Shown: positions 1 through 34,923 of the stretch, one piece after another
How positions within the stretch are numbered: position 1 is the stretch's first letter
Layout: every line of letters begins with the position of its first letter
Source of the DNA: Candidatus Parcubacteria bacterium
GTDB lineage: Bacteria > Patescibacteriota > Minisyncoccia > Phycocordibacterales > UBA2100
Assembly: GCA_003599175.1 (NCBI GenBank)
Contig: QZIY01000030.1
Location: forward strand, 1 to 34,923
Direction: 5' to 3'
Length of the DNA: 34,923 nucleotides
Translations under genes and position numbers: made by a program
Notes under the pieces: generated by a model
The model's input: the letters and a program-made list of their open reading frames with translations, nothing else
Told to the model about the DNA's origin: nothing
Databases searched by the model: none

Positions 1-103
1 GTGATGAATGATATGTTTGTTTTTAATAACGTTCGACCTTTCGTTCCAGCGTATCGCGAGAATCCGCCTGGAGCTGAGGGGTTTATAGCGCTATACTTCA
101 TGC

Positions 104-496
104 GTGAAAAAGCCCATGCCGCAATCGGAAGAAGAGTGGAAGCAAACGCTCACGCCGGAGCAGTATGCGATATTGCGCGAGAAGGGGACAGAAGCCCCGT
201 TTACGGGCGAGTACGTACACGAAAAAGCAGATGGCACCTATGCCTGCGCTGCCTGTGGAAATCCGCTTTTCGACTCGACGGCAAAATTTGATTCAGGTAC
301 TGGTTGGCCATCGTTCGATCAGGCGCTCCCTGGTGCGGTAGAGACGCATCACGACAATTCGCACGGCATGGTGCGTACCGAAATTACCTGTGCGCGATGC
401 GGTTCGCACCTCGGCCATATCTTCGAAGATGGTCCGACGAAGACGGGGAAGCGTTACTGTATCAACTCTGTCTGTTTGGATTTAGAGGAAAAGTAA
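104..496 (+). CDS. msrB: peptide-methionine (R)-S-oxide reductase MsrB
   Basis: Protein has [30 protein letters not shown], CxxC pairs (CAACG, CARCG), GTGWPSF, [13 protein letters not shown] and RYCINS motifs of MsrB. Confidence 0.95.
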
Positions 497-625
497 TGCG
501 GTGAACGTTTGTAGGCAGCGCAGCGCGTATCGTTTAGCGTCCGGCGGCTTGCGGCCGTCTGCCGTACACCGTGTGCCGACACGCGCCGCGCTGCCGTATA
601 ACGAAAGCCGTAGTATAATTTCACG

Positions 626-886
626 ATGACTGATTTTTTGAAAATGGACGTGTTCTTTTTCGTGACGACGTTCGTCGTGATCGCGCTCGGTGTCGTCGTA
701 TTTCTCATCGGCCTTCGCATCTGGCGCATCCTCGGACACGTCGAGCACATTTCCGAAATGGCCGAGGAAGAGACAGAACTTTTGAAAGGCGACATCGCGA
801 CGTTTCGTTCCCAAGTTCGCCGAGAAGGTTTCAAATTCAAATCGCTCGTACGGATGTTTAAATCGATATTCACGAAGAGTTCATAA
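626..886 (+). CDS. small single-pass membrane protein, unknown function
   Basis: 86-aa ORF with N-terminal hydrophobic segment (VFFFVTTFVVIALGVVVFLIGL) then a charged tail. Confidence 0.6.
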   Translation: MTDFLKMDVFFFVTTFVVIALGVVVFLIGLRIWRILGHVEHISEMAEEETELLKGDIATFRSQVRREGFKFKSLVRMFKSIFTKSS

Positions 887-908
887 AATCCAGAGTATCT
901 TCATAATT

Positions 909-1319
909 ATGGCAAAGCAAAAGACAGGAAAGGGCAAGGACGTCGGGCTCGCGCTTGCAGGGGCTGCACTCGCCGCTGCAGCGGCCGGCTATTATTTTTA
1001 TGGAAGCGATGATGCCAAAAAGCATCGCGCAAAGGCGGCGAAATGGGCGGTCGGATTTAAGAAAGAAGTCGAAAAGCAGGTACAACGCGTCGGCACCATA
1101 GACCGCGCAACGATCGCGGCAGCTGTCGACCGTGCGGCAAAAGCGTATGCAAATGCGCGCACTGTGGGCGAAGCAGAGCTCGGTGCCGCAGCAAAGGAAT
1201 TGAAAAAGCACTGGCGCGACCTTGCAGAGGAGGTGGGGAAGGGCGCGAAAAAGAAACGTGCGAAAAATACGACCAAACGCGCATCGAAAAAGAACGTGGC
1301 GAAAAAGAGTTCGAAGTAA
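909..1319 (+). CDS. YtxH-like small membrane protein with Lys/Arg-rich C-terminal tail
   Basis: N-terminal Ala/Gly-rich hydrophobic segment (LALAGAALAAAAAGYYFYG), helical middle, and a KKKRAKNTTKRASKKNVAKKSSK tail. Confidence 0.6.
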   Translation: MAKQKTGKGKDVGLALAGAALAAAAAGYYFYGSDDAKKHRAKAAKWAVGFKKEVEKQVQRVGTIDRATIAAAVDRAAKAYANARTVGEAELGAAAKELKKHWRDLAEEVGKGAKKKRAKNTTKRASKKNVAKKSSK

Positions 1320-1397
1320 TTCACCGCTTCTTAAGGTGGTGTAGGGGACAATGCTTGAGGTCGACACGGTATTACAAATCCTCACCATTCAAAATGT

Positions 1398-1676
1398 ATG
1401 AATCCTAAAAAAGTAATTGGAGCGGGTGCGCTTGCGCTCATGCTCGCTGCAGGCGCTGCGAGTGCGCAGACTGACACCACGTATGACCCGGCGATGGACA
1501 CTGGTGCGACCGGTACCACCGGGACAACGGGAACGACCGGCACAACCGGCGCCACGGATGTCGGTGTTCCCAACACTGGCCTCGGCGGCGTTGCGGCATC
1601 CACGATGGCGCTCTTGGCATCCTCTGGTGCAGCGGCGATCGGTGGTCTCTATCTTCTACGTCGTCGCGCGTTCTAG
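1398..1676 (+). CDS. small secreted protein with Thr/Gly repeat and a VPNTG-type C-terminal sorting signal
   Basis: Signal peptide MNPKKVIGAGALALMLAAGAASAQ, TGTTGTTGTTGTTG repeat, then VPNTG + hydrophobic stretch + RRR tail, the layout of a sortase substrate. Confidence 0.7.
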   Translation: MNPKKVIGAGALALMLAAGAASAQTDTTYDPAMDTGATGTTGTTGTTGTTGATDVGVPNTGLGGVAASTMALLASSGAAAIGGLYLLRRRAF

Positions 1677-1697
1677 GCCCTCTTAGGTATGCAAACT

Positions 1698-1722
1698 CGC
1701 CCGCGCCACTGGCGCTCGGGCG
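1698..1722 (+). terminator. GC-rich hairpin between the VPNTG protein and the sortase
   Basis: cgcccg...cgggcg arms with an inner gcca/ggc pairing; no clear T tract. Confidence 0.35.
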
Positions 1723-1773
1723 GGTGTTGCGTAGGGACAGAAATACGGGGTTGAGCCGTCCGCATACATACAT

Positions 1774-2382
1774 ATGAAAAACAGGTTTCTTTCGCGCATA
1801 GTTTCCGCAATCACCGTGATTGCGGTCGTCGTTTTCGTATGGACGCTCGGGACCGCGCTCTTTTTTATGCCAACCGGTGAGGTCGATAGTCCGTGGCTTG
1901 CGGCGCGCGCACCGGCAGCCCGCGCGGAATCAACTGCATTGCCAGAGCGTCTCGTCATCCCATCGATCAATGTCGATGCAGCAGTACAACAGGTGGGCAT
2001 CAAGGGCGACGGCTCGATGGCGACGCCCTCAAGTTTTGCCGATGTCGGCTGGTACAAATACGGCACGATTCCTGGCCAGGTGGGAAGCGCGGTGATTGCA
2101 GGGCACGTGGATAATGCGCTTTCGCTCGCTGGCGTGTTCAAGAAGCTCGAAGAGGTGAAGATAGGAGACGACATATATATCGAACAAAAAGACGGTTCCC
2201 GCATCCACTTCCGTGTCGTCGATATCCAAAGTTTTCCATACAACGAAGCTCCAAGTGAGCTCATCTTCAATCGCGATGATGCTGCGCGTCTCAATCTCAT
2301 TACCTGCAGCGGCGATTGGCTCAAAAAGGACCAGACGTATGATACGCGGCTTGTCATATTCACGAAGTTGATTCCGCAATAA
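1774..2382 (+). CDS. sortase family protein
   Basis: Signal anchor, PSINVDAAVQQVG, IAGHVD (catalytic His), LNLITCSGDW (catalytic Cys) and DTRLVIFTKL (Arg) motifs. Confidence 0.9.
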   Translation: MKNRFLSRIVSAITVIAVVVFVWTLGTALFFMPTGEVDSPWLAARAPAARAESTALPERLVIPSINVDAAVQQVGIKGDGSMATPSSFADVGWYKYGTIPGQVGSAVIAGHVDNALSLAGVFKKLEEVKIGDDIYIEQKDGSRIHFRVVDIQSFPYNEAPSELIFNRDDAARLNLITCSGDWLKKDQTYDTRLVIFTKLIPQ

Positions 2383-2398
2383 AACCTCAAACGTCGAT

Positions 2399-2500
2399 AA
2401 AAATGCCAACCGCTAGGCGCGGAGAATGCGGCGTGCGAGACGTATAGACCATACGCTGAACACGACGCAGAGGCTCCGCAACGACGTGGTTGGCATTTTT
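2399..2500. terminator. long nested inverted repeat between sortase and pyrD (terminator or structured RNA)
   Basis: aaaaatgccaacc (2399-2411) is the exact reverse complement of ggttggcattttt (2488-2500); inner pairs gcggag/ctccgc, tgcggcgtg/cacgacgca (1 mismatch), cgtat/atacg. Confidence 0.6.
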
Positions 2501-2524
2501 AGCACGTTTCGATAGACTGCAACT

Positions 2525-3604
2525 ATGAGTCTAAGGGCGCCGTTTTATGATCCGTTGAAGAGCTACTACGACAACCTCGATCAAGGCCCCTTCAGCGATT
2601 TTGCCGATAACGTAACGTTGCCGACAGGTCCGGCGCGTTTCGATTTTCTGGGTCACAGGATCGCATATCCCTTCGGAATACCGGCAGGGCCGCTTTTGGA
2701 CAGTAAATTTGTCATCGGCGCATTCAGGAAAGGTTTTGATATTCCGGTATACAAAACCGTTCGGGCGGGGGAATTTCCATGCCATCCGTTTCCCAATGTG
2801 CTGTCCGTAAAACTAGACGGCGACCTCACGCTTGAGCGTGCCAAAGAGCCGCTCGTTGCCGACGATAACTATCACGAGCCGCTCTCCATCACTAATTCCT
2901 TCGGAGTACCATCGCGCGATCCAAAGGTGTGGCAGCCAGATGCGAAAAAGGCGGCCGAAGCCGCGGGGGAAGGGCAAGTGATGGTGCTCTCGTTTATGGG
3001 TACGGTGCGCGAAAACCAGACACCCGATGAATTCGTCGCCGATTTTGCAAAAGCTGCGAAACTTTCCGCTGAAACAGGTGCAAAAGTGCTTGAGGCGAAT
3101 CTCTCATGCCCCAATATCGGCAACGAAGGTTTGGTCTGTTATAACCTCGACATGACCGAACGCGTCGCGGAAGCGATCCGCAAAGAAATCGGTACTATTC
3201 CGCTCATTCTCAAGGTTGGTTACTACACGAGTGATGCCGACGTGGAGCACCTCGCCGATATCGTCGCGCGTTTTGCGCAGGGAGTCGCTGGTATTAATAC
3301 GATCTCTGCGCCGATAGTCGATAGTGAAGGTAAACAGGCACTGCCGGGTCCTGCGGTGCGTATGCGAAGCGGTGTGTGCGGCGCAGCGATTAAATGGGCA
3401 GGACTCGATTTCGTGCAGCGTATAAAAAAGGCGCGCGATGCAAAAGGTGCGAAGTTTTCAATCATCGGCGTCGGCGGCGTCACCGTCCCGAGCGACTATC
3501 GTGAGTATCGCGACGCGGGGGCAGAAGTCGTGATGAGCGCCACCGGAGCAATGTGGAACCCTTATCTAGCTCAGGAAATAAAACATGCATACCCAGACGG
3601 ATGA
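2525..3604 (+). CDS. pyrD: dihydroorotate dehydrogenase
   Basis: FGIPAGPLLDSKF, ITNSFGVPS, EANLSCPNI, ILKVGYY, GINTISAP and IIGVGGV motifs of the DHODH TIM-barrel family. Confidence 0.9.
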   Translation: MSLRAPFYDPLKSYYDNLDQGPFSDFADNVTLPTGPARFDFLGHRIAYPFGIPAGPLLDSKFVIGAFRKGFDIPVYKTVRAGEFPCHPFPNVLSVKLDGDLTLERAKEPLVADDNYHEPLSITNSFGVPSRDPKVWQPDAKKAAEAAGEGQVMVLSFMGTVRENQTPDEFVADFAKAAKLSAETGAKVLEANLSCPNIGNEGLVCYNLDMTERVAEAIRKEIGTIPLILKVGYYTSDADVEHLADIVARFAQGVAGINTISAPIVDSEGKQALPGPAVRMRSGVCGAAIKWAGLDFVQRIKKARDAKGAKFSIIGVGGVTVPSDYREYRDAGAEVVMSATGAMWNPYLAQEIKHAYPDG

Positions 3605-3701
3605 AGTGGAGCAATGCCTGCCACGTAGGAAGCTTTGCTTTCCTTCGGGGTGGAATCCGTATCTTGCAAAGGAAATCAAAGAAGCCTATCCAAATGGCTA
3701 G
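3605..3701 (+). pseudogene. second, diverged copy of the pyrD 3' end (orphan tail), interrupted by a 34-nt hairpin insertion
   Basis: agt gga gca atg (S-G-A-M) directly after the pyrD stop, then a 34-nt interruption, then W N P Y L A K E I K E A Y P N G * (3651-3701), versus pyrD C-terminus T-G-A-M-W-N-P-Y-L-A-Q-E-I-K-H-A-Y-P-D-G*. Confidence 0.75.
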
Positions 3702-3711
3702 CCATTTGGAT
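3688..3711. repeat. 24-bp perfect palindrome
   Basis: atccaaatggct/agccatttggat, no loop; overlaps the stop codon of the orphan pyrD tail. Confidence 0.8.
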
Positions 3712-3726
3712 GTAATAGAATAGGGG

Positions 3727-4755
3727 ATGGATGAGCTTTTGATTTCGAGAACACAACAAGCTATTAGAGAGCGAGTTTTTCCCGGCTGCATTATAGGACT
3801 TATTCGCGCGAATAGGCGAATAGTTATTCCCGTCGGGACAACGGACGGCAAGAATCCGGTCAATGAAAACACTGTGTATGACCTCGCCTCCATCACCAAG
3901 TCCATTCCGCTCGCCAGTCTCGCCCTCACCCTTATGCAGGAAAACCCCCCGAGGTTAAACCTCGAGGGGAAGGTCATTGAATACTTGCCCGAATTACGGA
4001 ATGGTCATGGGGCGACGATTGAGGATTTGCTGAGATATCGCGTGAAGGGGTCGAAGATGTCGGAGCTACAATTCAAGACGTTTGAGGAGATTCGCACGCA
4101 CGTGCTTGAAAAAGGATTTGACTTGCCTCGCCGAAGCCTTGGCGAAGACGGGTGGGGAACCTATACCAATCTGCCAGCATTCGTTCTTGGTTTGATTATC
4201 GAGCGAGTGACAGGGGAAATTCTTCCAGCGTTAGCCGACAAATATTTTTTTAAGCCGCTTGGTATGAACGACACAACATTTTTCCCCGAAAACCTGGACA
4301 CATCAACTTTGACCGGTCGGTCAAAGTTGATGTTAATCGATAAGTGGATTGCGCCCACGGAAATTGTCGATGGGCAAGAAATAAGGGGAATTGTGCACGA
4401 CGAGAGTGCTCGCGTTTTTTCGCGGGCGCGCCGCGCAGTCGGGCATGCCGGGCTTTTTTCTACCGCACCGGATTTATTGAAGTTCTTGGAAGCGATGATC
4501 GCGGGAGAATTACCGGCTGTAGTCGACGGGGCGCAAAAGGGATTGGGGTGGGAAATCGGAAGGGAATGGATGGGAAGTAAGGGGGGAAAGGGGGTCTTTG
4601 GCAAAACCGGCTTCACCGGCACAAGTATTCTGTGTGACCCAGAAAAGGGAATTGGCCTCGTCATCCTCTCCAACCGCACCTATCCGCATCGCCCGCCCGA
4701 CAATTCCGCCATCAATCTATTCCGCAAAGATATTGCACATATAGTCCTCGAATGA
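3727..4755 (+). CDS. serine hydrolase, beta-lactamase/transpeptidase-like family
   Basis: Y-D-L-A-S-I-T-K (SxxK), IAPTE, HAGLFSTAPDLLKF and FGKTGFTGTS motifs typical of class C-like beta-lactamase family proteins. Confidence 0.88.
   Translation: MDELLISRTQQAIRERVFPGCIIGLIRANRRIVIPVGTTDGKNPVNENTVYDLASITKSIPLASLALTLMQENPPRLNLEGKVIEYLPELRNGHGATIEDLLRYRVKGSKMSELQFKTFEEIRTHVLEKGFDLPRRSLGEDGWGTYTNLPAFVLGLIIERVTGEILPALADKYFFKPLGMNDTTFFPENLDTSTLTGRSKLMLIDKWIAPTEIVDGQEIRGIVHDESARVFSRARRAVGHAGLFSTAPDLLKFLEAMIAGELPAVVDGAQKGLGWEIGREWMGSKGGKGVFGKTGFTGTSILCDPEKGIGLVILSNRTYPHRPPDNSAINLFRKDIAHIVLE
4297..4332. repeat. 36-nt palindromic repeat, copy 1, inside the beta-lactamase-like ORF
   Basis: gacacatcaactttgaccggtcggtcaaagttgatg; 15-bp perfect arms at 4300-4314/4319-4333; 28/36 ungapped identity to 7958-7993. 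Confidence 0.7.
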
Positions 4756-4768
4756 ACGGGCAAAGAAA

Positions 4769-4804
4769 AGACGCTCTCGCGTGGTGCGGAAGCGTCTCTT
4801 TTTG
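4769..4804. terminator. bidirectional intrinsic terminator between convergent genes
   Basis: agacgct/agcgtct stem followed by cttttt on + and by an A-rich flank giving a U-rich run on -. Confidence 0.65.
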
Positions 4805-4813
4805 ATCGACGAC

Positions 4814-5005
4814 TTATTCATTTCGGGCCTTGATCTCCGCAAAGGCGAGAAGTGCTGCGTTGGATCGGCCGGCATTGTAGCCGTCTTTGTATGCGACGCT
4901 TTTGCCACGTGGTTCCATTTGCCTTGAGCCATCCTCTTCCCCGATGTTCCATCGATGCCAATTTTGATGGTCGGTTTCGCGATCGTAAGGGTTTGTGTAG
5001 TACAT
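4814..5005 (-). CDS. small protein with ribosome-modulation-factor-like motifs, unknown function
   Basis: AGGAGG about 9 nt upstream of ATG; protein MYYTNPYDRETDHQNWHRWNIGEEDGSRQ...AYKDGYNAGRS... has NPYD-x-W-x-G and AYxxGYxAGR motifs. Confidence 0.6.
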   Translation of the reverse strand: MYYTNPYDRETDHQNWHRWNIGEEDGSRQMEPRGKSVAYKDGYNAGRSNAALLAFAEIKARNE

Positions 5006-5039
5006 CTGACACACCTCCTATCAGGACTATAGTGCAGAC

Positions 5040-6812
5040 TTATTTAACTGTCACGCTCTTTGCGATATTGCGGGGTTTGTCGACGTTGTTGCCTAAGCTC
5101 ACTGCCATGTGGTAGGCGAGGAGCTGCAGCGGGATGATGGTGGTGATGCCGCTCGTTTCTCCCGTGTCGGGAATGTGGAGGTACTTTTTGAATGAATCGT
5201 GATTCTCGGGCGAGAGGCCGTACACGTGCGCGCCGCGAGCGGAAACCTCGTGTACCGCATTCAAGACTTCGTGCTTCACGTCGTCGTTGGATACGGCGAC
5301 GATGACAGGCACGCCTTCTTCCATGAGCGTGATCGCGTAGTGTTTGAGATCGCCCGCGGGGATCGCATGCGCGTGACGATATGAACCCTCGATCATTTTC
5401 ACCATGCCTTCTTTGATGATTTGAAGATTCTGACCCTTGCCGAGCAAGAAGATGTGCTCTTTTTTCGAGAGATCATGTGCGAGGTGTTTGACCGCGTCGA
5501 CGTATTCCTTGTTGGCGAGCATTTTGTCGATGGTTCGTGCGGTTGCAAGAAGTGTCTTTTTGCCTTCGGCGAGCTTACCCTGCACAGCTTTGGCGACGAG
5601 ATAACCCCAGGCGATTTGCGAGACAAAGATCTTTGTCGACATGACGCAGATCTCGGGGCCCGCATTGGCCATGAAGGGGAAGTCCGACATGCGCGTCATC
5701 ATGCTGCCGGGCATATTCACGTGCGAGGCGATGAGCGCCTTCTTCACCTTGGCATGTTCGAGGACCTCAAGCACGTCTGCCGTCTCACCGCTTTGCGATG
5801 GTGATATAAACAGATCTCCTTTTTTCACAAGCGGTACATACTCGTGCGCTTCGGCGCCGATCAACTCCTTGGCGTTGATCTTGCCGTACGTGCGCAGGTA
5901 GTACGCAGTCTGTGCGGCAGCGGCGCCGGCGGTACCCGAGCCGATGCAGTAGACCGTTCTTGCTTTCTTGACCGCAGCAGCGAGCTTTTTGTATTTTGCG
6001 TCTTCTTCGGCGACGACTTGGCGGATCACAGAGGGCGCTTCTTCGATCTCCTTTGCCATAAAGTGTTCGTGACCCTTCTTGTCGACGGAGACATCTTTCA
6101 ATTTGTTTTTCTCCCACACGGGCTTGAGCTTCTTTCCACTCGCGATCGCAAATACCTCAAATTTCCTGTCGCGACAGACGACAAGATCGCCGTTGTTGAG
6201 GACGAGAATATTTTCGACATGCGGTGCGAACGAAAAGACATCGGAAGAGAAGTAGAGTTCCTTTTCGTTTTTCGAAATACCAAGGACGAGGGGAGAGCCG
6301 TTGCGTGCCGCGATGACGTCACCATTGTCGGCAAGGACAATAACTGTATTCCGGCCGCCGAGCTCTTTGAAGGCGAGGCGCACTGCCTCTTCGAGAGAAT
6401 TAGCCTTTTTGCGCTTTTCTTCTACCAGGCGCACGATCACTTCTGTGTCTGTCTCGGAAATAAATTCATAGCCCTTCTTGATCAGCATTTTCTTGAGCGT
6501 CTCTACGTTTTCAACAATGCCGTTTTGGCACAAGACAAACGATTTGTCTGTGGAGTAATGCGGATGCGCATTCGGGACAGAGACCTTGCCATGCGTTGCC
6601 CAGCGCGTGTGCCCGATACCGATCGTTGCTTCCGGCAATACAGGACGATTCTTCGCCACAATGCCGACCTGCTTTTCAACTGATATTTCATTTTCCTTCA
6701 ATACCGCAACGCCCCACGAGTCGTACCCGCGGTAATCGAGTCGGCGCAGGCCTTCCATGACCGCTTCTGTCGCGTCGCGCTTGTCGCCGACGTATCCAAA
6801 AATTCCACACAT
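5040..6812 (-). CDS. glmS: glutamine--fructose-6-phosphate aminotransferase (isomerizing)
   Basis: MCGIFGYVG N-terminal nucleophile domain, GHTRWATHG, and SIS-domain motifs (SPSQSGETADVL, HAIPAGDLKHYAITL). Confidence 0.97.
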   Translation of the reverse strand: MCGIFGYVGDKRDATEAVMEGLRRLDYRGYDSWGVAVLKENEISVEKQVGIVAKNRPVLPEATIGIGHTRWATHGKVSVPNAHPHYSTDKSFVLCQNGIVENVETLKKMLIKKGYEFISETDTEVIVRLVEEKRKKANSLEEAVRLAFKELGGRNTVIVLADNGDVIAARNGSPLVLGISKNEKELYFSSDVFSFAPHVENILVLNNGDLVVCRDRKFEVFAIASGKKLKPVWEKNKLKDVSVDKKGHEHFMAKEIEEAPSVIRQVVAEEDAKYKKLAAAVKKARTVYCIGSGTAGAAAAQTAYYLRTYGKINAKELIGAEAHEYVPLVKKGDLFISPSQSGETADVLEVLEHAKVKKALIASHVNMPGSMMTRMSDFPFMANAGPEICVMSTKIFVSQIAWGYLVAKAVQGKLAEGKKTLLATARTIDKMLANKEYVDAVKHLAHDLSKKEHIFLLGKGQNLQIIKEGMVKMIEGSYRHAHAIPAGDLKHYAITLMEEGVPVIVAVSNDDVKHEVLNAVHEVSARGAHVYGLSPENHDSFKKYLHIPDTGETSGITTIIPLQLLAYHMAVSLGNNVDKPRNIAKSVTVK

Positions 6813-6837
6813 AGTGCTTTCTTTTTAGTTTTTAATC

Positions 6838-7041
6838 GGAAGCGACTCCGTCGTTTGTCCTTTGGCTCGACTGTTACCAGCCGATTTTGAAACAAACGTT
6901 ACGATCCGGAGAGATCGAAGGGTTTCCGCAGATACTGTCCAGCTTGGACGTCCGATTGCCAGCCGAAGCTGACCCCTTTCCTCGTAATCCCACAGGTTGA
7001 ACCCGTGGGAACCACACGCCTATTACTTGTAATCGCTTTCC
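6838..7041 (-). ncRNA. candidate structured 5' leader of glmS
   Basis: On the - strand a series of hairpins (tcccacgggttcaacctgtggga; cagc-UUCG-gctg; gtcc-aagct-ggac; cgatc-tctccg-gatcg within gaaac/gtttc) enclosed by ggaaagcgat / gtcgcttcc pairing. Confidence 0.4.
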
Positions 7042-7089
7042 TATAAGAACGATACAACAATAGAATAGGCAGGGCAAACGAAGAAATTT

Positions 7090-7117
7090 ATTTGCTTATT
7101 TAGCTAAATAAGCAAAT
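7090..7117. promoter_or_regulatory. 28-bp perfect palindrome in the divergent glmS / 7347 intergenic region (candidate operator)
   Basis: atttgcttatttag/ctaaataagcaaat, exact dyad with no spacer. Confidence 0.45.
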
Positions 7118-7203
7118 ACGGATTGAAGCGGAACACTTGCACGTTTTTGGTGGCATGGTATTTTATTTTTATGAATGTAATTCCGGCGCAGATCACACTT
7201 CGT

Positions 7204-7287
7204 CGTCGTACGGTACTCTCCTTGAGGCCGTTTTAGAGCGTTGGAATTACTCAAACTCTCCAAATCGGCCTCAAAAGCCGATTTTTT
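7204..7287 (+). promoter_or_regulatory. leader element copy 1: candidate transcription attenuator/riboswitch
   Basis: cgtcgtac...tgaggc..gttttagagcgttgg...aactctccaaatcggcctcaa...; antiterminator ttgaggccg (7222-7230)/cggcctcaa (7266-7274) versus terminator aatcggc (7263-7269)/gccgatt (7277-7283) + T6 tract. Confidence 0.65.
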
Positions 7288-7346
7288 CGTTAGGTGTTTT
7301 CGCGAACCGAACGCACCTAACGGTGTGTTCTTTACAGGAGGAAAAA

Positions 7347-7856
7347 GTGGGGGAATATCAATCGCGCAAGAACATTTTCGTCAAAATCACCGGCGATCTG
7401 GCCGATGACAGGGCCGATGTCCACGAATGGATCGCAGAGCGTTCTCAAGAGGGTTTTGTAGTCGTCTGCATCGGCGGCGGCACCAGGATCAGCGACATGT
7501 GTCGAGACGAGAATATTCCGTACGAATTCTGTGAGCTTGGCCGGCAGTTGCCCACTTTTAGGGCGCGGCAAAAGGCTCGGGACATTCTCGAAGAGAATCA
7601 GCAGATGATGCAGGACATGCTCGCGGCAAGAGGTATTCAAGCCAACGTCATAATCCCGGTACTCGACATTGCTTCCGTACTTTGTCATGTGAATGGTGAC
7701 GCGATGGTCCAAAACGCGTACCTTGGTTTCGACGACTTGTACGTCCTCACTCTCGAAGGTCGTGAGGACAAGAAGCGACAGCAATTCGCCAAATTGCCCA
7801 GAGTTAGCGTCGTTTCGTTTCCGCGACTCGACTCGACTTCGCGAAACGCTTTCTGA
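7347..7856 (+). CDS. short amino-acid-kinase-fold-like protein, unknown function
   Basis: AGGAGG (7336-7341) then GTG start; NIFVKITGDLADD...GFVVVCIGGGTRISDM...AYLGFDDLYVLTLEGR resembles acetylglutamate/UMP kinase-type domains but is only about 169 aa. Confidence 0.65.
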   Translation: MGEYQSRKNIFVKITGDLADDRADVHEWIAERSQEGFVVVCIGGGTRISDMCRDENIPYEFCELGRQLPTFRARQKARDILEENQQMMQDMLAARGIQANVIIPVLDIASVLCHVNGDAMVQNAYLGFDDLYVLTLEGREDKKRQQFAKLPRVSVVSFPRLDSTSRNAF

Positions 7857-7873
7857 CGCGACCTCAATCAGAC

Positions 7874-7906
7874 GCAAAGAGCGGACGGTACCCGCCCGCT
7901 CTTTGC
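7874..7906 (+). terminator. intrinsic terminator after the amino-acid-kinase-like gene
   Basis: gcaaagagcgg/ccgctctttgc, 11-bp stem. Confidence 0.7.
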
Positions 7907-7957
7907 AACCTTTTCCTCAAACCTCAATCAATATGCAACTCACATATCCAAAAAGTA

Positions 7958-7993
7958 GACACATCAAACTTTGCCGGTCGGCCATTTTTGATG
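7958..7993. repeat. 36-nt palindromic repeat, copy 2, intergenic
   Basis: gacacatcaaactttgccggtcggccatttttgatg; 28/36 identity to 4297-4332, imperfect hairpin. Confidence 0.6.
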
Positions 7994-8004
7994 CGTATTC
8001 AAAC

Positions 8005-8100
8005 CGTCGTACCAGCTTCATCCATGAGGCTGGTTTTGAGTGTTGGTAAATTTTCCAAAAACGAACTCTCCAAAGCGGCCTCATCGTGAGGCCGCTTTCT
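8005..8100 (+). promoter_or_regulatory. leader element copy 2: candidate transcription attenuator/riboswitch
   Basis: cgtcgtac...atgaggctggttttgagtgttgg...aactctccaaagcggcctcatcgtgaggccgctttct; antiterminator tgaggctg (8025-8032)/cggcctca (8076-8083, one GU) versus 12-bp terminator stem 8072-8083/8087-8098. Confidence 0.65.
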
Positions 8101-8134
8101 CGTCTTGTGACGGGTGCTGATCTTTGGAGGAACT

Positions 8135-8353
8135 ATGCGCAATAGAAAATGGTTGGCTCTCTCGGCGAAACTGAATGCAGCTGGGTGGGAAGGATCCACA
8201 GACCCCCGCATCTTGCGGAGAGATTATTTTGCCGGAGACGCACGCATGCGAGAAACGCTCGAAGAAGAGGGCGATCGAACAATCTATTTCTATGCAAAAG
8301 GTTCTCGTGAATGGGTGGATCAATCATTCATCGATCCTGCAACATTCACTTGA
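8135..8353 (+). CDS. small hypothetical protein
   Basis: GGAGG SD 5 nt upstream of ATG, 72-aa ORF MRNRKWLALSAKLNAAGWEGSTDPRILRRDYFAG..., followed at once by a terminator. Confidence 0.7.
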   Translation: MRNRKWLALSAKLNAAGWEGSTDPRILRRDYFAGDARMRETLEEEGDRTIYFYAKGSREWVDQSFIDPATFT

Positions 8354-8360
8354 TTCCCGA

Positions 8361-8381
8361 GCGGGCGCCTTCGGCGCCCGC
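8361..8381 (+). terminator. intrinsic terminator
   Basis: gcgggcgcc-ttc-ggcgcccgc followed by ttttc. Confidence 0.85.
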
Positions 8382-8402
8382 TTTTCTTTGTATAAAAACG
8401 AG

Positions 8403-8425
8403 AGCCACCGAGCGAGTCGGTGGCT
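8403..8425 (-). terminator. intrinsic terminator for the minus-strand gene at 8424-8765
   Basis: agccaccga/tcggtggct stem; on the - strand followed by ctcgttttt. Confidence 0.65.
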
Positions 8426-8765
8426 AATTATGCGCGATCATAAGGGATTGCGAAGTGCCTTGTATGAGATTGGCAGCTACTTCCGCATCGCAATTAATCC
8501 CGAGAAAGATTCCGGTTCGACGTGCTCGTATGCGCGATCCTGATACGAAATAGATGGGACATCTTTTTGCCGTTGCCCCAACCATGGCATTTCGTAAACG
8601 TTCGTTTGCAGCGATTTTTCGCATCGCTGCGTCTTCCATCTTTTCCCGGTCATAATTGCGCCGCGGCCGCACGTCAAATTGCAGTAGTCCCTCGACACAA
8701 AGCGCGACAACGATATCCATCGCGCCGGCATTCCCGGGGACCTCAATGGTGATCGTGTGTCTCAT
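8424..8765 (-). CDS. small hypothetical protein
   Basis: ORF from ATG at 8765 (MRHTITIEVPGNAGAMDIVVALCVEGLLQFDVRPRRNYDREKM...) preceded by gggggaaac; an alternative overlapping frame (8477..8746) exists, so this is uncertain. Confidence 0.5.
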   Translation of the reverse strand: MRHTITIEVPGNAGAMDIVVALCVEGLLQFDVRPRRNYDREKMEDAAMRKIAANERLRNAMVGATAKRCPIYFVSGSRIRARRTGIFLGINCDAEVAANLIQGTSQSLMIAHN

Positions 8766-8826
8766 TGTTTCCCCCGAGAGACATTTCCCCCGCGAGCACA
8801 ATAACTGTTTCTGAACTTTTCTCAAG

Positions 8827-9882
8827 CTAAATCTTGATGATCTTTTCCCATGGGCGGCCGGAGACGCCGAAGTGGCCGTAGGCTGCTGTTTCTTGGTAGA
8901 TCGGACGGCGGAGATTGAGGCGCTCGATGATTGCGGCAGGGCGGAAGTCAAAATTCTTGTTGACGATCGACGTGAGATTCTTGCCCTTGTCATCAAATGC
9001 TTCCACCATCACCGGCTCTGCGCGGCCGATCGCGTAGGCGACAGAGACGAGCACTTTTTTGCCGTAGCCATTGGCGACAAGATTTTTTGCAACGAAGCGG
9101 CACATGTATGCAGCCGAGCGATCTACTTTTGTCGCATCCTTGCCGGAGAAGCATCCACCGCCGTGTGGCATAAGACCGCCGTAGGTATCGACTTGAATCT
9201 TGCGGCCAGTCAGCCCCGCATCGGCCATAAAGCCGCCCTGGATGAATTGGCCGGTCGGATTGACCAGGATTTCAATATTTTTTGTCGATCCAAGAACGGG
9301 TCGAAAGAGATGTTTGATTAATGATTCGCGGATTTCTTCTTGCGATACTTTTGCATCATGCTGTGTCGAGCAGAGCGCATTCACCACACCGCCGCCGTTG
9401 TCGATCACGACCTGCGTTTTGCCGTCGGGCTTGAGCCATTTGAGTGTCTTATCGCGTCGCAGCTTTTCGAGTCGGCGCGCGAGCGCATGTGCTAAGACGA
9501 CCCCTTTGGGGAGCATCTCCTTGGTCTCACTCGTTGCGTAGCCATACATGATGCCCTGATCGCCTGCACCACCCGTGTCGACGCCCATAGCGATGTCGCC
9601 TGATTGTTTGGCGACGCGCACCATGACTTCCAGTTTGTCGGTGTAGCCGATATCTTTGTAAACTTTGCGTGCGATTTTTTCAAAATCCACCTTTGCCTTC
9701 GTGCGTACTTCGCCGCCGATCATAAGCGCGCCATGGCTACCGAACACTTCGACGCCGGAGCGACTGAGGGGATCTTGTTTGATCATCGCGTCCAAAATCG
9801 CGTCCGAAATCTGATCACATACTTTGTCTGGGTGCCCAGAGGTGACGCTTTCAACCGTATATCGCTCTAATAGATGAAACAT
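8827..9882 (-). CDS. metK: S-adenosylmethionine synthetase
   Basis: YTVESVTSGHPDKVCDQISDAILDA, GGEVRTKA, GAGDQGIMYGYA, GGGCFSGKDATKVDRSAAYMCRFVAKNLV motifs. Confidence 0.97.
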   Translation of the reverse strand: MFHLLERYTVESVTSGHPDKVCDQISDAILDAMIKQDPLSRSGVEVFGSHGALMIGGEVRTKAKVDFEKIARKVYKDIGYTDKLEVMVRVAKQSGDIAMGVDTGGAGDQGIMYGYATSETKEMLPKGVVLAHALARRLEKLRRDKTLKWLKPDGKTQVVIDNGGGVVNALCSTQHDAKVSQEEIRESLIKHLFRPVLGSTKNIEILVNPTGQFIQGGFMADAGLTGRKIQVDTYGGLMPHGGGCFSGKDATKVDRSAAYMCRFVAKNLVANGYGKKVLVSVAYAIGRAEPVMVEAFDDKGKNLTSIVNKNFDFRPAAIIERLNLRRPIYQETAAYGHFGVSGRPWEKIIKI

Positions 9883-9925
9883 GTTAGAAATTGTTAGCGA
9901 ACGAAGTGAGCTTAGAATTTCTTAC

Positions 9926-10031
9926 ATCCAGCTCCAATTTTAGTTACCATTTATTATCTGACGTTGATTGCAATGCAATGTCGCGCAGATTGAGAACGGT
10001 AAATAAATTGTGCTCGAAATTGGGGCTGGAT
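9926..10031. repeat. long nested inverted repeat upstream of metK
   Basis: atccagctccaattt/aaattggggctggat (15 bp, one GU), then ttacc/ggtaa, atctg/cagat, attgc/gcaat nested inside. Confidence 0.55.
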
Positions 10032-10069
10032 AAGAATCCTCGCTTCGCTCGAAATTCTTATAACGAAAA

Positions 10070-10090
10070 CATCTCCCAAAAAGGGAGATG
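10070..10090. terminator. hairpin, possible terminator
   Basis: catctccc-aaaaa-gggagatg, perfect 8-bp stem. Confidence 0.45.
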
Positions 10091-10231
10091 CTTTCGCGTA
10101 TCGTCCCATTCGGGTCCGTAGCACTTTATCTTGCGACAAGTTGCCGGCGGACTTACAACGGAATGTCCGCACTCTGGATACTTAAAACTGGTCTGGTTGC
10201 TATCTTACAGATTATTGTTCATGATGCAACT

Positions 10232-10810
10232 ATGCAAAAGAAAAAAGTCGTGTTGGCATCATCTTCGCCGCGACGTCGAGAGCTTTTGGAAGCTGCCGGC
10301 GTTCTGTTTGTTATCGACCCTGCAAACATTCCTGAAGATATGACGGCGAAACTCCCTGCGAAGGATCTCGTACAAAAATTGGCGCTCGAAAAAGCACAAG
10401 CAGTTGCACTCCGTTATCCAGATGCGATCGTGATCGGTGCCGACACGGTTGTTTCGATCGGGAAATTCAATTGGAGCAAACCTGAAAACGAAAAAGAAGC
10501 ACGCATGATGCTTGGGAAACTCTCCGGCAAGACGCACCATGTATGGACCGGGTTTGCGATCATCGATACCAAGAAAGGGAAGAGTCTCACTCGCGCAGTT
10601 TCCTCTGCAGTGACGCTCTTGCCGTTTACAAAAAAAGAAATTGATCGCCAGGTGAAAACAGGCGAAGCACTCGAAGGCGCCGGTGGCTACATGATTCAGA
10701 AAGGGGGAGCCGCACTCATCAAAAAAATCGACGGCGATTACACCAACATTATCGGCTTGCCGCTTGCGGCGGTGCTCTCGGAACTCAAAAAAATGGGCGT
10801 TCGTTCATGA
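10232..10810 (+). CDS. maf: Maf-like nucleoside triphosphate pyrophosphatase
   Basis: VVLASSSPRRRELLEAAG, AIVIGADTVVS, KLSGKTHHVWTGFAI, EGAGGYMIQ, GDYTNIIGLPL motifs. Confidence 0.95.
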   Translation: MQKKKVVLASSSPRRRELLEAAGVLFVIDPANIPEDMTAKLPAKDLVQKLALEKAQAVALRYPDAIVIGADTVVSIGKFNWSKPENEKEARMMLGKLSGKTHHVWTGFAIIDTKKGKSLTRAVSSAVTLLPFTKKEIDRQVKTGEALEGAGGYMIQKGGAALIKKIDGDYTNIIGLPLAAVLSELKKMGVRS

Positions 10811-10839
10811 GACGCTACATTGCACTCATCTTGGCTTAG

Positions 10840-10929
10840 GTATACCCAGCACCAATCATCCGTTTATTGATCGTCAGCAACTTCTATATGATGAAGTAAG
10901 GATTTGCTTATGATTGGTGCTGGGTATAC
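10840..10929. repeat. 20-bp perfect inverted repeat enclosing 50 nt between maf and yvcK
   Basis: gtatacccagcaccaatcat (10840-10859) and its exact reverse complement atgattggtgctgggtatac (10910-10929). Confidence 0.8.
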
Positions 10930-10952
10930 AGTTTTCTGAATATACCTATCTT

Positions 10953-11900
10953 ATGAAGAAAGTCGTCACCATCGGTGGGGGATCCGGCAGTTATGCCGTG
11001 CTTTCCGGCCTTAAGGCATTTGATCTCGACATCACGGCGGTGGTTTCGATGTTTGATTCGGGCGGTTCCACAGGAGTCCTTCGCGATGAGTTTGGCGTCT
11101 TGCCGCCAGGCGATGTGCGCCGCTGTCTCATCGCACTTTCCGAAGGGGAGCGCGCAACCATCCTCAGAGATCTCTTTAATTTTCGATTCAATGGAGGCAG
11201 TACGTTGAGTGGTCACAGCTTCGGCAATCTTTTCCTCACCGCACTCACCTCGATTTACGGCAGCGATATCGAAGCGATCCGCAAGGCATCGGAAGTGCTC
11301 GATATCAAAGGACGTGTCTTGCCCGTATCGCTCGATTCATCGCATGTACACGCGACGCTCGAAGACGGCACCGAAATCGTGGGCGAGACCAATATCGATG
11401 AACCGAAACACGATGGCAACCTGCGCATCGTCGATGTTGTGCTTTCGCCGCCCGCACGTATCTACGAAGAAACGGCCGACGCGATCCGCACTGCAGACAT
11501 CGTCGTGGTTGCGCCCGGCGATCTCTACACCTCGCTTGTGCCGAACCTGCTTGTAGAGGGGATGAAAGAAGCACTCGCCGCCTCCAAGGCAAAGAAAGTA
11601 TTCGTCTGCTCACTCATGACGAAGTGGGGCGAAACCAATGGCTTTGCCGCATCAGATTTTGTCAAAGAACTTTTGCGCTACAGTGGGCTTGATATGTGCG
11701 ATTATGTGATTTGCAATACGGAAGAGATGCCGGCCGAACTCACCGAAAATTATGCCAAAGAACAAAAGCACCCGCTCGTCTGCGACAAGGAAAACCTCAA
11801 GAAATACGCCAAAAACGTGATTACCGGCGACTTTTTCTCTTCGGCCGATATCGCACGTCATGATCCGGAAAAGATCGGGCGAGTGATATCAGAGCTCTGA
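10953..11900 (+). CDS. yvcK: YvcK/CofD family protein (gluconeogenesis factor-like)
   Basis: VVTIGGGSGSYAVLSGLK, DSGGSTGVLRDEFGVLPPGDVRRCLIAL, LSGHSFGNLFLTAL motifs. Confidence 0.93.
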   Translation: MKKVVTIGGGSGSYAVLSGLKAFDLDITAVVSMFDSGGSTGVLRDEFGVLPPGDVRRCLIALSEGERATILRDLFNFRFNGGSTLSGHSFGNLFLTALTSIYGSDIEAIRKASEVLDIKGRVLPVSLDSSHVHATLEDGTEIVGETNIDEPKHDGNLRIVDVVLSPPARIYEETADAIRTADIVVVAPGDLYTSLVPNLLVEGMKEALAASKAKKVFVCSLMTKWGETNGFAASDFVKELLRYSGLDMCDYVICNTEEMPAELTENYAKEQKHPLVCDKENLKKYAKNVITGDFFSSADIARHDPEKIGRVISEL

Positions 11901-11939
11901 ATCCGGAAAGAGCGGTACAATATATACGTCTATAGGAGA

Positions 11940-12455
11940 ATGGTGGCTGCTATGATGTCTACAAAGACCTGGCTCGTGGTCATATTTATCCTCTTCGTCA
12001 TCATTGTGGTGATGCTCGGATTTTTGATTACGCTCCCCACATCGAAGCCCTCTCCCGATATCATCGCGGCCACCTCGACGACCGAAGAAGAAGCTCCGCC
12101 GCCGACTGAAGAGGAAGAATCAGAAAAGCCGCTTTCAAGCCGTGTGGTGGTGACCAGTCCGCAAGCAAAGCAGCTTCTCGGTCATATGTTTACCGTCGCG
12201 GGCGTCGCACCCGGACCGTGGTTTTTTGAAGCGCAGTTTCCGATGCAGGTACGCGATATGGAGGGCAATGTCGTGGGCCGTGCGACCGCAACGGCGCAAG
12301 GCGAATGGATGACGACGGAGCTCGTCACCTTTACCGCCACCATGCAGATCGACGCGACATTTCATGGAGATGCGAAATTGATTTTGATAAAGGATAATCC
12401 GTCGGGCCTTCCGGAGCATGATGATGCAGTCGAGATTCCCATAACTATCGATTAA
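11940..12455 (+). CDS. membrane-anchored Gmad2 (immunoglobulin-like) domain protein
   Basis: N-terminal TM helix, acidic linker, then VVVTSPQAKQLLGHMFTVAGVAPGPWFFEAQFPMQVRD..GNVVGRATATAQGEWMT, a Gmad2-type domain. Confidence 0.75.
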   Translation: MVAAMMSTKTWLVVIFILFVIIVVMLGFLITLPTSKPSPDIIAATSTTEEEAPPPTEEEESEKPLSSRVVVTSPQAKQLLGHMFTVAGVAPGPWFFEAQFPMQVRDMEGNVVGRATATAQGEWMTTELVTFTATMQIDATFHGDAKLILIKDNPSGLPEHDDAVEIPITID

Positions 12456-12470
12456 GGGTACGATTGCCGC

Positions 12471-13166
12471 ATGAGTGCGGTACGGAATAAAAATGCGGGC
12501 TTTGCCTCGCCGGAGCCTGAAAGGCGAAGGCGGGCGCGCAAGATCGTCGCGTTCCTGAAAAAAAACTACCCCAAGCCTAAGAGTGAGCTCACATACAAAA
12601 CACAATTTCAATTTGTGGTTGCGGTGATGCTTTCCGCACAGTGCACCGACAAAGTGGTCAATCGCGTCACCGACACACTTTTCAAAAAGTACAAAACGCC
12701 GGCTGATTTCGCCAAAGCCGATCTTGCTACGTTAACTAAGGAAATTTCTTCCGTCACCTTTTTCCAAAACAAAGCCAAGGCAGTGATTGCGGCAGCAAAA
12801 AAGGTGGTCGAGGATTTCGGCGGCAAGGTACCGAAGAACGCGCATGACCTCCAGACACTTCCGGGCGTTGGCTACAAGACCGCACACGTGATTATGGGCG
12901 AGCTTTTTGATGAATGGCCGGGCATCCCGACTGATACCCACGTACGTCGTTTTGCGCTCCGTTTTGATCTCACGCACCACAAGGATCTTAATAAGATTTC
13001 AAAAGACCTCGAGGCCCTCGTGCCCGAAAAAGACTGGAAATACGTCAACAATGGACTTGTGCTGTATGGCAGGTATATTTGTCCGGCGCATAAACACGAT
13101 TGCAGCGGCCACAAGCTGACCGCTATCTGGCCGGAATCACGCACGATCTGGCCTCGGGCCAAATAA
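12471..13166 (+). CDS. nth: endonuclease III-like DNA glycosylase/AP lyase
   Basis: VVAVMLSAQCTDKVVNRVT, LPGVGYKTAHVIMGELF, DTHVRRFALRF motifs (HhH-GPD). Confidence 0.93.
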   Translation: MSAVRNKNAGFASPEPERRRRARKIVAFLKKNYPKPKSELTYKTQFQFVVAVMLSAQCTDKVVNRVTDTLFKKYKTPADFAKADLATLTKEISSVTFFQNKAKAVIAAAKKVVEDFGGKVPKNAHDLQTLPGVGYKTAHVIMGELFDEWPGIPTDTHVRRFALRFDLTHHKDLNKISKDLEALVPEKDWKYVNNGLVLYGRYICPAHKHDCSGHKLTAIWPESRTIWPRAK

Positions 13167-13167
13167 C

Positions 13168-13914
13168 ATGAGAACCATTGTAAACAACAGAGCGGTTGAG
13201 TATTCAGATGAGGGTACAGGGCCCGCCATTTTGATGCTCCATGGATGGGCAGACAATCTGCATACCTTCGACGCGATCGTGCAGGAGCTGCCAGGCTTTC
13301 GTATTGTGCGGCTCGATATGCCCGGGTTCGGACAATCGGAGCGACCAAACGAGACGTGGGGAGTCGTAGAGTACGCGCGGTTCGTTGAAGATTTTATAAA
13401 AAAAGTGCAGATCGATCCGCAGGCCCTGATCGGGCACAGCTTCGGTGGTCGTGTCATTATCAAAGGCGTGGGCGTCGGTATTTTTGCACCGCAGAAGATC
13501 GTCCTTATCGCCTCCGCTGGCGTTGCGAGAAAAACGACGCTCAAGAGCATCGTACTGCGCGTGATAGCCAAGATAGGCAAAGTGCTTACGCTCATTCCGC
13601 CGTTTTCGCTCTATCGACAGCAGATCCGAAAAAAATTGTACGGTGCACTCGGGAGCGACTACTTCGCCGCCGGCTCTATGCGCGACGTGTTTCTCAAGGT
13701 CGTACGCGAAGATCTGATCGAGTATGCACGACAGATTCGCATCCCCGCGCTTCTCATCTGGGGACGGCGTGATAGCTCGACGCCGCTCTCGGATGGAGAA
13801 AAAATTCGCGATGCGATCCGTCAATCAGAGATGCAAATTATTGAAGGAGCGAGTCACTTTGTGCACCAGGAGAAGCCGCGGGAAGTTGCACAGCTCATCC
13901 GTGAATTTATCTAA
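13168..13914 (+). CDS. alpha/beta hydrolase
   Basis: ILMLHGWADNLHTF, LIGHSFGGRV nucleophile elbow, LLIWGRRDSSTPL, ASHFVHQEKP. Confidence 0.9.
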   Translation: MRTIVNNRAVEYSDEGTGPAILMLHGWADNLHTFDAIVQELPGFRIVRLDMPGFGQSERPNETWGVVEYARFVEDFIKKVQIDPQALIGHSFGGRVIIKGVGVGIFAPQKIVLIASAGVARKTTLKSIVLRVIAKIGKVLTLIPPFSLYRQQIRKKLYGALGSDYFAAGSMRDVFLKVVREDLIEYARQIRIPALLIWGRRDSSTPLSDGEKIRDAIRQSEMQIIEGASHFVHQEKPREVAQLIREFI

Positions 13915-13915
13915 T

Positions 13916-15352
13916 ATGAAAGACTATTTGACGCGGTATCATCCGAGCTTCGTGCGCGCGCTCGTCTATATGCTGCAGGCGAGCGAATACAATACAGAGG
14001 ACTATCTCGCGTGGGTAGGACGCACGAAGGATTTTCGCACGGTCGAAAAAAGGAAACAGCTGAAATTTACTGGGAAAGCACTCGCGCTCTTCATAAGTGC
14101 CTGGATCCTGACGGCGATCGCCGTCCTCATCGTCATCTTTGGTCTCACGGGAGGAGACGAGATCGCGAATCTCTTCGCCATCCTTGTTTTGTTTGGTTTC
14201 CCGTATGCGCTCCCCTATGTCCTGCTTCTTCCGCTCTTTATTATCAAAATGGTCCAGCTACCGGTCGAAGGGATTCTGATCGCACAGGCGAAAGCGAAGC
14301 TCAAGAAACATCCTGCGTTCAAAATTGCGATTGCTGGCTCCTATGGCAAGACATCAATGCGCGAAATTTTAAAAACTGTGCTTTCTGAAGGGAAGCGAGT
14401 TGTCGCGCCTGGCGGTAGCGAAAATACGCCGATTGGTATCGCGCGCTTCGTCTCGCGCCTGCGCGGCGATGAAGAAGTATTGATTTTTGAGCTTGGCGAA
14501 TACTACCCGGGCGATATCAAAGAGCTTTCCGAAATGGTGCGACCGGATTTGGGCGTGATCACTGGCGTCAATGAAGCGCATCTCTCAAAATTTAAAACGG
14601 TCGAGGCAGCGACGAATACGATCTTCGAGCTTGCCGACTTTTTGGGAGGGAAGCCCTTGTATGTAAATGCTGATAACGAAATAGCAAAAAACAAAATCGA
14701 AAAGGGACCGATCTTTTTCTCACGTAAGGGAGTATTCCCGATGGCAGGTGAATGGAAAGTCGTTGCAGCGGAAACGTCACTCGACGGCACGTCTTTTGTA
14801 CTCGAGCACGACGATGAGAAGATCAATGCACAGTCGAAATTGTTGGGTCTCCACAATGTAGGTCCGCTTGCCGCGGCGATACATATCGCCAAGCGTGTTG
14901 GACTCACGAATCTTGAAATCGAATCAGGTGTCTCGAAAACGGTTGCCTTCCCGCATCGCCTTCAGCGTAGAGAAGATACGGGCGGTGTCATCACGCTCGA
15001 CGATAGCTACAACGGAAATCCCGATGGCGTAAAAGCGGTCATCGAATTTTTGGGGAGCATCGAAAATCATAGACGATGGTATGTGACGCCCGGACTCGTC
15101 GAGATGGGAGAGAAGAGCGAAGAAATTCATCGTAACGTAGGGAAGCAGCTTGCACAGGCGGGGATTGAAAAGGTTGTGCTGATTAAAAATTCCGTCACAC
15201 CGTGGATTGAAGAAGGTCTTCAAGAAAACAGTTTCGGTGGAGAAATCATCTGGTATGAAGATGCGCTCGATTGCTACAATTCTCTGCCGCATATGACGAT
15301 CGCGGGCGATATTGTCCTCCTTCAAAACGATTGGCCGGATCAATATGCTTAG
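13916..15352 (+). CDS. Mur ligase (MurF-like) with N-terminal transmembrane domain
   Basis: Two long hydrophobic segments, then GSYGKTSMREILKTVL (P-loop), ELGEYYPGDI, ITGVNEAHLSKF, DDSYNGNPDGVKAVIEFL, VTPGLVEMGEKSEEIH. Confidence 0.88.
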   Translation: MKDYLTRYHPSFVRALVYMLQASEYNTEDYLAWVGRTKDFRTVEKRKQLKFTGKALALFISAWILTAIAVLIVIFGLTGGDEIANLFAILVLFGFPYALPYVLLLPLFIIKMVQLPVEGILIAQAKAKLKKHPAFKIAIAGSYGKTSMREILKTVLSEGKRVVAPGGSENTPIGIARFVSRLRGDEEVLIFELGEYYPGDIKELSEMVRPDLGVITGVNEAHLSKFKTVEAATNTIFELADFLGGKPLYVNADNEIAKNKIEKGPIFFSRKGVFPMAGEWKVVAAETSLDGTSFVLEHDDEKINAQSKLLGLHNVGPLAAAIHIAKRVGLTNLEIESGVSKTVAFPHRLQRREDTGGVITLDDSYNGNPDGVKAVIEFLGSIENHRRWYVTPGLVEMGEKSEEIHRNVGKQLAQAGIEKVVLIKNSVTPWIEEGLQENSFGGEIIWYEDALDCYNSLPHMTIAGDIVLLQNDWPDQYA

Positions 15353-16223
15353 GTTTCTGGGCCGGAAGAAAAAGGAAGGATTCATCTCAGTAAAAGGAGG
15401 ACGAGTGTGGTTTCAAACAATAGGATCGGGGCCAACGCTTCTCGTTTTACACGGCGGTCCAGGGTATCCACATGATTATTTAGAGCCACTCAAAAAATTA
15501 TCGAATGAATTTCAAGTAGTTTTTTATGATCAATTAGGATGCGGCAATTCAGAAAGGTCAACAGATATGAGTTTGTGGACAGTCGAACATTTCGTCTCGG
15601 AACTCGAAAACGTCATTGCAACCCTTGGTTTAGAGCAATATCACATATTAGGGCAATCGTGGGGCGCCGCACTTGCTGTGTCTTTTGCACAGACTAAACC
15701 ACGAGGATTGCAAAAATTGATATTGGCAAATCCGTACATCAGTACTCCAATTTGGGAACAAGATGCAGCCAGGTTAATTGAGAAACTACATCCTATCCAT
15801 CGACATGCGCTCAAAACCTCGCACGTGGGATTACCCCAATTTGATGAAGCACAAAAAGAATATTATCGTCGTTTTGTGTACGGAATGGATACACTGCCAG
15901 AGCCTTGTGTACGATCAGGGCAAAAAATGAACGGGGACATATATCGGTACATGTGGGGACCGACGGAATTTGTTGTGACCGGGACATTAAAAAACTTCGA
16001 TCCTTCCGATCACCTTAAAAATATCGCATTGCCGACACTATTCATTTGTGGTCGTAATGATGAGGCGACTCCGGAAGCGTGTGAGCAGTTCGCTGCATTA
16101 ATGTCGAACGCTCTGGTTGCTGTACTCGAAAAGAGTGCCCATCACGCGCATTGGACGGAAACTGAGAAATATATCCAAATAGTAAGAGGATTTTTGGTTC
16201 GTGATATAGCTAAAAATGAGTAG
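15345..16223 (+). CDS. alpha/beta hydrolase, proline iminopeptidase-like
   Basis: LLVLHGGPGYPHDYLEPL, VFYDQLGCGNS, ILGQSWGAALAVSFA, and a C-terminal H (SAHHAHWTE). Confidence 0.88.
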   Translation: MLRFLGRKKKEGFISVKGGRVWFQTIGSGPTLLVLHGGPGYPHDYLEPLKKLSNEFQVVFYDQLGCGNSERSTDMSLWTVEHFVSELENVIATLGLEQYHILGQSWGAALAVSFAQTKPRGLQKLILANPYISTPIWEQDAARLIEKLHPIHRHALKTSHVGLPQFDEAQKEYYRRFVYGMDTLPEPCVRSGQKMNGDIYRYMWGPTEFVVTGTLKNFDPSDHLKNIALPTLFICGRNDEATPEACEQFAALMSNALVAVLEKSAHHAHWTETEKYIQIVRGFLVRDIAKNE

Positions 16224-16271
16224 TTTAGTAGTACGTCCCGTACGAAAAGACCATCAATATGTATAAAAAAG

Positions 16272-16299
16272 GGGCCAGGCGGAGTCTGCCGCCTGGCCC
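16272..16299 (-). terminator. intrinsic terminator for the minus-strand gene 16316-16588
   Basis: gggccaggcgg/ccgcctggccc stem, followed on - strand by cttttttatac. Confidence 0.75.
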
Positions 16300-16315
16300 T
16301 TGCGCCCGCCGTGCT

Positions 16316-16588
16316 CTACGCAGCCTGCTGTACCTCGATCGAGTTGTCCCACTCGTCGCCGGTGAATTCGTGCTTTTCGTCCCGAAGCGAATAATGGGTG
16401 TCGCACGGGATAGAGCGCTTGCGGAGCGCGAACTCGATGTGCACGACGATTTCAGCGCTGTCCGGATTCCTCGTAGGGCCGGCGCCGATGACCGTCCCGA
16501 GACTCCCTTCGGGTATCGCTGGATACCCACGGGTCGTTTTGACGCGCTTGCCGACATGGCTTCGCGCGATTTCGAGAGAGAATGGCAT
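16316..16588 (-). CDS. small hypothetical protein
   Basis: 90-aa ORF MPFSLEIARSHVGKRVKTTRGYPAIPEGSLGTVIGAG... flanked by its own terminator. Confidence 0.6.
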   Translation of the reverse strand: MPFSLEIARSHVGKRVKTTRGYPAIPEGSLGTVIGAGPTRNPDSAEIVVHIEFALRKRSIPCDTHYSLRDEKHEFTGDEWDNSIEVQQAA

Positions 16589-16695
16589 TTTTAGCTACTC
16601 CCATTGTGGAGCTCGATCAGCCCCATGTATTTTTTACATTGATATACACATTTAGTCAAAGATGCGTTCTTTTCTTCCTCAAGTACAATCAGTTT

Positions 16696-17856
16696 ATGAA
16701 ATCTATCGCTGTCATCTTTGGAGGCAAGAGCGCAGAACACGACGTCTCGATCATTACAGGACATACGCCGATTATTGATACTTTGACGGCGAGCGGGAAG
16801 TTTGACGTATGGCCGATTTACATAAGCAAAGAGGGGAAGTGGTATTGCGACAAAAAGATGAATGATATGTCTTTTTTTCGCAACCCTGCGTATGAGGATG
16901 AGATAAAGGGGTGGAAGCCAGTACGGCTTGATTTGAATGACGGCCTCACGCTCCACTGGCACGGAATGTTCGGCAAGTCGCAAAAGATCGACGTGGTCTT
17001 CCCCGCGATGCACGGCACCTATGGTGAAGATGGTTCCTTGATGGGAGTGCTGCGTATGGCCAATGTACCGTTTGTCGGCTGCGACATGGCCGCATCGGCT
17101 GTCGCGATGGATAAGGTGCTCACAAAGCAGGTTATCGAAGCGGAAGGATTGCCTGTCGTGCCGTATGTGTGGTTTACGAGGCGAGAGTGGCACAAGGATA
17201 AGCAAACTATTCTAGCGAAAATCGATAAGCTCGCATGGCCGCTCTTCGTGAAGCCGGCGCACCTCGGGTCTTCGATCGCGATTTCAAAAGTGAAGCATTT
17301 GGAACTCTTGGAGAACGATATCGAGGTCGCATTCCACTACGACGACAAAGTGCTGGTGGAAGAGAGTATCGAGCTGCTCATTGAAGTGACGCTTCCCATC
17401 ATGGGCAACGATGATCCAAAGCCCGCTATGGTGGAGCGCCCGCTCAACAAAACGGAGATGTTCGACTTCAACGACAAGTATCTTTCTGGCGGCAAAAAAG
17501 GCGGAAGTGGTGTGAACAGTCAATACAGCGAAATCCCTGCTGATATCGGAGAGGAATTGACTAAAGAAGTCATCAATCTAGGCATCCGCGTTTACGAGAC
17601 GCTCGGATGCACTGGTACCGCGCGCGTCGACTTTCTCATTCATGGGGAGACCAAAAAAGTATACGTGAACGAGGTAAATACGTTGCCGGGCTCTCTGTAC
17701 CATCACAACTGGAAAAAGGCAGGCGTATCAAATATGGATCTCGTCCTGGGACTCGTCGACATAGCGGAAAAGCGTTTTGCGGAACAAAAGCATACGACCT
17801 TTGCCTTCAAATCTGACATTTTGCAGAAGGTTGGCGGGGGCAAAAAACAGCAATAG
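16696..17856 (+). CDS. ddl: D-alanine--D-alanine ligase
   Basis: VIFGGKSAEHDVSI, HGTYGEDGSLMGVLRMANVPFVGCD, FVKPAHLGSSI, GCTGTARVDFLI, VNEVNTLPGSL. Confidence 0.96.
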   Translation: MKSIAVIFGGKSAEHDVSIITGHTPIIDTLTASGKFDVWPIYISKEGKWYCDKKMNDMSFFRNPAYEDEIKGWKPVRLDLNDGLTLHWHGMFGKSQKIDVVFPAMHGTYGEDGSLMGVLRMANVPFVGCDMAASAVAMDKVLTKQVIEAEGLPVVPYVWFTRREWHKDKQTILAKIDKLAWPLFVKPAHLGSSIAISKVKHLELLENDIEVAFHYDDKVLVEESIELLIEVTLPIMGNDDPKPAMVERPLNKTEMFDFNDKYLSGGKKGGSGVNSQYSEIPADIGEELTKEVINLGIRVYETLGCTGTARVDFLIHGETKKVYVNEVNTLPGSLYHHNWKKAGVSNMDLVLGLVDIAEKRFAEQKHTTFAFKSDILQKVGGGKKQQ

Positions 17857-17887
17857 ACATTTCCGATCGTGCGAGTACCATGCTCCT

Positions 17888-18580
17888 ATGACGAAGGGGC
17901 AAAAAGTTGCGGTTTTTGATGTAGACGGGACGATTTTCAGATCGAGTCTCACCATAGAGGTTGTCGAGGGGCTCATCGACAGCGGCGCCTTCCCCGAAGA
18001 CGCAAGGAGGGAATTTGAACGAGAGCAACAGCTCTGGCTTGACCGCGAAGGCGATTATGAAAGCTATTGTGACGCGGTCGTGCAGGCCTTCCGTAAACAC
18101 TTGCAAGGTGTCCCGTATGGTGCACTCGCGGAAGTGGCGAAGGAAGTCGTCGACCTGCACTACAAGCGCACGTACCGCTACTCGCGCGATCTTCTCAAGG
18201 ACTTGAAATCACGCGGATACTACTTGCTTGCCGTGTCGCATTCTCCGAAAATCGTTCTCGATGAATTTTGTCCACGCCTCGGTTTCGACAAGACCTACGG
18301 CATGATGTATGAAATCGGTCCGCAAGATCTCTTCACGGGCGCTGTGATGGACGAGCACTTGATCGGCAACAAGGCCAATATCTTGAAGCGTGCTGTCGAG
18401 ATGGAAAACCTCACGCTTGAGAATTCGGTCGGCGTGGGCGATACGGAGAGCGACATTCCGTTTCTCGAGCTTGTTGAGAAGCCGATCTGTTTCAATCCCA
18501 ACAAAAAGCTCTATCGCTACGCAAAACTGCATGACTGGGACGTCGTCGTTGAACGCAAAGATGTCATATATGAGCTCTAA
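17888..18580 (+). CDS. HAD-superfamily hydrolase (subfamily IB, SerB-like)
   Basis: VAVFDVDGTIFRSS, LLAVSHSPKIVLDEF, GNKANIL, VGVGDTESDIPFLELV. Confidence 0.9.
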   Translation: MTKGQKVAVFDVDGTIFRSSLTIEVVEGLIDSGAFPEDARREFEREQQLWLDREGDYESYCDAVVQAFRKHLQGVPYGALAEVAKEVVDLHYKRTYRYSRDLLKDLKSRGYYLLAVSHSPKIVLDEFCPRLGFDKTYGMMYEIGPQDLFTGAVMDEHLIGNKANILKRAVEMENLTLENSVGVGDTESDIPFLELVEKPICFNPNKKLYRYAKLHDWDVVVERKDVIYEL

Positions 18581-19421
18581 GATACGTCAAAGTTCAAATC
18601 TCAAATCTCAAAACCACAGTTCAAAAATCAAAAGTTTTCAGAAAGAAGTTTGGAAATATTACAAACAAAATGGACGACACGATTTGCCGTGGCGTAAGAC
18701 AAAAGATCCGTACCGGATCTTGGTATCTGAGGTGATGTTGCAACAAACGCAGGTACCGCGCGTGATTGAAAAATATAAATCGTTTCTTAAAAAATTTCCA
18801 ACTGCCAAAAAATTGGTTGCTGCGCCGCTCGTGGACGTTTTGCGGGAGTGGAATGGCCTTGGGTACAACAGGCGAGGGAAATATCTCCACGATGCAGCCA
18901 AGCGTATACTATCCCTACGCTATAGCGCAGAGATAGTATCCGAGGATTTGGATGGCTTGCCGGGGGTGGGACCGTACACCGCCAATGCGGTCCGGGTATT
19001 CGCATTCAATGAACCGCATGTTTTGATCGAGACAAATGTTCGCGCCGCATTCATTCACCATTTTTTTGATGACGAAAAGGTGAGCGACAAGCAATTGCTT
19101 CCATTCATCGAACAAGCTGCAAAGGGTCAGGACCCGAGAGAGTGGCACTGGGCTTTGATGGACTACGGTGTACACATAAAAAAGCTCCACAAAAATCTTG
19201 CGCGGCGGAGTGCGCATTATGCGAAGCAATCGAAGTTTGAGGGCAGCCCGCGGCAAGTCCGCGGGAAAATCGTTCGTGTGCTTGCACACGAACAATTGAC
19301 GATGCGGCAGTTGATGAAAGGATTGAATGGGAAAGAGCGGGAAAAATGGGAGAGAGCGTTGGCGGGGCTCCAAAAGGACGGATTGATCAAAAAAGAAAAG
19401 GGTAAGTGGTGCATTACATAA
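18570..19421 (+). CDS. A/G-specific adenine glycosylase-like (MutY family) protein
   Basis: DLPWRKTKDPYRILVSEVMLQQTQVPRVI, WNGLGYNRRGKYL, LPGVGPYTANAV, ETNVRAAFIHHFF; start uncertain (ATG overlaps the previous stop). Confidence 0.85.
   Translation: MSSKIRQSSNLKSQNHSSKIKSFQKEVWKYYKQNGRHDLPWRKTKDPYRILVSEVMLQQTQVPRVIEKYKSFLKKFPTAKKLVAAPLVDVLREWNGLGYNRRGKYLHDAAKRILSLRYSAEIVSEDLDGLPGVGPYTANAVRVFAFNEPHVLIETNVRAAFIHHFFDDEKVSDKQLLPFIEQAAKGQDPREWHWALMDYGVHIKKLHKNLARRSAHYAKQSKFEGSPRQVRGKIVRVLAHEQLTMRQLMKGLNGKEREKWERALAGLQKDGLIKKEKGKWCIT
18906..18939. repeat. 34-nt near-perfect palindrome inside the MutY-like ORF
   Basis: atactatccctacgctatagcgcagagatagtat: 7-bp outer arms plus inner arms with two mismatches. 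Confidence 0.6.
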
Positions 19422-19431
19422 ATAAAAAGAA

Positions 19432-19461
19432 GAGCTCCGGCCGCCTTCCGCGGCCGGGCTC
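19432..19461. terminator. intrinsic terminator after the MutY-like gene
   Basis: gagc-t-ccggccgc / gcggccgg-gctc hairpin. Confidence 0.6.
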
Positions 19462-19468
19462 GGGAAAT

Positions 19469-19957
19469 TCAAAGTGCTTTTCCTAAGGTTCTTCTTGGCA
19501 ATGTATTGAGGTACGTGGCTAGGTTCAGGAAAGTAATGAGACCAATGTCAGGCAAGTCAAAGTTCATCGCACGCAGCTTGAGTTTGATTTGCTGAAATTG
19601 AGATCCACTGAACTGCGGGTTTGGATTCGTGACCAGTGCAAGGGTCTGAATCCGCTTCCTTCTTTCACCCGGCGGCAACTCCTGGATGAATCTACCGATT
19701 TCTGCCTGGACTATTGGACGTTCTCCGTCGCCCCGGCAACTATTTACGTACATGCCGAGTGCAAAAATTACAGCTTCAGCGTATCTCTTTTCGTGAATGC
19801 GCCATTTTGTAACGGCACGATTGTTCACGTATTCCCACTGAATTTTTGACCACGTGGCCTCCGGACCAGTCATTGCTCGTAGCTGTCTGAGTCGCGCCTT
19901 TGCTTCTTTGTCCCCAACACTCTTATGCATCTTTTCGAGTTCGTCGATCACTTTCAT
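19469..19957 (-). CDS. hypothetical protein carried between the two mutY tail copies
   Basis: GGGGGTGG upstream of ATG at 19957 (alternative ATG 19969); MKVIDELEKMHKSVGDKEAKARLRQLRAMTGPEATWSKIQWEYVNNRAVTKWRIHEKRYAEAVIFALGMYVNSCRG... with no recognised family. Confidence 0.65.
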   Translation of the reverse strand: MKVIDELEKMHKSVGDKEAKARLRQLRAMTGPEATWSKIQWEYVNNRAVTKWRIHEKRYAEAVIFALGMYVNSCRGDGERPIVQAEIGRFIQELPPGERRKRIQTLALVTNPNPQFSGSQFQQIKLKLRAMNFDLPDIGLITFLNLATYLNTLPRRTLGKAL

Positions 19958-20055
19958 CGCCACCCCCATTTTCGTTACATGACCTTTACCATCTCTTATA
20001 TAGCTTTTTTAACTCAAGAATCCGTGAATCCGGGAATTCCCAAAACTGTTGGGTT

Positions 20056-20142
20056 AAAAGGGGAGAAATGGGAGGGATCCTTGGCCGGCTTCAGAAAGAT
20101 GGGTTGATCAAAAAAGAAAAAGGGACGTGGCGGATTGCATAA
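20056..20142 (+). pseudogene. second, frameshifted copy of the mutY-like 3' end (orphan tail)
   Basis: EKWEGSLAG / LQKDGLIKKEKGTWRIA* in two frames versus gene tail EKWERALAGLQKDGLIKKEKGKWCIT*; one-nt deletion (gccgg-ctt vs gcggggctc). Confidence 0.75.
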
Positions 20143-20145
20143 AAA

Positions 20146-20167
20146 AGCGGCGAGGTACCTCGCCGCT
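20146..20167. terminator. palindromic intrinsic terminator (U tract on the - strand)
   Basis: agcggcgaggtacctcgccgct perfect palindrome with AAAAAA on the left. Confidence 0.75.
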
Positions 20168-20259
20168 CACAGTGTTACCTTTCGATCATATTCCCCAAAG
20201 GCCACGTTATGCGCTCGGCAGAATTCGCGAACCTTCTCCACGGTTCCTTTCGGGGGCAT
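20167..20259 (-). CDS. possible 30-aa ORF or 5'-truncated tail downstream of RNase J
   Basis: MPPKGTVEKVREFCRAHNVAFGEYDRKVTL*; the open frame continues upstream as ...SDRPVPLDVLGYLT into the RNase J 3' end without a start codon. Confidence 0.3.
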   Translation of the reverse strand: MPPKGTVEKVREFCRAHNVAFGEYDRKVTL

Positions 20260-20300
20260 TGTTAGATAGCCGAGGACATCTAACGGGACAGGTCGGTCGC

Positions 20301-22181
20301 TTAAACACTGACAATGACAGGAATAACAATGGGTCTTTTTAATGTTCGTTGCAAGAGGAATCGGGAGACGGATTCAGCGAGATCGTCGCGGGCATTGTCT
20401 AAGTCTGCCGCGCGCGGATTCCTCATGCTGGTCTCGACAGACTTTCGGATGATGAGCCGCGTTTGATCCATGAGATCTTTGTTGTCGCGCAGATATACGA
20501 ATCCGCGCGAGATGATGTCGGGGGATTTGTGGAGTTTGCCGGTGCGGCGGTCGACGGTGGCGACGACGACGCAGAAACCTTCTTCGCCGAGCGCTTTGCG
20601 ATCGCGCATGAGTACGTCGGAGAGTTCTGTCACCGAATGGCCTTCGACGACGCGCAATTCGTGTGGCGCTTTCATCGGAAGCCGCATGATCTTCTCACCG
20701 TTCAAGATGTCGAAGATTGCAGAGTTGTCGGGAATGACGGCATTCTCGCGCGCCACGCCCGCTTCCACGGCAATATCGCAGTGTACGCGGAGCATGTAGT
20801 GGTAGCCGTGGACTGGCATGAAGAATTTCGGTTTGACTTGGCGGTGAATCCAGAGCGCTTCCTCGCGATTGCCATGACCGGATGCGTGCACATCGGACGT
20901 TTGGTACGTGATGATGTGTGAGCCCTGGCGCGAAAGATTGTCTTTCATTTTTTGCACCGCACGCTCGTTGCCCGGAATCACGGACGACGAAAGAATAATC
21001 GTATCCTTCGGCGTGAGCGTGATGTACTTGTGCGTTTTGTTCGCGATACGCATGAGCGAGGCGAATTCGTCGCCCTGCGCGCCGGTCGCGAGCACGATGA
21101 TTTTCTCCGGCGGATATTCGCCCATGTGCTCCGTCTGAATGATCGAACCGTCTTTGAATTTGAGGAGGCCGAGCTGACGCGCGATTTCGAGATTTGTTTT
21201 CATCGAGCGGCCGTCGACGACGATCTTGCGGCCGACAGCTTCGGAGACACGCACGATGTGTATCAGGCGCTCAAGCTGCGAGGCAAAGGTGCCGAGGATA
21301 ATGCGGCCGGGAGTATTTGCGATCAATTCTTCCAGTGTGTCCAAAACGATGCGCTCGGAGATCGAGAAGCCGGGTCGCTCGACGTTGGTCGAGTCCATCA
21401 TGAGCATCAAGACCTTGCGATCGTGAAAGACCGAGAATTCTTCGACTTCCTCTTGCGTCGGCACTCCGTTGTCGTGATCGAGCTTGATGTCGCCTGTGTG
21501 CACGACATCACCGAAGGGTGTTTCGATAATCACACCCATCGAATCAGGCACCGTGTGCGTCACGTTGAAAAATCCTACTTTGGTGGAGCCGAGCGTCACC
21601 CATTCGTCTTCTTCGACTTCGCGGATGATGACGGGCTGCGCTGAAGCGAATTCTTCCTGGCGTTTCTTGATGATTTCTGCAGTCAGACGGCGCGTGTAGA
21701 TCATCGGGTTTCCGATGCGCTCGATGATGTAGGGGATGCCGCCCACGTGATCAAGGTGGCCGTGTGTTACAAGTATGCCGCGGATTTTATTCTTGCGCTC
21801 TTCGAGGTAGCCGGTGTTGGGCAAGATGTAATCGATACCGGGCGTTTCCGCTTCGGAGAATTGGAAACCCGCGTCGATGATAAAGATGTCGCGTTCTGTT
21901 TCGACCGCAACCATATTGCGGCCGATTTCTTCGACGCCGCCAAGCGGAATGATGCGGACGGTGTCCGCAGTAGGAGGCGCGATCACTTCGCCCTTCCCGC
22001 GTTGCATGGAAGTCGGGTGCTCGAGCCGCAATTTTTGCGGACGCCTGGGGGCGCGTGCTTGGCCGCCAAAGGGGCGGCGGCGCGGACCTCCGGGGCGCGG
22101 ACCACGGCCACCGGTGCGGGGGCCCATGGGGCGTCTTGGTGCACGAGGACCGGCCCCGTGACTGTCATTTGGAATACTCAT
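20301..22181 (-). CDS. rnj: ribonuclease J
   Basis: VRIIPLGGVEEIGRNM, VTHGHLDHVGGIPY, FNVTHTVPDSMGV, VHTGDIKLD, HASGHGNREE, MPVHGYHYMLRVH motifs; N-terminal Arg/Pro/Gly-rich extension. Confidence 0.95.
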   Translation of the reverse strand: MSIPNDSHGAGPRAPRRPMGPRTGGRGPRPGGPRRRPFGGQARAPRRPQKLRLEHPTSMQRGKGEVIAPPTADTVRIIPLGGVEEIGRNMVAVETERDIFIIDAGFQFSEAETPGIDYILPNTGYLEERKNKIRGILVTHGHLDHVGGIPYIIERIGNPMIYTRRLTAEIIKKRQEEFASAQPVIIREVEEDEWVTLGSTKVGFFNVTHTVPDSMGVIIETPFGDVVHTGDIKLDHDNGVPTQEEVEEFSVFHDRKVLMLMMDSTNVERPGFSISERIVLDTLEELIANTPGRIILGTFASQLERLIHIVRVSEAVGRKIVVDGRSMKTNLEIARQLGLLKFKDGSIIQTEHMGEYPPEKIIVLATGAQGDEFASLMRIANKTHKYITLTPKDTIILSSSVIPGNERAVQKMKDNLSRQGSHIITYQTSDVHASGHGNREEALWIHRQVKPKFFMPVHGYHYMLRVHCDIAVEAGVARENAVIPDNSAIFDILNGEKIMRLPMKAPHELRVVEGHSVTELSDVLMRDRKALGEEGFCVVVATVDRRTGKLHKSPDIISRGFVYLRDNKDLMDQTRLIIRKSVETSMRNPRAADLDNARDDLAESVSRFLLQRTLKRPIVIPVIVSV

Positions 22182-22236
22182 ACTGTCTTACAATAAATAA
22201 TTATTAGTAGCTGGTTAATATTTCTTTCGGGGCGAA

Positions 22237-22351
22237 CCCGTTAGAAACGGGACGCGGACGCTGGAAGTTCGACTCGATGCGGAAGATTTTCGTTGATCGT
22301 TATATGTCATACGTATGTTAATTATTGCGAAAGTCCGCGGTTTCTAACGGG
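22237..22351. repeat. long inverted repeat overlapping the 3' end of the ABC substrate-binding gene
   Basis: cccgttagaaa (22237-22247)/tttctaacggg (22341-22351) and cgcggac (22253-22259)/gtccgcg (22333-22339). Confidence 0.6.
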
Positions 22352-24318
22352 GCGAAAATCGTCCACACGTCCTCGGTATCGATGTACCACTGGTGTGTGT
22401 TCTCAAAGCGTTCGGCACCGCTCTTGAGAGCGCCGAGCTCAACGCCGGAGAGATCGTCGGGGACAATATACAGGAAATCCGGCGCATACAAAAATACCGC
22501 CGGCATGTCGGCCATGATCGTCTTTTCAAACTCGCGATAGAGCGAATTGCGGTTCGTGATGTCGGTCGTCGTGCGCGCCTCGGAAAGGATCGAATCGATC
22601 TTCTGATTCGCGTACATCGCGAGGTTTAGTCCCGGATCATTGCGCTGACTCGAGTGCCAAAATGCATACAAATCGAGTTCGGGGCCGACGACTTCGCCGA
22701 AGAGCAGCGCATCGTAATTGCGCGTACGGATGATATTGGTATTCAATTCGGAAACCGCATAAATCTGGAGCTGAACCTCTACGCCGAGCTGCTCCCAATC
22801 GGCCACCACCGCATGCGCGGTCGCGACCAATTGCGGCTGATCGGCTGTCGCGAGCGTGAAGGCGAGCGTCTTGTCTCCCTTCTTCCATCCTGTCGAGGTA
22901 CTACTCTGACTCCAACCGCCTTTTTCGAGAATCGCTTTTGCGGCAGCGAGACGCGCTTCCTGTGTATTCGTCGCCGGCGAGGTGATGTCCTCAACCTTTT
23001 CCGGCGTTGTCGGCGCCCTGTCGTCGAGGAGGCCTGGCGGGATCGGACTATGCAAAACAGATCCGCGGCCCGTGAGTATCGTTTTCGTGAGCTGTTCCTT
23101 ATCGACAGCCGCATCGAGCGCTTGGCGAGCCGAAAGGTCAGCGAGTACCGGATTGTGCGCTTGATTGAAAAAGACGCCGAAGACGCGCGGCAACGTGACA
23201 GATGCGACGGAAATATCATCGCGCTTCACTTTGCTCATATCTTCGGGCGAGATGCTCGCGGCGGCGTTGACTCTGCCATCGTTGAGCCCCTTGATAAGCT
23301 CTTCCGTATTCGGGAAAAAGACGAACGAGATACGTTTGAGATAGGGAGAACCGAGCGCGTATTTTTTGAACGGAACGAGATCATAGCGAAGCGGTGCGCC
23401 TGTCGCATCTTCGGTGATTTTCGAGATTTTATACGGACCGCTTCCGACCGGATGCGTGTTGAGCGTGCTGAAAGGGAATTCTTCCGGCGAAACATTTTGC
23501 CACAAATGATGCGGAAGGATGCCGAGCGTCGTGTTTTGGATGAACGGAGCGTATGCGCGCGGCAATGTGAAGACAATCGTGCGATCGTCCGGGGCGGACA
23601 CGGTGACGCCGGTCCAATCGGCGCGACGGTCCGAATTGACTGCGGGGTCCTGCGCCCGCGCCACGGTGAAGGCGATGTCGGTCGGGGTGACGGGCGTGCC
23701 GTCGTGGAATGTGACGCCGGGGCGGAGCGTAAAGGTGTAAACGCGGCCATCTTCGGAGATCGTGTAATCCGATGCCAAATCAGGCACGAGTGTGCCGTCG
23801 GGCATCATGCGCATGAGACCGGAATAGACGAGGGCAGTGATGTCTTGATCTGGCGTTGAGAGCGTGAGCAAGGGGTTCAGAAAGCGTGCGGTACCGACTT
23901 CACCTTCGACGAGCGAACCGCCCGGAGAAGGAAGCGTGACGGTCGCAAGCGCGTTGACTGAGCCAACCATGAAAAGCGCGGAGAGGCCGAGAATTGCGGA
24001 GAATAGGTAGAGAAGCATACGCTCGCCCGGACTAAACGTGCGCTGCACTTCTTCGGCGCGCAGAAAGAGGCCGATCTGACGGCGCTTTTTCAAGCCATAC
24101 CACCGGCTGCGTTCCTGTGCTTCTTCTACCGTTTCTCGTGCATACATGTCAGATACAGGGCGGAGAGCAGGAGTAGGCGCTGGCATCGGTGCGGGTGTCG
24201 AAGCCGGTTCTGGTACGAGATCCGGACGCAAAATCGCGGGCCGGTAGAGTTCGTGCCAGTGTTCCGGGCTGATATCGTTATTGATGTTTTTTGGCTTTTT
24301 CGATTTTTTTCTTGCCAT
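22318..24318 (-). CDS. peptide ABC transporter substrate-binding protein (SBP_bac_5 family) with long N-terminal cytoplasmic region
   Basis: TM segment followed by YTFTLRPGVTFHDGTPVTPTDIAFT, TLNTHPVGSGPYKI, LDAAVDKEQL family motifs. Confidence 0.9.
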   Translation of the reverse strand: MARKKSKKPKNINNDISPEHWHELYRPAILRPDLVPEPASTPAPMPAPTPALRPVSDMYARETVEEAQERSRWYGLKKRRQIGLFLRAEEVQRTFSPGERMLLYLFSAILGLSALFMVGSVNALATVTLPSPGGSLVEGEVGTARFLNPLLTLSTPDQDITALVYSGLMRMMPDGTLVPDLASDYTISEDGRVYTFTLRPGVTFHDGTPVTPTDIAFTVARAQDPAVNSDRRADWTGVTVSAPDDRTIVFTLPRAYAPFIQNTTLGILPHHLWQNVSPEEFPFSTLNTHPVGSGPYKISKITEDATGAPLRYDLVPFKKYALGSPYLKRISFVFFPNTEELIKGLNDGRVNAAASISPEDMSKVKRDDISVASVTLPRVFGVFFNQAHNPVLADLSARQALDAAVDKEQLTKTILTGRGSVLHSPIPPGLLDDRAPTTPEKVEDITSPATNTQEARLAAAKAILEKGGWSQSSTSTGWKKGDKTLAFTLATADQPQLVATAHAVVADWEQLGVEVQLQIYAVSELNTNIIRTRNYDALLFGEVVGPELDLYAFWHSSQRNDPGLNLAMYANQKIDSILSEARTTTDITNRNSLYREFEKTIMADMPAVFLYAPDFLYIVPDDLSGVELGALKSGAERFENTHQWYIDTEDVWTIFAPLETADFRNN

Positions 24319-24380
24319 GATGAATTGACGGCGTAGTGCGCCTCCGAGCCAATGCACCTAACCGGTGAGCGCTGCGAGGA

Positions 24381-24623
24381 CTACACTAACGCGTGTCCAA
24401 TGAGTGCCACGAGACCGGCAAGTGCAAAAAGCACGCCGAACACGATGGTCGCATTGAAGAGCGTTTTCTCCAGCCCGCGACGGGTATGAAAACCCGCACT
24501 AAAACTGTCTGCGCCAAAAGCGCCGCCGAGGGAGGCGCCGGTGCGTTGCAGCAAAACCGCTCCTATAAGCAGGATTGCGAGCATTATCTGCAGGATGGGC
24601 AGAACCCCGAGGAGGAGAGCCAT
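24381..24623 (-). CDS. secG: preprotein translocase subunit SecG
   Basis: Two hydrophobic helices flanking VLLQRTGASLGGAFGADSFSAGFHTRRGLEKTLFNAT. Confidence 0.88.
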   Translation of the reverse strand: MALLLGVLPILQIMLAILLIGAVLLQRTGASLGGAFGADSFSAGFHTRRGLEKTLFNATIVFGVLFALAGLVALIGHALV

Positions 24624-24746
24624 GTAGGGAAAGCGTATCACAGCGTTTTTGGGAGTGCAAATTCTCTCATATGAAGGGCGGCAGGTCTTCCGAAGAGAGA
24701 CCTGCATTCCTCCCCGACATTTACATTATTCAGTTGCCTGCGAATT

Positions 24747-24775
24747 TTGTCAACTTGACCTGACTGGCATAATTA
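24747..24775 (+). promoter_or_regulatory. candidate sigma-70-type promoter for groES-groEL
   Basis: TTGTCA - 17 nt - TAATTA, upstream of groES; no CIRCE element seen nearby. Confidence 0.4.
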
Positions 24776-24851
24776 AACTATATTGCAGCCGACGGTTTGC
24801 GGCTTTTTGCAGCCAAACTCGATACTTTTTATCAAGCTCAATTATTTAGAT

Positions 24852-25166
24852 ATGGCAAAAAACAAAGAAAATCTGCAGCCCCTCTCGGATCGCGTCTTGG
24901 TAAAGCGCGAGGAGAAGGAGGTTACCAAATCGCTCGGGGGAATCATCATCCCGGACACGGCACAGAAAGAAAAGTCCAAAGTGGGTATGGTGTTGGCAGT
25001 AGGCCCAGGTCGCGTAAGCGACGAAGGCCGCCTCATTCCGACCACGATCAAACCAGGCACAAAAGTGATTTTTAACGCCGGGTGGGACAATGAAGTCGAT
25101 ATGGGGGAGAAGGATGAAGAATATTTCCTCGTCCGCGAATCAGACATTCTCGCAGTTATTAAGTAA
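24852..25166 (+). CDS. groES: co-chaperonin GroES
   Basis: LQPLSDRVLVKREEKEVTKSLGGIIIPDTAQKEKSKVGMVLAVGPGR. Confidence 0.96.
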   Translation: MAKNKENLQPLSDRVLVKREEKEVTKSLGGIIIPDTAQKEKSKVGMVLAVGPGRVSDEGRLIPTTIKPGTKVIFNAGWDNEVDMGEKDEEYFLVRESDILAVIK

Positions 25167-25206
25167 TTTACTACGTACTACGTTCTACTAACTACGAACT
25201 AATGTT

Positions 25207-26841
25207 ATGGCCAAACAAGTAATTTTTGACGAACAGGTGAGAGCGACACTCAAGCGTGGTGTCGACATCGTTGCCAATGCGGTGAAGGTGACGCTCGGTC
25301 CCAAGGGCCGCAACGTCGCGCTCGCCAAGAGCTGGGGATCCCCGACGATCACCAACGACGGCGTCTCGATCGCGAAGGAAATTTCGCTCGAGGATAAATT
25401 CGAAGACATGGGCGCGGCGATCGTAAAGGAAGTCGCATCGAAGACCAATGACAAGGCAGGCGACGGTACCACGACCGCAGTCGTGCTCACGCAGGCGATC
25501 ATCCACGAAGGTCTTAAGCGCACGGCACTTGGCGCCAACGCAATGATGGTCCGCCGCGGTATCGAAGCCGCCGCGTCAGACGCGGTTGTAGAGCTCAAAA
25601 AGCTTTCCCGCGAAGTGAAAGGCAAGACCGATATTCGCCAAGTTGCAACGATTTCTGCCGAGAGCGAAGAACTCGGCAATACGATCGCTGAAGTGGTTGA
25701 AAAGGTGGGCAAAGACGGCGTCGTCACGGTGGAAGAAGCGCAGACGACCGAAATCGGCTACGAATATGTCGAAGGCATGGAATTCGATCGCGGCTACGTG
25801 TCGGCATACATGATCACCAACGCCGACCGCATGGAGGCGGAGGCGAAAGAGGCATCGATTCTCGTCACGGACAAAAAGATCTCGACGGTAAAGGAAATTT
25901 TGCCGCTCCTCGAAAAATTGGCGCAGGGAGGCAAGCGCGACCTCGTCATCATCGCCGATGATGTCGATGGCGAAGCGCTCGCGACTTTCGTACTCAATAA
26001 ATTGAAGGGCGTCTTCAACGTACTCGCGGTCAAGGCTCCGGGCTACGGCGATCGCAAGAAGGAAATGCTTGCGGATATCGCGACGACAGTGGGTGCACAG
26101 GTAATTACTGAAGACCTTGGTCTCAAGCTTGAAAACACCGAGCCGAATATGCTCGGCCGCGCAACGCGTGTCGTGGCGACCAAGGACTCGACGGTCATCG
26201 TCGGCGGCAAAGGCAAGAAAGGCGAGATCGAAGCGCGCGTGAGCCAGATCCGCATGCAGCTCGAGCAGACTGATTCGAAATTCGACAAAGAAAAATTGGA
26301 AGAGCGCATCGCGAAACTCACGGGCGGCGTCGCGGTCATCCGCGTTGGTGCCGCGACAGAAACCGAAATGAAGTACCTCAAGGACAAGATCGAGGACGCG
26401 GTCAACGCGACGAAGGCAGCGATCGCCGAAGGTATCGTACCGGGCGGCGGCGCTTCGCTCGCAAAGGTATCGGCGAAGCTCCTCACCAAAGTCGAAAACA
26501 TGAAAGCGGACGATGAATACCAGGTGGGCTACCGAATCTTAGCGATGGCGCTCCAGGCACCGCTTCTCCAGATCGTGAAGAACACCGGCCGAGAAGATGG
26601 CGCCGTGATTCTCAAAGAGACCTCGAAGGGAGGTGCGACAGGCTTCAATGCCGCCACGGAGGAAATGGTGGATATGTTTGAAGCGGGCATCATCGATCCA
26701 GTGAAGGTCACGCGCTCTGGCGTGCAACACGCAGCTTCTGCCGCAGCGGTTTTGCTTACCACCGAAGCAGCGATTGCCGATATTCCGGAAGATAAGAAAG
26801 CAGCTTCAGGTATGCCAGGCGGCATGGCCGGGATGGACTAA
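25207..26841 (+). CDS. groEL: chaperonin GroEL
   Basis: VKVTLGPKGRNVAL, AGDGTTTAVVLTQAI, ISAESEELGNTIAE, C-terminal GGMAGMD. Confidence 0.98.
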   Translation: MAKQVIFDEQVRATLKRGVDIVANAVKVTLGPKGRNVALAKSWGSPTITNDGVSIAKEISLEDKFEDMGAAIVKEVASKTNDKAGDGTTTAVVLTQAIIHEGLKRTALGANAMMVRRGIEAAASDAVVELKKLSREVKGKTDIRQVATISAESEELGNTIAEVVEKVGKDGVVTVEEAQTTEIGYEYVEGMEFDRGYVSAYMITNADRMEAEAKEASILVTDKKISTVKEILPLLEKLAQGGKRDLVIIADDVDGEALATFVLNKLKGVFNVLAVKAPGYGDRKKEMLADIATTVGAQVITEDLGLKLENTEPNMLGRATRVVATKDSTVIVGGKGKKGEIEARVSQIRMQLEQTDSKFDKEKLEERIAKLTGGVAVIRVGAATETEMKYLKDKIEDAVNATKAAIAEGIVPGGGASLAKVSAKLLTKVENMKADDEYQVGYRILAMALQAPLLQIVKNTGREDGAVILKETSKGGATGFNAATEEMVDMFEAGIIDPVKVTRSGVQHAASAAAVLLTTEAAIADIPEDKKAASGMPGGMAGMD

Positions 26842-26863
26842 ACGAGAAGAAAATCATTTCGCG

Positions 26864-26886
26864 AAACCCGCCTTGATGGCGGGTTT
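26864..26886 (+). terminator. intrinsic terminator after groEL
   Basis: aaacccgcc/ggcgggttt stem. Confidence 0.75.
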
Positions 26887-26910
26887 TGCGTGTAGTGGTA
26901 TACTGCGTTC

Positions 26911-27468
26911 ATGATTACTTGGATTCTTTTGGCAGTCGTTGCAGCAGTCGTTATCTGGCTCATTTATACGTACAACCGCTTCGTCACGCTTACGAATCGC
27001 ACCGAAGAAGCGTGGAGCGACATCGACGTACAGATGAAGCGTCGCTACGATCTCATTCCGAATCTCGTGGAGACGGTCAAGGGCTACGCCACGCACGAAG
27101 CGGGGACACTCCAGAAAGTGACAGAAGCGCGCACCAAGGCGATGGGCGCGCAGACTGTCGCTGAGCACGCGGAAGCAGAAAATATGCTTACCGGCGCCCT
27201 CAAATCGCTCTTTGCGGTCTCGGAGGCGTACCCTGATCTCAAAGCGAATAGTAATTTCGTTGAACTTCAGCGCGAGCTCTCCGATACCGAAAACAAGATC
27301 CAAGCCGCCCGCCGCTTCTACAATAGCGTCGTGCAGGAACTCCAAAATGCGCTCGAAATGTTCCCATCGAATTTCGTCGGCAATATGTTTGGCTTCAAGA
27401 CGCGCGAGTTTTTCCACTTGGAAGAAGGAGAAGCTGCTGCTCGTCAGCCGGTGAAAGTTCAGTTTTAG
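26911..27468 (+). CDS. lemA: LemA family protein
   Basis: N-terminal TM, YNRFVTLTNRTEEAWSDIDVQMKRRYDLIPNLVETVKGYA, and SNFVELQRELSDTENKIQAARRFYN. Confidence 0.95.
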   Translation: MITWILLAVVAAVVIWLIYTYNRFVTLTNRTEEAWSDIDVQMKRRYDLIPNLVETVKGYATHEAGTLQKVTEARTKAMGAQTVAEHAEAENMLTGALKSLFAVSEAYPDLKANSNFVELQRELSDTENKIQAARRFYNSVVQELQNALEMFPSNFVGNMFGFKTREFFHLEEGEAAARQPVKVQF

Positions 27469-27469
27469 T

Positions 27470-27736
27470 ATGAAGAAAATGGGGTGGACCGCATTAGTTT
27501 TTATACTAATGTCCGTTGTACTCTGGTTCACGGGTGCCGTAATCTCCCATATTGCATCGTGTCAGTATGATGACCTCCTGAACGTGTGGCAGTGCAAGCA
27601 ATCGTGGGCTCTTCCGTATATGCAAAACTTGGACCCGATAATCATCCTGTTTGCGTACCCCGTATTCTTCATTGGCGTATTGCTAGCATTGATTGTCGGT
27701 CTCATATCGCTGTTTAGGTCAATTTTAAGGAAATAA
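27470..27736 (+). CDS. small two-TM membrane protein between lemA and htpX
   Basis: 88-aa ORF with two hydrophobic segments, starting 2 nt after the lemA stop. Confidence 0.7.
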   Translation: MKKMGWTALVFILMSVVLWFTGAVISHIASCQYDDLLNVWQCKQSWALPYMQNLDPIIILFAYPVFFIGVLLALIVGLISLFRSILRK

Positions 27737-27740
27737 AAAT

Positions 27741-28643
27741 ATGGCAAGCTTGTACACACAGCAGAGTCGCAACGTAACAAAAACATGGCTCCTCATGACC
27801 GCATTTCTCATCATTGTGATGGGTATCGGTTGGGGCGCTTCGTACTACTTTGGTAACTCCTACATTCTCTATGGCGCCGTTGCGTTTGCCCTTGTTATGA
27901 ACATCTGGGCGTACTGGTTTTCAGACAAAGTAGCTATCGCCTCCGCCGGTGCAAAACCTGCCGATGAAAAAGAGTACGTTGAGCTCCACCGCATTATCGA
28001 AAATCTCGCCATCACTGCTGGGCTTCCGAAGCCGCGCGTCTATATCATCAATGATCCTGCGCCGAATGCATTTGCGGCTGGGCGCAACGAAAAGCACGCG
28101 GTCATCGCAGTGACGACCGGACTTCTCGGCATGATGGAGCGGCACGAGCTTGAAGGCGTCTTGGCGCATGAACTCTCACACATCGGCAATAGAGATATTT
28201 TGGTGATGACGGTTGCAGTCGTCCTCGTCGGATTTATTTCGGTCTTGGCAGATATGGCGATGCACGTGAGCTTTTTTGGCGGTGGGGGGGATCGTGACAA
28301 TAAAAATCCATTTGCACTCATCGCCGTCATCGTTGCGATGATCTTTGCACCGATCGCGGCGCAGCTCATCCAGCTCGCGATCTCGCGTCGCCGCGAATTC
28401 TTGGCCGACGCATCCGGCGCGCTTCTCACCCGCTACCCCGACGGCCTCGCAAGCGCACTCGCGAAGATCGGCTCATACACTGCACCGATGCAGCGTGCCT
28501 CCACTTCCACAGCACATCTCTTCATCTCGAATCCGTTTGGCGCAGCAGGCAGGAAAAGTGCCGGACAGTGGCTCCAAAAACTTTTCAGCACCCACCCGCC
28601 TGTACAGGAGCGCATCTCCGCGCTCCACGGCATGAGGGTATAG
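27741..28643 (+). CDS. htpX: zinc metalloprotease HtpX
   Basis: APNAFAAGRNEKHAVIAVTTGLL, HELEGVLAHELSHIGNRD (HExxH), STHPPVQERISALHGM. Confidence 0.95.
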   Translation: MASLYTQQSRNVTKTWLLMTAFLIIVMGIGWGASYYFGNSYILYGAVAFALVMNIWAYWFSDKVAIASAGAKPADEKEYVELHRIIENLAITAGLPKPRVYIINDPAPNAFAAGRNEKHAVIAVTTGLLGMMERHELEGVLAHELSHIGNRDILVMTVAVVLVGFISVLADMAMHVSFFGGGGDRDNKNPFALIAVIVAMIFAPIAAQLIQLAISRRREFLADASGALLTRYPDGLASALAKIGSYTAPMQRASTSTAHLFISNPFGAAGRKSAGQWLQKLFSTHPPVQERISALHGMRV

Positions 28644-28739
28644 TTAGTTCATCCGTTCTACCTCCAATTTTCATTACAAATGAAGTGTCGATCACTGCAG
28701 GATCGGCAACTTCTCGCAACGCTTCTATTGGGGGAAACC

Positions 28740-28910
28740 ATGGACAGGGCTCCAGGCCTCAGAAAAAAAGGTCAGCCGCGACCGGATATGGCGGATGAAG
28801 AAGCAGGAAATAAGAAAAGGGGATACGACGGCGCGGCACTTTCAGAGGACGAGATTCAAGACCTTGTCGCAGAACTTGAACGCCGCGGTTTTGGCATAGT
28901 CGAACGTTAG
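28740..28910 (+). CDS. small hypothetical protein
   Basis: gggggaaacc then ATG; MDRAPGLRKKGQPRPDMADEEAGNKKRGYDGAALSEDEIQDLVAELERRGFGIVER. Confidence 0.55.
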   Translation: MDRAPGLRKKGQPRPDMADEEAGNKKRGYDGAALSEDEIQDLVAELERRGFGIVER

Positions 28911-28945
28911 CGTTGCAAGTACAAATGAACTTTTTGTTCTCCCTC

Positions 28946-28966
28946 GGTCGGGCCTCGCGCCCGACC
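28946..28966 (+). terminator. intrinsic terminator
   Basis: ggtcgggc-ctcgc-gcccgacc followed by attt. Confidence 0.7.
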
Positions 28967-29011
28967 ATTTCTTGCCAACTTCTATTTAGCAGAATAAAAA
29001 ATGATATCCAG

Positions 29012-29027
29012 TAGGTCGATATATCGC
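29012..29027 (+). promoter_or_regulatory. repeated box copy 1 (candidate operator)
   Basis: taggtcgatatatcgc, identical to 29474-29489. Confidence 0.5.
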
Positions 29028-29057
29028 CCTATTTTTGTTATTAATCAAGCTGGAAAT

Positions 29058-29471
29058 TCAGCGCGGCTTGCGACCTGTTTTTATTGCTCTTAGGCGTTTA
29101 TTCGAGCCCGTCCCCAATCCAGGTAATCCCGCTGACATGAAAAGCTCGAGATAGTCCGCGAAAGAGAGATTTCTATTGAAAATTCTGCAGAGTGGATCAA
29201 AGTGACCCGACTCGAGTCTCTTATGGAGACGCTTTATCGTTGAGCCGCTCACATTCAGCGTCTTTTCAATCGCATAGTACGACTCATTGCGATTGAGCAT
29301 CGAAATAATCGCTAAACGTTTTGCCAGCATGAGTCGTTCAACCGGAGTGAGTATCGCATAGATACGCGCTTTGCCGCGTGCTTGGCTTGTGGAGAGGAGT
29401 GAGCGCATGAAAGCGTCAACAATCTTTCGTTCGACTTCGGGCGCTATCTTTTGTTTCGATACATGCGTCAT
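29058..29471 (-). CDS. TrpR/YerC-YecD-like helix-turn-helix regulator
   Basis: LTPVERLMLAKRLAIISMLNRNESYYAIEKTLNVSGSTIKRLHKRLESG resembles the Trp-repressor-superfamily HTH. Confidence 0.75.
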   Translation of the reverse strand: MTHVSKQKIAPEVERKIVDAFMRSLLSTSQARGKARIYAILTPVERLMLAKRLAIISMLNRNESYYAIEKTLNVSGSTIKRLHKRLESGHFDPLCRIFNRNLSFADYLELFMSAGLPGLGTGSNKRLRAIKTGRKPR

Positions 29472-29473
29472 AA

Positions 29474-29489
29474 TAGGTCGATATATCGC
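29474..29489 (+). promoter_or_regulatory. repeated box copy 2, immediately upstream of the TrpR-like gene start
   Basis: taggtcgatatatcgc with inner palindrome cgatatatcg, 2 nt from the ATG at 29471. Confidence 0.55.
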
Positions 29490-29548
29490 TCTATAGTGTA
29501 GCATGTCAATTGAGATCAAATGGAAATTCGATATACTACACGCTGCAC

Positions 29549-29636
29549 GGAGGCGTCGGATAGTGGTTTATTCCACCGCCTTGGAAAGGCGGCATGTCGC
29601 AAGGCATCGAGAGTTCGAATCTCTCCGCCTCCGCCA
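29549..29636 (+). tRNA. tRNA-Ser(GGA), encoded CCA
   Basis: Acceptor GGAGGCG/CGCCTCC, anticodon arm ccgcc-TTGGAAA-ggcgg (anticodon GGA), long variable arm, T-arm gagaGTTCGAATCtctc, 3' GCCA. Confidence 0.95.
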
Positions 29637-29712
29637 TTGACCGTTTGCACGCCGCCACGTACGCTCTCAGTGGCCTGATCTTTTGCGTCAGGCATCTCTC
29701 TGGAGCATTCAG

Positions 29713-30201
29713 ATGACACACCAAGTTGTGGAATTCGCTCGTCGGGCTATCCGGCCCGATGAAATGGTCACGATTTACGAAGGCGATGCAGTGAAAGTCG
29801 AATATGCCGAGGATCGAAGGGTTGCCGACGGTCAATTCGGCGGTCCGTCGCTCGTCATTTCGGAAAAAGTCTTTGATGCCGACTTGGGCGATGGGTCCTG
29901 TCGCTGGGTACAACGTTTCCGGGTCGATCTCTTCGGCGCATCCGGGTTCGACGATCATTTTCACGTCGATCCTGTACTGGATCCGAAGACGCCGGACGAC
30001 TTCCCGTTCTTCGCGGAAGGCAGGCAGGCCTTCGGTGATATGGTCTCGTACCTCACGATGCCGCGCTTCCTTGCCAGGCATCTCGCGCAGAAGGGCCATG
30101 TCGACTTCGCCAGAAAAATCCTGGTGCATCGAGAAGGTCTGGCGCGAGCGGCCGAACGTATCCATCGCATCCACGCGGGGAATCCTGGGTCGCATTATTA
30201 G
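29713..30201 (+). CDS. hypothetical protein
   Basis: ctggag upstream of ATG; MTHQVVEFARRAIRPDEMVTIYEGDAVKVEYAEDRRVADGQFGGPSLVISEKVFDADLGDG..., followed by a terminator. Confidence 0.65.
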   Translation: MTHQVVEFARRAIRPDEMVTIYEGDAVKVEYAEDRRVADGQFGGPSLVISEKVFDADLGDGSCRWVQRFRVDLFGASGFDDHFHVDPVLDPKTPDDFPFFAEGRQAFGDMVSYLTMPRFLARHLAQKGHVDFARKILVHREGLARAAERIHRIHAGNPGSHY

Positions 30202-30211
30202 CGCTCCAGGG

Positions 30212-30246
30212 AGCACCACTGAACTCTGGGTTCAGTGGTGCTTTTC
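30212..30246 (+). terminator. intrinsic terminator
   Basis: agcaccactgaa-ctctggg-ttcagtggtgct followed by ttttc. Confidence 0.85.
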
Positions 30247-30263
30247 TATATATAATTGTGTGT

Positions 30264-30659
30264 ATGTCCATCTGGCCTGTCATCCTCGCTGCGATCAGCT
30301 CGGTTTTGATCGGCGCTCTGTGGTACCATCCACGTCTTTTCGGCACCATGTGGATGCAAGAGACGGGCGTGACGCCGGAGCGAGCGGAGCGTGGCGCGCG
30401 CTATAAGCACGTGCATTTTCTTCTCGGCTTCCTTGCCGCGTGCATCACTGCGTATGTATTACGTGAACTTATGATGCACGTTGGTATTAAGACGATGACT
30501 CAGGCGATTGGATTTGCGATCGTGGTATGGATCGGTCTTATGGCGCCGGTTTCCGCGAGCGCGTTTTTATGGGAACATCGCTCATTCGGTTTTTATATGG
30601 TCAACATATCCTACTGGCTCTTGGTGAGCGTCGTCATGTGCACCATTCTTGCCGTATAA
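30264..30659 (+). CDS. DUF1761-like four-helix membrane protein
   Basis: SIWPVILAAISSVLIGALWYHPRLFGTMWMQETGVTPE, typical DUF1761 N-terminus. Confidence 0.8.
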   Translation: MSIWPVILAAISSVLIGALWYHPRLFGTMWMQETGVTPERAERGARYKHVHFLLGFLAACITAYVLRELMMHVGIKTMTQAIGFAIVVWIGLMAPVSASAFLWEHRSFGFYMVNISYWLLVSVVMCTILAV

Positions 30660-30671
30660 TAGATACAACCT

Positions 30672-31145
30672 ATGGGAGGAAAGCAAGTACTTTGGTTTGC
30701 CGTATTCGCCGTTCTCTTCGGCGTCGTTGCCGGCTACCAGCTGCTACATTACAACGATCTCGATACGAGCTTGGCCGCTGCACCGCCATCGCAGCATGTG
30801 GAAATCGGCGGGCAGCAGCTCGATGTGTACGTGGCCGATACACCGGCCAAGCAAGAGCTTGGCTTGAGCGGACGCGAAGGATTGGGATTCAACGAAGGGA
30901 TGCTCTTCGTATTCGAGAAAGACGACGAATACGCCTTTTGGATGAAAGATATGAAATTTGCGATCGACATCATATGGATCGACGCGAGTGGAAAGGTGGT
31001 ACACATCGAGCCCAATCTCACGCCCGATACCTACCCGCACACCTACCGCCCCGATGTTCCTGCGCGATTCGTTCTGGAGGTCAATGCAGGATTTGTAGAG
31101 CGCAATAATGTGCAGGTGGGATCGATGATGTACGTCGGTCAATAA
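30672..31145 (+). CDS. DUF192 family protein
   Basis: VYVADTPAKQELGLSGREGLGFNEGMLFVFEKDDEYAFWMKDMKFAIDIIWIDASGKVVHI. Confidence 0.92.
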   Translation: MGGKQVLWFAVFAVLFGVVAGYQLLHYNDLDTSLAAAPPSQHVEIGGQQLDVYVADTPAKQELGLSGREGLGFNEGMLFVFEKDDEYAFWMKDMKFAIDIIWIDASGKVVHIEPNLTPDTYPHTYRPDVPARFVLEVNAGFVERNNVQVGSMMYVGQ

Positions 31146-31298
31146 CAGAACACATCTTTGTGTTGCGTAATCAAAAATGTTCACGCTAAAAACGTTGTAT
31201 TTCTGCGCTGGGTGTTAGTTATCCACTTTTTCCTCACGAAAATTTGCAGCCTGCGGGAGTACAATGACTATCCCAATTAGAAGCTAAATACGTTGCGC

Positions 31299-34200
31299 AT
31301 GACGAAACAAACAGCCACAAAGCGCTCAGAAAGAGCGTCGGTGAAAGAGACCCCCATAGAAGCGGCTCCGGTTGCAAAAGCTCTTTCGGGAGCAGGTCGC
31401 GTCTATCAGAAATATCTCCCCAATATCCAAAAACGCGATGGCCGCATCGTGCCATTTGAGTTCGACAAGATTGCCGAAGTGATTCACAAGGCCATGCTTG
31501 CTTCAAATGAAGGTTCAGCAGATGAAGCGGAAATCGTGGCGCACAAAGTGGCGGCGGAGATGATGCGCATCGCCAAAACGTACAAAAATTTCCTCCCAAC
31601 CGTCGAAGGGTGCCAGGATGAGGTCGAGCGTCAGCTCATGCTTTCCGACTATGTCTCGACCTCCAAGGCATATATCCTCTATCGCGCCAAGCGCGCTGAG
31701 CTGCGCAAAGAGCAGGGCAGCGTACCGGAGCATGTCCGCAGACTTACGGAGGAGTCAAAACAGTATTTCCAAGGAAATCCTTTGGGCGAATTCGTCTACT
31801 TGCGCACGTATGCTCGCTGGATCGAAAGCGAACAGCGTCGCGAGACGTGGGTGGAGACTGTCGATCGCTACGTCGACTTTATGAAGGAAAATCTTGGTAC
31901 CAAGCTCTCCGGAAAAGAGTATGCCGAGATCCGGGAAGCGATTTTGAAACAGGAAGTCATGCCCTCGATGCGCGCCATGCAGTTTTCCGGTGCTCCAGCG
32001 AGGAAGTGCAACACGTGTTTCTACAACTGCTCATTCACCGCACCCGTGAAGCTCGAAGATTTTGCGGAGATCATGTACCTCTCGATGCAGGGGACAGGTG
32101 TCGGCTTTGCGGTGGAGAGTCAAAATATCGAACAGCTTCCGCAAATTCAAAAGCAGACAGGTCAGAAATTGTCGACGCACGTTGTGCGGGATTCGAAGGA
32201 GGGTTGGTGCGACGCGCTCACACTTGGTCTCAAGACATGGTACGCGGGCAAGGACATCGATTTCGATCTCTCGCTCGTGCGCCCTGCGGGCAGCCGTCTC
32301 AAGACCATGGGGGGCAAGTCATCTGGCCCAGAGCCACTCCGCAATTTGCTCACCTTTGCGCGCGATCGCATTTTGCGTCGTCAGGGCCGTCGTCTTCGCA
32401 CTATCGATGCGCACGACATCATCTGCAAAATCGGGGAATGTGTCGTTGCCGGTGGTGTACGCCGCAGCGCCATGATCTCGCTCTCGGATCTCGACGATCT
32501 CGAGCTTCGCGATGCGAAGAAGGGGCAATTTTATCTCACCGATCCGCATCGGGCGATGGCCAACAACTCCGCAGTATACGAGACGAAGCCGACCAACGCC
32601 GAACTCATGGATGAATGGGTCGCACTCATGAAATCCGGTTCGGGCGAGCGCGGTATTTTCAATCGCGGCGCACTCGAGAAGACGATGCCTAAGCGCCGCT
32701 TCAAATTCCTCGAGAAGAAAAACGGTACGATGAAAGGGTACATCGGCCAGGTAGGTACCAATCCGTGCGTGCCGGCAGACACGTGGGTTCAGACCACTGA
32801 AGGCGCTCGCCGTGCGGGTGATCTCGTCGGCAAGCAGTTTGATGCGCTTGTGAACGGTAAAGCATACCGCTCTGAGGGCTTTTTCAAGACTGGTGAAAAA
32901 AAAGTTTTCGAGGTGATGACCGATCGCGGATTTCGATTTCGGGCGACGGACAATCACCAGGTACTCACCGTTTCCTATCAGTCCCGCAAAGTGCAGAAGA
33001 AGGAATGGAAAGAGGTCAAGGACCTGCAGGAGGGCGATACCATCGTTCTCCATGACCATGCGGAAGCGAAGTGGACAGGCCACGGAACTGCACAAGAGGG
33101 CTGGCTCCTTGGCTCACTTCTTGGTGACGGCAACATAGAAAGCAATCAAAAAGCCAATCTCGATTACTGGGGCGTCGATCGCGAGCGTGTGCTGACGCAT
33201 GCTCGGGAACTGGTGCACGCGACCGTGGGCGGCAGAAGCGATCTGACAGGGCACGTGTCGAAAACCGGCTATGCACGCATCGGATCAATGAAGCTCGGCG
33301 CGCTCGCGGCTCAGTACAATATGACCACGCAAAGCAAATTGCCGCAGGATCGCATCGAAGAGGCATCATCGGATTTTTATGAGGGCTTTTTACGCGGTTG
33401 GTTTGACGCCGATGGATCAATTCAGGGTTCACAGCGCAAGGGTGTTTCGGTGCGGCTCGCTTCTTCCTCGTTTTCCGCTCTTGAGACGGCGCAACGCATG
33501 CTCGCCCGGCTTGGCATCATCAGCACGATCTATGAGAACAGACGCGAAGAGAGCATGCGGATGCTTCCCGATGGCAAGGGCGGCTCCAAAGCATACCTCT
33601 GCGCAGCCGACCACGAGCTGATCATTTCCGGTTCCAATGTCGAGCGGTTTGCAAAGCGCATCGGCTTCGTCGAACCACTCAAACAAGCGCGCCTCATGAA
33701 AACACTCCGCTCTTACAAGCGCGCCTTCAATCGCGAACGCTTTAGCGCACGCATAGTGTCCATTGGCGCACAGGGATTCGAAGCGGTTTATGATTGTCAG
33801 GTGGCCGTTGTGCACGCATTCGACGGCAATGGCGCGTATCTCCATAATTGTGGTGAAATCATTTTGCAGTCGAAGCAATTCTGCAATCTCTCCGAAGTGA
33901 TCGCACGCCCGCACGATGATGAGAAATCGCTCTTGCGCAAAGCGAGACTCGCCACCATCCTTGGTACCTATCAGTCGACGCTCACCAAATTCAACTACAT
34001 CTCGGAAGACTGGAAGAAAAATTGCGAGGATGAGCGCCTCCTTGGTGTTTCGATCACTGGTCAGTGGGATTGTCCGGCGGTACGCAACGGCGCTGTGATG
34101 CGCAAAATGAAAGAAGTGACGATCAAGACCAATCAGGAGTATGCAAAGCGCTTTGGCGTCAATCCGTCCAATTCGATCACGTGTGTGAAGCCCTCGGGCA

Positions 34201-34763
34201 CCGTTTCGCAGACCTTCGACTGCTCCTCGGGCCTCCATCCGCGTCACGCGCAGCACTACATCCGCCGCATCCGCATCACTGCGACAGACTCGCTCTTCAA
34301 GATGATGCGCGATCAGGGTGTACCGCATCATCCGGAAGTCGGACAGGTAGCGGGCGAGGCGAATACCTATGTATTGGAATTCCCAGTGCAGGCGCCGAAG
34401 GGATCGGTATTCAAAAACGATCTCTCTGCCATCGAACAGCTCGAATACTGGAAGCTCGTGAAGCTCAATTGGACCGAACATAATCCATCGGCGACGGTTT
34501 CGGTCGGCGAAGAGGAGTGGGTGGCGGTGGTCGCCTGGCTCTACGAAAACTGGGATATCATCGGCGGCCTCTCCTTCCTCCCGCGCGACAATCACGTCTA
34601 CAGGCTTGCACCGTATGAGCCGATCGATAAGGCCACGTACGATCGTATGAGTGAGAATTTCCCGCAAGTGGACTACTCGAAACTCTACACCTACGAGAAA
34701 ACCGACGAGACCGAACAGGCCAAGGAATTGGCTTGCGCCGGAGGGACGTGCGAAATCATTTAG
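31299..34763 (+). CDS. nrdJ: adenosylcobalamin-dependent (class II) ribonucleotide reductase, intein-containing
   Basis: N-terminal ATP-cone, CNTCFYNCSF, MQGTGVGFAVES, NP^CGEI split by an intein, KPSGTVSQTFDCSSGLHPRH; TTG at 31293 is an alternative start. Confidence 0.95.
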   Translation: MTKQTATKRSERASVKETPIEAAPVAKALSGAGRVYQKYLPNIQKRDGRIVPFEFDKIAEVIHKAMLASNEGSADEAEIVAHKVAAEMMRIAKTYKNFLPTVEGCQDEVERQLMLSDYVSTSKAYILYRAKRAELRKEQGSVPEHVRRLTEESKQYFQGNPLGEFVYLRTYARWIESEQRRETWVETVDRYVDFMKENLGTKLSGKEYAEIREAILKQEVMPSMRAMQFSGAPARKCNTCFYNCSFTAPVKLEDFAEIMYLSMQGTGVGFAVESQNIEQLPQIQKQTGQKLSTHVVRDSKEGWCDALTLGLKTWYAGKDIDFDLSLVRPAGSRLKTMGGKSSGPEPLRNLLTFARDRILRRQGRRLRTIDAHDIICKIGECVVAGGVRRSAMISLSDLDDLELRDAKKGQFYLTDPHRAMANNSAVYETKPTNAELMDEWVALMKSGSGERGIFNRGALEKTMPKRRFKFLEKKNGTMKGYIGQVGTNPCVPADTWVQTTEGARRAGDLVGKQFDALVNGKAYRSEGFFKTGEKKVFEVMTDRGFRFRATDNHQVLTVSYQSRKVQKKEWKEVKDLQEGDTIVLHDHAEAKWTGHGTAQEGWLLGSLLGDGNIESNQKANLDYWGVDRERVLTHARELVHATVGGRSDLTGHVSKTGYARIGSMKLGALAAQYNMTTQSKLPQDRIEEASSDFYEGFLRGWFDADGSIQGSQRKGVSVRLASSSFSALETAQRMLARLGIISTIYENRREESMRMLPDGKGGSKAYLCAADHELIISGSNVERFAKRIGFVEPLKQARLMKTLRSYKRAFNRERFSARIVSIGAQGFEAVYDCQVAVVHAFDGNGAYLHNCGEIILQSKQFCNLSEVIARPHDDEKSLLRKARLATILGTYQSTLTKFNYISEDWKKNCEDERLLGVSITGQWDCPAVRNGAVMRKMKEVTIKTNQEYAKRFGVNPSNSITCVKPSGTVSQTFDCSSGLHPRHAQHYIRRIRITATDSLFKMMRDQGVPHHPEVGQVAGEANTYVLEFPVQAPKGSVFKNDLSAIEQLEYWKLVKLNWTEHNPSATVSVGEEEWVAVVAWLYENWDIIGGLSFLPRDNHVYRLAPYEPIDKATYDRMSENFPQVDYSKLYTYEKTDETEQAKELACAGGTCEII
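32766..33848 (+). mobile_element. intein with LAGLIDADG homing endonuclease inside NrdJ
   Basis: Starts C-V-P-A-D-T-W-V at GTNP^C and ends A-Y-L-H-N before C-G-E-I; TDNHQVLT block B, LLGSLLGDGNIE and LRGWFDADGSIQ endonuclease motifs; 361 aa. Confidence 0.93.
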
Positions 34764-34764
34764 A

Positions 34765-34923
34765 GCCCATCAAATAACCCCGCCCTGTCTGCGGAGCCGG
34801 AATTTTCGGTCACGGAACTTCGTTTCGACCTCATCGTGCCGGGAGGCACGCTTCGGTCTCCGACTTGTCCCGCGCCTCGAAAATTCCGGCTCTCGACTTG
34901 GGCACCCGGGTTATTTGATGGGC
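34765..34923. repeat. long nested inverted repeat after nrdJ, reaching the window edge
   Basis: gcccatcaaataaccc (34765-34780)/gggttatttgatgggc (34908-34923) and gagccggaattttc (34794-34807)/gaaaattccggctc (34879-34892), both perfect. Confidence 0.75.

Follow-up and report, generated by a model that had tools for sequence, protein, structure and literature searches.

The window analysed here is a stretch of 34,923 nucleotides from a Candidatus Parcubacteria bacterium, forming a contig of a 0.92 Mb genome that is 88% complete. On its minus strand, glmS (5040-6812) lies downstream of a glmS ribozyme at 6842-7031 (RF00234, 56.9 bits in the Rfam scan), and at 31293-34763 on the plus strand the translation of a 1156-aa ORF resembles a ribonucleotide reductase split by an intein. 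Two related leaders, copy 1 (7198-7294) and copy 2 (7999-8108), lie on the plus strand, each ahead of a small gene with a Shine-Dalgarno (SD) sequence, and these genes begin at 7347 and 8135, as the initial annotation had placed them. Since copy 1 sits between the minus-strand glmS and gene 1, there is no upstream plus-strand gene that it could terminate, which had likewise been noted. The features of the locus are as follows.

7137-7164 (+): predicted promoter of leader 1, a consensus match only (-35 box TTGCAC at 7137-7142, 16-nt spacer, -10 box TATTTT at 7159-7164)
7171-7236 (+): leader peptide ORF 1, encoding MNVIPAQITLRRRTVLSLRPF up to its stop codon, with no SD and probably leaderless
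7201-7209 (+): control codons CGT CGT CGT (Arg-Arg-Arg), with Arg conserved across the family
7210-7218 (+): segment 1, predicted by folding to pair with segment 2 when free of ribosomes
7223-7273 (+): antiterminator hairpin 2:3, a long interrupted helix predicted by folding (family mean z -5.4)
7262-7287 (+): terminator hairpin 3:4 (7262-7269 with 7277-7284) leading into a U-run, from folding and sequence
7347-7856 (+): gene 1, 169 aa, GTG start, SD GGAGGA at 7337-7342, predicted miniature amino-acid-kinase fold nearest to acetylglutamate kinase
7874-7907 (+): hairpin after gene 1, read from the sequence as a possible terminator, with no perfect U-run
7991-7993 (+): ATG at the position expected for leader ORF 2, out of frame with the Arg codons
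8005-8010 (+): CGT CGT of copy 2, in a frame reading NRRTSFIHEAGFECW up to a stop codon
8011-8034 (+): 1:2 hairpin of copy 2, predicted by folding
8024-8084 (+): antiterminator hairpin 2:3 of copy 2, predicted by folding
8072-8098 (+): terminator hairpin 3:4 of copy 2, 12 bp, predicted by folding
8135-8353 (+): gene 2, 72 aa, resembling a GNAT N-terminus in BLASTP and apparently truncated
8360-8386 (+): terminator after gene 2, read from the sequence

The two leaders match each other in a BLAST comparison across the whole 0.92 Mb genome (E 0.001), and a covariance model places them in one RNA family, scoring copy 1 at 72.8 bits (E 1e-15) and copy 2 at 81.2 bits (E 8e-18), both copies themselves belonging to its seven seeds. 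The remaining seeds of this model, R1, were five leaders obtained by BLAST of copy 2 and by protein homology of gene 1; L008 and L010 came through gene-1 homology and L012 and L014 through the terminator arms, and all four of these, found independently of the Arg codons, carry RR. A search of R1 in 53 genomes of the genus returned copies with strong matches (E <1e-6) in more than 20 genomes, and outside the genus a strong match was found in another family of the same order (L056 in genome G212). Weaker order-level matches (L057-L067) were excluded, as the leader-peptide geometry is absent from them. Across 389 genomes of the phylum, a second model, R2, yielded three weak outside matches, a lower bound since few candidates were scored per genome. 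One of these, L149, shares the leader design with the peptide MNLLNIRRRNLIYHFWLLDSTRSF; this RRR leader (L149:1501-1618, minus strand) belongs to a different family of the phylum and lies upstream of a threonine-synthase-like PLP enzyme. On a Moranbacteria contig (L115), an RRR leader encoding MNKPISIIIIRRRNSSAMRSLDSVVFC precedes a mini-kinase gene related to gene 1 and an amino-acid N-acetyltransferase-like gene. Within the window's own genome, BLAST and the family model detected no further strong copies, and the Rfam scan of the window matched glmS and tRNA-Ser only, leaving the leaders unmatched, in line with the initial view that they contain no known riboswitch consensus.

The sequence elements on which the homology was originally proposed are all present, namely TTGAGGCCG (7222-7230) and CGGCCTCAA (7266-7274) in copy 1 and TGAGGCTG (8025-8032) and CGGCCTCA (8076-8083) in copy 2, and in the terminator stems a T-A pair of copy 1 corresponds to a G-C pair in copy 2, a change on both sides. 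In nearly every copy of the family, the hairpins 1:2, 2:3 and 3:4 form as alternatives in the predicted folds. The antiterminator is a single long interrupted hairpin consisting of segment 2, a GAG/CTT block and an apical stem, and this hairpin (7223-7273 and 8024-8084) explains the shared blocks gttttagagcgttgg and aactctccaaa; together with the leader peptide and the promoter, it is an element that the initial annotation did not contain. Compared with dinucleotide shuffles, the full leaders of the window are more stable (z -2.5 and -5.6), as are the isolated terminators (z -3.5 and -6.7), and the antiterminator mean given above covers 29 family members. Ahead of the structural gene, the 3:4 hairpin constitutes an intrinsic terminator, with an 8-bp stem and a U-run in copy 1 and 12 bp followed by a broken U-run in copy 2. 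A variant arrangement occurs in L084:3698-3814 and L085:3936-4035 (minus strand), in which segment 4 holds the SD (AAGGAGA) without a U-run; these leaders are apparently the same switch turned to translational control by SD sequestration, and the gene behind them is weakly similar to dimethylargininase and arginine dihydrolase.

When the full set of 29 leaders was aligned with MAFFT (A4), segment 3 was put in the wrong place in several of them, and pair counts were therefore taken from a model-guided alignment (A6). Having been built around the 1:2 / 3:4 structure, A6 is biased toward it in its counts; in this alignment, 93.8% of the cells of the terminator-side fold are paired, two-sided changes occur in 12 of 22 pairs compared with a shuffle mean of 4.2 (none of 500 shuffles reaching as high), and sliding the alignment by one column roughly halves the pairing. 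For the antiterminator, 92.7% of cells are paired versus at most 62.5% when slid, while two-sided changes within the genus are confined to three pairs, a weak excess that 67 of 500 shuffles equal, which is explained by segments 2 and 3 each being tied to two partners. The proposal that the two leaders are homologous cis-regulatory elements, in which antiterminator and terminator exclude each other, is thus borne out by the stems, by homologs in relatives (more than 20 genomes of the genus) and by covariation above that of shuffles.

The conserved CGTCGTAC block near the 5' end of the leaders is coding. Among the 31 tabulated leaders, adjacent RR is found in 28 and R-x-R in three, in frame in all 31, with peptides such as MTHNARRTASFEAV, MNRIASASASARRTVSIEAV, MSIYIVRRAASSIEAV and MQVRITNTQNRRRTASIRLF, each ending at a stop codon. 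Apart from copy 2, an ATG or GTG start mostly lies 5-13 codons upstream of the Arg codons, which lie next to segment 1 on its 5' side, and the stop codon falls within or close to segment 2, a geometry common to attenuators of the trp type; in copy 1, the tandem codons CGT CGT CGT lie in an ATG-started ORF. Across 79 control-codon positions, the first base is C in 76 and the second is G in 78, whereas the third is A in 57, T in 15, C in six and G in one, so that variation is mainly at the third position and mostly synonymous, and one leader uses AGG. As the model includes the Arg-codon columns, the conservation of Arg among copies found with it is partly selected. The leaders thus mostly rely on a codon that is otherwise rare: CGA accounts for 55 of 76 leader Arg codons (72%) versus 9% among the Arg codons of 20 genes in the window. 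Both copies in the window itself have CGT, whose share is 16%.

Most copies carry a TTGACA/TTGCNN box, a spacer of 15-18 nt and a TATAAT-like box ending 6-8 nt before the leader start codon, with a mean promoter score across the family of 8.5 of 12 compared with 6.5 in shuffles. Leader 1 follows the layout of most family members, its -10 box ending 6 nt before the start codon. This spacing suggests that translation of the leader peptide starts right at the 5' end of the transcript, and the leader ORF is probably leaderless, with its start codon at or next to the transcription start.

The genes behind the leader in relatives point to the amino acid that would be sensed. One genome has the leader followed by argC-argJ-argB-argD, and an HMM search of the genus placed it upstream of argG at 11 of 15 argG loci; the other four are a contig edge, an operon position after a carbamoyltransferase-like gene, a locus with a weak terminator-like match only and a divergent argG without leader. 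Further operons behind it contain the mini-kinase and/or a GNAT, ornithine carbamoyltransferase (OTC) and purF. The argCJBD, argG and mini-kinase/GNAT/OTC contexts tie the leader to arginine synthesis, and in the argCJBD, argG and OTC operons the downstream genes make the very amino acid encoded by the control codons; for gene 1 of the window this link is drawn entirely from its fold and family context. First genes with no evident arginine role follow the leaders L030, L033, L037, L041, L082, L083 and L149.

Both window genes are small, as first described, but they are no longer without any indication of function. Searched alone against Pfam, NCBIfam and PDB sequences, gene 1 gave only sub-threshold argB/AA_kinase hints, so its assignment needed the family alignment and a predicted fold; a viral_contigs scan with it gave no match. 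A profile search retrieved the acetylglutamate kinase 3l86 (E 0.0036), PF00696 was matched at E<=0.1 by 17 of 27 family members (best 1.1e-5), and the AlphaFold2 model (pLDDT 91.3), in which the amino-acid kinase fold is predicted, has acetylglutamate kinases and N-acetylglutamate synthases as its top PDB matches (E from 1e-5). The family comprises 31 loci (L090-L120) encoding 150-170 aa in many Patescibacteria lineages, including contigs labelled Candidatus Kaiserbacteria and Nomurabacteria, and in one contig labelled Pacearchaeota; its members follow argC in one genome and precede GNAT and OTC in others. Gene 1 thus resembles ArgB and the kinase domain of N-acetylglutamate synthase in fold, best structural matches, the 3l86 profile match and arginine-gene neighbours, but differs from ArgB in length (150-170 aa versus about 230-290) and lies far below the argB cut-off, with 12.7 bits against 151.3 for TIGR00761 over the N-terminal part only. 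Since it falls short of this cut-off, we refer to gene 1 as a miniature amino-acid-kinase-fold protein with a putative role in arginine metabolism. At L096:3001-4818, on a Moranbacteria contig, a family member shares part of its length with an ORF that runs on in the same frame into argininosuccinate synthase (ArgG), likely a fusion with a frameshift near its start. In the window's own 88% complete genome, an HMM search did not find argG and the sole carbamoyltransferase match is pyrB, so that the pathway served by gene 1 would be incomplete or unusual here.

Copy 1 appears intact and would control this miniature acetylglutamate-kinase-like protein. In copy 2, the only ATG in frame with the Arg codons is at 7933, far upstream and without a good promoter. 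Gene 2 aligns with relatives' GNATs behind the same leader over the N-terminal approximately 50 residues only (BLASTP E 0.003 and 0.026), a stretch that does not extend to an acetyl-CoA binding core. Judging from the sequence, copy 2 and gene 2 are probably a decayed or decaying duplicate in front of a truncated acetyltransferase remnant, and copy 2 has probably lost its function as a switch and is perhaps constitutively terminated.

We conclude with considerable confidence that the leaders are trp-type attenuators of transcription, mediated by the ribosome and responsive to arginine. This reading is carried by the three stems, which exclude one another and show covariation, by Arg codons that stay in frame and vary for the most part synonymously, and by the association with arginine genes. 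Transcription would begin at or next to the leader start codon, producing a very short 5' region with the ribosome following. When charged tRNA-Arg, the presumed signal, is scarce, the ribosome would stall at Arg-Arg(-Arg) and cover segment 1, allowing segment 2 to pair with segment 3, so that the terminator is blocked and the arginine gene transcribed. With plentiful arginine, the ribosome would proceed to the stop codon, within or close to segment 2, and mask that segment, and the 3:4 terminator would form; without any translation, 1:2 and 3:4 would both form and the gene would be off. Expression at low charged tRNA-Arg is the sign that suits biosynthesis genes.

Another reading is the arrest of the ribosome by the nascent peptide itself, in which R(x)R would stall translation in response to a small molecule, either a macrolide through a +x+ motif or free arginine, in the manner of the fungal arginine attenuator peptide. 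The motifs RRR, RHR and RGR are known macrolide arrest motifs, and R-R-[TA] is conserved beyond the codons themselves. Many copies, however, have RR only and lack +x+, and the codon after RR is variable (ACA, GCA, ACG, GAA, CAA); the macrolide version was rejected because +x+ is not universal and the genes behind the leaders are those of arginine synthesis rather than resistance, while stalling at high arginine would turn biosynthesis genes on, which is the wrong sign. Peptide arrest therefore seems to us quite improbable.

The initial annotation had favoured a riboswitch or other undescribed sensing class, and a metabolite-binding riboswitch for arginine or another ligand, coupled to an expression platform, would account for a conserved leader with alternative stems, need no protein and agree with the empty Rfam result. 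This part of the earlier interpretation does not hold up well, because the 5' block is coding, with tandem Arg codons that vary at third positions and keep Arg even as AGG, start and stop codons are placed as suits a leader peptide in nearly all copies, and arginine operons lie downstream in relatives; besides the stems and the coding block, the leaders contain no conserved unpaired aptamer core. We regard a riboswitch as very improbable. A repeated mobile or remnant sequence with no regulatory role, such as a MITE or an attC-like element, could be imagined from the two close copies in the window and the varied genes behind the leader in relatives, yet the fixed position and orientation just before a start codon, the leader's own promoter, covariation, coding constraint and the lack of more strong copies in the genome make it an extremely remote reading.

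The attenuator interpretation can be extended only tentatively. A further leader, L151:1501-1606 (minus strand), has the same architecture and 6-nt spacing to its ATG, and its peptide MKQIFHSIKCCVTQTVPCLRLFASACKL, ending at a stop codon, contains Cys-Cys codons, which suggests a cysteine-coded version. It is conceivable, though in our estimate somewhat doubtful, that Patescibacteria possess modular attenuators with leaderless peptides, their start codon at the transcription start, recoded for various amino acids (Cys-Cys in L151, RRR in L149, translational in L084 and L085), the arginine version governing a pathway that is streamlined and includes a miniature acetylglutamate kinase. To our knowledge, gene regulation in Patescibacteria is almost unstudied, and the family described here has a signal, arginine supply, and target genes that are predictable from sequence. 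It would carry classical amino-acid attenuation into this phylum and, according to the literature searched, into bacterial arginine-biosynthesis operons, points to an uncharacterised miniature kinase family in the arginine metabolism of reduced genomes, and suggests that Patescibacteria leader peptides can begin at the extreme 5' end of the transcript.

Ribosome-mediated leader-peptide attenuators are known for trp, his, leu, thr, ilv and phe in proteobacteria. Beyond these, such attenuators have been described for trp, ilv and leuS in Actinobacteria, where arginine operons showed no conserved upstream RNA structures (PMC1262725), and a his leader peptide is found at hisS paralogs of bacilli (PMC2965389). 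Arginine codons in upstream ORFs act differently elsewhere. Salmonella orf34 (speFL), upstream of speF, has two consecutive Arg codons at which arginine-dependent ribosome pausing alters mRNA folding, but it controls an ornithine decarboxylase through Rho, RNase G and access to the ribosome-binding site, with no intrinsic terminator before arginine-synthesis genes (PMC6386406). In Staphylococcus aureus, rare Arg codons in the small upstream ORF rbfL sense arginine limitation, but at the level of translation initiation, where occlusion of the ribosome-binding site turns the gene down and no alternative terminator is involved (PMC13009471). T-box leaders likewise respond to the charging of tRNA and act on an intrinsic terminator ahead of amino-acid genes, whereas in the Patescibacteria family the translating ribosome would be the sensor; in the Rfam scan, no T-box (stem I specifier loop, T-box sequence) was matched at the gathering threshold. 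Our literature search, which had subscription papers and preprints outside its scope so that absence is not proof, found no leader-peptide attenuator of arginine operons and no leader-peptide regulation in Patescibacteria. With the classical amino-acid attenuators the family shares a short ORF with a run of end-product codons, the 1:2, 2:3 and 3:4 stems and an intrinsic terminator before a biosynthesis gene, and it departs from them in the amino acid arginine, its occurrence in Patescibacteria, the apparently leaderless ORF and the long interrupted 2:3 helix with its conserved internal GAG/CTT block. The mechanism itself is classical, and the novelty lies, as far as the literature searched shows, in arginine as the amino acid, in the phylum and in a start that is probably leaderless.
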